From Paenibacillus sp. Root52 (GTDB taxonomy: Bacteria > Bacillota > Bacilli > Paenibacillales > Paenibacillaceae): 64,000 bases of DNA. Of this stretch, positions 1 through 64,000 are shown piece by piece. The position numbers were made by a program, and so were the translations under genes. The stretch covers positions 124,001 through 188,000 of the forward strand of contig NZ_LMFO01000023.1 of NCBI RefSeq assembly GCF_001426865.1, given 5' to 3'. The first letter of the stretch is position 1. Every line of letters begins with the position of its first letter. The notes under the pieces are model-generated. The model did not search any database. It had not been told where the DNA came from and saw nothing but the letters and a program-made list of their open reading frames with translations.

Positions 1-626
1 CCTTTATGAACGAGATGAATTAGAGGCACTTTCGCTTCCTGAAAGAAAACAAAATATTTAAGCAATCCCATAAATTCTTCGTATTGTCGATCCATCCAAA
101 ACTCATCTAGAGCATACTCCACCAGCTCATGTAGCTCTTGTTTGTATTGCTTCATTCGAAAGTTCACAATGCCATCTAGATGAAAAAAATGAACATCTTC
201 CAAATCCCTCTTCAATCCACTTGCGAGTGTTGAGCGTCGACGATCACGGAGCCCTGGCTGATCCAGATCACCATTGATCAAAAGCGGCATACAAATTCGA
301 TTTACCTTCTCTACTTCGTGCTCATCCATGACGGAGCATGCTTTGGAGATCATGTCTTCCACCATATGTCGTTCGCGGGTAAGCATAATAAAATCAGCCA
401 AGCCATTAGCAAATAATTCACTAATTTGTGGTAGCCATTGCTGGAAGTCATTGTGATTCTCATTGCCTCTGCATACCCAGACTGCCCTTCCATCATTATG
501 TTTGAAGGTGAGCCTGAAGCCTCTTTTACTTATATGTAAACCTTTGGTTTTTTCCTTGATACAGTGATGAAATTGATCCGCTTCCTCTTGCCCGGATACA
601 TCTGTCCACACGGTAAACAGTTCCAC
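1..626 (-). CDS. ytxC: YtxC-type putative sporulation protein, 3' part missing
   Basis: The frame is open from a GTG start at 626 to the left window edge, so the C-terminal part lies outside. AAAGGAG sits 8 bases before the GTG, which decides the start. About 208 residues are visible. The protein is soluble and charged, with stretches such as GIVNFRMKQYKQEL and KYFVFFQEAKVPLIHLV that match my recollection of the YtxC family, whose members are found next to thrS in Bacillus and Paenibacillus. The biochemical role is unknown; the link to sporulation is inherited from the family name. No membrane segment or signal peptide is seen in the visible part. The family call is by eye only. Confidence 0.7.
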   Translation of the reverse strand, partial: MELFTVWTDVSGQEEADQFHHCIKEKTKGLHISKRGFRLTFKHNDGRAVWVCRGNENHNDFQQWLPQISELFANGLADFIMLTRERHMVEDMISKACSVMDEHEVEKVNRICMPLLINGDLDQPGLRDRRRSTLASGLKRDLEDVHFFHLDGIVNFRMKQYKQELHELVEYALDEFWMDRQYEEFMGLLKYFVFFQEAKVPLIHLVHK

Positions 627-863
627 AAGAATCACTCCTTTCCGTCCTGTTCAAAGTATATGGCAAGGTGTATGGGGATATACGAAGCGGATTGATGGAA
701 AGCATGTCATGATTTCTCAGTATATTTCAGCATTTTGCCACATTCACTCTTAATCGTTCTAAAGTACAAGATCTAGCGGCTTTTTTCCTAGTTTTATACT
801 ACATGTTGCTGATCATATGGGGTCTTTATTCACAAAAAATTGCATTGTATTTTCGAAAGTGGT

Positions 864-892
864 TTGGAGATCAGCCAAAAATGTGTTATTAT
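864..892 (+). promoter_or_regulatory. sigma-A type promoter for the 934 gene
   Basis: TTGGAG and TATTAT are separated by exactly 17 bases, about 40 bases before the start codon at 934. The rest of the 627-933 interval between the divergent ytxC and 934 genes shows no other gene. Confidence 0.55.
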
Positions 893-933
893 TTTTATAA
901 CAGTATGTTTCACGGAAAAGGGGGGAAGCCAGA

Positions 934-1338
934 ATGAGAACACAACCAAGAATTCTTCGCAGCGTTTTGATTATCATTTTGTGCGTATTCCAAGCCCTGT
1001 GTTTCCCTATTCCGATGCAGACAGAATCCGCTGTCGGTGTATCTGTTGATTCGAACTCTAACAAGGAAATAATGGTTCAGATTCCAGAGTCTCAACAGAA
1101 GCCCGTCATCCGTAGATACCCACAAGTGATGGCTAAACTCCTTGCGGTAATGCATAAGAAACCTGTCTTTCTTGTGCTTGCATTACTATTGATTCTGCGG
1201 ATTCCAACACCACGTCTGCCCTTTAAACCGTTGATTTGTCTGTTTAAGCGCAGATTAATTCTGCTACCTATTAAATACACCAGTATGTATGTTTCCCCCA
1301 CTCCTATAGCACCAAAATACGTGTACACTCTTCGCTAG
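934..1338 (+). CDS. Small hypothetical protein with signal/anchor and one inner hydrophobic segment
   Basis: 134 residues. AAAAGGGGGGA precedes the ATG by about 6 bases and a good promoter lies just upstream, so expression is plausible. The N-terminus (RTQPRILRSVLIIILCVFQ) looks like an uncleaved anchor or signal peptide. A second hydrophobic stretch (PVFLVLALLLILRI) sits near residues 77-90, followed by a basic, proline-rich tail. No family is recognised. It stands alone between the divergent ytxC gene and the khtTU pair. The weak protein-like composition of the tail leaves some doubt that the whole frame is translated. Confidence 0.5.
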   Translation: MRTQPRILRSVLIIILCVFQALCFPIPMQTESAVGVSVDSNSNKEIMVQIPESQQKPVIRRYPQVMAKLLAVMHKKPVFLVLALLLILRIPTPRLPFKPLICLFKRRLILLPIKYTSMYVSPTPIAPKYVYTLR

Positions 1339-1662
1339 TCGTTGCAGCGTATTTAAGGTTGCTTTGCATAGAGGCTCCTCTTCGTTCATTTATGAAAAGA
1401 CGGAATACTTGTGCATAACTCATTACCCTTTTAGCTAAGTTAGATAATATTACCCTATTGGCTTGTATGCCAATCTTTGTAGCATTCTTTTGTCATACCC
1501 ATATTTCTGAATTGAATTCAAAACATTACGGCTGTGTGTCAGGAGTTCCTGGCTCTGTTTACCCGCATATTTAATGTTTCTTCCCAATCATTAGATCATT
1601 CTATTTACGGGAAATAAGCCTTTCTTCTGTGGCCAGCCCTCATTTTAAGGAGGCAACTATCC
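1339..1662. other. Intergenic stretch without a visible gene
   Basis: Between the small membrane protein and khtT. A 5-bp hairpin TTGGC/GCCAA at 1458-1473 followed by TCTTTGT could be a weak terminator. I looked for a ydaO (c-di-AMP) leader, since potassium transport genes often carry one, and did not see its conserved motifs. Confidence 0.4.
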
Positions 1663-2157
1663 ATGGATGTACGCGAAACGGATCTACCAGGTATCGGTAA
1701 GAAATTTCAGATTGAAACGAGTAGTGGCGATAAAATTGTAATTATTATTCACGATGATGGACGTCGTGAAATGTATCACTTTGAGTATGATGATCCAGAC
1801 CAAAGCATCTCCATGATTACACTGGATGATTATGAAGCAAGACAGATAGCTGCTATTGTCGGCGGCTTGACCTATAAGCCAAAACAGCTTGAGAATATTG
1901 AAGTTACTTTTGATGACCTGATCATTGAATGGTACAAAATTGAGGCTTCCTACGGATGTATCGGTAAATCCATCGGTGAACTAGATGTACGTCAAAACTC
2001 TGGAGCAACGGTTATTGCCGTTGTTGAGAAAAACCACAAAAAACATATTAGCCCCGGTCCGGAGGTCGTGATCACTGCAGAATCGACGGTTGTCGCTGTC
2101 GGCGAACGTAACCAGCAGAAACTGTTCAAATCCCTCCTCCTGAGCGGGAGGGGGTGA
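1663..2157 (+). CDS. khtT: Cation/proton antiporter regulatory subunit, KhtT type
   Basis: 164 residues with AAGGAGG 9 bases before the ATG. The N-terminal half ([17 protein letters not shown]) is typical of KhtT. Residues about 80-160 form a TrkA_C (RCK-C) domain that ends in the usual [14 protein letters not shown] stretch. In Bacillus, KhtT is the peripheral regulatory subunit that binds the membrane antiporter KhtU and controls K+/H+ exchange; c-di-AMP binding to such C-terminal domains is known for the family. The khtU start is only 4 bases after this stop, so the two are co-translated. Function is inferred from family and pairing. Confidence 0.85.
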
Positions 2158-2161
2158 GTGA

Positions 2162-3400
2162 ATGGACCATTTGATATTCGAAGTGGGTCTGGCGCTGGTG
2201 CTCATTGCAGCAGCCGGACTCCTATCTGCTAAACTACGTTTTTCCGTTGTTCCTTTTTATATTTTAATCGGTATGGCTGTTGGTCCACATGCTATGAAAA
2301 TCTGGCATCTAGACTTCCGATTCATCGAGAGTCAGCCTTTTATCGACTTCATGGGTCGGATCGGTATTCTATTCCTACTCTTCTATCTCGGACTTGAATT
2401 TTCGGTAGGACGGTTGGTGAAATCGGGTCGCTCTATTGCAGTAGGTGGCTCGATCTACATCGGTATTAACTTTACGCTGGGATTAATATTCGGTTTTGTT
2501 TCCGGTTTCCCAGTTGCAGAAGCATTGGTTATTGCGGGTATCACCACCATTTCATCAAGTGCCATTGTAGCCAAGGTACTCGTCGATCTGAAACGTACAG
2601 CTAATCCAGAGACTGAAATGATACTCGGAATCATCATGTTTGAAGATGTGTTTCTCGCTGTATACATCTCGATCTTGTCCGGATTGGTACTCAGTGATTC
2701 TTCCTCCGTCGGAGGCGTCATTATGTCCGCGCTTATTGCCCTTGGGTTCATGTTAATTGTGATTATTCTTGGACGCAAAGCAACACCACTGCTTAACAAG
2801 GTGCTCAAAATCCGCTCCAACGAACTCTTCTCCCTAGTCGTATTTGGAGCATTGTTCCTTGTAGCTGGATTTTCCGAAACGATCCATGTCGCTGAAGCTA
2901 TTGGAGCCTTGTTAGTCGGACTCGTTCTTGCTGAAACGGAACACGCTAAACGCATTGAGCACTTGATTCTGCCGTTCCGTGACTTCTTTGGGGCCATTTT
3001 CTTCTTCAGCTTCGGGCTCTCCATTGATCCGTTGTCTCTGGGTGGCGATGCCGTGTGGCTAGCTCTGATTGCAGTAGCTCTTACATTGTTTGGTAATTTC
3101 CTTGCAGGCATGCTGGCTGGACGTAGCGCAGGCTTATCTCCAAAAGCATCGGCTAATATTGGATTAACCATTGTGTCACGTGGTGAATTTTCCATTATCT
3201 TGGCCAACATGGGGAAAGCCGGGGGACTGATGGCAATGATTCAACCGTTTGCTGCGTTGTATGTACTCATTCTGGCAATCCTTGGACCATTGTTGACCAA
3301 AGAGTCCAAACATGTGTTTAGAATTTTGGATAAAATATTTAAGTTCAAGGACACACGTAAGAAAAAAGAAGAACCTAAGGTTTTGCAAAAAGAAGGATGA
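2162..3400 (+). CDS. khtU: K+/H+ antiporter membrane subunit, KhtU type (CPA2 family)
   Basis: 412 residues, almost entirely hydrophobic, with about 12 predicted membrane segments and the CPA2-type stretches TTISSSAIVAKVL (residues about 125-140) and SRGEFSIILANMG near residue 340. The protein stops soon after the last membrane segment with a lysine-rich tail and has no RCK domain of its own; that role is supplied in trans by the upstream KhtT-like protein. It should export K+ (or a similar cation) in exchange for protons at high pH or high cytoplasmic K+. GGGAGGGGG lies just before the ATG and overlaps the end of khtT. Confidence 0.85.
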   Translation: MDHLIFEVGLALVLIAAAGLLSAKLRFSVVPFYILIGMAVGPHAMKIWHLDFRFIESQPFIDFMGRIGILFLLFYLGLEFSVGRLVKSGRSIAVGGSIYIGINFTLGLIFGFVSGFPVAEALVIAGITTISSSAIVAKVLVDLKRTANPETEMILGIIMFEDVFLAVYISILSGLVLSDSSSVGGVIMSALIALGFMLIVIILGRKATPLLNKVLKIRSNELFSLVVFGALFLVAGFSETIHVAEAIGALLVGLVLAETEHAKRIEHLILPFRDFFGAIFFFSFGLSIDPLSLGGDAVWLALIAVALTLFGNFLAGMLAGRSAGLSPKASANIGLTIVSRGEFSIILANMGKAGGLMAMIQPFAALYVLILAILGPLLTKESKHVFRILDKIFKFKDTRKKKEEPKVLQKEG

Positions 3401-3507
3401 CATGTCTATGTGGAATAGACATTATATAGCAACTCGCGGCTCTACGCCGATCTTTCTGTGATTAACCCAGGGAGAAGGGCTCGGAACCGCACAAAGGAGG
3501 ATGACGT

Positions 3508-4413
3508 ATGAAAGCACCTCTGATATCGGCTAATCCGGCGCCACACACCGCTAAGACCAGAATCTCATCAAGTCGTCGCCTGTTAAACCTTTTACTTGTG
3601 ATAGCAGGTGGTATTCTGGCCTCCGTGGGACTTGAATTGTTCCTTCACCCCAATAAAATTATTATTGGAGGCATTACGGGCATTTCATCGTTATTCGCCC
3701 ATTGGACTGAGATGAGAATTGGATTATTCCTCTTCTTATTCAACGTTCCATTTATATTTATTTCCTACAAGATCGTGCAGAAAAAGTTTGTACTCGTTAC
3801 TGTGTTGGGTCTGGTTGTCTTTTCGATCGGTGCCATCGTGCTTCATCCCATGCCACCACTAGTAGAACATCCACTTGCCGCAGCGATGTTCGGCGGGTTA
3901 TGTCTGGGAATAGGAATTGGACTAGTGGTGCGTTATGGCGGGACACTGGATACGCTGGAAATCGGTGATCCGTCTTCTCGACCACCCGAGCGTTTATTTA
4001 GCGGGAAACGGATGCTTATCGAAAAAATAATCATGCTGTTTAACTTGCTGATTCTAACGGCTGCAGGTGTTGTATTTGGTTGGGATCAGGCCATGTACTC
4101 TGTCATTGCATATCTAATTGCTTATGAAATGGTGTATGTCGCTTTTCGCGGATTCTCCGCGAAACGCAAGGTGTATATCTTAACCGCGCAGAGGGATCAA
4201 GTCACGCAGGCTTTGCGGAAACGATTACGCCGAGAACCTGTAACACCTAACCCATCAAGTCATTCTCTTCAATCCGTTGCAAGCGATGGCTGGGTTCAAC
4301 ATTTTCCAGGCGCACTCTATTACGAGGTTCACTTTCTTGAAATGATCTGGCTCAAATCAATCGTGCGACATATTGATCCACATGCGGGTCTTGTCACGAA
4401 TCCAGAGAAGTGA
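3508..4413 (+). CDS. YitT family membrane protein with divergent C-terminal domain
   Basis: 301 residues. AAAGGAGGATGACGT precedes the ATG. After a 25-residue basic N-terminus come about five membrane segments, including the family signature LFLHPNKIIIGGITGISSL near residues 45-65 and GGTLDTLEIG near 148. The last 85 residues occupy the place of DUF2179 but are only loosely similar (the ending SIVRHIDPHAGLV fits). YitT proteins are widespread in Firmicutes and have no proven transport substrate. The gene is monocistronic, with a terminator after it. Confidence 0.75.
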   Translation: MKAPLISANPAPHTAKTRISSSRRLLNLLLVIAGGILASVGLELFLHPNKIIIGGITGISSLFAHWTEMRIGLFLFLFNVPFIFISYKIVQKKFVLVTVLGLVVFSIGAIVLHPMPPLVEHPLAAAMFGGLCLGIGIGLVVRYGGTLDTLEIGDPSSRPPERLFSGKRMLIEKIIMLFNLLILTAAGVVFGWDQAMYSVIAYLIAYEMVYVAFRGFSAKRKVYILTAQRDQVTQALRKRLRREPVTPNPSSHSLQSVASDGWVQHFPGALYYEVHFLEMIWLKSIVRHIDPHAGLVTNPEK

Positions 4414-4452
4414 TATTGACTTCTATACACGGTCAATACGATATAGCGAAAT

Positions 4453-4520
4453 ACACCAAAGACTCTCTCTACCTTCTAGATACTTGTTATCCTGAGGATC
4501 TGAGAGAGTTTTTGGTGTTT
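4453..4520 (+). terminator. Rho-independent terminator after the YitT gene
   Basis: ACCAAAGACTCTCTC pairs with GAGAGAGTTTTTGGT across a 33-base loop. The 3' arm contains the T run. Confidence 0.6.
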
Positions 4521-4544
4521 ATGTTGTTAGAGCCTGATTGACCT

Positions 4545-5558
4545 TTATAAGTCAACGATCGCTTTAACGACCTTAGACTCTGGAAGTAGCCACTGCTCGA
4601 TAGCCGAAGGTAACTGATCAAAAGACGTCCGATGCGTAATGTAGGCATCCAGATTCAGTCTTTTCGCTTGCAAAACTTGCATGACCTGTTCAAAGTCCTC
4701 TCGCGTCGCGTTCCGACTTCCCAGTATACTCATCTCCCGTTTATGAAACTCCGGGTCATGGAAGGTAATATCCGCTTTGACCAAACCTACATATATTAGC
4801 TGCCCACCATGAGCAACATAACGAATGGCTTCATTCATCGAATTGACGTTACCTGTTGCATCGAAGACCGCGGTAGCGTAATCTCCTTCCGTAACTTCCC
4901 TGACTTGTTCCACTGCCTGTCCTGTTGCTTGTACCAAGATGTCTGCCCCTGCCAAAGAGCGGCTAAGTTCCAATCGTTCCTGATTTCGATCCACGGCAAT
5001 AACTCTAGCTCCCGCTTGTTTGGCGAATGCCATTACCCCAAGACCAATCGGTCCTGCACCGATGACAATAACCTGTTCTCCAGGTTGTATTCTAGCTCTT
5101 CTTACGGCATGAGCTCCAATACTCAGGGGTTCCACCATCGCAGCTTCATCCAACGTCAGCCCTTCCGCTCGCAATAGATGAGATACAGGTACCGCTATTC
5201 TTTCTCGCATGCCGCCATCTACATGTACACCCATCACCTGCATGGAGACACAGCAATTGGTTTTACCTGAACGACACGCGATACATCGTCCACAGTGCAA
5301 ATATGGAATAATGCTAACCGTATCCCCGATTTGTAAACCTGCTTCATTCTGCCCGATATCCTCTATGTCACCTGCTAACTCATGTCCTAACACACGAGGA
5401 TATGTAAAAAATGGCTGATTCCCCTTATACGCATGAAGGTCTGTACCACAGATACCAATGCGTTTAATCGAAACGATCGCCTCATGCTCGGTTCTTTCAG
5501 GCTCAGGTATGTCCTGTAAGGTTAGATGTTCAACTTCTTCACATACGACAGCTCTCAT
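4545..5558 (-). CDS. Zinc-dependent alcohol/sugar dehydrogenase (MDR family)
   Basis: 337 residues. GGGGGAG precedes the ATG by 6 bases. Catalytic zinc ligands are C37 (GICGTDLHAYKG) and H59-E60 (LGHELAG). Structural zinc cysteines are C89, C92, C95 and C103. The Rossmann motif GAGPIGLGV follows near residue 168. It is an NAD(P)-dependent oxidoreductase of the threonine/sorbitol/galactonate dehydrogenase type. The gene lies 33 bases after the aldo/keto reductase gene on the same strand. The pair could oxidise a sugar and then its acid or alcohol product, as in L-galactose or L-fucose routes, but the substrate cannot be read from the sequence. Confidence 0.8.
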   Translation of the reverse strand: MRAVVCEEVEHLTLQDIPEPERTEHEAIVSIKRIGICGTDLHAYKGNQPFFTYPRVLGHELAGDIEDIGQNEAGLQIGDTVSIIPYLHCGRCIACRSGKTNCCVSMQVMGVHVDGGMRERIAVPVSHLLRAEGLTLDEAAMVEPLSIGAHAVRRARIQPGEQVIVIGAGPIGLGVMAFAKQAGARVIAVDRNQERLELSRSLAGADILVQATGQAVEQVREVTEGDYATAVFDATGNVNSMNEAIRYVAHGGQLIYVGLVKADITFHDPEFHKREMSILGSRNATREDFEQVMQVLQAKRLNLDAYITHRTSFDQLPSAIEQWLLPESKVVKAIVDL

Positions 5559-5591
5559 CTCTACTCCCCCTTAGATGCTTCCTACATGATT

Positions 5592-6524
5592 TTAATGATA
5601 TTCTGAAAGACCACTTGGCCAGGTCTCATTATGAATTGGTGCAAGTATACGGAGCACTGCTGAGAGCAATTCCTGATCTAACTCCTCATCTAGCCAGTCA
5701 GCATTATTGCGGATATTCTCAACACTCGCACTACTCACCAAAGTGGTTGGGATCTGCTCATTGGCGGTTGCATACTGCACAGCAACCTTCGCGATGTTAC
5801 TGCCTTGCTCGGCACAGAATTGCGCAGCCTCCAGGCAAACCTGCTTCACTCGTTCAGTCGCAGGATGCCAAGCCGGCGCACCTCTAGTACTTAACAAACC
5901 CATGGCGAGTGGCGAAGCATTCACAAGACCAACATTGTTTTTTTCCAATAGCGGCAGCAGAGATAATAACGATGTATCATTTAAGGTGTAATGACAATAC
6001 GAGATGATCGCATCAGCTTCGATCTGTGGCAATACTTTCTCGAACAAGGTTAATGGCAGTCCACATATGCCCGCGAATCGAATGACTCCTTGCTCTTTGA
6101 GGTCTAACAAGGTTGGAAAGGCTTCTTCAATTATGATATCAGCCGGTACAAACTCAATATCATGAAGAAACAACATATCAATATAGTCTGTGTGAAGCCT
6201 TGTTAAGCTCTGCTGCACACTTTCCTGAATGCGCTTACGTGAAAAATCAAACTTATGCTCACCATACCGCCCCACCTTCGTTGATAACGTATAGGATTGA
6301 CGTGGCACAGTACGAATCGCATGACCTAACACGGTCTCGGCTTTCGTTAATCCATAATAAGGAGACACATCAATGTAGTTCATGCCTGCATCTAGTGCAG
6401 CATGTACAGTACGAATACCTTCGTTAGGATCAATATTACGAAATACCGAACCCAATGAAGATGCACCGAAGCTTAGTACGGGGACGTTTAGTCCTGTCCT
6501 TCCAAGTATTCTTTGCTTCATCAT
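5592..6524 (-). CDS. Aldo/keto reductase, L-galactose/L-fucose dehydrogenase-like
   Basis: 310 residues. AAAGGGGTAGG precedes two successive ATG codons at 6524 and 6521; either may be used. The catalytic tetrad is visible: D and Y in NYIDVSPYYG, K in LSTKVGRYG, H in DMLFLHDIEF. The opening RILGRTGLNVPVLSFGASSLG is close to the subgroup that contains L-galactose dehydrogenase and D-threo-aldose dehydrogenase. It probably uses NAD(P) to oxidise or reduce a free aldose. It is the first gene of a two-gene unit with the zinc dehydrogenase; no transporter or regulator is adjacent, so the pathway remains open. Confidence 0.75.
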   Translation of the reverse strand: MMKQRILGRTGLNVPVLSFGASSLGSVFRNIDPNEGIRTVHAALDAGMNYIDVSPYYGLTKAETVLGHAIRTVPRQSYTLSTKVGRYGEHKFDFSRKRIQESVQQSLTRLHTDYIDMLFLHDIEFVPADIIIEEAFPTLLDLKEQGVIRFAGICGLPLTLFEKVLPQIEADAIISYCHYTLNDTSLLSLLPLLEKNNVGLVNASPLAMGLLSTRGAPAWHPATERVKQVCLEAAQFCAEQGSNIAKVAVQYATANEQIPTTLVSSASVENIRNNADWLDEELDQELLSAVLRILAPIHNETWPSGLSEYH

Positions 6525-6703
6525 CCTACCCCTTTCCCTATATCATTTGAGAACATCTGAGGTCATGTAAAATTCATTGCTTTTTCATTGTACCAGTTCA
6601 ATAAGAATATAAAATACCTTCATATGTGGATTATATACTGTTTCATGATCTGATTAGGCTCTCCATTTCTCTAAATAGAAAATATTAGTCGATAATACAA
6701 ATA

Positions 6704-6739
6704 GCCGCGAAGTCCTTCTACATGAAGGAACATCGCGGC
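6704..6739 (-). terminator. Terminator after mqnC
   Basis: GCCGCGA and TCGCGGC enclose an inner CCTTC/GAAGG stem; TATTTGTATT follows on the minus strand. Confidence 0.6.
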
Positions 6740-6784
6740 ATTATGGCTTCTTTAAGAATCAATAAGTTTATGTTCAATTAATTA

Positions 6785-7924
6785 CTAGTTCTGCATAACG
6801 AAGTCTTGCTCAAGGGTATTCTCTTCCTCATCAAACATACGCAGAATTTCGTATCTGGTATTACGTTGGGCTGGAATGTAACCTGCTTCACGAATCAGTT
6901 GAAGAATTGAACCAATGTTTACTTTGTAAGTTGCACCTGCCGCGGATACGACATTCTCCTCGATCATTGTGCTACCGAAGTCATTGCAACCAAACTCAAG
7001 GGATTTCTTACCAATCTCAGGTCCCATTGTAACCCATGAGGATTGAATGTTTTTGATGTTATCCAATACCAAACGGCTGATTGCCACCGTTTTTAGATAC
7101 TCTTGAGGTGTCTGACGCTCTAATTTGAGGTTCGTATTATCCGGCTGGAATGTCCATGGAATAAATGCCAAGAACCCTTCAGAGTCATATTTATTAGCGA
7201 TACATTCGTCCTGAGCTTCACGAACACGCATTAGATGCAATGCACGCTCTTCCATAGATTCACCAAGACCAATGACCATCGTTGCTGTCGTGTTCATACC
7301 AATCCGGTGAGCCGTTTGCATAACGTCCATCCAATCGCGCCATGAGCCTTTTAGACGGCTGATTTTGCGACGTGTACGGTCGTCTAGAATCTCAGCACCA
7401 CCACCTGGGAGGGAATCCAATCCTGCTTCGTGAATCGCACGTACAACCTCTTCAAGTGTAAGACCATCCGAAACTTCAACCATTTTCATAATTTCAGCCG
7501 GAGAGAAGGAGTGCATTGTGATATTCGGGAAACGCGCTTTAATCTCTCTGAGGATGTCTGTGTAATAGCTGAATGGCAAATTCGGGTTCGTACCGCCTTG
7601 CATAAGAATTTCGGTACCGTTAACGTCTTCCGTTTCCTGAATCTTCTGGAAGATCAGCTCATCAGGCAATACGTAACCTTCATCGGAACCAGGTCTGCGA
7701 TAGAAAGCACAAAAACGGCAGTATACATCACACACGTTTGTGTAGTTGATGTTACGCCCAATTACAAATGTTCTGTATGGTTCAGGGTGCATGCGTTTCA
7801 TAATAACATTAGCTGCCGCCCCAATTTTGTCCACTTCGTCCGATTCAAATAGTTGAATCGTATCTTCTAAATCTAAACGCTCGCCCCGAAGGGCTTTATC
7901 TAAGATACGGTCTACCGTACTCAT
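6785..7924 (-). CDS. mqnC: Cyclic dehypoxanthinyl futalosine synthase (radical SAM)
   Basis: 379 residues when started at the ATG at 7924, which has GGGAGG 10 bases before it; the frame is open 15 codons further up but without a ribosome site. The radical-SAM cluster cysteines are C65, C69 and C72 (CDVYCRFCAFYRRPG). MqnC closes dehypoxanthine futalosine to the cyclic form in the futalosine route to menaquinone, using S-adenosylmethionine and an iron-sulfur cluster. The sequence (MQGGTNPNLPFSYYTD, HSFSPAEI) matches MqnC rather than MqnE. The other mqn genes are not in this window. Its presence says this organism makes menaquinone by the futalosine pathway, as Paenibacillus does. Confidence 0.93.
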   Translation of the reverse strand: MSTVDRILDKALRGERLDLEDTIQLFESDEVDKIGAAANVIMKRMHPEPYRTFVIGRNINYTNVCDVYCRFCAFYRRPGSDEGYVLPDELIFQKIQETEDVNGTEILMQGGTNPNLPFSYYTDILREIKARFPNITMHSFSPAEIMKMVEVSDGLTLEEVVRAIHEAGLDSLPGGGAEILDDRTRRKISRLKGSWRDWMDVMQTAHRIGMNTTATMVIGLGESMEERALHLMRVREAQDECIANKYDSEGFLAFIPWTFQPDNTNLKLERQTPQEYLKTVAISRLVLDNIKNIQSSWVTMGPEIGKKSLEFGCNDFGSTMIEENVVSAAGATYKVNIGSILQLIREAGYIPAQRNTRYEILRMFDEEENTLEQDFVMQN

Positions 7925-8051
7925 TATAAAAAAGCCTCCCTCATGAAGTGAAAATATGATAACGATCATCCTAGCTTGTGGATTAGATACACAAGTTCCG
8001 GTGAAAACATCGTATTTCTGTACTCCAACTATCGTAACACAGGTTACATGT

Positions 8052-8085
8052 GAAAAAAAGCACCTTATGAGCAGGTGCTTTAAAA
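8052..8085 (-). terminator. Terminator after the methionine operon
   Basis: AGCACCT/AGGTGCT stem with a 7-base loop, flanked by T runs on both strands; on the minus strand it follows metC after about 140 bases. Confidence 0.65.
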
Positions 8086-8112
8086 ATAAGTGAAAATGTA
8101 GACATATAGAAT

Positions 8113-8160
8113 TTGTTCAATTAATCCGCTTTTGATTACGAAGGATGCCTAACAGCATCT
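8113..8160 (+). repeat. Dispersed repeat, diverged copy
   Basis: TTGTTCAA, then TCCGCTTTTGATTACGAAGG and TGCCT, matches the reverse complement of the complete copy at 53609-53669. It lies between the terminator and the end of metC. The right terminal arm is not preserved. Confidence 0.5.
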
Positions 8161-8227
8161 CAGCATCGAAGATGGAATGCAGCCGATATATCCGTTGCTC
8201 ACGTAGCTTAGACTACGCTCCGCTTTC

Positions 8228-9412
8228 CTAGGATTCCTGCAGTGCTTGCTCCAAATCTGCAATCAAATCATCAATGTCCTCAAGACCGACTGAGAAGCGA
8301 AGCAATCCATCTGTGATTCCGCGATCACGGCGAACCGCTGCAGGCATTGCGGCATGAGACATCATTGCAGGGTAAGACAATATACTCTCTACTGCTCCCA
8401 AACTCACAGCAACGATTGGCAGCTTCACACGATTAAGCACTGCTTTGGCACGATCCCCAGAACCTACATCAAAGGATACGACAGCACCATAGCCCGTTGA
8501 CTGGCGTTCGTGCACTTCGCGACCTGGATGATCCTGTAACCCTGGATAATAAACAGCTGAAACATCACTTCGTTCATTCAACCAAGCCGCAAGCTTGGCT
8601 GTGCTCTGTTCACTGTGTGCCATACGAGCGCCAAGTGTCTTCATTCCACGCATGAGTAGCCAAGACTCTTGCGCTCCAAGCACAGTACCCAACCCGTTCT
8701 GCAACTGCTTGAGCTGTTTACCCAGAGCTTCTGTACGAGCTACAGCAAGTCCTGCTAACACATCACTGTGACCACCCAGAAACTTAGTTGCACTATGTAC
8801 AACGATATCTACACCTAGCTCTATTGGACGTTGGTAGTAAGGTGTCATAAATGTGTTATCCAGAATTGTAACTAACTCATGCTCCTGAGCCCATGATGTT
8901 ACTGCAGCAATATCTGTAATCTTCAGCGTTGGATTGGAAGGTGTCTCCATATAAACAGCCTTCGTATTTGGTTGAATCGCTGCTTTTACTTCTTCAATAT
9001 CTGTCATATCGACAAATGTCGTTTCAATCTGCATCCGGTTCAAAATCGAGGTCAGTAAGCGATACGTTCCGCCGTACACGTCCTCTGTCACGATGATATG
9101 ATCCCCCGCCGAGAACATCATGAAGACACTGGAGATTGCTGCCATCCCTGAAGAATACGCAAAACCACGTACCCCGCCTTCTAGCAGGGTGATGTAATCC
9201 TCCAAAGCCTGACGTGTAGGATTCCCTGAACGACTGTAATCATGTTGTGGTGGATTGAAGATATCAAAATGATGGAAGGTGGACGCCTGATAGATCGGCA
9301 CACTGGAAGCTCCCGTCGTTTTGTCTACCTCATCCCCAAAATGCAGCAGTTTTGTATCGAATTTCAATTCAGAAGAATCAGAAGGACCGGAATTTTTGTT
9401 CTGTTCACTCAT
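8228..9412 (-). CDS. metC: Cystathionine beta-lyase (PLP enzyme)
   Basis: 394 residues from the ATG at 9412, which has AAGGAGGAG at proper spacing; the first 8 bases overlap the end of metI. Members of the Cys/Met metabolism PLP family: PLP lysine in HSATKFLGGHSD, and YSRSGNPTRQALE near residue 55. In the B. subtilis order metI-metC, this second enzyme splits cystathionine into homocysteine, pyruvate and ammonia. By motif alone a cystathionine gamma-lyase is possible; the operon position favours MetC. About 20 polar residues precede the conserved fold. Confidence 0.82.
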   Translation of the reverse strand: MSEQNKNSGPSDSSELKFDTKLLHFGDEVDKTTGASSVPIYQASTFHHFDIFNPPQHDYSRSGNPTRQALEDYITLLEGGVRGFAYSSGMAAISSVFMMFSAGDHIIVTEDVYGGTYRLLTSILNRMQIETTFVDMTDIEEVKAAIQPNTKAVYMETPSNPTLKITDIAAVTSWAQEHELVTILDNTFMTPYYQRPIELGVDIVVHSATKFLGGHSDVLAGLAVARTEALGKQLKQLQNGLGTVLGAQESWLLMRGMKTLGARMAHSEQSTAKLAAWLNERSDVSAVYYPGLQDHPGREVHERQSTGYGAVVSFDVGSGDRAKAVLNRVKLPIVAVSLGAVESILSYPAMMSHAAMPAAVRRDRGITDGLLRFSVGLEDIDDLIADLEQALQES

Positions 9413-10592
9413 GATGTGCTCCTCCTTCAATTTCGAGTTTTGCTGCTGCTAGGGCATTGGCCAGATCTGCGATAAGATCCTCTGCGTGCTCAATACCAAC
9501 GGAGAAGCGCAACAAACGATCATCCACACCGACAGCGTCACGGATTTCAATCGGAATATCGGCATGAGTTTGAACTGCTGGATATGTCATTAATGATTCA
9601 ACGCCGCCTAAGCTTTCAGCAAATGCGATGAGTTTAATATGACGCAGCAATGGCTCTACGTAACGAGCATCCTTCACTTTGAAAGAGAAGATCCCCGTGT
9701 TACCGCTGGATTGCTTGTTCTGCACCTCATATCCAGGATGATCCGACAATCCAGGGTGATAGACTTCACCAACAGCTGGGTGCTCCAAAAGATATTTAGC
9801 GATTGTCAATGCATTATATTCATGGCGCTCCATCCGAAGAGCCAATGTTTTCATACCCTTCATCAACTGGTAGGAATCTGTTGGAGATAACACTGCACCA
9901 ATGGAGTTGTGTAAGAACGCCATCTCTGCTGACAATTCCTCTCCTTTGGTCACAATCAATCCAGCAAGTACATCGTTATGTCCACCAAGGTACTTCGTTG
10001 CACTATGAATAACGATATCCGCTCCCAGCTCGATTGGCCGTTGGAAGAATGGAGTCAACAACGTATTGTCCACGATAGTCAACAAGTTATGGCTCTTCGC
10101 CCATGTGCTTACCGCTTCAACATCTGTAATCATCATCAGCGGGTTGGTTGGTGTCTCAATAAAGACCGCTTTGGTATTCTGCTGGAGAACCTTCTCTAAT
10201 GCAACCAGATCATTCGTATCTACATAGCTTGCTGTAACACCAAAACGAGATAGAATACGTTCAAGCAGACGATATGTGCCCCCATACAGATCGAGAGATA
10301 CAATCAGATGATCTCCTTGACTAAACAACGCGAAAATCGTTTGCAGTGCTGCCATGCCTGAGCTACAAGCAAAACCTGCATCGCCAGACTCCAGTGCTGC
10401 TGCTGCCTCCTCCAACACTTTACGTGTTGGATTCGTTGTGCGAATATAGTCAAATCCCGTGCTCTGTCCAAGCTTCGGATGACGAAACGCTGTTGCTTGA
10501 TAGATTGGAAAGTTAATCGCACCTGTGACAGGTTCATTAATAGAACCAATTTGAGCTAAGCGGCTTTCGATTTTCAACTTGTTATCTTCCAT
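9405..10592 (-). CDS. metI: Cystathionine gamma-synthase / O-acetylhomoserine thiolyase
   Basis: 395 residues; AGGGGG 8 bases before the ATG. PLP enzyme of the Cys/Met family with DYIRTTNPTRKVLEEA near residue 45 and the PLP lysine in HSATKYLGGHND. It joins acetyl-homoserine, the product of the gene just upstream, with cysteine or sulfide. The gene lies 24 bases after metA, and its stop overlaps the metC start by 8 bases, so metA-metI-metC form one translationally linked operon under the SAM riboswitch. The precise split of MetI/MetC roles is inferred from the B. subtilis operon. Confidence 0.83.
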   Translation of the reverse strand: MEDNKLKIESRLAQIGSINEPVTGAINFPIYQATAFRHPKLGQSTGFDYIRTTNPTRKVLEEAAAALESGDAGFACSSGMAALQTIFALFSQGDHLIVSLDLYGGTYRLLERILSRFGVTASYVDTNDLVALEKVLQQNTKAVFIETPTNPLMMITDVEAVSTWAKSHNLLTIVDNTLLTPFFQRPIELGADIVIHSATKYLGGHNDVLAGLIVTKGEELSAEMAFLHNSIGAVLSPTDSYQLMKGMKTLALRMERHEYNALTIAKYLLEHPAVGEVYHPGLSDHPGYEVQNKQSSGNTGIFSFKVKDARYVEPLLRHIKLIAFAESLGGVESLMTYPAVQTHADIPIEIRDAVGVDDRLLRFSVGIEHAEDLIADLANALAAAKLEIEGGAHHE

Positions 10593-10616
10593 TGCAGAAT
10601 CCCCCTGTTATCTCGA

Positions 10617-11534
10617 TTAAATTTGCGGACCAATATCGTAAGGTGTTTCTTGATACACATAGTAATTGAGCCAATTAGAGAATAATAAGTTAGCATGCGC
10701 CCGCCATGTCGCTGGAGGAACACGGGAGGGATCATCTTTCGGGAAATAATTTTTAGGTAGCGCTACATTTAATCCTTTGGCTGCATCGCGATCATATTCC
10801 CACTTAAGGGATAATGGATCGTACTCAGCATGTCCGGTAACGAAAATCTGTTTACCGTCTTTGGTTGCAACTAGGAAAATACCTGCATCCTCAGATTCAG
10901 CCAAAATTTCAAGACGCTCGTCCTTCTCAATATCTTCATGACGCACTTCAGTGTGACGTGAATGAGGAACATTAAACACTTCATCGAAACCACGCAGAAG
11001 TGGGACGTGAGATTTGTTAATCGTGTGTGGAAATACGCCAAAGCACTTTTCGTCCAGCGAAACTTTAGGAACACCGAAGTGATGGTATAAGCCTGCTTGT
11101 GAGGCCCAACATATATGCATGGTTGAAGTTACATTTGTTTTGGTCCATTCGAAGATTTCCTGGATTTCCTTCCAATAGTTCACGTCCTCGAAATCCATCT
11201 GTTCTACGGGTGCACCTGTAATGATCATGCCATCGAAGCGGCGGTGCTCGATTTCATCAAATGTTTTGTAGAATTCATCCAGGTACTCCTGGGAAGTGTT
11301 CTTAGACGTATGAGATTTCGGATGCACCAGAACGATGTCAACCTGTATAGGTGTATTCCCCACCAAACGTAAGAGCTGGGTCTCGGTCGTTTCTTTCGTT
11401 GGCATAAGGTTTAATATAGCGATACGAAGCGGACGAATATCCTGTTGATATGCGGATGTCTCGTCCATGACAAAGATGTTTTCTCCTGCAAGCACTTCCT
11501 TCGCAGGTAAAGTGTCCGGTATTTTGATTGGCAT
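10617..11534 (-). CDS. metAA: Homoserine O-acetyltransferase, MetA family
   Basis: 305 residues from the ATG at 11534, preceded by AAGGAGGAG; earlier in-frame starts lack a ribosome site. Catalytic residues sit at the family numbers: C142 (HICWASQAG), H235 and E237 (TGHAEYD). Residue 111 is Glu (GAPVEQM). In MetA proteins, Glu at this position gives acetyl-CoA and Gly gives succinyl-CoA specificity, so this enzyme should make O-acetylhomoserine, the first committed step of methionine synthesis. It is the first gene behind the SAM riboswitch. Confidence 0.92.
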
Positions 11535-11684
11535 GGTGTCACACTCCTCCTTGAGCATAAATAGATTGCAGCATACGCTGCCATGAGCTTGCTCTACAAG
11601 CATAGAATCCTATGTCTAATGCCGTGAGACAGGCTCAAGTTCCTTAGCGAAAATCAGTGCTGAGAAGTCGGGGCATATAACAAA

Positions 11685-11711
11685 GACCTTCCTCGGATTC
11701 CGAGAAAGGTC
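11685..11711 (-). terminator. Expression-platform terminator of the SAM riboswitch
   Basis: On the minus strand ACCTTTCTCGG AATC CGAGGAAGGT followed by CTTTGTT. It lies between the aptamer and metA, as expected for transcriptional control by SAM. Confidence 0.8.
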
Positions 11712-11734
11712 ATATGTAAATAGATATGCGCCTC

Positions 11735-11858
11735 TCTCATCTCTCAGTTACAACAGTACCTCTTGGGCACATAGTCGCTGCAAGAATTAGCACCGTGCGG
11801 TATACCGCCGGTTGCCGGGTTTCATCGGGCCAGTCCCTCCACCTACTCTTGATAAGAT
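11735..11858 (-). ncRNA. SAM-I (S-box) riboswitch controlling metA-metI-metC
   Basis: The minus strand shows the S-box landmarks in order: CTTATCAAGAG, GGTGGAGGGACTGGCCC, GATGAAACCCGGCAACC, GGTGCTAATTC, and a closing CTGAGAGATGAG that pairs with the start. SAM binding should favour the terminator and shut the operon off. Stated from the well-known S-box consensus. Confidence 0.95.
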
Positions 11859-11899
11859 TTCGCTGTATTTAATTTTTGAAATTTAATTGCTTTCCGTTT

Positions 11900-11928
11900 A
11901 CTTTAAAACATTAATCCGTTCACGTCAA
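11900..11928 (-). promoter_or_regulatory. Promoter of the methionine operon
   Basis: TTGACG and TAAAGT (minus strand) with a 17-base spacer, about 35 bases before the riboswitch. Confidence 0.65.
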
Positions 11929-12021
11929 GCTACAGTTCATCCTAAGTTTCTACATCTCGGAACTGTTTTTCACCTCCTGTCATACACTGCCTCAGGGCGC
12001 GAAATAGACACATTTTTGCGC

Positions 12022-12050
12022 TTGAAAGCACCTTGGACCAGCGGTATACT
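12022..12050 (+). promoter_or_regulatory. Promoter of the corA leader and gene
   Basis: TTGAAA and TATACT separated by 17 bases. Transcription should start near 12057, leaving a leader of about 250 bases before the corA start codon. Confidence 0.65.
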
Positions 12051-12056
12051 AAACAG

Positions 12057-12310
12057 GTGTTGTAAACCCTTATGTGAGAGGTGACATAATCAATGGATGG
12101 CGACCCGAGGCCTGACTGGCAGCCGAATTCCGACAAACAGCATAGAGAATTGACATCAGCATGCCGGCAGCGGGACGTTACTTCCGTTTGCATATAGAGC
12201 GAACGCAGACCTGATCACCAGGCTCCGCTGCCGACCGGCTGATCTATTCTTTTTGCGCCCATAATGATGAAGATCCGCCAACCCGGCGGGTGCAGAAGGA
12301 GTCGATAACG
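12057..12310 (+). ncRNA. Long structured 5' leader of corA, family unknown
   Basis: Hairpin TTATGT/ACATAA at 12070-12089. A large multibranched structure follows: 9-bp arm CGGCAGCGG (12165-12173) with CCGCTGCCG (12225-12233), enclosing CGTTTGC/GCGAACG (12185-12191 with 12199-12205) and CCTG/CAGG (12210-12222). The closing arm is followed by CTATTCTTTTTG, so it could act as an intrinsic terminator before the gene. I compared it with the M-box and the ydaO leader from memory and found neither. It may sense Mg2+ or another ion; this is inference. Confidence 0.5.
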
Positions 12311-13246
12311 ATGAAAATCCGGTTGGTAAACAACGGTGTATTTATCCCAGTGGAGGACATTCAGCAAGCGCTGACTCCACCAGCGGAGGGCTTTTACTGG
12401 ATTGATGCAGATGTGGATGATCTAGCCGTGCTTCAGCCGCTATTTATGATGCATGACCTGGCGGTCGAAGACTGCTTAAGTGACGAGGAACAGCGTCCGA
12501 AGATCGAAATTTATGAAAGTCATTATTTTATTGTCATTAACAGCATTCGTTTTGATGATGAAGAGATCTTTTTACGTGCCGTCAACCTGTTCTTGGGCAG
12601 ACATTTCATTATCAGTGTGACCAAACAGAAAGTCAGTGAGCTGCGAACTTTAAAACCTATTCTATGGGAACAGGAAATCAGCACTCCGGATCGTCTGTTA
12701 TACTTGCTGGTTGACTTAATTGTCGACAATTACTTTACTGTCGGTGATCGAATTGAGGCACGGATCGAGAAGCTTGAGGAAGATATTCTGATGCACACCA
12801 AAAAATCTCACCTAAACGAAATAATCGGGCTTCGTAGTGAGATTCTATGGCTCAAAAAAGTGCTTGGTCCTCAAAAAGAGGTCATCAATACACTTAACAA
12901 AAAAGACTTGCGTCTCATTGATGATCAATTGCAGAAATACTTCAGCGATATTTATGAGAATGCAGTAAAGATATCCGAGACGTTCGAAACCTATCGGGAT
13001 CTGATGGGTAACTTACGTGAGGCTTATCAATCCAGTATCGCTAACCGAGCGAATGAGATCATGCGTGTGTTTACCGCCATCACCACAGTATTCATGCCCT
13101 TGACCGTTATTACCGGTATCTACGGGATGAACTTCGAATTTATGCCAGAATTGCACTGGAAGTATTCATACTTTGTGGTTATTGGGCTTATGGTGACACT
13201 TGGCCTGAGTATGTTCTTCATTTTCCGCAAAAAAGACTGGATCTGA
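12311..13246 (+). CDS. corA: CorA-type magnesium/divalent cation transporter
   Basis: 311 residues from the ATG at 12311, with AAGGAG 9 bases before it; an in-frame GTG at 12290 would sit on top of that site. A long acidic, helical cytoplasmic part (residues 1-240) is followed by two membrane segments at the C-terminus. The pore signature YGMN occurs at the end of the first (TGIYGMNFEFMPEL). CorA forms a pentameric Mg2+ channel in the inner membrane; Co2+ or Ni2+ transport is also known in the family. Single-gene unit with its own promoter, folded leader and terminator. Confidence 0.9.
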   Translation: MKIRLVNNGVFIPVEDIQQALTPPAEGFYWIDADVDDLAVLQPLFMMHDLAVEDCLSDEEQRPKIEIYESHYFIVINSIRFDDEEIFLRAVNLFLGRHFIISVTKQKVSELRTLKPILWEQEISTPDRLLYLLVDLIVDNYFTVGDRIEARIEKLEEDILMHTKKSHLNEIIGLRSEILWLKKVLGPQKEVINTLNKKDLRLIDDQLQKYFSDIYENAVKISETFETYRDLMGNLREAYQSSIANRANEIMRVFTAITTVFMPLTVITGIYGMNFEFMPELHWKYSYFVVIGLMVTLGLSMFFIFRKKDWI

Positions 13247-13279
13247 TTAGACTCGAAATGAACATTTCAAAGAAAATTG

Positions 13280-13323
13280 AAGACGAAGCCTCCCTAATGG
13301 GGTTATGGCCTCGTCTTTTTTTG
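13280..13323 (+). terminator. Terminator after corA
   Basis: GACGAAGCC/GGCCTCGTC stem (one mismatch) followed by seven T. Confidence 0.75.
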
Positions 13324-13337
13324 AGTCTAATCGCACA

Positions 13338-14339
13338 TTAACTGACGTTCTGCTCCGTCTCTATATGACGACGATAACGAATCCGGATCATACGAAGCTT
13401 CTCATATACCTGTTCTAGGCTACCTCCACCTGGTTTCTCTTCCCCATATACTTTATGTAGCACAGGCTTCAGAAACGCGTCTCCTAGTTCCTCATAGGCG
13501 TTCCATACGGCTTCTTGTTCTTGTTCAGGCATAATGGCAAGCTCTGCATCAAGAAGACAATCTGTATCATAACCCTCTAGATCTAAGATCTCCAGTAATT
13601 CGATTAGCTCTCGGCGTGACAATCCCGAACGGTTAACAATCTCCTCTAACGTATGCCCTTCCTTCATGCCTTCAAGTACTTGCTTACGTGTCTTGAATTT
13701 ATCTAATTCCTGCTTATACTTTTGTTCCTTCTGTCGATAAAGCCAGTTCTCATACTCCTCTTCTTTCAATGCAGAGTATACCCAGTCGAGTGGAAATACG
13801 GTGGAACGCTCCACTCCGTTCGTTAGCTCCAGCCATGCCTGACCATACTCGGTAGCCTTGCTCTCTCCAACTCCTGGCAATTGCATCAGCTCATCCATCG
13901 TCAGCGGCACATACGAACTAATCATGCGAAGCAAACGGTTCGTTGCAATAAAATAAGGTGCCTTTCGGTCAGAAGCGGCTTTCTTTCTACGCCATGTGCA
14001 TAAATCTGTGTACAATGTTTCATTGGCATACAACTCGCTATAACATTGAAGACGTTGTCCACCATAATTTCGTGATCGCAAATCTTCAATCTCATGAAAT
14101 AAACCTTGTAGTAACGGTCGGAACCCTTCACTCATCTGCAGTGCTAGTTGATGACGATATATATGCATGAGTTCTTCCCACGAACTGCCCTCATACCAAA
14201 CCGTATCCTCTCGATCCCCTTCCTCATACAAACTCCAACCCAGATGCCATGCTCCTTCTTCTTCGCCAATCCACACTTGTGCAAGCTCTTCATTCTGATC
14301 TGTAAATCTTGCTAATCTGTTCATAAATATGACTTCCAT
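13338..14339 (-). CDS. HRDC domain protein
   Basis: 333 residues from the ATG at 14339, preceded by GGAGGG at 7 bases. Residues about 110-200 form an HRDC domain (FIATNRLLRMIS, PLTMDELMQLPGVGESKATEYG), the nucleic-acid binding fold of RecQ helicases and RNase D. A coiled region and a helix-turn-helix-like segment (TLEEIVNRSGLSRRELIELL, near residues 235-255) follow. There is no helicase or nuclease domain, so it is not RecQ. Stand-alone HRDC proteins of this layout occur in Paenibacillus without a defined role; DNA or RNA binding is the reasonable inference. Confidence 0.75.
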   Translation of the reverse strand: MEVIFMNRLARFTDQNEELAQVWIGEEEGAWHLGWSLYEEGDREDTVWYEGSSWEELMHIYRHQLALQMSEGFRPLLQGLFHEIEDLRSRNYGGQRLQCYSELYANETLYTDLCTWRRKKAASDRKAPYFIATNRLLRMISSYVPLTMDELMQLPGVGESKATEYGQAWLELTNGVERSTVFPLDWVYSALKEEEYENWLYRQKEQKYKQELDKFKTRKQVLEGMKEGHTLEEIVNRSGLSRRELIELLEILDLEGYDTDCLLDAELAIMPEQEQEAVWNAYEELGDAFLKPVLHKVYGEEKPGGGSLEQVYEKLRMIRIRYRRHIETEQNVS

Positions 14340-14411
14340 GGTCAATCCCTCCTTCGAGTTTCAGCAACACCGCTTGTAAGGCTTACCTTCCATCACCTTA
14401 AAAAAAGGCAC

Positions 14412-14455
14412 AAAAAAAACACCTCTCCTGCAAAATGAATGCAAGAGAGGTGCTT
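14412..14455 (-). terminator. Terminator after the ROK kinase gene
   Basis: CACCTCTC/GAGAGGTG stem with eight T on the minus strand. Confidence 0.75.
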
Positions 14456-14533
14456 CCTCAACAAACCGTGCTATGCTGTTGTTCATATCATACCATATTG
14501 GAAAAATTCGTCAATCATTTCGTGTAGTATACC

Positions 14534-15412
14534 TTACTTATCTAGCGCAAGCATCGCAAGCGCTAAGGAGCCGCACAATCCTGCATTATCTCCAAGACCC
14601 GGTGAAACCACATATTGATCAATATCGGCCTGAAGTGCTGGATGCTGAACATAGCCGTTCAGCAGTTCCTGTAATTTATTGCGTACCAGCGGGAAGAGTT
14701 GTTCCTGCTTCATCACGCCGCCGCCCATCACAATTTTCTGTGGGGAGAGAATCAGAACATAGTTCATAAGTGCGTGCGCCAAGTAATGAGCTTCGATCTC
14801 CCATGCTTTGTGATCCGGTGATAACTCATAAGCTGGTTGTTCCCATCGTTTGTTAATCGCCGGACCCGCAGCAAGTCCTTCTAGGCAATCGCTATGATAA
14901 GGGCAGAATCCTTCAAAGGTATCCTCCGGATGTCTACGTACGATGATATGTCCCATCTCTGGATGAGACAATCCATGTACCATTTGACCAGAAACTACAG
15001 CACCTGCACCAATTCCTGTACCCACCGTAATATACAAGCAACTGTCTAACCCTTTGGCTGCGCCCCAAGTGGCTTCACCAAGTGCAGCTCCATTGACATC
15101 GGTATCAAACGTCATTGGCACATCATAATGTTCCTTCAATTTGCCAATAAGGTTGTATTGCCCCCAATGCGGTTTGGGTGTAGTTGTAATGTATCCGTAC
15201 GTTGGACTGCCTTCGATCGGATCGATTGGACCAAAAGAACCTACACCTAGTGCTTCAATATTTTTGCCTTCAAAGAAAGCAATGACTTGTGCCATCGTTT
15301 CTTCGGGGGTTGTAGTAGGGAAGCTAGCTCGTTCCAACACTTCTCCCTTTTCATTTCCAATACCACATACAAACTTCGTGCCTCCAGCTTCAATTGCGCC
15401 TAAGATCGTCAT
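14534..15412 (-). CDS. ROK family fructokinase/sugar kinase
   Basis: 292 residues from the ATG at 15412 (GAGGAG 10 bases before). ATP-binding GAIEAGGTKFVCGIG at the N-terminus, catalytic Asp in FDTDVNGAALGEA (about residue 103), and the ROK zinc motif with H in EMGHIIVRRH and CPYHSDCLEG. The layout matches B. subtilis YdhR/GmuE-type fructokinases, which phosphorylate fructose or mannose with ATP. No sugar operon surrounds it; it is followed by its own terminator. Confidence 0.85.
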   Translation of the reverse strand: MTILGAIEAGGTKFVCGIGNEKGEVLERASFPTTTPEETMAQVIAFFEGKNIEALGVGSFGPIDPIEGSPTYGYITTTPKPHWGQYNLIGKLKEHYDVPMTFDTDVNGAALGEATWGAAKGLDSCLYITVGTGIGAGAVVSGQMVHGLSHPEMGHIIVRRHPEDTFEGFCPYHSDCLEGLAAGPAINKRWEQPAYELSPDHKAWEIEAHYLAHALMNYVLILSPQKIVMGGGVMKQEQLFPLVRNKLQELLNGYVQHPALQADIDQYVVSPGLGDNAGLCGSLALAMLALDK

Positions 15413-15475
15413 GTTCGTCACACTCCTCAATTAATATAAAAGGAATTCCATTCTGTTATCGATCACTCTACTTGT

Positions 15476-16171
15476 TCAATCCAACGACTCGGCTTCCAGC
15501 TTGTCCAAACGTTTTAACAATGTCTGTCTCCAGCTGTCCGAGAGCGTTGTAATAGCCAGCAAAGCACGAATGCCTTCCGCGTTCTGCTTACCCTGATGCA
15601 TCACCCGGTTCGCTTCCAGAATTGTCATGGAGGTTAAATCCGTGCTGATTCGTCTGAACTCAGAACCTGGCTTCACTTCTCCTTCTTGTAACACACGAAA
15701 ATAAAAGCCGGTATGCCCACTTTCCTGAAAATAAACAGGCAAACCCTTGTAGTCATATCGAGCTGCCAACTTGAAGCAAGGCTGTCTGGGCTGACTAACC
15801 TGAACCATAGCGGCGCCTAATTGATACACATCGCCAATTCGCACCAGATCCTCTGCACAGCCCTCGACTGTCAAATTTTCGCCACAAGCTCCCCATTCCA
15901 GCTTGCGATTCATCAATTGCTCCAGTAATGGATAACGACTATGGTCATAAACACAAACCGCCTTATCAGGTCCCCCGTGATGCTCTAGATCAGCCTGTGC
16001 ATCCCCAGTCATGCCGGTGAATGATAAGAAAACAGGACTAGAAACGGGAGTCTTCACAATTCCGCTCAGCACTTCACGTTTCTGACCAGGCAAGGGTTTA
16101 GGTTGACCCACATTTATGGCTAGGACAGCCGTCGGGGTGTCGCCCGATTCGGATTGTTGTGTGAGTTTCAT
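15476..16171 (-). CDS. MOSC domain protein, YiiM type
   Basis: 231 residues from the ATG at 16171 (GGGAGGA at 8 bases). The MOSC core spans residues about 30-165, with DAQADLEHHGGPDKAVCVYDHSRY in two parts and the conserved Cys in QPRQPCFKLA. A short three-helix C-terminal extension (residues 175-231) is as in YiiM/YflK. Such proteins bind the molybdenum cofactor and reduce hydroxylated or N-oxide substrates in some species. The gene stands between a ROK kinase and a secreted glycosidase with no obvious functional link. Confidence 0.8.
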   Translation of the reverse strand: MKLTQQSESGDTPTAVLAINVGQPKPLPGQKREVLSGIVKTPVSSPVFLSFTGMTGDAQADLEHHGGPDKAVCVYDHSRYPLLEQLMNRKLEWGACGENLTVEGCAEDLVRIGDVYQLGAAMVQVSQPRQPCFKLAARYDYKGLPVYFQESGHTGFYFRVLQEGEVKPGSEFRRISTDLTSMTILEANRVMHQGKQNAEGIRALLAITTLSDSWRQTLLKRLDKLEAESLD

Positions 16172-16202
16172 TTGTGCATTCCTCCCTTTCATTGTTCACG
16201 GT

Positions 16203-17318
16203 TTATTTAACGGAGCCACCAAAAACGAGTGTATTGCTCAACAATCGACCAGGCGAAGTGAGCATTTTACCACCAGCATACATACCTGATGATGCACCAC
16301 CATCCAGATTCATTGCTTGCTTCGCTCCGAGCTTCTGCATCACAGCAGCCCATTCCTTCATCGTTGCCCCGGAAACGGTCGCTAGAAGAACCGAACCATC
16401 GGCCATGATAGCGATCCCGCTTCTTGCACCAGAAGCATTCAGGATTTTCGGATCCTTGAAGCCTTCACTTGCTGGATTAATCGAAATCTTTCCATCCTTA
16501 ACGAGACGCGGGCCAGCTCCTACAGCAGTAACGACTTCATCCCAAGGAATTTCCTTGCCTGCTGCATTCGTGTACTTATAATTCATCTCAACCGTGGAGC
16601 CAACCACGAAACGATCGGCGTTCGATTTATGACTGCCTGTGAAGACCAGAACTGAGCTATTCTTAGGAATGGCAATATTGGTATTCGGTACTTTTTTGGT
16701 AACGATCCCTTTCTCGATCACTACTGCTGTACCACCTTTGAACCCAACCGTTGAACCACGCTCAGGCGTATACAGCATCGTAATGCTTGCATTTGCTGAA
16801 GGGGTTCTGTTAATAAAGGTAGCGTACCAACTGCGGGATTTACCTTCTGGCGTCGTTACCATACCTGTTAAGTTCACACGAAGTGAATCCATAATAGCTG
16901 TGCCATCTTCTTTAAAACCAATGCTTGTACCGTATCTTCCTATATGTATTACTTTACCATTAGCTATTAACATGCCATATGGATCTGGAGCACCATTATA
17001 AGCCTCAAAGAAAGCTCCGTTAATCGCTGCTTGCGCCCCATACGCTTTGACAATGGAAGGCAATGTTGCTGTCTGACCTACCTGCTTCTTCGCTAATCCT
17101 ACTGTCACTGGTGTGCCTTTTGGAATACTAACCGTTTGCACGGTGAAACTACGTCCTGCTGCTTTTACTTTCTGCACTTTTGTGCTGATTGCTGCTTTTG
17201 CTTCGACTGTCTGCGGAGCACTTACTGCCCCTGACAATAATACCGGTAAAGCCAGGACAAGAGCCATAGCCCCTGTCCACCATCTCTTACTTGATCTTCG
17301 TGATTGAATACTGCTCAC
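16203..17318 (-). CDS. Secreted phosphodiester glycosidase family protein (NAGPA domain)
   Basis: 371 residues from the GTG at 17318, whose first four bases overlap the stop of the exonuclease gene (GTGA); GGGAG lies 10 bases before it. The basic N-terminus and the hydrophobic stretch TGAMALVLALPVLLSGAVS followed by AEAKAA-like residues indicate a signal peptide. The C-terminal 200 residues carry the NAGPA landmarks: GAGPRLVKDGK, RSGIAIMADG and AMNLDGGASSGMY. The family removes N-acetylglucosamine from phosphodiesters and in bacteria is thought to act on cell-wall polymers. Export and family are supported; the substrate is unknown. Confidence 0.82.
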   Translation of the reverse strand: MSSIQSRRSSKRWWTGAMALVLALPVLLSGAVSAPQTVEAKAAISTKVQKVKAAGRSFTVQTVSIPKGTPVTVGLAKKQVGQTATLPSIVKAYGAQAAINGAFFEAYNGAPDPYGMLIANGKVIHIGRYGTSIGFKEDGTAIMDSLRVNLTGMVTTPEGKSRSWYATFINRTPSANASITMLYTPERGSTVGFKGGTAVVIEKGIVTKKVPNTNIAIPKNSSVLVFTGSHKSNADRFVVGSTVEMNYKYTNAAGKEIPWDEVVTAVGAGPRLVKDGKISINPASEGFKDPKILNASGARSGIAIMADGSVLLATVSGATMKEWAAVMQKLGAKQAMNLDGGASSGMYAGGKMLTSPGRLLSNTLVFGGSVK

Positions 17319-18208
17319 CCTATTGCCACTCCCATCCAAGAGCCAAGGCTCTTCATCTCAAGTTGTTCAAACTTGTCCATCACCGTATCCGGATCCAGAC
17401 GTAATTCACACATATCCAGTGCACATGCGACTGGAACAGCGCAGTGAATCTCTGCCAATTTGCGGGACAGATGAAGCATGTCCAGATCATTCTCAATTTT
17501 TTTGCGTACCGAAGGTGTAAGCTTATCCAAGTTGTCCAGAATCCCTTCGATTGAATCATACTCCTGCACAAGCTTCAGCGCCGTCTTCTCACCAATGCCT
17601 CGAACCCCTGGATAATTGTCACTCGCATCCCCCATCAAGCCTTTCATATCAATGACCTGGCGCGGTGTAAGTTGTTTCTCCGCCATTAGCGACTCTGGTG
17701 TGTACACCATGTAGTTGCCATGACCTTTTTTCATAATAATAATGCTTGTACGATCATTAATCAGTTGCAACATGTCATGATCACCCGTCAGTACCATTAC
17801 ATTCATGTCTGTCTGCTCTGTGTAATATTTCGCTAACGTGCCAATGCAATCGTCAGCCTCATATCCAGCTGCTCCAATGTTCGGAATATTCAGACTATCC
17901 ATGACTTCACGAATTAGCTCAAACTGCGGAATTAGATCATTTGGAGCTTCGGGACGATTGCCTTTGTAAGCGGCGTACTCTTCGCCACGAAACGTCTTTC
18001 CACCCATATCCCAACAACAGATGACGTGACTTGGCCCAAAGGTCTGAACCGCATCCCAGAAATAACGGATAAATCCGTAAACTGCATTGGTGGGCAATCC
18101 TGCCTTTGTACGTCTAATATATCCGCTTGCAGATGTTGCGTAAAATGCCCGGAACAACACTGCCATACCGTCTACTAGCAACAAAGTAGGTTCATTACGT
18201 TGATTCAC
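17315..18208 (-). CDS. 5'-3' exonuclease (PolI N-terminal domain-like)
   Basis: 297 residues; GTG start at 18208 with AGGAGAG upstream. Stand-alone version of the flap nuclease domain of DNA polymerase I, as in B. subtilis YpcP/ExoR. Metal-binding acidic residues are visible in LLVDGMAVLFRAFYA, GYEADDCIGTLAK and VLTGDHDMLQL. The helix-hairpin-helix is MKGLMGDASDNYPGVRGIG, then EKTALKLV. It should process RNA primers and flaps in replication and repair. It is translationally coupled to the secreted glycosidase downstream, an odd partner. Confidence 0.88.
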   Translation of the reverse strand: MNQRNEPTLLLVDGMAVLFRAFYATSASGYIRRTKAGLPTNAVYGFIRYFWDAVQTFGPSHVICCWDMGGKTFRGEEYAAYKGNRPEAPNDLIPQFELIREVMDSLNIPNIGAAGYEADDCIGTLAKYYTEQTDMNVMVLTGDHDMLQLINDRTSIIIMKKGHGNYMVYTPESLMAEKQLTPRQVIDMKGLMGDASDNYPGVRGIGEKTALKLVQEYDSIEGILDNLDKLTPSVRKKIENDLDMLHLSRKLAEIHCAVPVACALDMCELRLDPDTVMDKFEQLEMKSLGSWMGVAIG

Positions 18209-18309
18209 TTGTGTTTACTCTCTCCTATCTTGTGTGTAACCAATAAAATATAATTGCATTGCAAAATAACTCTATCATTATAGCATAGTTCTACCACTTA
18301 TCGGACAGC

Positions 18310-18342
18310 CAAAAAAGCCCTGAATTATTAATATTCAGGGCA
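18310..18342 (-). terminator. Terminator after the Spx/ArsC-like gene
   Basis: GCCCTGAAT/ATTCAGGGC stem followed by TTTTTT on the minus strand. Confidence 0.75.
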
Positions 18343-18393
18343 CCGATTACACTACCTTTTCAGATACGGTAGAATCCAAGTTATCCGTCGTTC

Positions 18394-18759
18394 TTAGCGA
18401 TTATTCCACTCCTGCTCATACGTATCTTCCTTGAATCCCACGGTGACCTTATCCCCATCCGTTACAATGGGACGTTTGATGAGACGACCATTCGAAGCCA
18501 GTAAACGAATCTGCTCTTCTACCGACATCCCAGGCAACTTATCCTTCAGCTGCTGCTCTTTGTACACCTCTCCGCTGGTATTGAAAAATTTCTTAACCTC
18601 AAGTCCGCTCTTCTGGATCAAATCTGTAAGCTCGGCTTCAGTAGGCGGGTTATCAAAAATAGGAATTAACTCTAGCTGATGCTCTTGTGCCTCGAGCCAA
18701 TTCACTGCTTTGCGGCATGTTCCGCATTTGGCGTACTGATATACTTTTAATTGACTCAT
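18394..18759 (-). CDS. Spx/MgsR/ArsC-family thioredoxin-fold protein
   Basis: 121 residues; AAGGAGG 9 bases before the ATG. Thioredoxin-like fold with the redox pair C12-x-x-C15 (YAKCGTCRKA), then KKFFNTSGEVYKE and NGRLIKRPIV, which are the ArsC/Spx family landmarks. B. subtilis YusI is the closest layout I know. Whether it reduces a substrate or binds RNA polymerase like Spx cannot be told from sequence alone. Confidence 0.82.
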   Translation of the reverse strand: MSQLKVYQYAKCGTCRKAVNWLEAQEHQLELIPIFDNPPTEAELTDLIQKSGLEVKKFFNTSGEVYKEQQLKDKLPGMSVEEQIRLLASNGRLIKRPIVTDGDKVTVGFKEDTYEQEWNNR

Positions 18760-18882
18760 CGTGTTGTTCCTCCTTGGCTCCGGTGTTGTTTTCTCGCTTC
18801 CCTTGGTTTACTTCGCAAATCCAAAAGTCGCTCGAAAACAATACCATCGCATTGCAGTTTTACTTCTTAAGCAATCCACTTT

Positions 18883-19869
18883 TTAAATGCGTTCCTCTCT
18901 GGGTTGCGCTTCGGCATCAAGTCGTTTCTCCAACGCTGCCAGATCTGGAGGCAGTGGTGCCTGGAATGTCATCCGCTGCTTCAGAATAGGATGGTCGAAT
19001 GATAGCTCGTATGCATGTAACGCTTGACGATCAATCCACCCATCTCGCTCGTTTCGCATCGCCTCTGTATCAGCATCGATTCTATCGCTTGGCAAGGTCT
19101 TATACATCCGATCACCAATTAGCGGACAACCAATTGAAGTCATATGTACACGAATTTGATGGGTTCGGCCACTCTCCAGTTTCAGATTCACTACACTGGC
19201 ACTGCCATTTCCCCACGTAGTTACCACTCTGTACAAGGTTCTGGCGGCATAGCCATCAGGTGTTACGATTCGACGATGAGGCTCGTCAGGGTCACGGTCA
19301 ATTGGACCATCCACCGCACCTTCTACCTCAGCGGGGCAACCATGCACAATAGCCATATACTTTTTATCGACCGTTCCAGCAATCATCTGCTCCGACACAT
19401 GCTGGTGCACATAAGGGTTTTTGGCTATTGCGAGCACACCTGATGTCTCCTGATCCAGACGATGAATCGGGCGGAAGCGGAAGCGCTCTGCTTTGGACTT
19501 CCAATAATGGACAACGCCATTGGCTAGCGTACCTGTATAATGCCCATGCGTGGGATGTACGATAATGCCGGAGTCCTTGTTTACAATAAGCAGATGCTCA
19601 TCTTCATATAAAATGTTAAAAGGTAGCTCTTCTGGCAAAATGTCATCTGATTCTTCTTGTTCCATTCGAACTTCGAGTCGATCCCCCGCGGATACCTTCA
19701 CGCTGATATACACACGCTCTCCGTTCAACATGATTCCTTGTTCCGTGAGCTTCAATCTCGACAAAAGTTTACGGGATACCTGCAGCCGCCGCTGTAGCAC
19801 GGTCTTCAGCAGCCAGCCATCCTCCTGCTCAGGAATCGTATAGACAAGCGGCGAATAATACAGGCTCAT
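18883..19869 (-). CDS. RluA/RluD family pseudouridine synthase
   Basis: 328 residues. An N-terminal S4-like RNA-binding domain (LLKTVLQRRLQVSRKLLSR, residues 20-75) precedes the catalytic domain, with the active-site Asp in HRLDQETSGVLAIAKN (near residue 145) and LESGRTHQIRVHM. It isomerises uridine to pseudouridine in rRNA or tRNA; the target cannot be assigned. The start codon overlaps the stop of the adenosyltransferase gene by four bases (ATGA), so the two are co-translated. Confidence 0.9.
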   Translation of the reverse strand: MSLYYSPLVYTIPEQEDGWLLKTVLQRRLQVSRKLLSRLKLTEQGIMLNGERVYISVKVSAGDRLEVRMEQEESDDILPEELPFNILYEDEHLLIVNKDSGIIVHPTHGHYTGTLANGVVHYWKSKAERFRFRPIHRLDQETSGVLAIAKNPYVHQHVSEQMIAGTVDKKYMAIVHGCPAEVEGAVDGPIDRDPDEPHRRIVTPDGYAARTLYRVVTTWGNGSASVVNLKLESGRTHQIRVHMTSIGCPLIGDRMYKTLPSDRIDADTEAMRNERDGWIDRQALHAYELSFDHPILKQRMTFQAPLPPDLAALEKRLDAEAQPREERI

Positions 19870-20441
19870 TCTTTGCGGCGGAAAACTTTTTTGCTCCGCA
19901 CATATTCAATATCAGCTACCTGTTGTCTCGCATTGGCTGTCCGTGCAACCACGAAGAAATAATCCGATAAACGGTTTAAATAACGTCTTACCGATGGATT
20001 AATATCGGTATGTTGGCCAAGAGTAACTGCACGGCGTTCCGCACGACGACACACAGTGCGACACACATGCAGTGTAGATGATAGCAGACTTCCCCCCGGC
20101 AAAATGAAACGTTCTACCTTTGGATTCTCCGCATCATACATGTCAATCCATTGTTCCAATCTAGTAACCATCTCATCACGCACTTTATATTTTGTCTCAC
20201 TAATTCTTACAAAAGCGAGATCTGATCCACAGTCAAACAACTCCTGTTGTACTTCAAGCAAATGCTCTCGGAGATCCTCGAATTGCCCTGTTGCATGATC
20301 AATTAAACTGATTGCTTGTCCCACAAAACAATTCAGTTCATCAATTGTTCCATATGCCTCTACTCGATCATCATCCTTGATGACCCGTCCACCAATCACT
20401 GATGTTTGACCTTCGTCACCTGTTCGTGTGTATATGCCCAT
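19866..20441 (-). CDS. Cob(I)yrinic acid a,c-diamide adenosyltransferase, PduO type
   Basis: 191 residues from the ATG at 20441, which has GGAGGG six bases before it; the frame is open upstream but without a ribosome site. Landmarks: YTRTGDEGQTS at the N-terminus (ATP site), VEAYGTIDELNCFVG, and CRTVCRRAERRAV near residue 130. It transfers the adenosyl group of ATP to cob(I)alamin to make coenzyme B12. A CobU-like gene lies 1.5 kb away on the same strand but is not in the same operon. No cobalamin riboswitch is seen upstream. Confidence 0.9.
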   Translation of the reverse strand: MGIYTRTGDEGQTSVIGGRVIKDDDRVEAYGTIDELNCFVGQAISLIDHATGQFEDLREHLLEVQQELFDCGSDLAFVRISETKYKVRDEMVTRLEQWIDMYDAENPKVERFILPGGSLLSSTLHVCRTVCRRAERRAVTLGQHTDINPSVRRYLNRLSDYFFVVARTANARQQVADIEYVRSKKVFRRKE

Positions 20442-20662
20442 GCTAATCCCTCCAATTGTTATTGATTCGCGCGGTAGAATATTCGGGTTATTAGTAATGC
20501 GAACATTCCTTAACTTCAACTTAACCAGTATACTTGACCACCATAAGATACGGAAATGCATTTTTTTCAGAAACCGCTTGAAAGCTTGCCACGTATATTG
20601 AATTGAGTTGTAATGCTGAGTATACATGAAATTGATAAACCCCCATAAAAAAGGAGACGATG

Positions 20663-21274
20663 ATGCAGAACTGGATAACCGATTTCATGGAACAGTATGG
20701 ATACATAGGAATTGCGCTGATAATTGCCCTTGAGAATGTATTTCCGCCCATTCCTTCTGAGATTATTTTGCCATTCGGCGGATTTATGACCACGTATACT
20801 AGCCTCACACTGCCTGGCGTTATTATTGCTGCAACGATCGGATCTGTACTTGGAGCTATCATTTTATATGCCATTGGACTGTTAATTGATGTGAACCGAT
20901 TAGAGAAAATAGTAGACCGCTGGGGTCATATTCTACGTATCAAAAAAGAGGACATTCATCGTGTAGACGCATGGTTCGATAAATACGGAATGTGGACTGT
21001 CTTGTTCTGCCGTATGATTCCTCTTGTTCGTAGCTTAATCTCCATCCCTGCCGGTATGTCCAATATGAAGTTTGGATTATTCGTGCTTTTTACCACAATC
21101 GGTACATTCGTATGGAATATTATTCTGGTCTCTGTTGGAGCCGCACTTGGAGCATCATGGGAAAGTATTCTGAGCTTTATGGATGTGTACTCCCTTGTAA
21201 TTTACATCATTCTCGCAATCCTTATTGTAGGATTGATAATTTGGTGGGTCAAACGGAGTAGAACTCGGAATTAA
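20663..21274 (+). CDS. DedA family membrane protein
   Basis: 203 residues if started at the second of two adjacent ATG codons (20660 and 20663), which has the better spacing from AAAGGAG. Five or so membrane segments with the DedA landmarks ENVFPPIPSEIILPFGG (residues 23-40) and CRMIPLVRSLISIPAGM (near 115). Recent work links DedA proteins to recycling of lipid carriers such as undecaprenyl phosphate or phosphatidylethanolamine; the acidic and arginine residues of that family are present. Divergent from the adenosyltransferase gene, followed by a strong bidirectional terminator. Confidence 0.88.
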   Translation: MQNWITDFMEQYGYIGIALIIALENVFPPIPSEIILPFGGFMTTYTSLTLPGVIIAATIGSVLGAIILYAIGLLIDVNRLEKIVDRWGHILRIKKEDIHRVDAWFDKYGMWTVLFCRMIPLVRSLISIPAGMSNMKFGLFVLFTTIGTFVWNIILVSVGAALGASWESILSFMDVYSLVIYIILAILIVGLIIWWVKRSRTRN

Positions 21275-21390
21275 GCTGTGTTTTGGAACTCCGAGAGCCG
21301 TAAATGAATTTAAGATACTCCCTAATGTAATTCACGTAAGGGATGCGTCTAACTAAATCTTTCCTCAGTTACTCTCACTAGTGCCCCTAT

Positions 21391-21433
21391 AAAGAAAGAC
21401 GTGCCGTCTCCTATAGACCGCACGTCTTTCTTT
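21391..21433. terminator. Bidirectional terminator
   Basis: Perfect 14-bp stem AAAGAAAGACGTGC/GCACGTCTTTCTTT between the convergent DedA and CobU-like genes; the arms supply U runs on both strands. Confidence 0.85.
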
Positions 21434-21485
21434 ATTAAATCTCCATTATGTAGCCTTTGCCATGACTCATATGATATAAGACGAC

Positions 21486-22019
21486 TTATTCATAACGTAC
21501 TGATCGTGCCTTAAGCTCCATCGCTAAACCAGATACGAGCATGTAGACTTGTTCAGAGTGCGCCTGAAGTGCGCGATTCACAGATGCCATTCTTGCAGCG
21601 AAGATACGCTCTTCTTCCGTTGGGTTCAGTAAACCATGCATTTCATTGGTGATAACAAGCATCTTCCCTTGGTAAGACAACATGGCATCCAGCAATCGCT
21701 GCGTTTCTACACGTTGTTCATCCAAATCGTCATTCGCTCTAAAACCAGCAACCATCCACGAGGTTAAACTATCCACGATTACAATCCGACGATCTGCCAG
21801 AAATAAATTAGATTCTCGATTAATCTGATGAATAACTTCCGTCAGATGTTGACCATTCCCAGCTTCAATGACACGATAGTGAGCGGATGGAAATTCCGGA
21901 ATGATCGCTTCATGATCGCCAGTTGATAAATAGATGCCTTCCCGGCTGATCTCCGCCGCATAACTAAGGGCAAACTTCGTTTTACCACTACCTATACCCC
22001 CAGTGACCGTAATCAACAA
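21486..22019 (-). CDS. CobU-like P-loop protein (adenosylcobinamide kinase family)
   Basis: 177 residues; TTG start with GGAGGGG six bases before it. P-loop GGIGSGKT at residues 7-14, Walker B-like IVIVDSLTSWM, and a C-terminal half (ITNEMHGLLNPTEEERIFAARM, given in two parts; VNRALQAHSEQVYMLVSGLAM) typical of CobU. The short segment after GDHEAIIPEF, where CobU normally carries the His-His-x-x-R-P stretch with the guanylylated histidine, is shortened and lacks that motif. It could be a kinase without transferase activity, or a related ATPase. It lies just after the lipoprotein gene on the same strand. Confidence 0.7.
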   Translation of the reverse strand: MLITVTGGIGSGKTKFALSYAAEISREGIYLSTGDHEAIIPEFPSAHYRVIEAGNGQHLTEVIHQINRESNLFLADRRIVIVDSLTSWMVAGFRANDDLDEQRVETQRLLDAMLSYQGKMLVITNEMHGLLNPTEEERIFAARMASVNRALQAHSEQVYMLVSGLAMELKARSVRYE

Positions 22020-22056
22020 TCCGCTCCCCTCCTTCCATAGCTAGGCTTCACACCTA

Positions 22057-22608
22057 TTACTCTGTTAATGCCTTCAGTACTTTCTTTGATTCTTCAATAT
22101 TTGAAGCGGATACTGGAATGGTTGCAAATAAATTTTTCGCAGCATACTGCACTTCTTGGAACATCTTCATATCTTCAAGCGGAATTCCATAGAGATGTGT
22201 TTCTTTTTTGATATCAGATCCATCATCTCCTGTGCCATCTTCAACAAAAACTCCACCTTCAAATACTCCTCGCTCGTATTTCTCTTGATCGAATGTATCA
22301 TCTAAAGACACGTTTGAGCCATTGTTTCCATATTGCTTCATGTCTGCTTCAGGCAGTATAAAAATATCATGCCCACCTGCGGCATATTCTACCAGGATTT
22401 TCTGTACATCATACATCGCACTAGTGACAACCTCTACTTTGGGCTCTTCACCTAGTTTTTGCTGCAAATTCGCCTGTAGTTGTTCTGAAATAACGGACGG
22501 ATCACCCTGGTTATCAATAATAAAAATCGTGAATCCACTCTTTCCTCCACAACCAGTAAGCACCAAAATTATGGAGATGATTGCCATTAGACCCCAAACT
22601 CTTTTCAT
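22057..22608 (-). CDS. Lipoprotein of unknown function
   Basis: 183 residues; GGGGGAG before the ATG. A clear lipoprotein signal peptide ends in the lipobox LTGC (Cys near residue 20). The mature part is acidic (many D, E) with a region resembling a solute-binding fold start (FTIFIIDNQGDPSVISEQL) and GHDIFILPEADMKQYG. No family is recognised. It is co-directional with the CobU-like gene 37 bases downstream. Confidence 0.75.
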   Translation of the reverse strand: MKRVWGLMAIISIILVLTGCGGKSGFTIFIIDNQGDPSVISEQLQANLQQKLGEEPKVEVVTSAMYDVQKILVEYAAGGHDIFILPEADMKQYGNNGSNVSLDDTFDQEKYERGVFEGGVFVEDGTGDDGSDIKKETHLYGIPLEDMKMFQEVQYAAKNLFATIPVSASNIEESKKVLKALTE

Positions 22609-22705
22609 TCCAGCTCCCCCTTTTGTCTCCTATGTCCAATATATCACAATTGTTCCACGCAAAAAAATAAGCACGCCTTCTAAGACTATGACTTGACTCA
22701 TACCA

Positions 22706-22735
22706 CAAAAAAAAGAGACCCCTCCGGGTCTCTCT
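22706..22735 (-). terminator. Terminator after the Spo0E-like gene
   Basis: AGAGACCC/GGGTCTCT with a short loop and eight T on the minus strand. Confidence 0.8.
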
Positions 22736-22804
22736 ACAGCCAAAATACGTAACGTTTCGATAGCCTGCAACAACAGCAATCTATATTACATACTTGGCAA
22801 GATA

Positions 22805-23071
22805 TCATTTGCTTTTGATCGGATTAGCTTTCATGTACTCGTTAATCTTCAGATCAAGCAGACTACTGATCTCAATAACGATGTCAGAAGTGAACGATTT
22901 TTCTTCAAGGAAGATCTGCTCCATCTTCAGACGCAGCAGATGAATTTCATCTTCCAAGGAAATGTCATGCAATGATGCGTGATCTCGTTTGACCGACCAT
23001 CGGTCGCCATGATCGCCTTCAGCCAGATATTGTCCACGATTAGTCGGTAACTCATATTCAACACAAAACAA
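22805..23071 (-). CDS. Spo0E-like aspartyl-phosphate phosphatase
   Basis: 88 residues from a TTG start at 23071 with AAGGAGGGG directly upstream. The C-terminal 50 residues show the Spo0E family pattern: EDEIHLLRLKMEQIFLEE, then SSLLDLKINEYMK containing the S-x3-D-x3-x-Y signature. Such proteins dephosphorylate Spo0A~P and hold back sporulation. About 38 charged residues (GDHGDRWSVKRDHAS and neighbours) precede the domain, longer than the usual Spo0E-like protein. A downstream start within the frame would remove them but lacks a ribosome site. Confidence 0.75.
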   Translation of the reverse strand: MFCVEYELPTNRGQYLAEGDHGDRWSVKRDHASLHDISLEDEIHLLRLKMEQIFLEEKSFTSDIVIEISSLLDLKINEYMKANPIKSK

Positions 23072-23240
23072 GCTAACCCCTCCTTGGAAAATGTTCTTCC
23101 GAATGTTAAATGTTAGAAAAAGTTATTTCAAATTGAAATTATATCACAATAATTTGTAAAAGAAAGTCATTTTTTCTAATATAACAAATTGTATCATTCG
23201 GGTATCCTTTTCTAACCATACAAAAGAATCTTTTTACTTA

Positions 23241-24449
23241 TTAACCCTCTTTTTGTATCTTGTAAACAAAATTTCCGATTCGTTCCAGAGCTTCATTCAA
23301 TTGAGTCACTGAAGTTGCATAAGAACAACGAAGGAAACCTTCACCTTGTGGGCCAAACACATTACCAGGCACAGCAGCAACCTTATTTTCTGTGAGCAAT
23401 CGTTCAGCAAAAACATCAGAAGTAAGGCCTGTCTTTTGAATACTTGGGAATGCGTAAAATGCACCCTGGGGTTCATGACAGTCTAATCCAATATCACGGA
23501 ATCCCTGTACGATCAGCCTTCTGCGCTGATTATAGGACTCCACCATTCTGTCCTTCTCACCTAATCCGTTCGTTAAAGCTTCAAGTGCAGCAACTTGCCC
23601 CATCGCAGGAGCACACATAACCGTATACTGATGGATTTTGAGCATTGCCGCAATAAGCTCTGGATGTCCGCACATGTATCCGATCCGCCAACCAGTCATA
23701 GCAAATGCTTTGGAGAATCCACTGACTAGAATTGTGCGTTCCTTCATATCAGGAATTGAAGCGAAGCTAACGTGTTTTTGCGTATACGTCAACTCAGCAT
23801 ATATCTCATCAGCAATGACGATAAGATCATGCTTCTTGATCACTTCAGCAATCGGAAGCCATTCTTCATACGTCATAATTGCTCCGGTTGGATTGCTTGG
23901 ATAACACAAAATCACAACTTTGGATTTGGGCGTAATGCTTGCCTCGAGTGCCTCCGCTGTCACTTTGAATTGATCTTTGGCATAGGTCTCAACACCAACA
24001 GGCACACCCCCACCAATTGAAGCAATGGGTGAATATGCTACATAAGACGGTTCTGGAATTAGAATTTCGTCTCCCGGTACGATCAAAGCCCGTAAGGCGA
24101 GGTCAATCGCTTCACTGCCGCCAACCGTTACGATAATTTCGTCCTTCGGATCATACTTTGTATCGAATTGGGTATGCAAATAATCGCTGATGGCTTCTCT
24201 CAGCTTCGGCATACCGGCATTTGACGTATAACTAGTCATGCCTCTTTCCAATGAATACACACAAGCTTCTCTCACGTGCCATGGCGTAACAAAGTCCGGT
24301 TCCCCGACGCCAAGTGTAATGATGTCTTTGTTATCACCAACCAGATCAAAAAACTTACGAATTCCGGATGGCGGTATCTGCTGAACCAAAGGTGCCAGAT
24401 ACGAAGTCATTTTCTTGTTATTCCCTGTTGTCTGTTCATTCACTATCAT
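23241..24449 (-). CDS. alaT: Class I/II aminotransferase, AlaT/PatA-like
   Basis: 402 residues; AAAGGAAG before the ATG. PLP fold type I with YTSNAGMPKLREAIS, CYPSNPTGA, the PLP lysine in VSGFSKAFAMTGWRIGY, and a C-terminal arginine in GEGFLRCSYA. The gene follows an Lrp-type regulator 14 bases upstream, the same arrangement as B. subtilis alaR-alaT (formerly yugG-yugH), where AlaT is the main alanine transaminase. That context, more than the motifs, supports AlaT; an aspartate or aromatic aminotransferase remains possible. Confidence 0.75.
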   Translation of the reverse strand: MIVNEQTTGNNKKMTSYLAPLVQQIPPSGIRKFFDLVGDNKDIITLGVGEPDFVTPWHVREACVYSLERGMTSYTSNAGMPKLREAISDYLHTQFDTKYDPKDEIIVTVGGSEAIDLALRALIVPGDEILIPEPSYVAYSPIASIGGGVPVGVETYAKDQFKVTAEALEASITPKSKVVILCYPSNPTGAIMTYEEWLPIAEVIKKHDLIVIADEIYAELTYTQKHVSFASIPDMKERTILVSGFSKAFAMTGWRIGYMCGHPELIAAMLKIHQYTVMCAPAMGQVAALEALTNGLGEKDRMVESYNQRRRLIVQGFRDIGLDCHEPQGAFYAFPSIQKTGLTSDVFAERLLTENKVAAVPGNVFGPQGEGFLRCSYATSVTQLNEALERIGNFVYKIQKEG

Positions 24450-24462
24450 GACACATCTTCCT

Positions 24463-24963
24463 TTACGGCGAGATCATGAGACGGTTGTCTTCCTGATGGT
24501 CTTCAAAAATAATCCCGTCCTGCTTATATTTTTTAAGAATAAAATTCGTTTTGGTGGAGAGTACTGAATCGATTGGAGACAGTTTCTCGGATACAAAATT
24601 AGCAACTTCACGAAGGTTGCCACCTTCAACTTCAACGAGCAAATCATATGCTCCCGACATGAGATAAACCGATTTTACTTGAGGATACAAGTAGATTCGT
24701 TCAGCAATACCTTCGAATCCCCGACCACGCTCTGGCGTAATTTGAACTTCGATCAGTGCTGTGACTTTCTCGTCATCAATTTTGCTCCAGTTAACGACCG
24801 TTGCGTATTTGACGATGACATGCTCTTGCTCCAGCTGTGCGACGACATTCTTAATCTTATCTTCCGACTCTCCGAGCAGCGTAGACAGCAGCGCGGGAGT
24901 CCTTCTCGCGTCTTCCTTCAACAAATTCAGAACTTTCAATTGCAGGTCGTTCAAATCCTTCAT
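24463..24963 (-). CDS. alaR: Lrp/AsnC-family regulator, AlaR-like
   Basis: 166 residues from the ATG at 24963, which has GGAGGT six bases before it. An N-terminal helix-turn-helix (residues 5-60: LLSTLLGESEDKIKNVVAQL) is followed by an RAM/ligand domain (ALIEVQITPERGRGF, KSVYLMSGAYDLLVEVEG). It is likely to control the following aminotransferase gene and itself in response to alanine or another amino acid. Inference rests on the two-gene operon layout shared with B. subtilis. Confidence 0.78.
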   Translation of the reverse strand: MKDLNDLQLKVLNLLKEDARRTPALLSTLLGESEDKIKNVVAQLEQEHVIVKYATVVNWSKIDDEKVTALIEVQITPERGRGFEGIAERIYLYPQVKSVYLMSGAYDLLVEVEGGNLREVANFVSEKLSPIDSVLSTKTNFILKKYKQDGIIFEDHQEDNRLMISP

Positions 24964-25070
24964 GTGTTTACCTCCAGCGTCATCCAAGTTCCTTAACGTA
25001 CGTGTTCGAGCTATCTCTTCAATGAATTAATACTTATATTACATGAATTTAACGTTGATGCAAAGACAAA

Positions 25071-25101
25071 AACCGCCTGCCTTGAATTCAGGCAAGCGGT
25101 G
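25071..25101 (-). terminator. Terminator after the CotF-like gene
   Basis: CCGCTTGCCTGAATTCAAGG and GCAGGCGG form a near-perfect stem on the minus strand, followed by TTTTTG. Confidence 0.75.
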
Positions 25102-25147
25102 GTATGGTCTTCATACAGGCTTGTGCTTCAAACCCCTTTTCCAGAGG

Positions 25148-25543
25148 TTACATGTAATAAGGATTACCGTAACTAGGCTGATGCTGAGGCACATTAGGTG
25201 CCTGGCTGTATGGACTGCTTTGCGTATTCTTCTCCTGAATGAATTGCTGACATTTCTGCTGAGTCTGCTGTGCAGACTGGAGTTGCTTATCAACATCTGA
25301 ACGTATGGCTTTGGACGAGGCAGAATACATGTTGTTTTGTTGCATCAGATTGAACAATTCACCCTGTAAACGCAAAGTATCATTCGTCAGATCATTGAAC
25401 ATTTTACGAACTGTAGGACAGGAAGCTTCCGTAGTTGCTGTCGTATATTCCCGAGAAGTTCGTCTCAAATCTGCAAGAATCGACTTCAACAAGTCCTGTT
25501 CTTGCATAAAATTCCCACTGGATGATAAAGATTGTGTGTACAC
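25148..25543 (-). CDS. Spore coat protein, CotF family
   Basis: 131 residues; GTG start with AGGAGG nearby. Helical Coat_F domain over residues 12-100 (EQDLLKSILADLRRTSREY, PTVRKMFNDLTNDTLRLQ), then a Gln/Pro/Tyr-rich tail ending SYGNPYYM, typical of coat proteins. It should be made in the mother cell and deposited on the spore coat. It is followed on the minus strand by a terminator and preceded by a second, smaller gene of similar style. Confidence 0.82.
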   Translation of the reverse strand: MYTQSLSSSGNFMQEQDLLKSILADLRRTSREYTTATTEASCPTVRKMFNDLTNDTLRLQGELFNLMQQNNMYSASSKAIRSDVDKQLQSAQQTQQKCQQFIQEKNTQSSPYSQAPNVPQHQPSYGNPYYM

Positions 25544-25589
25544 GTATTTTCCTCCTATGCATTAAAATCACTTGCTAACGGTTTGAGGT

Positions 25590-25823
25590 TTATTGCGACT
25601 GGGAAGGTGCAAGAGATTGATGTTGGTGCAGAGCCTGGATCAGCGTGTTCAAATGTTGTTCATGGGCACGAACATATTGGTTCAATGCCTGCCCAATCTG
25701 TGGCTGGTGTGAGATGGATGCTGTGGCAGCACACTGTTTAATCAGCATTTCTTCATTGGAGATTGAATCCGCAATGTAGTTCAGTTCCTTTGGGCTCAGT
25801 GCTTGCATTTGTGAATATTGCAT
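25590..25823 (-). CDS. Small coat-associated helical protein
   Basis: 77 residues; AAGGAGG 10 bases before the ATG. Helical, Gln/His-rich (NQYVRAHEQHLNTLIQALHQ) and similar in style to the short partner proteins of CotF in Paenibacillus. The gene lies 47 bases before the CotF gene on the same strand, so both are probably one sporulation transcript. No catalytic motif. Confidence 0.65.
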   Translation of the reverse strand: MQYSQMQALSPKELNYIADSISNEEMLIKQCAATASISHQPQIGQALNQYVRAHEQHLNTLIQALHQHQSLAPSQSQ

Positions 25824-25918
25824 GTATGTCTGACCTCCTTAACCTAAAGTTTATGCGAATTTATTGTTACCTTGTCCTGAAAAAGTATACTTCATCAAAT
25901 GAACAGAGGTGGTCTATT

Positions 25919-27142
25919 ATGGAACTCATTAACGGAAGAACGTACTGGCCAACCACGTTCCAGCCGACACGCAATTATCCAGTTTTAGAAGAGAACCTTA
26001 CCTGTGATTGCCTGATTGTTGGCGGTGGGATGGCTGGAGCATTGTCTGCCAAGCTTCTAACCGATCGTGGAATTCAAACCATCCTCATTGACAAGAGAGA
26101 GATCGGGCATGGCAGTAGTATGGCGAACACGGGCTTACTCCAATATACGAATGATAAGACGTTGACCTCCTGTATCCAGACATTTGGAGAACAGACAGGA
26201 GTACGATTTTATGAGTTGTGTCGAGATGCAATGCAGCAGCTAGCCGAGATTGCACAAAAGCTTGAAATTGATCCTTGGTTTGTGCCTCGCACAAGTCTAT
26301 ATTGCGCAACTGATGAGGATGATATAGTTATGCTTGAGGAGGAATATCGCAATCTGAAGCATTACGGATTCGATGTAGAGCTCTGGAATGAAGACAAGAT
26401 TTGTTCCGTGTTCCCTTTCAGCAAGCGAGCTGCATTGTATACAAGTGGTGATGCGGAGGTTAATCCGTATCGCTTGGTTCACTCACTCATCCACTCGGCC
26501 TCAAATCAGGGAGCCAAAGTCTTCGCTCATACCGCCATGACCCATTGTGACTACAATGAGGATGGAGTGGTCTGTTATACGCCACAAGGAACAATTCGTG
26601 CCAAGCATGTTATTTTCTCTACAGGATATGAAACGCAAGAGATCAAGAATGATCGTGGGGCATATCTAAAGAGCACTTATGCCATTGCTACCAAACCACT
26701 GAAGGATCTTAGCAGCTGGTATGAACAGTGCATGATATGGGAAACTGCCCGACCGTATCTGTACATGCGTACAACACCAGATGGACGAATTATTGCAGGT
26801 GGACTTGATGAGGAACGCCCACGTGAAGATCAACGATCGATCAAAGCAGCTCATAAAGGTGACATTCTACTTCAACAGATTGCAGAATATTTCCCTTTAT
26901 CCGAACTTGAAGTGGATTATGCTTGGGAAGCGGTCTTTGGTAGCACGCATGATGGGCTGCCCCTAATTGGACCCCATCCAGATTACCCACATTCATATTT
27001 TGTAGAAGGGTATGGTGGCAACGGGACAGTGTACAGCATGATTGGCGCAAGGCTAATTACGGAGCTTATTGCTACGGGTACAAAGAATCCCGACTTGGAT
27101 CTATTTTCCCTCACAAGAACTAGCAAACCTTCTCCCGTTTAA
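25919..27142 (+). CDS. FAD-dependent oxidoreductase (DAO family)
   Basis: 407 residues from the ATG at 25919 (AGAGGTGG before it); the open frame upstream overlaps the divergent coat gene and is not used. Dinucleotide motif CDCLIVGGGMAGALSAKLL near residues 28-46, and the C-terminal FAD site VFGSTHDGLPLIGPHP. It belongs to the glycine oxidase/D-amino-acid oxidase superfamily (compare YurR/OrdL-type proteins). Substrate unknown, perhaps an amine or imino acid. It is alone on the plus strand and ends at a bidirectional terminator. Confidence 0.82.
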   Translation: MELINGRTYWPTTFQPTRNYPVLEENLTCDCLIVGGGMAGALSAKLLTDRGIQTILIDKREIGHGSSMANTGLLQYTNDKTLTSCIQTFGEQTGVRFYELCRDAMQQLAEIAQKLEIDPWFVPRTSLYCATDEDDIVMLEEEYRNLKHYGFDVELWNEDKICSVFPFSKRAALYTSGDAEVNPYRLVHSLIHSASNQGAKVFAHTAMTHCDYNEDGVVCYTPQGTIRAKHVIFSTGYETQEIKNDRGAYLKSTYAIATKPLKDLSSWYEQCMIWETARPYLYMRTTPDGRIIAGGLDEERPREDQRSIKAAHKGDILLQQIAEYFPLSELEVDYAWEAVFGSTHDGLPLIGPHPDYPHSYFVEGYGGNGTVYSMIGARLITELIATGTKNPDLDLFSLTRTSKPSPV

Positions 27143-27225
27143 CCGGAGTAAGCATATAAGTATAGTGATGTAGATAAGGTCTAGACAATAACAGCAGTTG
27201 AAGCAGCTAATTTAAAACGGATACA

Positions 27226-27275
27226 CAAAAAAGGTACATTCACAGGAGTTACCTCCTTGAATGTACCTTTTTATT
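27226..27275. terminator. Bidirectional terminator
   Basis: Perfect 13-bp stem AAAGGTACATTCA/TGAATGTACCTTT between the convergent FAD oxidoreductase and MFS genes, followed by T-rich sequence. Confidence 0.85.
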
Positions 27276-27367
27276 TTTACCATACATATAGTAAACATTT
27301 GCACTCGCATACTGTCAGCACCACACTATGAAAGAGGCATAATCTAAGCCAACCTATGGTCTTAGAT

Positions 27368-28585
27368 TTATGACGATGTTGTACCTTTTCCTTCAGTGTG
27401 TCTTAACATCTTACGCATAAAGACCCAACCGATTAGCGGAAAGGCTCCTAAGATGATAATTAACCAAGTTAGCGTTCGCAGCGAAGGTTCATTCATGACG
27501 GTTAGAATAAAGACCCCCAATCCAAACAGCCGACCAATCATCAGGGAAAGCTCTCTTAATACGACAAGTTCTACCCTTTTCTCGACATTTTCACCACTCG
27601 TGCCCATCATATCAAACCCCGCTGAGATCATCGGCAGAATGTACAATGGCATCGCAAAGGCACTCCCGATTCCCATGATCAACAGCGTACCATAGGTCAC
27701 TTTCCAGAGAAGCGGCATTAACACAACCAGCAGCAATATGGCTCCAATGAGCATTCCCTTCGCCCTATACTGTGGCTTAAACCATTTGCCTGCCGCCCAA
27801 TAACTTACAAGTGCTACTGCAGAAGTGATGAGAGAAAACTGCCCTAGTTTGTACTCCTGAGCAGTAGCCACATAGACCAGTAAAGCGATCAAGAATGCGA
27901 ATACACCCTCACGCACCCCCTGAGCAAATAAACCTAAAGCAAGCGGCCTCCAAGGACTATGCGGTTTAGACAGCTGGAGCCAAGGCTCCGACCAGCGGTA
28001 TGTACCGCTCACCTTTCTTTTTTTGAGAAAGAAACTGAACACAACTGCAATCACATAAATGACTAGAGACACCGTGAAAATAAGGCGATATCCCGTATTA
28101 TCCGTCATGCGGGAAATGACTAGACCAGAGAACCATGGCCCGATAATACCTGTCATCGATCCTAACAGACCAACCCAGCCATTAAATAAATCCCGGTTAT
28201 CGCGATCCGTTATTTCAAAATATACGACGTTAAATGCAATCCAGAACAGACCTAATGCACACCCTAACAGTATGCCCAGAGGCCAAATCCAGTCTACAGC
28301 GCTAGAACCAACCCAGAGAACTGTCATATAAAAAAGCCCTGATAATGCTGTTCCTAGTCGTAACGCACTCATTTTGTTATGTTCCTTAACCCATTTACCA
28401 GCAATCCAAAATGTGAGCCCGATGGCAAGTTGCTGACTGACAGTGAACCAACCTAACATAGCGTAGTCTGGCCGGCTCTTCCACAAGTACACATTCAGAA
28501 ACGTTCCCGATAGAGCTCCTGCTAACACAAACAATCCATTCACGCCCAAAAGCAGAATGGATTGTCGACCCAAAGAAATCTTCAT
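27368..28585 (-). CDS. MFS transporter
   Basis: 405 residues with about 12 membrane segments; AAAGGAGGAG before the ATG. The MFS loop FWIAGKWVKEHNKMSALRLG after segment 2 is visible in modified form. YqgE-like proteins of Bacillus have the same layout. Substrate cannot be read; the surrounding genes give no hint. Confidence 0.78.
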   Translation of the reverse strand: MKISLGRQSILLLGVNGLFVLAGALSGTFLNVYLWKSRPDYAMLGWFTVSQQLAIGLTFWIAGKWVKEHNKMSALRLGTALSGLFYMTVLWVGSSAVDWIWPLGILLGCALGLFWIAFNVVYFEITDRDNRDLFNGWVGLLGSMTGIIGPWFSGLVISRMTDNTGYRLIFTVSLVIYVIAVVFSFFLKKRKVSGTYRWSEPWLQLSKPHSPWRPLALGLFAQGVREGVFAFLIALLVYVATAQEYKLGQFSLITSAVALVSYWAAGKWFKPQYRAKGMLIGAILLLVVLMPLLWKVTYGTLLIMGIGSAFAMPLYILPMISAGFDMMGTSGENVEKRVELVVLRELSLMIGRLFGLGVFILTVMNEPSLRTLTWLIIILGAFPLIGWVFMRKMLRHTEGKGTTSS

Positions 28586-28722
28586 CTGCTCCTCCTTTGT
28601 CCACCTGAAGTGAGCACTTTACAGGTAGGTCTCAGGTTTAACGTACCCCAAGCGCTAGGAAAACATGATGAATCTTTGGCATGGCTATAAAATTTTATTT
28701 TGATCGAGCTTTATAAAATGAT

Positions 28723-29286
28723 TTATTTCTTCGCACTCAAATTCTGAATCAGACGAAGACGATCATCCTCTGACAGACTGTATTGAACTTGGAAACATCC
28801 TGAGCAGACATACATCTGCACTGTGAACGGAGGTGACAACAAATCACCCGTTCCCGCAGCACCATTCGGAACAGACGTGAAGTTCGCCTGGTCTGCTTGT
28901 TGAGTACCTGCTAACAGCATGAACTCACGACAGTGTGGGCATTCTGGGACTTCTTCCTGATGATCGAGTTGCTTCTCAACACCTTCTTCGTATTGGATCA
29001 GATCATTCCCCTCATCCGCATACTTAGTTAGTGTGCGCAATTCAGGTAGTTTCAGTTCTACCTCGTCGCCCCATAAATCAGAGATATCCGTCCCTTGATT
29101 ATCGTGCACCTCATCTTCCTCGTAGACGTCCGTTTCGTTGTCAATCTCCTCTTCGTCTCCGATGTTAATGTTAAGTGTACGATATCCGTTTAGTTCATTG
29201 TGACAGTGTGGGCACTCTTCTTCAGGTCCCAGCTCCTCATCCCATACAATCTCCGTGTGACACCAAGGGCAAATTGTTGTTTCCAT
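28723..29286 (-). CDS. Zinc-ribbon protein of unknown function
   Basis: 187 residues. The N-terminus carries CPWCHTEIVWDEELG then CPHCHNEL, a four-cysteine zinc ribbon. A long acidic middle (residues 40-110) follows, then a second pair CPHCREFM and CSGCFQVQYS. It looks like a metal-binding structural or adaptor protein. It is the last gene of the run mutS2 - DUF350 - 26-residue membrane peptide - this gene, all on the minus strand with gaps of 80 bases or less. No function is known to me. Confidence 0.72.
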   Translation of the reverse strand: METTICPWCHTEIVWDEELGPEEECPHCHNELNGYRTLNINIGDEEEIDNETDVYEEDEVHDNQGTDISDLWGDEVELKLPELRTLTKYADEGNDLIQYEEGVEKQLDHQEEVPECPHCREFMLLAGTQQADQANFTSVPNGAAGTGDLLSPPFTVQMYVCSGCFQVQYSLSEDDRLRLIQNLSAKK

Positions 29287-29318
29287 ATCTAATCAACCTT
29301 TCTCTTTCTGTATAACCA

Positions 29319-29399
29319 TCAAGTATTCATAACATAAATGACGCCAATAGTGAAAAATACAATGGATGCAGCAAACAAAATTCGAATTAACAGTTTCAT
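29319..29399 (-). CDS. 26-residue single-span membrane protein
   Basis: ATG at 29399 with GGAGGT 8 bases upstream; the peptide runs MKLLIRILFAASIVF, then FTIGVIYVMNT, and stops at 29319. It is one hydrophobic helix with a basic N-terminus. The gene lies 13 bases after the DUF350 gene and 32 bases before the zinc-ribbon gene, so it sits inside the operon. Its size, ribosome site and location argue for real translation. It may act as a small partner of the DUF350 membrane protein (inference). Confidence 0.6.
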   Translation of the reverse strand: MKLLIRILFAASIVFFTIGVIYVMNT

Positions 29400-29412
29400 G
29401 CCGCAAGACCTC

Positions 29413-29832
29413 CTACATGATGCTCGCGCCAATAGCAAAGGATAGCGAGACCGAGATAATCATGGAAATCAGTCCAACCGCCCGGTTATCCGCTTCAATT
29501 TCTTTATCAATGGAAAACACCGGGGTCAAAAATTCAAATAAAAAGTAGGCAACGAGCAGGAGAATAAACCCTAGAAATGACCACGTCATGGCTTCATAGA
29601 CTGAAGATTTGGCTTGAATACAGAAACGAAGTACGTTACATATGCCAAAAATTTTGCCACCTGTTGCCATAGCAACCGCAATATTTCCCTTCTTAATCTC
29701 ATCCCAGCACTTGTACTTGGTAACCAGTTCAAAGCAAGCGAGAAAAATGAGAAGCTCCATAATGGCTACCGAAAAAAAACCGAGCACCATCCCCAAGGGA
29801 TGGGACAGCAATTGGTCAATCGTCCCTTTCAC
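29413..29832 (-). CDS. DUF350 membrane protein
   Basis: 139 residues from a GTG at 29832 with AAGGGGA upstream; the frame is open nine codons further without a good ribosome site. Four membrane segments in two pairs, as expected of DUF350 (UPF0719): VAIMELLIFLACFELV, NIAVAMATGGKIFGI, WSFLGFILLLVAYFLFEF, GLISMIISVSLSFAIG. The GNIAVAMATGG motif is the family signature. Function unknown. Follows mutS2 by 77 bases. Confidence 0.8.
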   Translation of the reverse strand: MKGTIDQLLSHPLGMVLGFFSVAIMELLIFLACFELVTKYKCWDEIKKGNIAVAMATGGKIFGICNVLRFCIQAKSSVYEAMTWSFLGFILLLVAYFLFEFLTPVFSIDKEIEADNRAVGLISMIISVSLSFAIGASIM

Positions 29833-29909
29833 GCACGGTTCCCCTTCCCGCTTCCGCATTCAAAGCTGACCAAGAATGCGGAAATTCAATGATTCATGGC
29901 ATGGGCTAG

Positions 29910-32279
29910 CTATTCCAGTTCTGCTACGGTAACACCGTTTCCGCCTTCCCCGTAATTACCCAGCCGATAACTTTTAATATGTCTATGCTTACGCAGATAA
30001 TCCTGAATACCGGAACGTAAAATTCCTGTTCCTTTACCATGGATAATGTATACCTGACCGAGATTCGCAAGGAACGCTTCGTCGATAAAACGATCCGTTT
30101 CCATCAGAGCCTCCTCCAGATTGGCACCGCGCAGATCCAGCTCGCTCTTGACATTATCATCACGAGTTCGTTTCATTCCGGTCACAGGTTTTTGTTTGGG
30201 TGTCACTACCGTTGAAGCAGACTGCTTCAGCTCAAGATCATTCAGTGATACTTTCATCTTCATAATACCAAGCTGTACCACTGCTTCCTTGCTTCCAGAC
30301 ATCTCAACAACATGACCTTTCTGATTCAAGCTGTACACTAATACTTCATCGCCTGGGCCAATAGCACGAGCCTTCGGAGCGGATGCCGTGCGTTTAACGG
30401 TCTTCTTCCGTTTCTCCGGTTCAGCTTCGTCTAATTGTTTACGAGCAGCAATTAGCTTGTGCTCCTTAACCGATGCTCCTTCTTCCATAGCTAGCTGACG
30501 CAGATCAGCAATAATTTTCTCTGCTTCTGCTCTAGCTTTGTCCACAATCAGGCGCGCATCTTCTTCTGCCTTCTCAATCCGGCGGTCACGCTGCTGTTCC
30601 AGCTTCTCCAATTCGGATTGATGTCGACTACGCAGCTTCTCCATGTCTGCACGTAAATGTTCCGCTTTCTCACGCTCTTGCTCGGCAGTCAGTCGATTCT
30701 CTTCTAGTGAAGCAATCATATTCTCCACCCGTTGATCCTCTTCCTTCACCTCGCCACGGGCATAATCCAGAATGTTAGTTGGAAGCCCAAGACGTTCCGC
30801 AATCGCAAAGGCATTACTTCGACCAGGAACACCAACAAGCAAACGATAGGTTGGACTTAATGTATTCACATCAAATTCCATACTCGCATTGATAACGCCT
30901 TTGCGTTCATATGCGTATGCCTTCAGCTCACTATAATGCGTTGTAGCTACCATACGACAACCCGTCTGATGCATATGTTCCAGAATGGAAATCGCTAGTG
31001 CGGAACCTTCTGCCGGATCTGTTCCCGCGCCAAGCTCATCGAGAAGAACAAGGCTTTTCGTGGTCATGTTTTTCAAAATTCGAATAATGTTGGTCATGTG
31101 ACTGGAGAACGTACTCAAGTTCTGTTCAATACTCTGTTCGTCTCCAATATCGGCATAGATCGCATCAAATACACAGAGCTGACTGCCATCTTCAGCAGGG
31201 ACAAACAATCCAGACATGGCCATTAGACTGAGCAAACCAATCGTTTTTAACGTGACTGTTTTACCACCTGTATTCGGCCCTGTGACAATAATCGATGTAT
31301 AATCATTGCCTAATTCAATATCCGTAGGCACAACATTCTCAATGGCAATTAGCGGATGACGCCCCTTCTTCAACTTAATGAAGCCGCGATCATTCATCCG
31401 AGGTAAGGTTGCCTTCAGTTCGCGCGCTAAACGTGACTTCGCAAAGATGAAATCAAGCGTCCCCAATAGATCGACATCATCCAACAGCCATTCTGCCTGC
31501 TCACTGACAAGGGCTGTCAATTTCTGCAAAATAACTTCAATTTCGCGCTCTTCCCGAATTCGAGTCTCACGTAATTTGTTATTCATTGCAACAATTGATT
31601 CCGGTTCAATAAACAGAGTCGCACCTGAACCCGACTGATCGTGTACAATCCCCCCGAAGTAAGAACGATACTCTGCTTTTACCGGGATTACAAAGCGATC
31701 CCCACGAATAGTAATCAACTGATCCTGTAGCATTTTAGATACCGTTGATGAGCGGATCATGGAATCCAGCTTCTCCCTGATCCGAGCTTCGCCGCCCCGA
31801 AGTTCGCGACGAATCTGTGCAAGCGTGACGCTCGCACTATCAGAAACTTCAGCATTATCTTCAATACAGCTACGAATTTCATCTTCTAGTGCTTTTTGCT
31901 CCGATAACTGATCACTAATGAAGAACAGCGACTCCACTTTTTCATCTTCATGAAGCGTGGCAATTTGCCTTTTGAGTCTGCGTGAAGCAAGAGTAGTGTT
32001 CGAAATCCCGAGAAGTTCATGTGGGTTCAAGGTGCCCCCAATTTCTGAACGTTTAATGGAGGCTGTAATGTCAACAATGCCACCGAAAGATGGCGAACCC
32101 TTCAATCGATCAAACTTAAAGGCTTCGTCCGTTTGCTGCAGTAATCTTTTCACTTCTTCTAGGTCACCAATCGGCTCCAGAGTATCCGCTTTCTTCTTGC
32201 CCATTGTCGTTTGGGCAAAGCCTTGCAATGTATTTAAAATTTTGCGGTATTCCAATGTGTGTAAAATTTTCGTATCCAA
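29910..32279 (-). CDS. mutS2: MutS2 endonuclease/ribosome-rescue ATPase
   Basis: 789 residues from the TTG at 32279, with AAGGAG 8 bases before it; B. subtilis MutS2 is 785. Walker A GPNTGGKT at residues 334-341, Walker B SLVLLDELGAGTDP at 409-422, a long charged coiled coil (about 510-620), and a C-terminal Smr nuclease domain with LDLRGANLEEA and HGKGTGILR (last 75 residues). The mismatch-recognition domains of MutS are absent, as expected. Known roles: suppression of recombination and, in Bacillus, splitting of collided ribosomes. First gene of the four-gene run that ends with the zinc-ribbon gene. Confidence 0.95.
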   Translation of the reverse strand: MDTKILHTLEYRKILNTLQGFAQTTMGKKKADTLEPIGDLEEVKRLLQQTDEAFKFDRLKGSPSFGGIVDITASIKRSEIGGTLNPHELLGISNTTLASRRLKRQIATLHEDEKVESLFFISDQLSEQKALEDEIRSCIEDNAEVSDSASVTLAQIRRELRGGEARIREKLDSMIRSSTVSKMLQDQLITIRGDRFVIPVKAEYRSYFGGIVHDQSGSGATLFIEPESIVAMNNKLRETRIREEREIEVILQKLTALVSEQAEWLLDDVDLLGTLDFIFAKSRLARELKATLPRMNDRGFIKLKKGRHPLIAIENVVPTDIELGNDYTSIIVTGPNTGGKTVTLKTIGLLSLMAMSGLFVPAEDGSQLCVFDAIYADIGDEQSIEQNLSTFSSHMTNIIRILKNMTTKSLVLLDELGAGTDPAEGSALAISILEHMHQTGCRMVATTHYSELKAYAYERKGVINASMEFDVNTLSPTYRLLVGVPGRSNAFAIAERLGLPTNILDYARGEVKEEDQRVENMIASLEENRLTAEQEREKAEHLRADMEKLRSRHQSELEKLEQQRDRRIEKAEEDARLIVDKARAEAEKIIADLRQLAMEEGASVKEHKLIAARKQLDEAEPEKRKKTVKRTASAPKARAIGPGDEVLVYSLNQKGHVVEMSGSKEAVVQLGIMKMKVSLNDLELKQSASTVVTPKQKPVTGMKRTRDDNVKSELDLRGANLEEALMETDRFIDEAFLANLGQVYIIHGKGTGILRSGIQDYLRKHRHIKSYRLGNYGEGGNGVTVAELE

Positions 32280-32468
32280 GTGTACAACTCCTTCCAAACT
32301 ATAACTGTATTATAGCGAAAGAAACTTTCTAACGCTATTTAACGAATCCTTCCACACATAAGTTATGACATTAAGCCACAAACTACAGGTGTCAGGATTT
32401 TGCAACGTCCCCAAGCGAACAGGATGCCCAATGCATAATCCGATCTGAAATATAAGGAGGTAAACACG

Positions 32469-32834
32469 TTGAACTTCTTGGGACATGTTGTACGATTCAT
32501 TATTGCAGCCATTGTACTAATGGTCGTCAGTTGGATTGTACCTGGTTTTGCCGTTGGTGGTTTCTTGAGCGCCCTTATGCTAGCTCTGGTCATTGCCCTT
32601 CTTGGTTGGATCATTGAAGGTGTCTTTGGTAAAAGGGTCTCTCCCTTCGGCCGTGGAATCGTTGGCTTCATTGTCAGTGCACTAGTGATCTGGTTAGGTC
32701 AATACGTTGTCGATCACGTTGAAGTCAGCTTGCTTGGAGCCATTTTAGCCGCACTGGTTATCGGGATTATCGATTTGTTCATCCCTGTATCCACACCGTT
32801 TGAAGCAGGGCGTGAATCCAACAAACGTTCGTAA
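32469..32834 (+). CDS. Small membrane protein, phage-holin-4 family
   Basis: 121 residues; TTG start with AAGGAGGT upstream. Four hydrophobic segments (HVVRFIIAAIVLMVVSWIVP, ALVIALLGWIIEGVFG, GIVGFIVSALVIWLGQYV, LGAILAALVIGIIDLFIP). Similar proteins are labelled phage holin family in many Firmicutes although they are chromosomal and not lytic. Divergent from mutS2. No phage genes surround it. Confidence 0.75.
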   Translation: MNFLGHVVRFIIAAIVLMVVSWIVPGFAVGGFLSALMLALVIALLGWIIEGVFGKRVSPFGRGIVGFIVSALVIWLGQYVVDHVEVSLLGAILAALVIGIIDLFIPVSTPFEAGRESNKRS

Positions 32835-32889
32835 GATCAAGGCTATACCCTGGCTAAACACGTTAGATCAGTAACATAGCTCATCCGTA

Positions 32890-32930
32890 GACCTCTGATG
32901 GCTTCACAGCCTGATGAGGTTTATTTTTTA
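32890..32930 (+). terminator. Terminator after the small membrane protein
   Basis: CCTC..GGC/GCC..GAGG stem with an internal loop, followed by TTTATTTTTTA. Confidence 0.6.
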
Positions 32931-33072
32931 TGAAGTCTTCCCCTACACCACATCATAATCTGAATAATTTTCAATAAAACGACATAGCCCACATGTACAG
33001 GCGTATTCAATTTGCGGTATGATGACTGAAGAAATCATTCAAATTTCATCTATTACAATAAGGGGGCACATG

Positions 33073-33450
33073 ATGAAAAAAAGTATAGCCTGGCTCGTAG
33101 CTTGTATGTTGATCATGGTTCTTGCAGCATGCGGATCAGGAAACTCAAGTAATGGCAGCGATGCTGATCCTGAAATTACTGCAAGTGAGGAACTCGTGAT
33201 CAAGGCAAGCAACTATGAGTTCGACAAACCCGAGTATCACCTCAAAAAAGGGGTTCCCGTTAACATTATTTACGAAAACTCAAATGGAAATCACGGCTTG
33301 CTTGTGCCTGAACTTAAACTGCAACTAGACATCCAAAATACTTCAAAAGTAATCGTCCCTGACCAAGTCGGCGAATTTGAGATGTCATGTTCTGTATTCT
33401 GTGGTAGCGGGCACAGTAGCATGATCTCCAAAATTATTGTTGAAGAATAG
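33073..33450 (+). CDS. Cupredoxin-type lipoprotein (CuA-like site)
   Basis: 125 residues from the second of two ATGs (33070/33073); AGGGGG precedes. Lipobox VLAAC, then a 100-residue cupredoxin domain with a lone His in NGNHGLLV and the C-terminal ligand cluster CSVFCGSGHSSM. The C-x3-C-x3-H-x2-M spacing is that of the CuA site of cytochrome oxidase subunit II and nitrous oxide reductase, but the Glu that normally sits between the cysteines is Val. It may carry electrons or copper at the outer face of the membrane. The gene stands alone with its own terminator. Confidence 0.8.
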   Translation: MKKSIAWLVACMLIMVLAACGSGNSSNGSDADPEITASEELVIKASNYEFDKPEYHLKKGVPVNIIYENSNGNHGLLVPELKLQLDIQNTSKVIVPDQVGEFEMSCSVFCGSGHSSMISKIIVEE

Positions 33451-33463
33451 ATAACCAAGACAA

Positions 33464-33494
33464 GGAGCCCCCGTAACATTGGGAGCTCTTTCTT
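33464..33494 (+). terminator. Terminator after the cupredoxin gene
   Basis: GAGCCCCC/GGGAGCTC stem with one mismatch, followed by TTTCTTTC. Confidence 0.6.
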
Positions 33495-33517
33495 TCATTA
33501 TAACAAATTGTACAATA

Positions 33518-33543
33518 GGTTGTTCAAAAAGCCCGCTTTTGAG
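33518..33543 (+). repeat. Dispersed repeat, left-end fragment
   Basis: GGTTGTTCAAAAAGCCCGC followed by TTTTGA matches the first 26 bases of the repeat family seen complete at 53609-53669 (reverse strand). The remainder is missing. Confidence 0.5.
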
Positions 33544-33592
33544 CATGCACTATAAGAATTCAATGCCAGGATGATATCCAAATCCACAGAGA

Positions 33593-36313
33593 TTAATTCT
33601 GATCCTGTTCAATCAATTCAATCCATTCGTTATACTCCGTCTGTAACTTCGTATATTCATCTTTCAACTGTCGATGCTCCGTGTTCAGTTGCTCCGCCTT
33701 CTCTTGCTCCATTTCACGTTCCACTTGTAACAAGCGAAGCTGATTCGCAGCAAGCTCATAGCGGTCACTGATCTCAAGCAGTTCATGCTCCAGAGCTTGT
33801 TTCTCAGAGGTAGCCTCTGCACGTAGCTGATCTAATTGCTGGCGCTCTTGTTCTAGCTCTTCAACCTTCTCAGCACTTGCAGCACTTTCCTTCTGCCAGA
33901 CATTCATCTCATTCTCCAATGCAGTCCAGCGCTCTTGCCAGGATTGCTCCTGTGCTGCCCACTCGTCGGCACGTCGCTGCCAAACTTGATCATTTTGTTC
34001 CGACTCTGCAGCTTTTGAACGGAGTTGCTCTTGAAGTTGCTCTTCTCTATCGGTTAGCGCCTGCAAACGTGAAGACAAATCTGCTTGTTTGGCAGTTAGT
34101 TCTTCGTGCTTAATCTGCCATTCCAATGCTTCTTCCTCCGTCTGCGCAAGCAAGCTTGCCTGCTCATCTATTCGTGCAGATAACTGCTGTACTTCATTGC
34201 GAGTCGTAGACAGCTGCTTCTCAAGTGTATCCTTATCCACAGCCAGCTCATCAAGCTTGCGAGTGTAGTCCTCTTCGCGCTGGAGAGCATCTCCATAATC
34301 ATGGCGGATCTGCTTATAACTCTCTTGCAGCTTATTCAGTTCCTCTCGAAGTTCACCCATCTCGCGATCAAGCTGAAGACGCTCTTGTTCCCATTCATCA
34401 ACTTGGTTTTGGAAACGTTCTGCTGCTGCTTTATGACGCTCTGCTTCATCCTTCACTACAGATAACTCATCATGTAGAGACTGAACACCTGCTTCCAGCG
34501 TCTCATTCTGTTCAACAGCTTCAAGGACCTGCATTTCTAACTCTTCCATTTCGAGTCGACGCTGCTCGGCAAGGTCTTTCCATGACTGTTCACTCTGCGT
34601 CAATGTGCTAATCTCATGCTGCAATGTACGTACAGCCGCATGAGCCTGCTCCAGCACTTTTTGCAGTCTGCGCTGCTCATCTTCCGACTTCGCTTCGGAT
34701 TCACGAAGCTTCTGAATCTCCTGTTCCAACGTGCCCTGTTGTTCCTGAACTTTGCGAAGCTGTGCTGTAAGGGAAGATTCACGCTCAATCGTTTCGTTGT
34801 ATTGTTCTTTCCATTGTTGTTCGGTTTCAAGAGTTTGCTGCAGAAGCGATTCTGTTTCACGCAACTGTTCCTGAAGCTCGGTACGATCGTTCTTCAATTG
34901 CTCAAGCTGATGCTCAAGCTCCGTAATACGCCGTGTGTGTGCTTCTTGTTGCTGTTTACGCACTTCTTGTTCCTCACGTAAAGTTCGTAGTTGCTCTCGC
35001 TCACTGTGAAGTTGTTGTTCTTGATCCACAACGACTTCTTGAGCTTGTTGGAGTTGCTCTGCCACATTACTAAGCTGTGTGCTCACGTCCTTCAGACGAG
35101 ATTCAGCGAGTTCACGTTCAGCTTCCAACTGCTGATGTAGCTTCTCTTGTTCTACATGTAATCTAGACTCGGCAGTTGCACGAGCCTCCGCAAGTTCAGC
35201 TGTCGCAGCTTGCTTCTCTTGCTGCAGCTGCTCTTCGTAAGCCGCCTCTTTCTCCATCCATTGCAATTCAGCCTGTTCCGATGACTCTCGGAACGAAGCC
35301 TGCAGCTCCTCAATCTCTACAAGACGCTTCTCGTCAGCCTGTTGCTCCAACAATAACCGATCTTGCTTCGCCTTCTCAGTAAGCTGTAGCGCCTGATCTG
35401 TAGCAGATTGTTCTGCTTCCTGGATACGCTGTTCCAATTCAGACTTCAACGCGTTGTACTTCAGTTCAGCTTCGTCCTTCGCTTGTTTCAACTGAGTCTC
35501 CGCTTGCTCTAATTCTGACAAGATCGCAGCCTCTGCTTGTTCTTTAGCAGCCTGAACTTGCTGCGCTGCCTGCACTTCTAGCTGCTGTCGTTCAGCAACA
35601 GCCCGGCTCTCTGCTTCTTTTAGTTGAGCAGCCACTTTATTTTGCAGCTCCTTATATTGGGCAGCTGCTTTAGCTTCGGCTTGCTCTAATTGTGTTCTGG
35701 CACTTGCCTGTGCCTCTTTCAGTTGAGTTGCAGCCTGTGCCTGAACAGCCTTAAGCTGACTCGCTGCCTTGTCTTCCGCTTCTTTCAGGCGAGCTAACGT
35801 CTTCTCTTCCTTCTCTTTCAATTGAGCTGAGGTTTGAGCTTGGAGCTTCTGCTCTTTCGCCGCTGCTTGTGCGCGCTCATTCTCCAGAGCGGAATTCAAT
35901 TTGGCTATTTCAGCCTGTTGTTCCTCACGTAGCTTCGCCATGGCCTGTTCAGCCTCAGTTTTGAGTTTGGTCGCTTCAGCCAATGCTTGATCACGGCGAT
36001 CAAGCTCCTGTTGATGTTCGCTCTGTATCTTGCTCAAACGATTCACTTCATTTCGAAGTTCAGTACGTTCACCTGTTAGCATTTTCAATTCATTCCGGAT
36101 TTCCTGGGTTTGAAGAGATTGCTCAGCCATATGTACTGCTGCTAACACCGCAATGCGCGGTGTATCTAAGCGAGAGTGATGTTTGGAGATAGCGTTCATA
36201 CGCTCATCCACCAAATTAGCTACTTGTTTCATATAGTCGGCACTGCTGCCAACCAGTTTATAGGAAGTCCCGTAGATATCTACGGTGACGCGTGTACGAT
36301 CAGGTGTAGTCAC
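33593..36313 (-). CDS. ZapA domain fused to a very long coiled coil
   Basis: 906 residues from the GTG at 36313 (GGAGGG seven bases before). Residues about 5-95 are a ZapA domain (VTVDIYGTSYKLVGSSADYM, DTPRIAVLAAVHMAEQS), the FtsZ-ring accessory protein. The remaining 800 residues are almost continuous coiled coil rich in Glu, Gln, Ala and Lys, with repeated AQLKEAE-like units at residues 160-290. An ordinary ZapA is about 90-140 residues. The gene is downstream of pheS-pheT, the usual position of zapA in Bacillus relatives, which supports its identity. It may tether the division ring to other structures. Low complexity could promote expansion or contraction of the repeat part. Confidence 0.82.
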   Translation of the reverse strand: MTTPDRTRVTVDIYGTSYKLVGSSADYMKQVANLVDERMNAISKHHSRLDTPRIAVLAAVHMAEQSLQTQEIRNELKMLTGERTELRNEVNRLSKIQSEHQQELDRRDQALAEATKLKTEAEQAMAKLREEQQAEIAKLNSALENERAQAAAKEQKLQAQTSAQLKEKEEKTLARLKEAEDKAASQLKAVQAQAATQLKEAQASARTQLEQAEAKAAAQYKELQNKVAAQLKEAESRAVAERQQLEVQAAQQVQAAKEQAEAAILSELEQAETQLKQAKDEAELKYNALKSELEQRIQEAEQSATDQALQLTEKAKQDRLLLEQQADEKRLVEIEELQASFRESSEQAELQWMEKEAAYEEQLQQEKQAATAELAEARATAESRLHVEQEKLHQQLEAERELAESRLKDVSTQLSNVAEQLQQAQEVVVDQEQQLHSEREQLRTLREEQEVRKQQQEAHTRRITELEHQLEQLKNDRTELQEQLRETESLLQQTLETEQQWKEQYNETIERESSLTAQLRKVQEQQGTLEQEIQKLRESEAKSEDEQRRLQKVLEQAHAAVRTLQHEISTLTQSEQSWKDLAEQRRLEMEELEMQVLEAVEQNETLEAGVQSLHDELSVVKDEAERHKAAAERFQNQVDEWEQERLQLDREMGELREELNKLQESYKQIRHDYGDALQREEDYTRKLDELAVDKDTLEKQLSTTRNEVQQLSARIDEQASLLAQTEEEALEWQIKHEELTAKQADLSSRLQALTDREEQLQEQLRSKAAESEQNDQVWQRRADEWAAQEQSWQERWTALENEMNVWQKESAASAEKVEELEQERQQLDQLRAEATSEKQALEHELLEISDRYELAANQLRLLQVEREMEQEKAEQLNTEHRQLKDEYTKLQTEYNEWIELIEQDQN

Positions 36314-36362
36314 AGTTGTGCCCTCCTTCAAGTCTGTATGTTGATTCTAAGCTGTATAACCA

Positions 36363-36412
36363 AAAAAGTCACATCGATCCTCTATATGCTAAGGATTCGA
36401 TGTGACTTCAAA
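36363..36412 (-). terminator. Terminator after pheT
   Basis: AAGTCACATCGAATCC/GGATCGATGTGACTT stem with TTTTTT on the minus strand, between pheT and the ZapA gene; the latter must therefore have its own promoter or rely on read-through. Confidence 0.8.
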
Positions 36413-36452
36413 CAATTCCTGCTAATCTTTGTTCAAAAAATTGACTTCTGTT

Positions 36453-38906
36453 CTATTTACGCAATTCAGCTGCGAATTGCTCCTCTAGACGAGCAACTAC
36501 GCGAGCATGCACCTCGGTAATTTCCTCATCAGTAAGCGTGCGCTCACGATTGCGATAGACCAGTGCCATGGCTACACTCTTCTTATCTTCACCCAGCTTG
36601 CTGCCTGTGAACACATCGAATACCTGTACCGTCTGTAGCAGTTCACCTGCTGATTCACGAATGGCTTTTATCATGTCACCGGCTTCAATATCTTTGTTTA
36701 CCACGACAGCAATGTCACGCTCCACTGCCGGGAAACGCGGAAGCTCACGATAACGGATATCCGCATCAGCTTCACTGTAGATAGCTTCAAGTCCGATCTC
36801 AGCGATATATACATCATTCAGATCATATTGTTGTTGCAGTTCTGGATGCAATTGACCCATCGTACCGATCAGCTTGCCTTCTTCTCCATTTTTCCCATCC
36901 AAGTATACTGAAGCAGAACGGCCTGGGTGGAATCCTTCAGGGCTGTTCGCTACCAAGCGAATACGTTGCTCTAGACCGAGGTAAGCAAACAGGTTCTCAA
37001 GTGCACCTTTCAGGTCGAAGAAGTCCACTTTCTCTGCCCCTACATTCCACTGCGTAGTTGCACGATTTCCAGTAATCAGCAAGCTAAGAACTGGAATTTC
37101 ATGAGGCTGCTTAGTCAACTGCTCTTCCTCAGTGAAGAAAACACTGCCAACTTCAAATACTGCAAGTGAATCCTGTTTCCGATTCATATTGTATACTGTT
37201 GCATCCAGCATCTGTGGCAACACGCTTGTGCGAAGCACGCTACGGTCTTCACTCATCGGCATCGCCAGCTTCACATACTTACTATCACCTGTAAGTGCAG
37301 GGAATAGGGACGTTTTATCTGGGTGTACGAAGGAATAACTGATCATTTCCTGCCAGCCGCTACCTGCAAGCACGCCACGAATGGTGCGGCGCATTGCTTG
37401 GGAACGAGTGTATGCACCTGGTGTCGTTGGTCCTTCAATAAGTGTCGTAGGAATATTGTCATATCCGTACAGACGAGCAACTTCCTCGAACAAATCAACA
37501 TCTAGTGTGATGTCCCCTCTACGCGTCGGAACCTCAACATCAAGTAAACCCTGTTCAGCGTCGCCACAAGCGAAATGCAACCGAGCAAAGATCGTTTTGA
37601 CCTCAAGCAAGGACAGATCTGTTCCCAGATAACGATTAAGTCTATCGAGAGACAATTGTACGATCCGTTTCTCTGCTGCAACTGCACCAGCTTCTACCGT
37701 ACCTTGATGAACCTCACCTTCAGCATAACGCTGGATTAGCTCAGCAGCACGGTCTAGGGCTGTAATTACTGCACCTGGATCAACTTCTTTTTCAAAACGC
37801 ATGCTTGCTTCGGAACGCAGCCCCAGTTGGCGCGACGTTTTCCGAACTGATCCGCCGTCGAACTTAGCGGACTCCAGCAACAGATTAACCGTTCCTTCCG
37901 ACACTTCGGAATTCTCGCCACCCATTACCCCAGCAATGGCTACTGGTTTCACACCATCCGTAATGATCAACATATGTGGCTCAAGCTTACGCTCTTGACC
38001 ATCAAGCGTTACGATGCTTTCGCCTTCCTTCGCCATCTGCACGTCAATATGACCCTTCTCCAGCTTATCCGCATCGAAGGCGTGCAACGGTTGACCATAT
38101 TCCAGCATGACGTAGTTCGTGATATCAACGATATTGTTGATTGGTCGAACACCCGCTGCCATCAGTCGGTTCTGCATCCAGAGCGGGGAAGCTCCCAGCT
38201 TAATGCCTGTAATATAACGAGCCGCGTAATGAGCGCATTGCTCTGTAGCTGTAATTTCAACGGAGATATGATTCGCAGCAGCATCGCCAATCTCAACGAG
38301 CTGTTGCTTCGGATCTGGTAAGTTTACTTCACGTCCCAGAATCGCGCCTACTTCATAAGCTGCACCACGCATACTCAGACAGTCAGAACGGTTCGGGGTC
38401 AGATCCAATTCAAGCACATGATCATCCAATCCAAGTACCTGGCTGATTGGTGTTCCGATTTCCGTTTGCTCTGGTAACACGAGAATACCTTCCTGCTGAT
38501 CCTTAGGAAGCAACTTGTCGTTCATGCCCAGCTCTTTTGCCGAGCAGATCATACCAAGGGAAACTACACCGCGCAGCTTCGCCTTTTTGATATCAAACCC
38601 ACCAGGAAGCTTCGCGCCAACAAGAGCTACAGCTACTTTTTGGCCTGCATCCACATTTTTCGCGCCACATACGATCTGTAGGTCTTCTTCTTGTCCTGCA
38701 TCAATAATACATACGTTTAATTTGTCCGCATCCGGGTGCTTTTCCTTGCTCTTTACGTAACCTACAACAACTTTATTTACGCCCTGATTCCGGTTCTCTA
38801 CTACATCAATCTCAATACCCGCCCGGGTGATCTTCTCAGCCAATTCCTGTGGCGTCGCACCTTCTAGGGAAATATAATCAGACAGCCAATCTGTCGATAC
38901 TCTCAT
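36453..38906 (-). CDS. pheT: Phenylalanyl-tRNA synthetase beta subunit
   Basis: 817 residues, the usual length of the bacterial beta chain; AAAGGAAG before the ATG. Order of domains: start MRVSTDWLSDY, OB-fold tRNA-binding domain (residues 40-150), B3/B4 editing domain (NRSDCLSMRGAAYEVGA), B5 domain, catalytic-like core, and the C-terminal FDX-ACB anticodon-binding domain (RYRELPRFPAVERDIAVVV). Forms the alpha2-beta2 enzyme with PheS, 100 bases upstream. Controlled by the T-box before pheS. Confidence 0.96.
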   Translation of the reverse strand: MRVSTDWLSDYISLEGATPQELAEKITRAGIEIDVVENRNQGVNKVVVGYVKSKEKHPDADKLNVCIIDAGQEEDLQIVCGAKNVDAGQKVAVALVGAKLPGGFDIKKAKLRGVVSLGMICSAKELGMNDKLLPKDQQEGILVLPEQTEIGTPISQVLGLDDHVLELDLTPNRSDCLSMRGAAYEVGAILGREVNLPDPKQQLVEIGDAAANHISVEITATEQCAHYAARYITGIKLGASPLWMQNRLMAAGVRPINNIVDITNYVMLEYGQPLHAFDADKLEKGHIDVQMAKEGESIVTLDGQERKLEPHMLIITDGVKPVAIAGVMGGENSEVSEGTVNLLLESAKFDGGSVRKTSRQLGLRSEASMRFEKEVDPGAVITALDRAAELIQRYAEGEVHQGTVEAGAVAAEKRIVQLSLDRLNRYLGTDLSLLEVKTIFARLHFACGDAEQGLLDVEVPTRRGDITLDVDLFEEVARLYGYDNIPTTLIEGPTTPGAYTRSQAMRRTIRGVLAGSGWQEMISYSFVHPDKTSLFPALTGDSKYVKLAMPMSEDRSVLRTSVLPQMLDATVYNMNRKQDSLAVFEVGSVFFTEEEQLTKQPHEIPVLSLLITGNRATTQWNVGAEKVDFFDLKGALENLFAYLGLEQRIRLVANSPEGFHPGRSASVYLDGKNGEEGKLIGTMGQLHPELQQQYDLNDVYIAEIGLEAIYSEADADIRYRELPRFPAVERDIAVVVNKDIEAGDMIKAIRESAGELLQTVQVFDVFTGSKLGEDKKSVAMALVYRNRERTLTDEEITEVHARVVARLEEQFAAELRK

Positions 38907-39005
38907 GGACGTTCACTTCCTTTATCTATAAATTAGTGTTTGGCGCTCAATGCTCGGTACGCCCATCTTCATTGAATTCTTCATATGCCGCATATACTTT
39001 TAAGA

Positions 39006-40040
39006 TTATAGCCGTCCGAATTGCTTGAGGAATGCCATATCACTGTTATAGAAATGACGGATATCGTCGATGCCATACTTCAGCATGGCAATACGCTCAA
39101 CACCCATACCAAACGCGAATCCGCTATACTTCTCAGGATCGTAACCACCCATTTCTAATACTTTCGGGTGAACCATACCACCGCCAAGAATTTCAAGCCA
39201 TCCTGTTTGTTTACATACACGACAGCCGCTGCCGCCGCATTGTACACACGTTACATCCACCTCGGCACTTGGCTCAGTGAATGGGAAGAAGCTTGGGCGC
39301 AGACGAATTTCGGTGTGAGCACCGAACATTTCACGTACGAATTGCAGCAGTGTTCCCTTCAGATCGCTCATACGAATGTTCTCGCTAATTACGAGACCTT
39401 CGACTTGATTGAATTGGAAGGAATGCGTTGCATCATCATCATCTCGGCGGTACACCTTACCTGGGCAGATGACTTTGACAGGAACCTCACCCTTCATGCT
39501 CTGCATCGTCCGCACCTGAACAGGCGATGTATGAGTACGCATCAGCAAGTCTTCTGTAACGTAGAAGGAGTCTTGCATATCACGTGCTGGGTGATTCTTA
39601 GGCAGATTCAAAGCCTCGAAGTTGTAATAGTCCATCTCTACCTCGGGTCCTTCTGCTACACGGTAACCCATTCCGATGAAAATATCTTCAATCTCCTGCA
39701 CCACTTTAGTCAGAGGGTGTAATCCACCTTGACGTCCGCGACGTCCTGGAAGAGTGACGTCAATTTTCTCTGATTGCAGACGCTTCGCTGTCTCTTCCTT
39801 TTGGAACTGAATTTGCTTGCTGTCGATGACTTCCTCAATCGCACTACGTACATCATTCGCAACCTGCCCAATGACTGGACGTTCCTCTGCACTTAATGCA
39901 CCCATACCGCGCAAAATCTCAGTCAATGCACCCTTTTTCCCTAAATACTTTACACGCAGATCACCCAGCGTCTGTGGATCGTTCACGCCAGACAACTGTT
40001 CCAACGCTTCGATCTTCAATGCCTCTAAACGTTCTTTCAT
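39006..40040 (-). CDS. pheS: Phenylalanyl-tRNA synthetase alpha subunit
   Basis: 344 residues; AAAAAGGGGG before the ATG. N-terminal coiled coil (residues 1-90), then the class II catalytic domain with motif 2 ([20 protein letters not shown]) and motif 3 ([16 protein letters not shown]). The zinc-like [16 protein letters not shown] insert near residue 265 is normal for this family. Charges tRNA-Phe together with PheT. First gene behind the T-box. Confidence 0.97.
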
Positions 40041-40076
40041 GTGTAAATGCCCCCTTTTTATGGTGTAATTTGCAAC

Positions 40077-40360
40077 AAAAAAAGGCCTTTTCTCCCCAAA
40101 AGGGACGAAAAGACCGTGGTACCACCCTTGTTAGACAGCGATATTGCTTGAAGCTACTGGATTGCAATACGTCTGTCTCACTTTGTACGGAATAACGACC
40201 GTTAACCGTTTACCCCTACTGTCGCAGCACAACGTGCATCATCAAGTTCAGGGAACCGCTTCGGAGTGAATTTCGGCAGCCTTGTTCTACAGAAACGCTC
40301 TCAATCTACGGCGCTTCCTCCCTGTACAGAGGCACTGCTTACTTATCTCCATCATTGCGT
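40077..40360 (-). ncRNA. T-box leader of pheST
   Basis: Minus strand: stem I begins ATGGAGATAAGTA near 40355. The antiterminator core AAGGGTGGTACCACGG is at 40114-40129. The terminator CTTTTCGTCCC TTTT GGGGAGAAAAGG with a T run ends at 40077. The specifier should be a Phe codon; UUC triplets occur in the right part, but I could not fold stem I well enough to pick one. Uncharged tRNA-Phe should turn the operon on. Confidence 0.93.
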
Positions 40361-40442
40361 TTACATGTTAGAAAAACCTATATCAACAACCTTCAAGTAC
40401 GTACAGCCTCTCTTCGAGGCAAGCTGTTGATGATCGTTCATT

Positions 40443-40471
40443 ATTATATTCAATATCGAATGAAATAGCAA
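40443..40471 (-). promoter_or_regulatory. Promoter of pheST
   Basis: TTGCTA and TATAAT (minus strand) with a 17-base spacer, about 80 bases before the T-box. Confidence 0.65.
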
Positions 40472-40624
40472 CCGTTATGCTTCGATATCAGTCGAATATG
40501 TGACAATATGGGCTTACCATTCTGACAACGGAACAAGCTTAAAGGTCGCTGTTATACCTAGACTCTTCACCCTTTAGTCAGGAATACTTCAAAAGATAAC
40601 ATCTTGGCGTTTCATACGTACAGA

Positions 40625-42514
40625 TCAATTCGATTGATACAGTTGCCCCAGCCGCTGCTTAATACGCTGAATTTCCGCAGCTTCCTTCGCTCGTTCCTCT
40701 TCCGGTTCTTGCTTCGTCTGATCCTCGCTATCTCTTGTAGCACTATTCATTGGAGATAACAACTCAGACAGTCGCATCTCCAGACGCAATCGTTCATCAT
40801 CAGAATCTCTGTTCTGTAATGCCGATTCTCTTAGAACATGGGATTGTTCCCAGTCTTCTACCCCACCTTCGAAGTAAATCGCCGTACCATCTGATTTGAG
40901 GTCAAGTAACCGATTGGCAAGCACTTTGGTTAACATTCGATCATGTGAGACTAAAACGAATGCACCAGAAGCCTGTTTTAATACACTTTCCATAACTTCC
41001 TGGGTATCAATGTCGAGATAGTTGGTTGGTTCGTCTAGCACAAGCAGGTTAGCTCCTCCGAAATACAGCCGCAAGAAAGCCACTCTACACTTCTCTCCCA
41101 TACTCAAATCCCCAATTCGCTTGAATACATCTTCTCTAGAAAAGAGGAAACATCCCAAAATCGTACGTGCCGCACTCTGTGTCATGGAAGGCAGGCTAAG
41201 CAAGCTGTCCAGCAATGTCTGCTCTTCTGGAAGTCCTTCGAGTTCTTGCGAAAAGTAACCGATCTTCAGCCCGGGATTCCTTGTCACATCCCCTTTTACC
41301 GGATCAAGCTGTCCGATCATCAGTTTAAGCAATGTCGTCTTCCCCGTACCGTTGGGGCCACGTACAGCCAGACGATCTCCTCGTTCCACTGCAACGTTCA
41401 ATCCATGAAATAGAGGATTCCCTACAGGATAAGCAAACTCAACCTGATTCAATCTTAGGAGCTGGCGTGCACCGAGAGAATTCATATTCAGGTCCATGTT
41501 TAACCGAGTAGCCTCTCGCGGTTTATCCACGCGCTCGTTCTCCAACCGTTCAAGTTGCTTTTGCTTGGCATGGTAACGAGAGATGTTCTTGTTTGCCTTG
41601 GCTTTGTAAAAGCTCTGGGTGATTTTGACCTCAACGTCGGTTGCTGAATTATGCGCTTTATGAAACCACTGTTGATAGTTGCGAATTGTCTCTTCTAATG
41701 CCTTCTTCTCTAATTCTTGTTTACGGTACAGAGCCTCCTGCTCCCGTAATTCCCGTTCTTTATGGCCTTTGTATGCGGTGTACCCACCCTTGTATTTGAC
41801 GAGTTTGTCTGAGTTAAACTCAATGACCCCTGTTGCCACTTCATCAATAAACGTTCGGTCATGTGACACAAACAAGAGTGTGCCTGTATAAGCGGATAGC
41901 CAGCCCTCTAACCAGCGCATGCTTTCTTCGTCCAAGTGGTTCGTTGGCTCATCCAGAATGAGAAACTTCGGTTTACTGACCAATAATCCAGCAAGCCTAG
42001 CTTTTGTCTTTTGTCCACCACTCAAAGAACCATAGGGTCTGCTCCAATGCTCAGACGTTAATCCAAGCCGTGTTAAGACCTTCTCAACCTCAGTCTCCCA
42101 CATATAACCGTTCAATTGCTCGTATTCTTCCATCGCTACCGTGTAGGCTTCCATCCATTGCTGTTCTTCTCCGGCACCGCACGAACTTAAACGTCCTTCC
42201 AGTTCCGCGAGCTTACGCTTGACCTCGTAAATTTGCCCACTCTCCTGACGGACTGCATCCAGCACCTTCATCCCAGGTTCGATCTGAGAGCGTTGGCGCA
42301 TAAATCCCCAGTTCCGCTCTGGTATAGCACGCTCGATCCTTCCTCCGCCCTCTTCTTCCCCTATAATCATGCGCAGCAAAGTCGTTTTGCCACAACCGTT
42401 AGGTCCCAGGATCGCCAGTCTCTCCCCTTCATTAATTTCCAGCTGCAATCCTGTAAACAATTCTATTCCGTTCCATTCCTTAGATACTTCATGTAAGCGC
42501 ACCAATGTCATCAT
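40625..42514 (-). CDS. ABC-F ATPase (ribosome-associated, antibiotic-resistance type layout)
   Basis: 629 residues; ATG at 42514 or 42511, AAGGA nine bases before. Two ABC domains without membrane parts: Walker A GPNGCGKTT (37-45) and GPNGTGKTT (near 385); signatures LSGGQKTKARLAG and the altered LSMGEKCRVAF; Walker B FLILDEPTNHLDEE and LLVLDEPTNYLDI. The linker of about 80 residues between them is charged and helical (WFHKAHNSATDVEVKITQ), the region that reaches the ribosomal P site. A 90-residue coiled C-terminal extension follows. Such proteins either regulate translation or protect ribosomes from antibiotics (Vml/Msr/Lsa groups). The attenuator-like leader favours the protection type; resistance itself is not shown by sequence. 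Confidence 0.85.
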   Translation of the reverse strand: MMTLVRLHEVSKEWNGIELFTGLQLEINEGERLAILGPNGCGKTTLLRMIIGEEEGGGRIERAIPERNWGFMRQRSQIEPGMKVLDAVRQESGQIYEVKRKLAELEGRLSSCGAGEEQQWMEAYTVAMEEYEQLNGYMWETEVEKVLTRLGLTSEHWSRPYGSLSGGQKTKARLAGLLVSKPKFLILDEPTNHLDEESMRWLEGWLSAYTGTLLFVSHDRTFIDEVATGVIEFNSDKLVKYKGGYTAYKGHKERELREQEALYRKQELEKKALEETIRNYQQWFHKAHNSATDVEVKITQSFYKAKANKNISRYHAKQKQLERLENERVDKPREATRLNMDLNMNSLGARQLLRLNQVEFAYPVGNPLFHGLNVAVERGDRLAVRGPNGTGKTTLLKLMIGQLDPVKGDVTRNPGLKIGYFSQELEGLPEEQTLLDSLLSLPSMTQSAARTILGCFLFSREDVFKRIGDLSMGEKCRVAFLRLYFGGANLLVLDEPTNYLDIDTQEVMESVLKQASGAFVLVSHDRMLTKVLANRLLDLKSDGTAIYFEGGVEDWEQSHVLRESALQNRDSDDERLRLEMRLSELLSPMNSATRDSEDQTKQEPEEERAKEAAEIQRIKQRLGQLYQSN

Positions 42515-42588
42515 GAGGCCTCATCCTTCCCGCTTCCAAAATAGGTTGTGCGGTCATTGTAGGAAATGCAATCACCTTATTTCCTAAC

Positions 42589-42618
42589 AAAAAAACCGCT
42601 GGCATCAGCCGGCGGTTG
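42589..42618 (-). terminator. Attenuator-type terminator before the ABC-F gene
   Basis: Minus strand: AACCGC C GGC TGAT GCC A GCGGTT followed by seven T, 75 bases before the ABC-F start codon and inside the transcript that begins near 42888. Its position inside the leader means transcription must pass it to express the gene. Confidence 0.75.
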
Positions 42619-42888
42619 GGCAATTCAGGATTGGAAAAAGCATCACAAAACAGGCAAAAGATATCCCCAAGTATAAGCAAATAAACCCACACATCGGGTA
42701 TGGCCATCTAGCCTACTTGCACTACACTTGATCCCATTGCTGAATTTGGACACACGGATCCCCTCATTGCTCAGCCGGACTGGCTGACTGCGTCATCAAT
42801 AAACGTCTGCAGTTAACTTGGGTTCAGTTCATGTGTCTTACTTCATGGGACGTATGGTTACCTCTCATTCATGTGTAGTATCAATTTC
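42619..42888 (-). promoter_or_regulatory. Regulatory leader of the ABC-F gene with short ORFs
   Basis: About 270 bases before the terminator. A hairpin TCAGCC/GGCTGA (42782-42787 with 42771-42776) repeats the 8-base TCAGCCGG also found inside the terminator (42605-42612), so the upstream TCAGCC could pair with either GGCTGA. Short frames lie in series: MTQSASPAEQ (42764-42796), a GTG-started 15-mer (42708-42755) with GAGGGG before it, and a frame beginning MAIPDVWVYLL at 42707 that crosses the terminator. The layout suits ribosome-mediated attenuation, as known for B. subtilis vmlR. Confidence 0.55.
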
Positions 42889-42894
42889 TCTGTT

Positions 42895-42922
42895 ATTGTA
42901 ACAGATGTTGGTAAAAAATCAA
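42895..42922 (-). promoter_or_regulatory. Promoter of the ABC-F transcript
   Basis: TTGATT and TACAAT (minus strand) with a 16-base spacer, nearly 400 bases before the coding start. Confidence 0.6.
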
Positions 42923-42969
42923 AGGTAGCATCGTGATCATTCTCCAGATCCTAATCGGAACTGAACCCG

Positions 42970-42999
42970 CAAAAAAACCCTTGCTATACAGCAAGGGTT
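42970..42999 (-). terminator. Terminator after tRNA-Gly
   Basis: AACCCTTGC/GCAAGGGTT stem with a 6-base loop and seven T on the minus strand. Confidence 0.85.
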
Positions 43000-43014
43000 T
43001 TAAGCATTCGGTTA

Positions 43015-43085
43015 AGCGGGTGATGGGAATCGAACCCACGCTATTAGCTTGGAAGGCTAAAGTTCTACCATTGAACTACACCCGC
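43015..43085 (-). tRNA. tRNA-Gly (anticodon UCC)
   Basis: Minus strand, 71 bases. Acceptor GCGGGTG/CACCCGC, D-loop AGTTCAATGGTAGAAC, anticodon stem TTAGC/GCTAA around CTTCCAA (anticodon TCC), T-loop GGGTTCGATTCCC. The discriminator base is T and CCA is not encoded. A terminator follows directly, so it is a single-tRNA unit. Confidence 0.97.
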
Positions 43086-43298
43086 ATGATCAGTTTCAAA
43101 CCAATGTTCTGATGATATATCAGTCGTATAAACGATCTAAGGAAAATATCCTTAAATATGTTAAGCAATTAACAATAATTTTACAATAATAATATAGCAT
43201 GAAGCAACAATGATGTGCAACTCTTATTTCCGTTCAACGAATCATTTACATCCAAAAAAAAGACAGAAGCGCCTGAACGCTCCTGTCCTCTCTGTGTT

Positions 43299-45428
43299 TT
43301 ATCCTGCTGGTTTATCAACATCTCGTAGAAACTTCGTCTCGAAATCCGATGGCAAGATTGGTTTGCTGAAAAAGTATCCCTGCGCTTCATGACAATGCTG
43401 ATCACGTAGAAATACGAGCTGTTCCTCATTCTCTACCCCTTCAGCTGTAACCTTCAACTGTAGATGGTGCGCCATCGATGTAATTGTGGATACAATCGCT
43501 GCATTGTTGCGATCCTCCATCACTTCATTCACGAAAGAACGATCAATTTTGAGTCGGTCAATTGGCAAATCCTTCAGATAGTGAAGAGAGCTATATCCTG
43601 TGCCAAAGTCATCAATACTGATATGAACACCAATCTCTTTAATTTTGCGTAACTGCTCAAATGCACGATCTTTATCAAATGTCATACTTTCTGTAATTTC
43701 AAGTTCAAGCCACGCTGGCTCCAGACCCGTTTCATTAAGTATTCCACTAATATTGTCCAGCAAATGGGAGTGTCTAAACTGTCTCATCGACAGGTTCACG
43801 GATACACATAATTTACGATAACCCGCTTCTTGCCAGATTTTATTTTGTTTACATGCCTGACGTAGCACCCATTCACCCAACGGAACAATTAAGCCGCTCT
43901 CTTCCGCAAGTGGAATAAATTCTGCAGGGGATATCGACCCTCTCTGCGGATGCTGCCAGCGTACTAGTGCCTCCATACCTACGACAAGTCCACTCGCAAG
44001 GTTTACTTGTGGTTGGTACATTAGATAGAACTGTCCACGATCTAGCGCTTTACGCAGGTCGTTCTCCAGTTGAAGACGCTCTTGAGCCTTCATCTGCATG
44101 GCATGAGCGTAACGATTCAACTCCAGCCCCTGTTCCTTCGCATTATGCAGCGCCGTGTCTGCATTCTGAATGATCTCCTCAGGTGACTCACCATCATGAG
44201 GGAAGATAGCCATACCAATCCCTAATGTAAGATGATATTCATTGCCATCAACCATGACCGGTTTTTCGAAAAGTTGCAAAATGGATCTTGTACGGCGCAA
44301 AGCCGTATCCGTTGTATAGAAATCCGTCATAGCAATGACGAATTCGTCTCTTCCCAGACCAAATACTTCTTCACAAGGCAGAGAGGAGTGCTTCAAACGT
44401 TGTCCTACCTGATGTAGAACTCGATTGGCTGCCTGTTGACCAAGTGAATCATTAATGGTTTTGAAGCGATTGATATTAAGCACCAATACCCCTACAAGCT
44501 GTTCCTGGACTACCGCTTCGTCCATCATCGCTTTCAGTCTCTGAGAGAGACGTCGGCGGTTAGGAAGTCCGGTCACATCTTCATGATGGGCAATGTAATT
44601 CATCCGCGCTTCAGCAGCCTGCTGTTTGAGGAACGGTGTATCGACCACAGAGGTGTATAACCCTTTTTGAATGAAATAGTACCCAATACAATTACTCAAC
44701 AAACCCATTAACAGGTTGATATCATTAACCATTGTTGCAGAAACCCAGTAACATTCGGCAAATAGAAAACTCAGCGTTCCATACAGAATATAAGGAAGGT
44801 CTCCATCTTTATTTTTCTTCCACTTATAAAATAAAACGATAGCGGATACGCCATATAAGACGCCTACCAAAAAGTGAAACTGCGTAAATGTATAGCTGAG
44901 CATATCTTCTTCAAGCAGTTTAGGTAATCCGCTCCAATTTTGAATTCCCAAAGTGTACAGAATAACAAATCCGCCAAGTGTTCCACTAAACAGCAAGAAT
45001 TTGCGTGGTAATGCAATTTCCTTTTCGCTCACTGTATAAATGAACAATAATCCTACCGCACAGATTACTGATCCGAGTGTCATCATTTTCAACGAAAGCT
45101 CCGATTCAATCATCGCACCATTCGGAATTTCTTCGGCAAATAGAACGATATGAACCAGTTGAAACAGACCCACTAACAAAAATAAGGTGGTCAGTAAAAC
45201 CCTGCGTAGGGTTAATTTGGGCGTTTGGAACAAGAGGCTTTGATTGTAAATCCCAATACATGCTGCCGCTGCAGCAAAACCACTCAAAAGCATTAAAACC
45301 GGATAACCTGATATGATCAGATCAGAGCTTGTAGAGGAACGAAACCATTGACTAACAATGTAAAGCAATAAGCCACATACCAGGGCCAAAATAACTACTT
45401 TTCTCTGATCTTGCAGTTTAACCTTCAT
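43299..45428 (-). CDS. Membrane GGDEF-EAL protein with degenerate GGDEF, intact EAL
   Basis: 709 residues; GGAAGGA before the ATG. Residues 1-255 hold about eight membrane segments of the MASE kind. A GGDEF domain (about 275-440) follows, with the active-site motif changed to GRDEF at 359-363. The EAL domain (about 450-700) has EALVRW at 486-491, NLSMRQF, IDDFGTGYSSL and EAQGYFFSKPI. The EAL part looks catalytically complete, so the net activity should be breakdown of cyclic di-GMP at the membrane, with the GGDEF part perhaps a GTP sensor. No c-di-GMP riboswitch was found in its leader. Confidence 0.88.
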   Translation of the reverse strand: MKVKLQDQRKVVILALVCGLLLYIVSQWFRSSTSSDLIISGYPVLMLLSGFAAAAACIGIYNQSLLFQTPKLTLRRVLLTTLFLLVGLFQLVHIVLFAEEIPNGAMIESELSLKMMTLGSVICAVGLLFIYTVSEKEIALPRKFLLFSGTLGGFVILYTLGIQNWSGLPKLLEEDMLSYTFTQFHFLVGVLYGVSAIVLFYKWKKNKDGDLPYILYGTLSFLFAECYWVSATMVNDINLLMGLLSNCIGYYFIQKGLYTSVVDTPFLKQQAAEARMNYIAHHEDVTGLPNRRRLSQRLKAMMDEAVVQEQLVGVLVLNINRFKTINDSLGQQAANRVLHQVGQRLKHSSLPCEEVFGLGRDEFVIAMTDFYTTDTALRRTRSILQLFEKPVMVDGNEYHLTLGIGMAIFPHDGESPEEIIQNADTALHNAKEQGLELNRYAHAMQMKAQERLQLENDLRKALDRGQFYLMYQPQVNLASGLVVGMEALVRWQHPQRGSISPAEFIPLAEESGLIVPLGEWVLRQACKQNKIWQEAGYRKLCVSVNLSMRQFRHSHLLDNISGILNETGLEPAWLELEITESMTFDKDRAFEQLRKIKEIGVHISIDDFGTGYSSLHYLKDLPIDRLKIDRSFVNEVMEDRNNAAIVSTITSMAHHLQLKVTAEGVENEEQLVFLRDQHCHEAQGYFFSKPILPSDFETKFLRDVDKPAG

Positions 45429-45674
45429 GCATACTTTTCCTTCCCGGGGTCACCTATCCTGAATAACGTTTCCTCATCTGTGATGGTCTTTCTGAAATTT
45501 TCAAAAGTTACATCATTCGACATTTATTTATTTTACCAACGTTCAAATTACATGCTTCAACATGCTGTCTGGTACATAATAACATTTATATCCGCAGACG
45601 TGAACAAAAAAATAATCGTATATAGGAATAATTATTCATGACTCATCGAGAAACAAGGTACTTAGAACTAAAAA

Positions 45675-45702
45675 AACACGCTCTCCATAGAGAGAACGTG
45701 TT
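45675..45702. terminator. Terminator after the aldolase-like gene
   Basis: AACACGCTCTC/GAGAACGTGTT stem with T runs on both strands. The 45429-45761 gap holds this and the next hairpin, and no gene. Confidence 0.7.
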
Positions 45703-45716
45703 TTTGTGAGTTTAGC

Positions 45717-45742
45717 AACAGTCCATTGGACTGTTTTTTATG
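45717..45742 (+). terminator. Second hairpin, T run on the plus strand
   Basis: AACAGTCC ATT GGACTGTT followed by TTTT, directly at the 3' end of the aldolase-like gene; a terminator in the plus direction only. Confidence 0.5.
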
Positions 45743-45761
45743 CATTTATGCATGTTTATGC

Positions 45762-46718
45762 TTACTTATCAAAATTCACTTCTGGTGTTGTCAGTTTGTC
45801 ATAGAAATCAACAACCTTATCTTTATCTTCGGAAGACCGAAGTGCCATTGCAGAGCGAGGATGCTCGTCCAATGTACCTGTAATCATGTATGGCAGGATG
45901 TAACCCCACTCTTCTTTCTCACGAAGAGGCACCATCAATTGCTCCAATACACCCAGTACAGGACGCAAGTTGTATTTAGTTCCCTTCAGGTGAGCAACCA
46001 ACAATTCCGTTGGACAGTTCCCTGCAGCACGACCCATACCGTACACCGAAGCATCCAATAATTCCACACCAAGCTCTGCCGCTACAAGTGAATTGGAGAA
46101 TGCAAGCTGCATGTTATTGTGAGTGTGCACGCCAAGACGTTTGTTTGGAAGATGTGTTTTGAATTTCTCTACAAGGTACTTCACGTCATTATGATCCAAG
46201 CTTCCGTAGGAATCTACAATGTAAACAACGTCTACAGAGCTGTCTTTGATCATTTCGAATGCTTCCAGCAGTTCATTCTCCATGACATTAGACAAAGCCA
46301 TAATGTTAAGTGTCGTTTCGTAACCACGATCATGGAACGTTTGAACCAGCGCAAGCGCTTTGTCCACATCTTTGCTGTAGCAAGCCACACGGATCAGATC
46401 CAGCATGCTTTCGCTGCGTGGCAAAATGTCATTTTCGTCCACACGGCCAACGTCTACGAGTGCAGACAGTTTGGTGTTCCCTTTTTGCGGAATAACCTTG
46501 CGTAGGAAGTCATCATTCAGAAAACGCCAAGGGCCTGCATCTTCGGCACCCTTCAGCAGTTTAGGAGAGTTTTTATATCCAATTTCCATATAATCAACGC
46601 CTGCTTCATTCAATCCAGCATAGAGCTGTTGAACAAAGTCCACGCTAAAGTCCCAGTTATTAACCAACCCGCCATCCCGGATCGTACAATCTACAATTTT
46701 GCAATGATTTGTCTTCAT
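45762..46718 (-). CDS. HMGL-like/DRE-TIM aldolase domain protein
   Basis: 318 residues; AAAGGAG before the ATG. A TIM-barrel of the DRE-TIM metallolyase superfamily: CTIRDGGLVNNWDFS at the N-terminus replaces the usual D-x-T-x-R-D-G, VDSYGSL and GVHTHNNMQLAFSN supply the metal-binding His-x-His. The superfamily includes isopropylmalate synthase, HMG-CoA lyase and 4-hydroxy-2-oxovalerate aldolase. The variant start motif and short length fit a group labelled only 'aldolase catalytic domain'. Substrate unknown. Confidence 0.78.
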   Translation of the reverse strand: MKTNHCKIVDCTIRDGGLVNNWDFSVDFVQQLYAGLNEAGVDYMEIGYKNSPKLLKGAEDAGPWRFLNDDFLRKVIPQKGNTKLSALVDVGRVDENDILPRSESMLDLIRVACYSKDVDKALALVQTFHDRGYETTLNIMALSNVMENELLEAFEMIKDSSVDVVYIVDSYGSLDHNDVKYLVEKFKTHLPNKRLGVHTHNNMQLAFSNSLVAAELGVELLDASVYGMGRAAGNCPTELLVAHLKGTKYNLRPVLGVLEQLMVPLREKEEWGYILPYMITGTLDEHPRSAMALRSSEDKDKVVDFYDKLTTPEVNFDK

Positions 46719-46810
46719 TTGTCTGCTCCTTTTCTGACCAACTTGTGTATTCCTCTCATGATACTTGAACGTGACAAGAAAAGTAAAGGGATAAACGTGC
46801 TATTCTGTAA

Positions 46811-48106
46811 CTAGGACTTCCATATTTGATCCAATTCATTCATTTTAGTATTATCGGGCGCTTTCTTTCCATAACGCACAGCATTATACGCATCCGGCAA
46901 TATCGTAGATAACCTTTTATCCTCTTGTTTCGATCCCTCACGTTGAACAATCTCACCTGTTTCTAAAGGTGTCTGTGAACCTTCAATATGAACCCCACTA
47001 CGCGTAGCGCTGTTAATCCATTTTCGGTAGTAAAAACGAATTCGATCTCTGTCCTGCGTAGGGAGAGGTTCTTTCTTGCGGAACCAAGGCTTTCGAACCC
47101 TAGTCGGAGCTGCAAGTGTCTCACTAATATCCATATACTCCGTTGGTGGAGTCATCTTCTTGTCTTTGGAGTTCATCATGCCCTTCAAACGCTCCATAAG
47201 TCTGTGCAGTGCACCTTGCCCCCATCTCATCATAAACCATAGAATGACCAAGATCACGGCAATGAGAACCACCCAGCCAAGAATATCCCACAGTATAGAG
47301 GGCTCTGAGTTTCCTTCTGTCGTCTGTTCAGGCAACATGGGTGTATTCATGGGTTCCGCTGGCGGTATAGGTATTTCCTGCCCAGAAGTGTTCAATAAAC
47401 CTCTTATCCAAGCAAGTAAGCGATCACGCAAAGGACCTAACCAAGCAGCAAGGCTGGGAAATGCTCCAATAAGCCCGATTGTAATTAAAATCCACATTAA
47501 ACGCTGGCGATTAGCTCTCGCAAATTCCCGTAGAACCATCCTTCTTTTGCTATCATTTAGTATGGCTCGATCCATTTGTGAACTATACAAGGTTATCATC
47601 CAACCGGCGAAGCAAATTACGCCTGATACATATAGACTTGTCACATACGGCTGCAACAAATGAAACGGTTCACCCCAACTCGAAGCCACGCTCAGCAGAA
47701 TGGAACTAGACACCCCTACAAGCTGCAACCTCAACGTCGCGGTGGAACGGAGATATGGACCTGAGGTAAGTCCGATATAAGCAGAGATCATCCCCCACAC
47801 GCCAACTGTGTATAGTTCAAGCCATGGAAGAGATAACGTAAGGTTAGTCATTAGAAATATAAGTGCACCTAGTATAATAACTACACCCAAACGGGAGAAT
47901 GCATGACTCCCCAAGCGAGGAAGCCGATACTGAACGAGTACCGCTAATCCTGCAGTAATAATATAGTAGAACATTAGCGTATAAGGTAACGATCCCGTCG
48001 CGTAAAGTGAGGTGAGTGTCAAGATGGGATAGATATAGATACCGATTAACAGAGTTGCAACACACGAAAGCCCTAACTTACCCTTCGATGAGACGGAATC
48101 ATTCAT
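46811..48106 (-). CDS. Membrane protein with C-terminal DUF4129, no transglutaminase core
   Basis: 431 residues. Six or seven membrane segments in the first 225 residues, a Pro-rich outer loop (PIPPAEPMNTPMLPE), another membrane segment (VVLIAVILVILWFM), then a cytoplasmic C-terminus with the DUF4129 features RIRFYYRKWIN, TPLETGE and AYNAVRYGKK. In B. subtilis YebA and most relatives a transglutaminase-like domain sits in the outer loop; none is visible here. Third gene of a MoxR - DUF58 - this operon; its ATG overlaps the DUF58 stop by four bases. Confidence 0.75.
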   Translation of the reverse strand: MNDSVSSKGKLGLSCVATLLIGIYIYPILTLTSLYATGSLPYTLMFYYIITAGLAVLVQYRLPRLGSHAFSRLGVVIILGALIFLMTNLTLSLPWLELYTVGVWGMISAYIGLTSGPYLRSTATLRLQLVGVSSSILLSVASSWGEPFHLLQPYVTSLYVSGVICFAGWMITLYSSQMDRAILNDSKRRMVLREFARANRQRLMWILITIGLIGAFPSLAAWLGPLRDRLLAWIRGLLNTSGQEIPIPPAEPMNTPMLPEQTTEGNSEPSILWDILGWVVLIAVILVILWFMMRWGQGALHRLMERLKGMMNSKDKKMTPPTEYMDISETLAAPTRVRKPWFRKKEPLPTQDRDRIRFYYRKWINSATRSGVHIEGSQTPLETGEIVQREGSKQEDKRLSTILPDAYNAVRYGKKAPDNTKMNELDQIWKS

Positions 48107-49218
48107 GCACTCACCGCCTTGTTACTCGTTGTCACTTGCTCTACAGGAAGAATAGTTACACGATGTCCTTGTTCATGCAAACGTGAAATTTCATTCTCCA
48201 TGGCAGGAGACACATACGTTGTAATCAATAGATAACTTCTCACCTGCTGTGCTTCTTCATTCCACAATACCTCATCACGCAAGAACTGCTCCATGGGTAC
48301 CATACATTTCAATTCAATCTCAGCCATCGCTTCCAGCAATAACTCCAAATGAGGGCTACCATAGTCTGGTTCGATCCTTAATGGCTCATGTCCGCCGCTT
48401 ATTCGATAACCATTATGGGCAAAACCTGCAGGTAGACCACGCCCAATGGCATCCACAACTGCGGTTGCAGCATAACGAAGAGCTTGCTCGATCGTCTCGG
48501 GCTTAGTCACCACACTCCACATGTCTGCGGATTCCTGAATATTGACTACAATCCATGATTGCGGATCTGCTGTCCAGCCCTGCTTATACACCTGCAATTC
48601 CCCTGTACGTGCACTAGCTTTCCAGTGTATTCGATTCATGGGGTCACCCGCACCATACGGACGTACACCTAGGATCAGAAAAGGATCCTCCACAATCCAG
48701 CGGGACACCTCTACCTCTCCCTGCCATACTTGATAAATAGCCGGTAGATCCTCAGGCCGAATCAAGGAGGGGTACACAATCATGGAAAGATGCATGGGAA
48801 TAAGCTTGGAGGTACGCCATACTCCAAAAAGATCCCCACCTGTCATTGTAATGCTCTGCATCGTATATATCCCACGGCGACTGCACACCAGAGGATGCTT
48901 GCGTGTAATACGGGTAAACGGTTTCAAAGTAAAGATACTCTTATGATTCTGATAGATCTCACCTTGACTAATCGCCATACCTGAACCGGTACGGAAAACA
49001 AATGATCCTGGTAGCATGGCTTCAAGCCGAAGCCAAGGTACAGACACACGTTTCTCATTAGCTATGGTCTCTACCATCTCAAGCTCATCGCCAGCATAAC
49101 AGCGTGACTTACTAAACTGCCTTGAATACGTGAGCTTACGTAATGCAGAGCGCCCAAACCACAAGCCATGTATACCTATAACAATGCCGCCAACAACGAC
49201 TAACCATAGCAAATCCAT
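48103..49218 (-). CDS. DUF58 protein (VWA-like), MoxR partner
   Basis: 371 residues. One or two membrane segments at the N-terminus (LLWLVVVGGIVIGIHGLWFG), a beta-rich middle, then the DUF58 core VRPYGAGDPMNRIHWKASA (near residue 208). The C-terminal third resembles a von Willebrand type A fold. It starts 2 bases after the MoxR stop and overlaps the next gene by four bases, so all three are co-translated. These sets are thought to act in chaperone-like maturation of envelope proteins. Confidence 0.85.
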   Translation of the reverse strand: MDLLWLVVVGGIVIGIHGLWFGRSALRKLTYSRQFSKSRCYAGDELEMVETIANEKRVSVPWLRLEAMLPGSFVFRTGSGMAISQGEIYQNHKSIFTLKPFTRITRKHPLVCSRRGIYTMQSITMTGGDLFGVWRTSKLIPMHLSMIVYPSLIRPEDLPAIYQVWQGEVEVSRWIVEDPFLILGVRPYGAGDPMNRIHWKASARTGELQVYKQGWTADPQSWIVVNIQESADMWSVVTKPETIEQALRYAATAVVDAIGRGLPAGFAHNGYRISGGHEPLRIEPDYGSPHLELLLEAMAEIELKCMVPMEQFLRDEVLWNEEAQQVRSYLLITTYVSPAMENEISRLHEQGHRVTILPVEQVTTSNKAVSA

Positions 49219-49220
49219 AA

Positions 49221-50189
49221 TTATCGCCCACTGCCAGCAGTCATGTTCTCCGTCGGTACTTGAACGTTATTCAGAATATCCTGAATGATTCGCTCTGCCA
49301 TTCCTTCCTGCTGGCGCATTCGATTACGGAACACCAAGCGATGTGCAAGTACTGGCTCTGCTAAGCCTTTAATGTCGTCTGGTAGAACATAATCTCTGCC
49401 ATGCAAAGCAGCCCATGCTTGGCTCGCCTTAAGGAGAGCCTGCGCTCCTCGAGGACTAACTCCTAAGGACAGCTCTGGATGCTTGCGAGTTTCTTCTATG
49501 AGCTGGATGATATACGTCAGCAGATCCTCATCGATCTGTACAGACTTATAGGTCTGTTGAGCTTCAAGTAGCTGCTCACGCGTTATAATGCTCGATAGAT
49601 CAGCGACGGAACGACTTGCAACAGTACGTCTCAAAATCTCTACACTCTCACCTTCGGTAGGGTAGCCCATACGAATCTTCATCATAAACCGATCCATTTG
49701 CGCTTCTGGCAGAGGAAATGTTCCTTGGTTATCAATCGGATTTTGCGTCGCGATGACTATAAACGGGTGTTCAAGCTGTCTTGTGGAACCATCAATACTG
49801 ATCTGCCGTTCCTCCATACACTCCAATAAGCTGGACTGGGTTCGCGGCGTAGCACGATTGATCTCGTCCGCAAGTACAAGGTTAGCAAACAGTGGACCTG
49901 GTCTGAACTCGAAATCCCCTGTTTTCTGGTTAAAGAAATGAATACCTGTGAGATCCGACGGTAACAAGTCCGGTGTGAACTGGATGCGTTGGAATGTACA
50001 ATCAAGCGAAGCCGCAACTGACTTGGCTAGCATTGTTTTACCTGTACCTGGTACATCTTCAAGTAAGACATGACCTGAGGCAATAATGGCTGTTAACACC
50101 AGCTCCATCGTGTTCTCTTTCCCTACAATCACCTGACCCACATGATTCAACAGTTGTTTGTTCATCTGCTCCATTCCTTGAATATCCAT
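49221..50189 (-). CDS. MoxR-family AAA+ ATPase
   Basis: 322 residues from the ATG at 50189 (AAAGGTG eight bases before). Walker A HVLLEDVPGTGKTMLAKS near residue 45, Walker B LVLADEINRATPRTQSSLLE, sensor 1 IVIATQNPIDNQG and arginine finger region MKIRMGYPTEGE. MoxR ATPases are believed to act as chaperones that insert metal or assemble complexes with their VWA/DUF58 partners, which here follow directly. First gene of the three-gene operon. Confidence 0.92.
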   Translation of the reverse strand: MDIQGMEQMNKQLLNHVGQVIVGKENTMELVLTAIIASGHVLLEDVPGTGKTMLAKSVAASLDCTFQRIQFTPDLLPSDLTGIHFFNQKTGDFEFRPGPLFANLVLADEINRATPRTQSSLLECMEERQISIDGSTRQLEHPFIVIATQNPIDNQGTFPLPEAQMDRFMMKIRMGYPTEGESVEILRRTVASRSVADLSSIITREQLLEAQQTYKSVQIDEDLLTYIIQLIEETRKHPELSLGVSPRGAQALLKASQAWAALHGRDYVLPDDIKGLAEPVLAHRLVFRNRMRQQEGMAERIIQDILNNVQVPTENMTAGSGR

Positions 50190-50265
50190 TCGCAATTCAC
50201 CTTTCCTTCCATAAACTACATTTATGTATTCGCATTCATTTTAACTATAACCCTATTTAGTTTAA

Positions 50266-50313
50266 CAAAAAACAACAGGAATCGGCTAATTGACCAATTC
50301 CTGTTCGTTGTTT
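50266..50313 (-). terminator. Terminator after the histidine kinase gene
   Basis: AACAACGAACAGGAATT with AATTCCTG..GTTGTT arms and a T run (minus strand), between the kinase and the MoxR operon. Confidence 0.65.
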
Positions 50314-50325
50314 TCACCTTTAAAG

Positions 50326-51480
50326 TTACACAAGGGGCAGCATAATTTTAAACTGTGTGCCCTCCCCTTTTTTGCTATCCACAGAGATCGTGCCTCCATG
50401 ATTCTTAATAATGCGATAACTGACAGATAGCCCAAGTCCTGTGCCGCTTTCTTTTGTGGTAAAGAATGGATCGAACAAACGTACAAGCGTATTATGATCC
50501 ATTCCATGACCGTTATCCACGATAGAGATCTGAACAAATTTATTTTCCGTGCTGGTGGATATTCGAATTAAGCCAGGATGTTCTTCTCCTACATCTTCAA
50601 TTGCATCCATTGCATTTTTGACCATATTCAAAATAACCTGTTTAATCTGTTTCACATCGATCGAAACATTCAATGGCAATTCTGCTTCATCCAGGGTAAT
50701 CTCGCACCCCTTCATCAAGCCTTCGCTTTCAGTCAGCAAGACCACCTCTTTGAGCAAAGAGTCCACAGATATGATGGTTTTCTGGGGCGCTGACGGTTTG
50801 GAGGAATTCAGAAATTCGTAGATAATATCGTTGGCTCGATCGATTTCAGTTAGAATGATTCTGGCGTACTCGTCCTTCCCTAATTGCAACAAGTGCGGGC
50901 GTAGCAGCTGGATGAATCCCCGAATGGCTGTCAGTGGATTACGAATCTCATGAGCGATCGATGCAGAAATTCTCCCCAACATCGCAAGCTTGTCATTTTG
51001 ATAGGCCGTCTGTTCGATTTGTTTGTAGTCGGACACATCCTTAACACTGAACAGAAAATCCCCATCCATCTGATCTCCATAGGTAACCGTGACCAGCCAG
51101 TGCCTGCCATACTCATCAATCAGTTCATGATATCGCTTACGATGGAATATGGTTTCCCGATAAATACGTAAAATTTTCTTTTTCTTGAATCGGCTCATCT
51201 GGGGAAGATGCATCATTTGCATGAGTGTGCATCCGTTGAGCAGGCTCCGCGGGAGCTCCAACAATTTTGCCATCTGTACGTTAATAAACGTCAACACACC
51301 ATTGCTGTCAAACAACATAATACCGCTATCCAGGTGCTCCAGGACATTCTCATACTTGTTGTTATCCAGGGGTACAGGCGGAAAACCATTCGTTAATTGA
51401 GGGACTGTATCCTGAATTTCACTAATCACGTCAGGTTCCTCCTTTTCACGTAAATGATAAACTTGCCATTCGGACATCAT
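50326..51480 (-). CDS. PAS-containing sensor histidine kinase (sporulation-kinase type)
   Basis: 384 residues. No membrane segment. PAS domain about 45-155 (HLDSGIMLFDSNGVLTFINV), dimerisation/phosphoacceptor box SIAHEIRNPLTAIRGF with H177, and a complete ATPase domain: N box NMVKNAMDAI, G1 VDNGHGMD, F box FFTTKE, G2 GTGLGLSV. The architecture matches cytoplasmic phosphorelay kinases such as KinA or KinE of Bacillus; no response regulator is adjacent. No ribosome site precedes the ATG; instead it overlaps the stop of a short upstream frame by four bases (ATGA), implying coupled translation. Confidence 0.88.
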   Translation of the reverse strand: MMSEWQVYHLREKEEPDVISEIQDTVPQLTNGFPPVPLDNNKYENVLEHLDSGIMLFDSNGVLTFINVQMAKLLELPRSLLNGCTLMQMMHLPQMSRFKKKKILRIYRETIFHRKRYHELIDEYGRHWLVTVTYGDQMDGDFLFSVKDVSDYKQIEQTAYQNDKLAMLGRISASIAHEIRNPLTAIRGFIQLLRPHLLQLGKDEYARIILTEIDRANDIIYEFLNSSKPSAPQKTIISVDSLLKEVVLLTESEGLMKGCEITLDEAELPLNVSIDVKQIKQVILNMVKNAMDAIEDVGEEHPGLIRISTSTENKFVQISIVDNGHGMDHNTLVRLFDPFFTTKESGTGLGLSVSYRIIKNHGGTISVDSKKGEGTQFKIMLPLV

Positions 51481-51668
51481 ATCATCACAGAAACAGGAAG
51501 GGCCGATTTAAATTCTCTTACCGGAGCCCTTTCGTTAGGGGGCTGAGCCGAAAATATGGATGGTGCGTCCGGAACCCAAGCTGGTTTATCTCCGTAACCA
51601 ACAATCGATCCGGAAAACGATATACGTATGTTCCATTCTGACCTTGTCCTATTCCCATACACGAACAC
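51477..51668 (-). CDS. Candidate 63-residue protein coupled to the kinase
   Basis: GTG start at 51668 with GGAG six bases upstream, lying just inside a transcript that begins from the promoter at 51702-51731. The product reads VFVYGNRTRSEWNIRISF at its N-terminus and is rich in Ser, Pro and Arg, with no recognised domain and no membrane segment. Its stop overlaps the kinase start (ATGA), and the kinase lacks a ribosome site of its own. Both facts support translation. A longer reading from 51821 is excluded because it would begin inside a terminator and before the promoter. Confidence 0.5.
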   Translation of the reverse strand: MFVYGNRTRSEWNIRISFSGSIVGYGDKPAWVPDAPSIFSAQPPNERAPVREFKSALPVSVMI

Positions 51669-51701
51669 TTTTTGCTCCGCCTCTTTTGCAAGTCTGTTTT
51701 T

Positions 51702-51731
51702 ATCATAGACAAGTTTATAGAATGGAGTCAA
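51702..51731 (-). promoter_or_regulatory. Promoter of the kinase unit
   Basis: TTGACT and TATGAT (minus strand) with an 18-base spacer. Confidence 0.6.
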
Positions 51732-51799
51732 TCGGAGAAAGTGTCGAATGGAAATTTTTTTAAGAAAAACCTCGAAATTGCTAAGTTTGAATACACAAA

Positions 51800-51838
51800 A
51801 ACGAAGCTGATTCGCAAGCATAGCGAAAAAGCTTCGTT
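51800..51838. terminator. Hairpin terminator, both directions
   Basis: AACGAAGC/GCTTCGTT stem with T runs at both ends; ends the transcript of the 52491 gene on the minus strand. Confidence 0.7.
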
Positions 51839-52074
51839 TATTTTAAGTTATTAGAATGTATAAGTTTTCAGCGGAGCTGAACCATTCGATCATCGCAAGA
51901 AAAACTACAACTACATGCAGTCCGTCTTCTGTGAAGGTACGACGATAGACTTTTTTCTTATATTTCTTATAGACGTCGTTCGAAAAATCTCTATTGGATT
52001 CGCAGCGGCTTTTCGGCATCAATCTGATCCAACATGTCACGGATTTCAAGCGATAGCATATGCGTCAAAAAGAT

Positions 52075-52491
52075 CTATAAGCCACTTTTATTATGCTGGA
52101 TTTTGAGTCTGCGCTGGCTCATCACGGCTAATCGACGCTTGAGCTCACTTTCCCATTTCTCATCCTTCATTTCCTTCGCAAGTCGAAGCAGATCGAGCGA
52201 CATATCAATCTGGCGTTGCACAATGACCATAGCATCTTCGCTTTCGCGGTTTACACAATTTTCAAAGATAGCATCTTCGTCTTCTGTGACATAGTCTTGA
52301 AAATCAATCTCTGAAGCACCATCTCCATGTGCATACTCAGCAAGAATTTCATATTCATTTTCGACTTTGTAATGTACCTCGACCCGATGACATACCGGAC
52401 AAAACAGCAGGGGAACATTATGAACCTGGGTGCGGTAATGCTTCAGCGTGCCCTTAGTTCCCACCATACTTGCCCCACAACAGTAACTCAT
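52075..52491 (-). CDS. Zinc-cysteine (YgiT-like N-terminus) protein of unknown function
   Basis: 138 residues; AAGGAGGGTGAAC before the ATG. The first 40 residues carry a CC pair (MSYCCGAS) and CPVCHRVEVHY, a plausible zinc site as in YgiT-type fingers. A charged helical C-terminal half (RQIDMSLDLLRLAKEMKDE) follows. No toxin partner is next to it. Function unknown; resembles conserved Paenibacillus/Bacillus small proteins. Confidence 0.7.
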   Translation of the reverse strand: MSYCCGASMVGTKGTLKHYRTQVHNVPLLFCPVCHRVEVHYKVENEYEILAEYAHGDGASEIDFQDYVTEDEDAIFENCVNRESEDAMVIVQRQIDMSLDLLRLAKEMKDEKWESELKRRLAVMSQRRLKIQHNKSGL

Positions 52492-52785
52492 TTTTGTTCA
52501 CCCTCCTTATTACGTGTCGGGATTCAAAAGTGTGCAAATCACATCCCGTACACCTGTAGCACTTACCGAAAAGGGAATAGTTCCAACGGATTTCATATGC
52601 TTCATTATCTGAGAGCAATCATACCGGATAATTTACCGGGTTTCCATACCCTATTCGCCTTTATGCCCTTCAATTCCTCTTTCACGAGGATAAAATACTA
52701 TCATTCTTATAATACATCATTAACACGTTTCCATACGAATCTAAACATCTTTGGACAACTCCTTTTTCAATCCGAGAAAAAGGGT
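52492..52785. other. Intergenic stretch without a visible gene
   Basis: Upstream region of the zinc-cysteine gene. No convincing frame, repeat or conserved RNA leader was seen apart from the terminator that follows at its right end. Confidence 0.4.
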
Positions 52786-52822
52786 GCAAAAAGCCCTCAA
52801 TCCCGTGTGGGATGAGGGCTTG
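52786..52822 (-). terminator. Terminator after the peroxiredoxin gene
   Basis: AAGCCCTCATCCC/GGGATTGAGGGCTT stem with a T run on the minus strand. Confidence 0.8.
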
Positions 52823-52848
52823 AACCTGACGCGTTCAAGTTAACTGGC

Positions 52849-53388
52849 TTACAGGTTCGTGTCGCCTGGTTTCCAGTTCATTGCACACAATCCGCCGGAT
52901 TGCAGTGCTTGCAGTACACGAAGTGTTTCTTCAACACTACGACCTACATCATTGTGGTTAACTACTTGGTATTTCAATTCGCCTTCTGGATCGATGATGA
53001 ACAAGCCGCGCAATGCAACGCCTTCTTCTTCGATCAGAACGCCGTAATCTTTAGCCACTTGCTTCGTGATATCAGAAGCGAGCGGGAAGTTCAATTGACC
53101 CAGACCATTGCTGTCTACAGGTGTGTTGATCCAAGCTTTGTGGCTGTGTACAGAGTCCACGCTCACGCCAAGGATTTCAGTATCCAAAGCTTTGAATTGC
53201 TCTGCAGCAACGCTCAAAGCTGTAATTTCAGTTGGGCACACAAATGTGAAGTCCAAAGGATAAAAGAAGAATACAAGCCATTTGCCACGGTAATCAGACA
53301 GTTTCACGGAACCGAAATCTTGTCCGTCTCCTGATACTGTTTCCATTGCGAAATCTGGTGCTGGTCTACCAACCAAACGTTCTGCCAT
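52849..53388 (-). CDS. Typical 2-Cys peroxiredoxin (AhpC/TSA family)
   Basis: 179 residues from the ATG at 53388, preceded by AAAGGAGGA. Peroxidatic C51 in PLDFTFVCPTE and resolving C168 in GGLCAMNWKPGD, the pattern of 2-Cys peroxiredoxins. It reduces hydrogen peroxide, organic peroxides or peroxynitrite with electrons from thioredoxin or AhpF; no ahpF lies next to it. A perfect PerR box lies upstream, so peroxide should induce it. Whether it is AhpC proper or a Bcp2-like paralogue cannot be decided here. Confidence 0.93.
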   Translation of the reverse strand: MAERLVGRPAPDFAMETVSGDGQDFGSVKLSDYRGKWLVFFFYPLDFTFVCPTEITALSVAAEQFKALDTEILGVSVDSVHSHKAWINTPVDSNGLGQLNFPLASDITKQVAKDYGVLIEEEGVALRGLFIIDPEGELKYQVVNHNDVGRSVEETLRVLQALQSGGLCAMNWKPGDTNL

Positions 53389-53511
53389 AACTAAAAATTC
53401 CTCCTTTGGGATTATGTAAGCATCCATATGGATTGCTCATCATCAGGTAGAAACGCAAGCGTCTCTCCTGTCATTAAATAGATTTGATACTTGATAACAA
53501 GTACAAGTAAA

Positions 53512-53540
53512 ATGTTATCATCCGGACTTCTCAAAGTCAA
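53512..53540 (-). promoter_or_regulatory. Promoter of the peroxiredoxin gene
   Basis: TTGACT and TAACAT (minus strand) with a 17-base spacer. A 16-base palindrome TACTTGATAACAAGTA (53488-53503) lies at the presumed start of the transcript. Confidence 0.6.
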
Positions 53541-53559
53541 GATTATAAACATTATTTTT

Positions 53560-53574
53560 TTATAATAATTATAA
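53560..53574. promoter_or_regulatory. PerR box (operator)
   Basis: TTATAATTATTATAA matches the published Bacillus PerR consensus (TTATAAT-N-ATTATAA) at every position. It lies 20 bases upstream of the -35 element of the peroxiredoxin promoter. Confidence 0.82.
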
Positions 53575-53608
53575 ATAAGGATTTTTCGTGCCAAAATCAT
53601 CATACTCA

Positions 53609-53669
53609 TGTTCAAAAAGAGCGGATGTCGTCAGGCACCCTTCGTAATCAAAAGTGGACTTTTTGAACA
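53609..53669 (-). repeat. Dispersed palindromic repeat, complete copy
   Basis: 61 bases bounded by an 11-bp inverted repeat TGTTCAAAAAG/CTTTTTGAACA. The inside (minus strand) reads TCCACTTTTGATTACGAAGG then GTGCCTGACGACATCCGCT. Related copies lie at 8113-8160 and 33518-33543. No ORF. It resembles a small intergenic repeat or MITE-like element. Confidence 0.6.
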
Positions 53670-53682
53670 ACCTCATACAGGA

Positions 53683-53723
53683 ACAGCCCTCTGTATCTTC
53701 CATAATAGGAGACAAAGGGCTGT
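53683..53723 (-). terminator. Hairpin after leuB
   Basis: ACAGCCCT/AGGGCTGT stem with a 25-base loop; only a weak T run follows, so termination is likely but not certain. Confidence 0.5.
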
Positions 53724-53739
53724 CTTGTTGATCGTATAA

Positions 53740-54825
53740 TTACGCCTGTTTCTGGATCGCTGCGACGATCAAGTCGCCCATCTCCGTTGTACTGATCGCT
53801 GTGCTCTTATCTACAGCAATATCGCTAGTACGATGTCCTGCGTTCAGTACATTCGATACAGCCGCTTCAATCGCGTCTGCTCCTTCAGCATATCCAAAGG
53901 TTGTACGGAACATCAGAGCAAGCGATAGAATCGTTGCAATTGGATTGGCCAAACCTTGACCGGCAATATCCGGTGCAGAACCGTGTACCGGCTCATACAG
54001 ACCAAAGCTGCCTTCTCCAAGAGATGCAGATGCGAGCATACCGATAGAGCCTGTCAGCATTGCTGCTTCATCACTCAAAATATCGCCAAACATATTTTCC
54101 GTTACGATCACGTCAAAGCTAGCTGGGCGACGAAGCAACTGCATTGCACAGTTGTCAACAAGTACATGTTCCACTTCAACGTCCGGATAATCCGGTGCTA
54201 CCCGGTTAACAACCTCACGCCAGAGGCGGGATGTTTCCAGTACGTTCGCTTTGTCTACAGAAGCGAGTTTTTTGCGACGGCCTTGAGCAATTTCAAATGC
54301 TTGACGAACGATGCGCTCCACTTCCGTAACATTGTATACGCAAGTGTCTACAGCTTCTTCACCTTGTGAGCCTTCACGTCTGAATTTCTCGCCGAAGTAA
54401 ATTCCGCCAGTCAACTCACGTACAACCATGAGATCCGTACCTTCCAGCACTTCCGGTTTCAGTGTGGATGCGTCTTTCAAGCAATCAAATACAACTGCCG
54501 GGCGTAGATTGGAGAAAAGTCCAAGCGCTTTACGAATACCAAGCAGGCCAGTTTCAGGACGCAACTCCTTGCTATTATTATCCCATTTAGGACCGCCTAC
54601 AGCTCCAAGCAGTACTGCGTCAGCACTTTTACATACCGTCAATGTTTCTTCAGGAAGCGGTGTACCCTTCTCATCGATGGCAATTCCGCCAAACAAAGCA
54701 TGTTCTGTTTCAAAACGATAACCGAATACTTCTTCTGTGCGTTTAAGTACTTTTTCAGCCTCAGCTACGACTTCTGGTCCGATTCCATCTCCAGCAATGA
54801 CTGCAATTTTTTTTACTTCTGCCAT
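53740..54825 (-). CDS. leuB: 3-isopropylmalate dehydrogenase
   Basis: 361 residues; AAGGAG before the ATG. Isocitrate/isopropylmalate dehydrogenase fold with [13 protein letters not shown] at the start, [15 protein letters not shown], and the NAD/metal stretch [17 protein letters not shown]. It oxidatively decarboxylates 3-isopropylmalate to 2-oxoisocaproate in leucine synthesis. Here it is separated from leuA by a divergently placed aldo/keto reductase gene, and leuC/leuD are not in the window, unlike the single ilv-leu operon of B. subtilis. Confidence 0.95.
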
Positions 54826-54988
54826 GGTTGTCCACTCCTTGTATCAATTCATTATAACTATTCACGAAGTAACGCTCTCATATTAACTCTCTCTTTTGTA
54901 TCATATTTTGAGGTCATTTGACCAAGATATACAATCTATGACTTTAATAGATTTTACCTATAAGCAGTTCAATCTTAACGTATATAAG

Positions 54989-55017
54989 TTGTTCCGCTTC
55001 TCTCCATAAGGTAAAAT
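54989..55017 (+). promoter_or_regulatory. Promoter of the aldo/keto reductase gene
   Basis: TTGTTC and TAAAAT with a 17-base spacer, 42 bases before the start codon. Confidence 0.6.
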
Positions 55018-55058
55018 ATAGCTGAATTCAAATCAGGTACGCAGGAGGGATAATCACC

Positions 55059-56039
55059 ATGCAATATTCGTATTTGGGTAAATCCGGTCTCAAGGTTAGT
55101 CGTATTTGTCTTGGTACCATGAATTTTGGACCCATCACAGACGAGAAAGAAGCCTTTCGCATTATGGATGCCGCGCTGGATGCAGGAGTGAATTTTTTTG
55201 ATACCGCTAACATTTATGGCTGGCGTGAGAATTCAGGTCTGACAGAAGAGATTATTGGCCGTTGGTTCAGCCAAGGTGGCGGCAGACGTGAAAAAGTTGT
55301 ACTTGCAACCAAAGTCTACGGCTCCATGCATGACGAGAACGACGGTCCTAACAATGAGGCTGGGCTATCCGCATATAAAATTAGACGTCACCTGGAAGGT
55401 TCCCTGCGCCGCCTGCAAACAGATCACATTGAACTGTATCAGATGCACCATGTTGATCCTGTTGTTACCTGGGACGAGCTATGGCATGCGTTTGAGAACG
55501 CAGTGCATCAGGGGAAAATTGGCTATGTAGGTTCAAGTAACTTTGCGGCTTGGCAGATTGCCATTGCACAGAGTGAAGCTAAAAACCGCCATTTCCTTGG
55601 TCTCGTTTCTGAACAGCATAAGTATAGCCTCAATTGTCGTTTACCTGAGCTCGAGGTTCTTCCAGCCGCCAAAGAATTAGGTTTAGGCGTAATTCCATGG
55701 AGTCCTCTGGATGGTGGACTATTGGGACGTAATGCTCTCCAGAAGCTTGAAGGAACGCGCAGTGGCGGAATATCTGAACGGATCGAACATCAGCAATCCC
55801 AACTGGAGCAATTTGCGGCATTATGTCGTGAACTTGGTGAGCCACAGGATACAGTAGCCCTTGCCTGGGTAGCTGCGAATCCAGCAGTTACAGCACCTAT
55901 TATCGGCCCACGTACACTCGAGCAGTTTGAGACTTCGCTCAAATGTCTGGAAGTTACGCTAGACGAGGAAGTTCTTAAGCGCTTAGATGAGATTTTCCCA
56001 GGCCCTGGTGGACATGCCCCGAACGCTTATGCTTGGTAA
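55059..56039 (+). CDS. Aldo/keto reductase (AKR, YghZ/Tas-like)
   Basis: 326 residues; AGGAGGG nine bases before the ATG. Catalytic D and Y in VNFFDTANIYGW, K in LATKVYGS and H in LYQMHHVDP. NADPH-binding IIGPRTLEQFE near the C-terminus. Probably a general NADPH-dependent aldehyde or ketone reductase. It is inserted, on the opposite strand, between leuA and leuB. Confidence 0.87.
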   Translation: MQYSYLGKSGLKVSRICLGTMNFGPITDEKEAFRIMDAALDAGVNFFDTANIYGWRENSGLTEEIIGRWFSQGGGRREKVVLATKVYGSMHDENDGPNNEAGLSAYKIRRHLEGSLRRLQTDHIELYQMHHVDPVVTWDELWHAFENAVHQGKIGYVGSSNFAAWQIAIAQSEAKNRHFLGLVSEQHKYSLNCRLPELEVLPAAKELGLGVIPWSPLDGGLLGRNALQKLEGTRSGGISERIEHQQSQLEQFAALCRELGEPQDTVALAWVAANPAVTAPIIGPRTLEQFETSLKCLEVTLDEEVLKRLDEIFPGPGGHAPNAYAW

Positions 56040-56127
56040 TATTTGAATGAACTTGATATCGTACTTTATATCTGAATGAACCAGCAGTTGTACCGTCTTA
56101 TTTATGCTGTGAGATAAAATCATAGGA

Positions 56128-56177
56128 TAGCCAAAAAGTCTGACCCTTGTAACAGTAAGGAGGTCAGACTTTTCTGG
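56128..56177 (+). terminator. Terminator after the aldo/keto reductase gene
   Basis: AAAAGTCTGACC/GGTCAGACTTTT perfect 12-bp stem, T run included in the 3' arm; works on both strands and also lies after leuA. Confidence 0.8.
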
Positions 56178-56262
56178 TTTCATCAACCTATGATTCTCTG
56201 TGACTGCACGTTAGCCCAGACATTACATAGCGATTTCGCTCAATGCTGGCTGCACAAGTATA

Positions 56263-57804
56263 TTACAGATTCACATTTACTCGGTTCGTGTATGTTTTTC
56301 GTTTCTCGATCAATTGGTTCACACCATCGACATAGGCACGCGCACTTGCACCCAAAATGTCAGTGCTTACCCCACGTCCCTGTACAGACACTTCATTTTG
56401 GGTAAGAACAACATGAACTTCACCCAATGCATCCTTACCATGTGTAACGGATTTGATCGAATAATCGGATAAAGTTACCTCTTCCCCACTAACCAGATCA
56501 ATAGCATTGTAGATCGCATCCACAGATCCATTTCCTTCAGCCTGCTGTTCGATCGTCTTACCGTCGAGGGTTGTGATGCGAACTTTCGCTGTCGGAACAG
56601 ATTCATCTCCGTATGTTACAAAGATGGATTCCAGTTTATACACCTCAGGTGCATCCTGCAATTTCTCTTCAATCAGAGCCAGTAGATCTTCATCCGTAAC
56701 TTCTTTTTTCTTATCTGCAAGATCTTTGAATTGGCCAAATGCGCGATTCAGCGCTTCTTCCTCCAACTCATAGCCTAGCTCGATCAAACGTTCACGGAAA
56801 GCATGACGTCCGGAATGTTTACCCAGTACAAGTTTACTTTCCTTCAGACCAATAGTCTCTGGTGTCATAATCTCATACGTAGTTTTCTCTTTCAACATGC
56901 CATCCTGGTGGATTCCGGATTCATGTGCGAATGCATTAGCACCAACAATCGCTTTATTTCCAGGCACAACCATACCCGTCAAGCGGCTCACGAGACGACT
57001 AGTCCGTGCAATTTCAGAAAGTTGAAGTGATGTTTTGGCTTGGAAAAACTCTTGGCGAGTCTCCAGTGCCATCGCAATCTCTTCGATTGCTGTATTGCCC
57101 GCACGTTCACCGATTCCGTTAATTGTTCCTTCAATCTGGTCAGCACCATTCAGGATCGCGGCAAGCGTATTTGCTGTAGCCATTCCCAGGTCATTGTGGC
57201 AATGAGCACTTAGCTGTACTTTTTCGATCCCATGTACATTCTCTTTGAGATGTTTGAAAATGTTACCGTACTCATAGGGGCTCAGATAACCGACTGTATC
57301 TGGAATATTAACAACGGATGCGCCTTCCTCAACTGCCATATTCACCATTTCTACAAGGAAATCATACTCTGTACGTCCTGCATCCTCCAGAGAGAATTCA
57401 ATTTTAGAGAACGTTTTCTTTGCATAACGAATTGCAGAACGAGCCGTATCAAGCACCTGCGCTTTGTCCATACGCAGTTTATGTTGACGGTGAATCGGTG
57501 ACGTCGCCAAAAAAACGTGAATACACGGATCCTGTGCACCTTTCAGAGCTTCTTTTACAGCATCAATATCTTGTTCTCTCGAACGAGAAAGGCCAATTAC
57601 TGTAATATCTTTCACCGCTTTGGCTACCGCGTTCACTGCTGCCAGATCCCCTGGAGAAGCTGCTGGAAAACCCGCTTCCATCCGGTCAATACCAAGCCGC
57701 TCCAGCTGGTGTGCAATCTCTACCTTTTCACGAGTGTTTAGGTTAACTCCCGGAGATTGTTCTCCATCACGCAGCGTTGTGTCAAATACATAGATTTTAC
57801 GCAC
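56263..57804 (-). CDS. leuA: 2-isopropylmalate synthase
   Basis: 513 residues from the GTG at 57804, with AAGGAGG eight bases before; the frame's first GTG three codons earlier overlaps that site. Catalytic [12 protein letters not shown] at the N-terminus, metal-binding [14 protein letters not shown], and [13 protein letters not shown]. The C-terminal 120 residues form the leucine-sensing allosteric domain. It condenses 2-oxoisovalerate with acetyl-CoA, the first step of leucine synthesis. Last gene of the ilvB-ilvN-ilvC-leuA unit. Confidence 0.96.
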
Positions 57805-57906
57805 GCTTCGCACCTCCTTGACTTGATAATTATTCAGGCAAGTGGGTTCATTTCATTACCGTCGTTAATAGACGACAACATTTACCTCTTGCCTCTTTAA
57901 ACCAGT

Positions 57907-57939
57907 AATAGCGGCTCACGCATAAGCACGGCCGCTATT
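57907..57939 (-). promoter_or_regulatory. Hairpin between ilvC and leuA
   Basis: Perfect 9-bp stem AATAGCGGC/GCCGCTATT without a following T run, so not a normal terminator. It may protect the 3' end of a processed ilvC mRNA segment (inference). Confidence 0.5.
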
Positions 57940-57983
57940 TCCAGTTGAAACTGTGAATTGCTATAATTCCTTAAACGAAATGC

Positions 57984-59113
<1,130 letters not shown>

Positions 59114-59211
59114 GTATTTCTCTTTTCAAGCGTTACATCACTAAAATGTTAAATTGCAGGCAGTGCCAAAATTCGTGTTGCTCTACATTTTCAAAGAAAA
59201 TTCATAATGAT

Positions 59212-59694
59212 TTATGCGTTTCCTCTTACCAATGCCGTTACACCTGTACGAGAGAGTTCGCGAATACCGTATGGTTTGAGTAACTCTATCATAGCATCAA
59301 TTTTGTCAGTATCTCCTACAACCTGTACCATCAGGCTACCAGGTCCGATATCAACAACAGCTGCTCTAAAAGTCTCGACAACACCCATAATCTCAGGTCG
59401 TTCGGAAGGTTCTGCTTTCACCTTAATTAGTGCAAGCTCACGAGCAACCATAGGTTTCAAACTGAAATCGACAACTTTGATGACATCAATGATTTTGTAC
59501 AATTGTTTCTCAATTTGTTCCAATGTTTTATCATCACCGGTAGTGACAATGACCATCCGGGACAAACCCGGCTCTTCCGATTGCCCCACCGTAATACTCT
59601 CAATGTTGTAACCGCGTCGACCGAACAAACCCGATACCCGCTGAAGGACGCCCGGCTGATCGTTGACCAAAATCGAAATTGTATGTCTAATCAT
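59212..59694 (-). CDS. ilvN: Acetolactate synthase small subunit
   Basis: 160 residues, a normal length. N-terminal ACT domain (HTISILVNDQPGVLQRVSGLF, in two parts; RRGYNIESITVG) and the C-terminal regulatory part (ALVRGNA end). It controls IlvB activity and gives valine feedback inhibition. Its ATG overlaps the ilvB stop (ATGA). Confidence 0.96.
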   Translation of the reverse strand: MIRHTISILVNDQPGVLQRVSGLFGRRGYNIESITVGQSEEPGLSRMVIVTTGDDKTLEQIEKQLYKIIDVIKVVDFSLKPMVARELALIKVKAEPSERPEIMGVVETFRAAVVDIGPGSLMVQVVGDTDKIDAMIELLKPYGIRELSRTGVTALVRGNA

Positions 59695-61442
59695 TTCTCA
59701 GCATCCCCCATCAGCATTTGATCGATTGTCGCTCCTTGTGGAACCATTGGATATACGTTTTCTTCCTTGCGTACAACAAACTCTACAACGACTGGTCCCG
59801 GTGTGTCCAGTGCTTCTTGCCAAGCTCGCTCCGCTTCTTCCTTGTTCGTAGCGCGCAAGCCTTTAACACCATAGGCTTCTGCCAATTTAACAAAATCAGG
59901 GCTGCCCGCCAAATCAATGTGACTATAGCGATTCTCATAGATGATTTCCTGCCATTGACGTACCATTCCAAGTACTTGGTTGTTAATAATAACAATTTTC
60001 ACTGGAATGTTGTTAATTGCACAGATTGCAAGCTCTTGAGAACACATCTGCATACCACCATCACCGTTAATGGAGATAACCAGTCTGTCAGGATTCGCCA
60101 TTTGAGCACCGATTGCTGAAGGGAATCCGAAGCCCATTGTTCCCAAACCACCTGAGGTTACCCAAGAACGCGGCTGATTGAATTTGTAATATTGAGCTGC
60201 CCACATCTGATGCTGTCCAACATCCGTCGTTACAATTGCCTCGCCTTTCGTTGTATCGTTTAACAACTCTACAACCCATTGCGGTTTCAATTCTTCATCG
60301 GAATCAGTGTAGCTGTAAGGCTTCTCTTGTTTCCATTGCTTGATCTGATCTCTCCATGCATCCGCACGCTCTGCACGTTGCACTTCTTTATTCGCAATTT
60401 CCAGCACAGTCTTCACATCACCAACAATTGGAATATCTGTTGCAATGTTTTTACCGATTTCGGCTGGATCGATATCGATGTGTACAATTTTGGCATGTGG
60501 CGCAAAACCGTCCAGTTTACCCGTTACCCGGTCATCGAAACGTGCTCCGATATTGATTAACAAATCTGATTGTTGAATAGCTAGATTCGAAGTATACGTA
60601 CCATGCATACCTGGCATCCCTGTCCACAATTCGTGTCCACTTGGGAATGCGCCTAAGCCAAGCAAAGTTGTTGTAATTGGAATACCTGTCTTCTCAACGA
60701 ATTCGAAGAGTGCTTCGTGTCCACCAGAGTAAACAACGCCACCACCTGCGAGAATCATTGGACGCTCTGCCTCTTGAATAGCTTGTGCCAAGCGATCAAC
60801 TTGCAGTTTGTTCGGTACAGTACGAGGATTATACCCTCTAAGCACAACAGGCTCAGTACTTGGCTCGAACAATGTTTTGTTAGCAGATACATCTTTCGGA
60901 ATGTCGATCAAAACCGGGCCTTTACGACCTGTATTAGCGATGTGGAATGCCTCGTGAATGACACGTGGTAGATCCTTAACATCTTTTACCAAGTAACTGT
61001 GTTTCGTAATTGGCATTGTAATACCCGTGATGTCTGCTTCTTGGAAAGCATCCGAGCCGATCAGGCTGGAGACAACGTTACCTGTAATCACAACGAGAGG
61101 AACTGAGTCCATATACGCTGTCGCGATTCCAGTAACCAGATTGGTTGCTCCTGGTCCGGAAGTGGCGATACATACGCCTACCTTACCACTCGCACGTGCA
61201 TATCCGTCAGCTGCATGAATGGCACCTTGTTCGTGACGAGTTAATACATGCTTGAAATCCTCGAAACCATACATTGCGTCATAGATATAAAGTACTGCAC
61301 CCCCAGGGTAACCGAAGACACAATCTACACCTTCCAGCAACAAGCTTCTCAGCAAAATCTCGGAACCGCTAATGACCTCCGGCTTCATCCATTTTTCACG
61401 TAATTCATCTGTTGACCGTACTTCTGGAATTTGAGCACCCAT
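59691..61442 (-). CDS. ilvB: Acetolactate synthase large subunit
   Basis: 583 residues; GAGGAGG before the ATG. ThDP enzyme: catalytic Glu in TRHEQGAIHAADGYAR, central FAD-binding domain, and the ThDP/Mg site INGDGGMQMCSQELA with INNQVLGMVRQWQ. It condenses two pyruvates, or pyruvate and 2-oxobutyrate. First gene of the ilv-leu unit, behind the T-box. Confidence 0.97.
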   Translation of the reverse strand: MGAQIPEVRSTDELREKWMKPEVISGSEILLRSLLLEGVDCVFGYPGGAVLYIYDAMYGFEDFKHVLTRHEQGAIHAADGYARASGKVGVCIATSGPGATNLVTGIATAYMDSVPLVVITGNVVSSLIGSDAFQEADITGITMPITKHSYLVKDVKDLPRVIHEAFHIANTGRKGPVLIDIPKDVSANKTLFEPSTEPVVLRGYNPRTVPNKLQVDRLAQAIQEAERPMILAGGGVVYSGGHEALFEFVEKTGIPITTTLLGLGAFPSGHELWTGMPGMHGTYTSNLAIQQSDLLINIGARFDDRVTGKLDGFAPHAKIVHIDIDPAEIGKNIATDIPIVGDVKTVLEIANKEVQRAERADAWRDQIKQWKQEKPYSYTDSDEELKPQWVVELLNDTTKGEAIVTTDVGQHQMWAAQYYKFNQPRSWVTSGGLGTMGFGFPSAIGAQMANPDRLVISINGDGGMQMCSQELAICAINNIPVKIVIINNQVLGMVRQWQEIIYENRYSHIDLAGSPDFVKLAEAYGVKGLRATNKEEAERAWQEALDTPGPVVVEFVVRKEENVYPMVPQGATIDQMLMGDAEK

Positions 61443-61490
61443 TAGTCATCCTCCTCTCGAAATTCACACCATTCTGACATTAGAAGTTAC

Positions 61491-61835
61491 AAAAAAAACC
61501 TTCCATCCCCTGCAAACAAGTTCATGCTTGCGAGGGACGAAAGGTTGTCGCTTCCGTGGTACCACCCAACTTTGTCCGAAATTTCGCAATAACGGACCTT
61601 ACCAGGTACAAAAAACAATAGTCCTAACGGACATATCCGTTATCTATACCTGTTGTCTGTAACGCAGACATACGATTTTCCCTAATAACCAGTTGGAGTG
61701 ACATCCAATGCTTTTCAGGAAAACAGCTCCGAGGTGAGCTCGTATATAAGGGATAATGGTGGTGGTTTCAGCAGATCCAGCCACTCTCTGAGCAAAAGAG
61801 CCCTTAAAACTTCGTCCTCTTCATAGCCGATGAAA
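61491..61835 (-). ncRNA. T-box leader of the ilv-leu operon
   Basis: Minus strand: stem I begins near GAAGAGGACGAAG (about 61825). The antiterminator core GGGTGGTACCACGG is at 61554-61567. The terminator ACCTTTCGTCCCTCGCAAGC, paired with TTTGCAGGGGATGGAAGGT, ends in eight T at 61491. The specifier is probably a branched-chain codon; ATC (Ile) and CTC (Leu) triplets both occur in the relevant part and I could not resolve which is used. Confidence 0.93.
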
Positions 61836-61858
61836 TATTCTCGTTAAATGTTAGGAAC

Positions 61859-61888
61859 ATTATATGATTCTACTGAGCGATAAGTCAA
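61859..61888 (-). promoter_or_regulatory. Promoter of the ilv-leu operon
   Basis: TTGACT and TATAAT (minus strand) with an 18-base spacer, about 30 bases before the T-box. The rest of the 61889-62040 gap shows nothing further; I saw no CodY box. Confidence 0.7.
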
Positions 61889-62040
61889 TACCTGTTTTTG
61901 ATAAAAATTTTAAACGCATACACTTTTCATCTTCAATGACTAATGTAACCTAAACCTACTACTCTCATTCAGTCACCTTTTATCTTACTACAGGCATAGG
62001 ATACACAAGCAGCATGACTGGTTAAGAGAGGAGGCTCTCT

Positions 62041-62487
62041 ATGGTAATTCGGCAACGCAAATCTAAGCTGGATGACACTGCCATTATGAGACTGATTGAT
62101 TCTCAACTTGTTCCCCTTTCTCATATGAGTGAAAGTGAAATCAATAAAATACGCAAAGAAATACCCCTGCGAATGAACAGGGGCATGACCTTTGTAGTCT
62201 CATCGGAGCCTGACCAAGAAGCGGTCGCATTCATCCATTTTCTTATGCATGGTGAACTTCTATACGTAGATATGATGGCCGTTACCACGAAAGAGCAGCG
62301 AAAGCGCTACGGACAGAGCTTGTTACTCAAAGCTGAGCAATTTGCCGCATCAAGAGGCTGCAAAAGATCCAAGGTTATGGTCGATGAAGGAAACATCAAA
62401 GGTCTACAATTTTATCAAAAAAATGGCTATAGTACGATTCGCTATATTATGATTAGCCGCTGCTACGAAATGGAAAAAAGAATCTGA
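62041..62487 (+). CDS. GNAT family N-acetyltransferase
   Basis: 148 residues; GAGAGGAGG six bases before the ATG. The acetyl-CoA pocket is TKEQRKRYGQSLLLKAE near residue 85 and the C-terminal GLQFYQKNGYSTI is the usual GNAT ending. Substrate unknown. Divergent from the ilv operon. Confidence 0.85.
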   Translation: MVIRQRKSKLDDTAIMRLIDSQLVPLSHMSESEINKIRKEIPLRMNRGMTFVVSSEPDQEAVAFIHFLMHGELLYVDMMAVTTKEQRKRYGQSLLLKAEQFAASRGCKRSKVMVDEGNIKGLQFYQKNGYSTIRYIMISRCYEMEKRI

Positions 62488-62509
62488 TCACACTAAAAAT
62501 GTGTAGTCC

Positions 62510-62890
62510 TCAAAAGAAACCTGGTGGACGTGGTCCTGGTCCATATGGTCCAAATCCAGAACCTGGTCCGTAGCCTGGACCACCACCATATCCTGGACCC
62601 GGTTTCGGACCTGGTCCGTAGCCAGGGCCGTACCCAGGACCATAACCGCCTCCGAAACCTGGGCCTGACCCGTAAGCATAAGGCAAAGTCGCGATGGCGA
62701 GCAGATCAAATAAAACAAGTGGCAGGATCGCCTTTGTACGTACTTTTTTCCCATCCATGCGCTTCAAAACCAATTTATTTCCCGACACTTTCAACAGCTT
62801 CCCAGTAACTCGAGTACCATCCTTTTTAACGGCAACAATATTTTTGCCTATGAATTTCATCGCCGCATGACGCGTAACATGTTGTTTCAT
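62510..62890 (-). CDS. Small protein with GYGPG-repeat tail
   Basis: 126 residues from the ATG at 62890 (GGAGGGG before it). Residues 1-60 look like a small beta-barrel (FIGKNIVAVKKDGTRVTGKL, KLVLKRMDGKKVRTKA), then a short hydrophobic segment (ILPLVLFDLLAIATLPYA) and a 55-residue tail of Gly, Pro and Tyr in repeated GPGYGPGYG-like units. Similar Gly/Pro/Tyr proteins in Bacillales are linked to spore surface layers, which would fit, but this is inference. Ends 23 bases from the convergent acetyltransferase gene. Confidence 0.72.
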   Translation of the reverse strand: MKQHVTRHAAMKFIGKNIVAVKKDGTRVTGKLLKVSGNKLVLKRMDGKKVRTKAILPLVLFDLLAIATLPYAYGSGPGFGGGYGPGYGPGYGPGPKPGPGYGGGPGYGPGSGFGPYGPGPRPPGFF

Positions 62891-63065
62891 ACTTTCCCCT
62901 CCTCCTCGCATCGTTCAGAACAGTGTATTCGTCCATGGCTCACTTCGCCTGTTTCTTTGTCCCTACCAGGAAATATGGGTATTATCAATAAACAAAATCT
63001 ACGATATTGTAGTCCTTGTATTAAAAAGATATTCACCACAATAAACTTTTCACGAGGAGCAATCA

Positions 63066-63283
63066 CTAGTGCTCGCTTCCACTGCGAAGGGATTTCGAGG
63101 AAAAGTCGTCGATGTCGCTGAATACAGTTATCACCCCGAACAACCGTTGGTCATTTTCTGAGAAAAAATAAATGTTACGAAAGTCTGTTGCAAGATCGAA
63201 CGAAAGCGGAAGCATTGGCCCAGGTCACCAAAATCTCCAATCAGACGACGGAGCCACTATTTGTCATTCATAAAGATGCGTGA
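63066..63283 (+). pseudogene. Frameshifted remnant of a small protein gene
   Basis: Two frames join after one shift near 63168: VLASTAKGFRGKVVDVAEYS in the first, KCYESLLQDRTKAEALAQV then PLFVIHKDA in the second. The end resembles DUF2188-type proteins (TKAEAL...FVIHK), with low certainty. No start with a ribosome site is seen. Decayed gene next to IS debris. Confidence 0.35.
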
Positions 63284-63285
63284 TC

Positions 63286-63574
63286 CATTCCGATCAAGGC
63301 TTTCATTATATGAATCCACAATTCCATCCTTAGTGAAGAACATGGGATTTAGTCAATCCATGTCACGTCAAGGAAACTGTTGGGATAATGCCCCTCAAGA
63401 ATCGTTCTTGAGGCATTTTAAGGATGAAACGAATATCAAAGAATGAGAAACATTTGAAGAATTAAAACGAGAAACTAAGATCATATGACGTAGTACAATC
63501 ATAATCGAGGGCAATTGAATTTGAAAAAGCTGCCGCCTGTAAAATACAGACAGCAGCTTCAACAGGTTCCCTAG
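63286..63574 (+). pseudogene. IS3-family transposase (orfB) C-terminal remnant
   Basis: Pieces of the DDE-type IS3 transposase in shifting frames: HSDQGFHYMNPQFHP with a stop, then LVKNMGFSQSMSRQGNCWDN followed by APQESFLRHFKDETNIKE and a stop, then YNHNRGQLNLKKLPPVKYRQ to a stop at 63574. The order and spacing are those of the last 95 residues of IS150/IS3-group transposases. At least two frameshifts and two internal stops make it inactive. No inverted repeats of a complete element are present. Confidence 0.88.
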
Positions 63575-63638
63575 TTTTTAGAAATGTCCTTTACAAAGGG
63601 TACACTTTAAAGATTGATCATGGTTTCTTTACTTTCAA

Positions 63639-64000
63639 TTAAAATAAAACATTTCCATTGTTGAATACAGTCCCCATATAACCAGTAGCAGCTGTAGCAC
63701 TTATTCCTAAGGTTATAGCTCCACCAATAGAGACACTTGCATTACCAGTGACTGATGTGATACCCGATTCTTTATAATATTTACCACTTACTTCATAGTG
63801 GATTTTATTTGCATGCTCTAAATTTACATATATGGTGCCAATAAAAGCATACGAAATTCTTTTAGAATTATGGTAGTAGATTGGATCTAAACTTGTATTG
63901 AGGATTTTTACAATACCACGGAAGCTACCACTTTCACTTGTTTCACAGTAAAAGTTTAAAGTCGGTTTATAGTCACTAAAATCATTCAATGTTTTAGTTA
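63639..64000 (-). CDS. Unknown protein, N-terminal part beyond the window
   Basis: The frame is open from the right window edge to a stop at 63639, about 120 codons. The visible part is polar and beta-rich with many Tyr and Ser (RISYAFIGTIYVNLEHANKI, HYEVSGKYYKESG), and a Gly/Ala-rich ending (SIGGAITLGISATAATGYMG) that could insert in a membrane. The region is clearly more AT-rich than the rest of the window and lies beside IS debris, suggesting recent transfer. No family recognised; a TTG at 63989 could be a start but has no clear ribosome site. Confidence 0.55.
   Translation of the reverse strand, partial: TKTLNDFSDYKPTLNFYCETSESGSFRGIVKILNTSLDPIYYHNSKRISYAFIGTIYVNLEHANKIHYEVSGKYYKESGITSVTGNASVSIGGAITLGISATAATGYMGTVFNNGNVLF

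Follow-up and report, generated by a model that had tools for sequence, protein, structure and literature searches.

A two-codon reading frame as the probable ribosome sensor of an attenuator ahead of a Sal-related ABC-F gene in Paenibacillus

In Paenibacillus sp. Root52, an ABC-F gene related to Sal is preceded by an RNA leader that comparative evidence marks as a real and widely conserved attenuator, within which an open reading frame (ORF) of two codons probably senses antibiotic-jammed ribosomes and switches on the ribosome-protecting gene downstream. The probability that transcription is attenuated here by the sensing of ribosomes, in the manner of vmlR, may be put at roughly 0.8. Comparison among relatives shows that the ORF, the helices around it, a long-range pairing with the terminator and the class of the ABC-F protein have been conserved. 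From these patterns we infer translation of the ORF, induction, the class of drug and ribosome protection. Attenuation of ABC-F genes through upstream ORFs (uORFs) is already well known (PMC9226507, PMC10201436, PMC12421871), and the leader looks like an uncatalogued version of this known kind of attenuator, widespread in a bacterial order.

In the proposed mechanism, a 30S subunit would dock on a Shine-Dalgarno (SD) sequence 14 nt ahead of the AUG and initiate on Met-Lys-stop. With no drug present, the ribosome would make one peptide bond, terminate and depart, whereupon two helices, P1 and P2, would close, the hairpins P3 and P4 would be held in a three-way junction, and the terminator would form. 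A blocker of the peptidyl transferase centre would freeze the ribosome on the start codon and so keep P1 and P2 open. The P4 region could then pair with the 5' arm of the terminator before the 3' arm is made, RNA polymerase would read through into the ABC-F gene, and the protein would protect the ribosome.

The gene, its protein and their decay

The whole attenuator leader and its gene lie on the minus strand of the window, the 64,000-nucleotide stretch of DNA analysed here. The ABC-F ORF of the initial annotation is confirmed; it encodes 629 amino acids and runs from 42514 to 40625, and the closest named record found, Paenibacillus tundrae DS1314, carries an ABC-F protein 96% identical. On one flank stands a tRNA gene (43015-43085) and on the other a T-box (40098-40364), which was rejected as the identity of the leader because it precedes the next gene; the ORFs that follow it we take to be pheS and pheT. 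At several loci of the genus, tRNA-like and T-box-like sequences were again seen by eye beside the ABC-F gene.

By sequence, the protein is not EttA or Uup, has a linker of the resistance type and groups with Sal, and on this point the initial annotation is supported. Among NCBIfam models it exceeds the broad ribosomal-protection model (465, cut-off 380) and misses the named families Vga (433/725), Sal (NF000169, 382 bits/725), Uup (312/900) and EttA (295/599). The interdomain linker measures 113-114 residues, compared over the same alignment region with 87 in Uup, 108 in Sal, 112 in the VmlR types and 117 in VgaA-LC; among the nine other ABC-F proteins examined from the same genome it measures 84-97 in seven, 120 in L036 and 117 in L039. 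In a tree that included four solved relatives, had no EttA, Lsa or OptrA row and from which L100 was dropped for its wrong frame, the protein groups with Sal at a support of 99/97, the Sal branch being long (1.68). Sal itself (PMC8887462) is the nearest of the four solved relatives, at 35% identity. The VmlR and VmlR2 types form a clade of their own (100/100) with the window protein outside it, which excludes a VmlR/VmlR2 orthologue, and Uup groups with L043 instead; together with the missed cut-offs, this rejects an EttA/Uup housekeeping identity. Murina et al. (2019) predicted that the unnamed Firmicutes groups FAF1-2 are resistance factors (PMC6723617).

A second ABC-F gene of the same genome, L036 (G000:C1:1057749-1059173, minus), belongs to the Msr family (711 bits, cut-off 680) and has upstream of it, by eye, a 14-codon ORF, MIHAIRLRFLTLNR, together with a GGAGCAGUCUGUCC motif. 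This ORF closely resembles MTHSMRLRFPTLNQ/MTHAMRLRFPTLNQ, leader peptides of erm genes that mediate stalling by macrolides (PMC4335068). One genome thus carries a long RLR ORF before a macrolide-type gene and two codons before a Sal-like gene.

The ABC-F gene is broken in at least four genomes of the genus. In G062 and G032 the ORF has lost its middle, so that the two ATPase halves run together; in G015 it is split in two and carries a stop, while in G006 it is nearly all gone (the decayed loci are L071, L073, L082 and L035). The leader is damaged in three of these four, the AUG having become AUU in G062 and the 3' strand of P1 having been lost in G015 and G006, whereas in G032 an essentially intact leader stands beside the broken gene; the three speak for the proposed mechanism and the fourth against it.

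These losses bear on the strongest rival reading, that the signal is slow initiation in general, as from ribosome defects or ppGpp, and that the ABC-F protein is a repair or quality-control factor and not a resistance protein. That vmlR of Bacillus subtilis is induced by ribosome assembly defects as well (PMC9226507) speaks for such a signal, as does the near-universal presence of the leader in the genus, unlike that of many patchy resistance genes. Linker length and tree nevertheless ally the protein to Sal and separate it from Uup, and at least five genomes of the genus have a broken gene or none, so that this reading keeps perhaps one chance in several.

The micro-ORF and the helices around it

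The putative sensor is the micro-ORF AUG-AAG-UAA (Met-Lys-stop; 42838-42846, minus), preceded at 14 nt by the SD sequence GAGAGG (42861-42866, minus), the one recognized by its conservation across leaders and the other by its conserved spacing. The leaders examined across the order numbered 78, gathered in sets of 35, 40 and 3, and a micro-ORF was found in 77; in L130 it was sought within 700 nt and none was found. Spacing between SD and AUG, measured in 76 leaders, is 14 nt in 37, 13 in 13, 12 in 14 and 11 in 12. With 18 of the 77 starts placed by eye and the rest by a pattern that itself admits only ORFs of two or three codons with one of a few permitted second codons, the micro-ORFs are, stop excluded, two codons long in 49 leaders, three in 15 (64 of 77 with two or three), five in 5, six in 1, eight in 2 and nine in 5, the window having two codons and its SD at 14 nt. 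The start is AUG in 76 and GUG in one; the stop is UAA in 72, UGA in 4 and UAG in 1. The encoded peptides are MK (39), ME (5), MNN (5), MKYVA (4), MKN (3), MEQ (3), MN (2) and MI (2), along with 14 that occur once each, such as MKH, MYN, MKK, MKQ, MDIHDCSL and MKYTAHVLI. Since codons and length vary while frame, start and stop stay, the pattern is that of a translated ORF.

Among leaders of the genus, AUGAAGUAA hardly varies, and AUG-(A/G)AG-UAA is present at all 26 named Paenibacillus loci (MK at 25, ME at one), a count that leaves out a 27th locus, a relative at 27%. An in-frame ORF of 11 codons in clade 2 (MKRKVTIRPMK) was rejected as a candidate: by eye, clade 1 has an in-frame TGA, and L035 and L073 no longer have the start. 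In the related genus g20 (L101-L104) the ORFs have nine codons, and in minimum free energy (MFE) folds the SD GAGAGG pairs with CCUC or CCUU inside the ORF, possibly a variant that hides the start; L102 pairs otherwise.

The micro-ORF sits where P1, which lies between the SD and the AUG, meets P2. All strands named here are on the minus strand. P1, found by MFE folding and a strand-swap test, joins 42842-42861 (5' strand, the top of which pairs the AUG in the window fold) to 42719-42744 (3' strand). P2, known from folds and the same kind of test, has its 5' strand (GACACAUG and CCC) at 42820-42837 and its 3' strand at 42749-42762, the latter found by motif search and folding inside a conserved motif that here reads GGGAUCCGUGUGUC. 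Within P2, folds place the P3 hairpin of a three-way junction (42787-42813) and the P4 hairpin (CAGCC ... GGCUG, 42772-42786), which folds and pairing tests make part of the antiterminator. The window fold has the AUG closing P1 at its top, with the stop codon in the loop ahead of P2; in the centroid fold of L024 the entire micro-ORF lies in a loop. P1 and P2 are both present in the MFE structures of 50 of 55 leaders, P1 being absent from those of L101-L104 and L128, and P3 and P4 hairpins are common inside P2 in folds (by eye, uncounted). Here and below, the sets compared are hand-picked representatives of the 78 leaders: 55 for MFE folding, 45 for masking, 43 for the P1 and P2 swaps and 40 for the swap of the P4 region against the terminator arm.

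According to the sequence comparisons, P1, P2 and the long-range pairing between P4 and the terminator are kept by complementarity. Because MAFFT was unable to align the 3' strands of P1 across clades, pairing was tested through strand swaps between species and through a 16-row alignment. Among 43 leaders, P1 strands paired with their own partners reach -17.7 kcal/mol against -13.3 when swapped (sd 0.41) and P2 strands -17.6 against -14.5 (sd 0.40), the corresponding figures for an upstream control being -11.8 and -11.3 (sd 0.39). Compensating changes in P1 appear as CAUACGUCC/GGACGUAUG in L024, CUGCGUCC/GGACGCAG in L029 and CACACGUAUC/GAUACGUGUG in L030. In the 16-row alignment no more than 61.7% of the P1 cells are paired, since the register of the helix slips from row to row; of 500 shuffles, 6 reach the covariation score and 2 the paired percentage, and RNAalifold recovers P2 alone. 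Of 77 Paenibacillales leaders, 58 contain the motif pattern GG[AG][AT]N2-6TG[TC]C, for which shuffles give 9%.

Such structure might suggest a ligand-binding riboswitch, in which the three-way junction would bind a small molecule, perhaps an antibiotic, and the letters of the micro-ORF would be part of the aptamer. The junction does carry conserved stretches (GGGAUACGURUGUC, and AA ahead of P3), all six leader sequences tested fold better than shuffles, and AUGAAGUAA is almost fixed within the genus. Across the order, though, junction sequences vary between genera, and start, frame and stop are kept while codons and length (2, 3, 5, 6, 8 or 9) change, which is unlike an aptamer loop and makes the riboswitch improbable. 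Less probable still is the sensor first proposed, stalling on a 10-codon ORF and the ORFs that follow it across the P3/P4 hairpins: the ORF exists (MTQSASPAEQ, 42796-42764) and the hairpin it spans belongs to the antiterminator, but its ATG and length are kept at just 10 of 26 named loci, the others being frameshifted or having ATA or TTG starts, and the short ORFs of the initial annotation thus give way to AUG-(A/G)AG-UAA, kept at 26 of 26.

Terminator, antiterminator and the computed switch

An intrinsic terminator, found by terminator search and folding, occupies 42589-42617 on the minus strand (stem 42617-42594, T run 42595-42589), 75 nt ahead of the gene, where the initial annotation had put it. 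The repeated 8-mer that it reported, TCAGCCGG, likewise occurs twice, at 42605-42612 and 42771-42778 of the plus strand. Its promoter is less secure: a promoter-like site (TTGATT, 16 nt, TG, TACAAT; 42895-42922, minus) is present as a consensus match only (9/12), but such sites are not in excess in the region, 5 being found against 6.6 expected in shuffles. A similar site recurs, by eye, in relatives within the genus. The sequence from 42890 to 42500 folds better than all of 100 dinucleotide shuffles (z -2.5).

In the fold predicted for the ribosome-bound state, the left strand of the antiterminator (42753-42782, minus) pairs with 42640-42606, and this right strand (42606-42640, minus) covers the 5' arm of the terminator. 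When the P4 regions and terminator arms of 40 leaders were exchanged, own partners reached -17.3 kcal/mol against -14.5 for swapped ones, and none of 20,000 permutations did equally well, a value too good because the leaders are kin by descent. The letters of the 8-mer itself vary, GGCTGA becoming GGCGGA in L003, L006, L009 and L013 and clade 2 differing again. The competing pairings of the initial annotation are therefore right in substance, since complementarity between P4 and the terminator is kept in relatives, although the 8-mer that suggested them is not conserved. With a structured leader conserved and its alternative pairings kept, the attenuator proposed ahead of the ABC-F gene is supported.

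The switch itself is a computed one. A ribosome was mimicked by forbidding pairing from AUG-18 to AUG+15 in transcripts ending before the 3' arm of the terminator. Under this mask, 26 of 45 leaders gain more than 0.1 in pairing of the terminator 5' arm; the other 19 show no such gain, and in two of them (L029 and L140) the pairing falls. In the window it goes from 0.39 to 0.73. Shuffled leaders give 14 rises and 18 falls in 135. Masks placed elsewhere give 47 rises and 31 falls in 241, and many of those rises come from masks on P2; a mask on P2 alone often works equally well, so that any opener of P2 would do. In 37 of the 45 leaders the predicted partner is centred between +57 and +95 from the AUG, that is, in or near P4. 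An earlier and larger run over 66 leaders, which left out 12 of the 78 because no anchor could be set at the terminator or the uORF, gave 41 rises and 2 falls. As a positive control, the same computation on vmlR-type leaders gave 26 rises and no falls among 29, L170 having been dropped for lack of an anchor. When the full-length leader of the window is folded at equilibrium, the terminator persists with and without the ribosome and no switch is seen; the model consequently needs co-transcriptional timing. A candidate pause motif, TTATTT (42684-42679), lies between P1 and the terminator and fits TTNTTT, the motif reported for NusG-dependent pausing in vmlR (PMC9226507); some relatives within the genus have, by eye, TTCTTT at this position.

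Distribution and kinship with known leaders

No Rfam family supplies an identity: cmscan with Rfam 15 over 42450-42960 returned only OmrA-B and NsiR1, around the terminator and far under gathering. Among the best-ranked titles and abstract openings of the literature on Paenibacillus and ABC-F leaders, supplements and subscription papers aside, the leader is undescribed. A covariance model built from six leaders of the genus (R1) detects the element in all but one of 75 genus genomes (74), at one place in each save for two extra matches (E 0.30 and 0.52); its matches in G009, G030 and G075 are weak (E 0.1-0.3) yet stand at the ABC-F position. The remaining genome, G018, has no element by R1 and no close orthologue (best E 1.5e-90). 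Within the genus, orthologues are either 75-96% or 52-60% identical, forming two groups, and those of other genera, among the identities listed or computed, lie at 44 to 58%; of 392 genomes sampled across the order, 181 have a match at E <= 1e-110, and these belong to 17 of 49 genera. The upstream regions of the orthologues have a structured leader in common.

Offered 21 other Paenibacillales leaders, R1 found five (L106, L109, L125, L107 and L111) and missed L033 and L034. A second model, R2, built from 16 Paenibacillales leaders only, matches L033 and L034 weakly and misses the leader of the window, so that no single model covers the family. In 198 genomes of the order, R2 gave one match each in 39 at E <= 0.1. 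Of 13 places opened, 8 precede an orthologue at 44-49%, and one, in G216 (E 0.0016), precedes a different ABC-F gene with AUG-AAG-UAC-UAA in its leader; this locus of another genus (L223, G216:C1:4805500-4808250) encodes a protein 36% identical to the Msr-family protein and 33% to that of the window. The other four, weak matches in G020, G157, G238 and G135 (E 0.007-0.09), were set aside as chance, with no ABC-F ORF downstream in the stretch examined.

The best-studied system of this kind is vmlR of Bacillus subtilis, where toeprints, mutants of uORF and SD, and antibiotic induction back the mechanism (Takada et al. 2022, PMC9226507). The vmlR leaders and that of the window have in common a far SD (13-16 nt in 29 vmlR-type leaders), a uORF of two or three codons bulged between two helices, and a downstream terminator with an antiterminator freed by a ribosome on the uORF, which for the window is a computed feature; the vmlR-type leaders L158-L162 even read MK-stop, as the window does. 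This common layout, and a computation that works on 26 of 29 vmlR-type leaders, bear out the analogy first drawn with vmlR. The window differs in that its P2 bears a three-way junction, its antiterminator uses the P4 region and its ABC-F protein belongs to another clade, and uORFs of Paenibacillales leaders reach nine codons. R1 found none of 12 vmlR-type sources; R2, run over 221 kb, found 5 of 12 vmlR-type leaders (L157, L160, L156, L158 and L168; E 0.0019-0.13), the window itself being missed, and matched none of 12 Sal-like loci at the leader.

Comparable leaders are described for known resistance ABC-F genes. VmlR2, CplR and LsaA are described as preceded by very short uORFs, MK[L/Q], MR[I/M] and MAGN, in PMC10201436, the main text of which does not contain the word Paenibacillus. 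The ARE5 leaders of Streptomyces are described as stalling at the start codon with lincosamide, streptogramin A or pleuromutilin and as having a terminator and an antiterminator (PMC12421871), and are likened to the window by that description, for genes of Streptomyces. For Sal, the main text of PMC8887462 contains neither 'leader' nor 'attenuat'. Among Sal-like leaders, L198-L202, L205, L208 and L211 have, by eye, an SD that precedes the AUG by about 15 nt, with MIIR, MDIR and MDIQ among the ORFs. The motif GG[AG][AT]N2-6TG[TC]C stands behind the short ORF in 9 of 15 (L198-L212; positions by eye), elsewhere only in 5 and nowhere in 1, against a shuffled expectation of 18% per 660 nt.

To judge from sequence, then, the vmlR-type and several Sal-like leaders share the layout of the Paenibacillales leaders. 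The likeness favours common descent with the vmlR-type RNA and is not proof of it. A bolder reading, to which somewhat less than an even chance may be given, is that one ancient attenuator RNA, predating the split between VmlR, Sal-like and Paenibacillales ABC-F proteins, has travelled with resistance ABC-F genes through the Bacilli. If so, the constant parts would be a far SD, a start where P1 meets P2, a stop two to nine codons on and a 3' GGGAUACGURUGUC, the remainder of the RNA being free to drift; two codons would suffice because arrest at the start codon, and not the peptide, is what is read.

If the leader works as proposed, almost all sampled genomes of this Paenibacillus genus would be predicted to carry a resistance switch that can be induced. 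The leader also offers a natural library of sensors of two to nine codons within one RNA frame, a means of asking which features of a ribosome stalled at initiation trip an attenuator, as well as a search image for unnoticed resistance ABC-F genes: an SD, 11-16 nt, AUG and a short ORF, then GGGAUACGURUGUC. What is bold in the proposal is the sufficiency of two codons, together with the possibility that this RNA has accompanied resistance ABC-F genes since ancient times.
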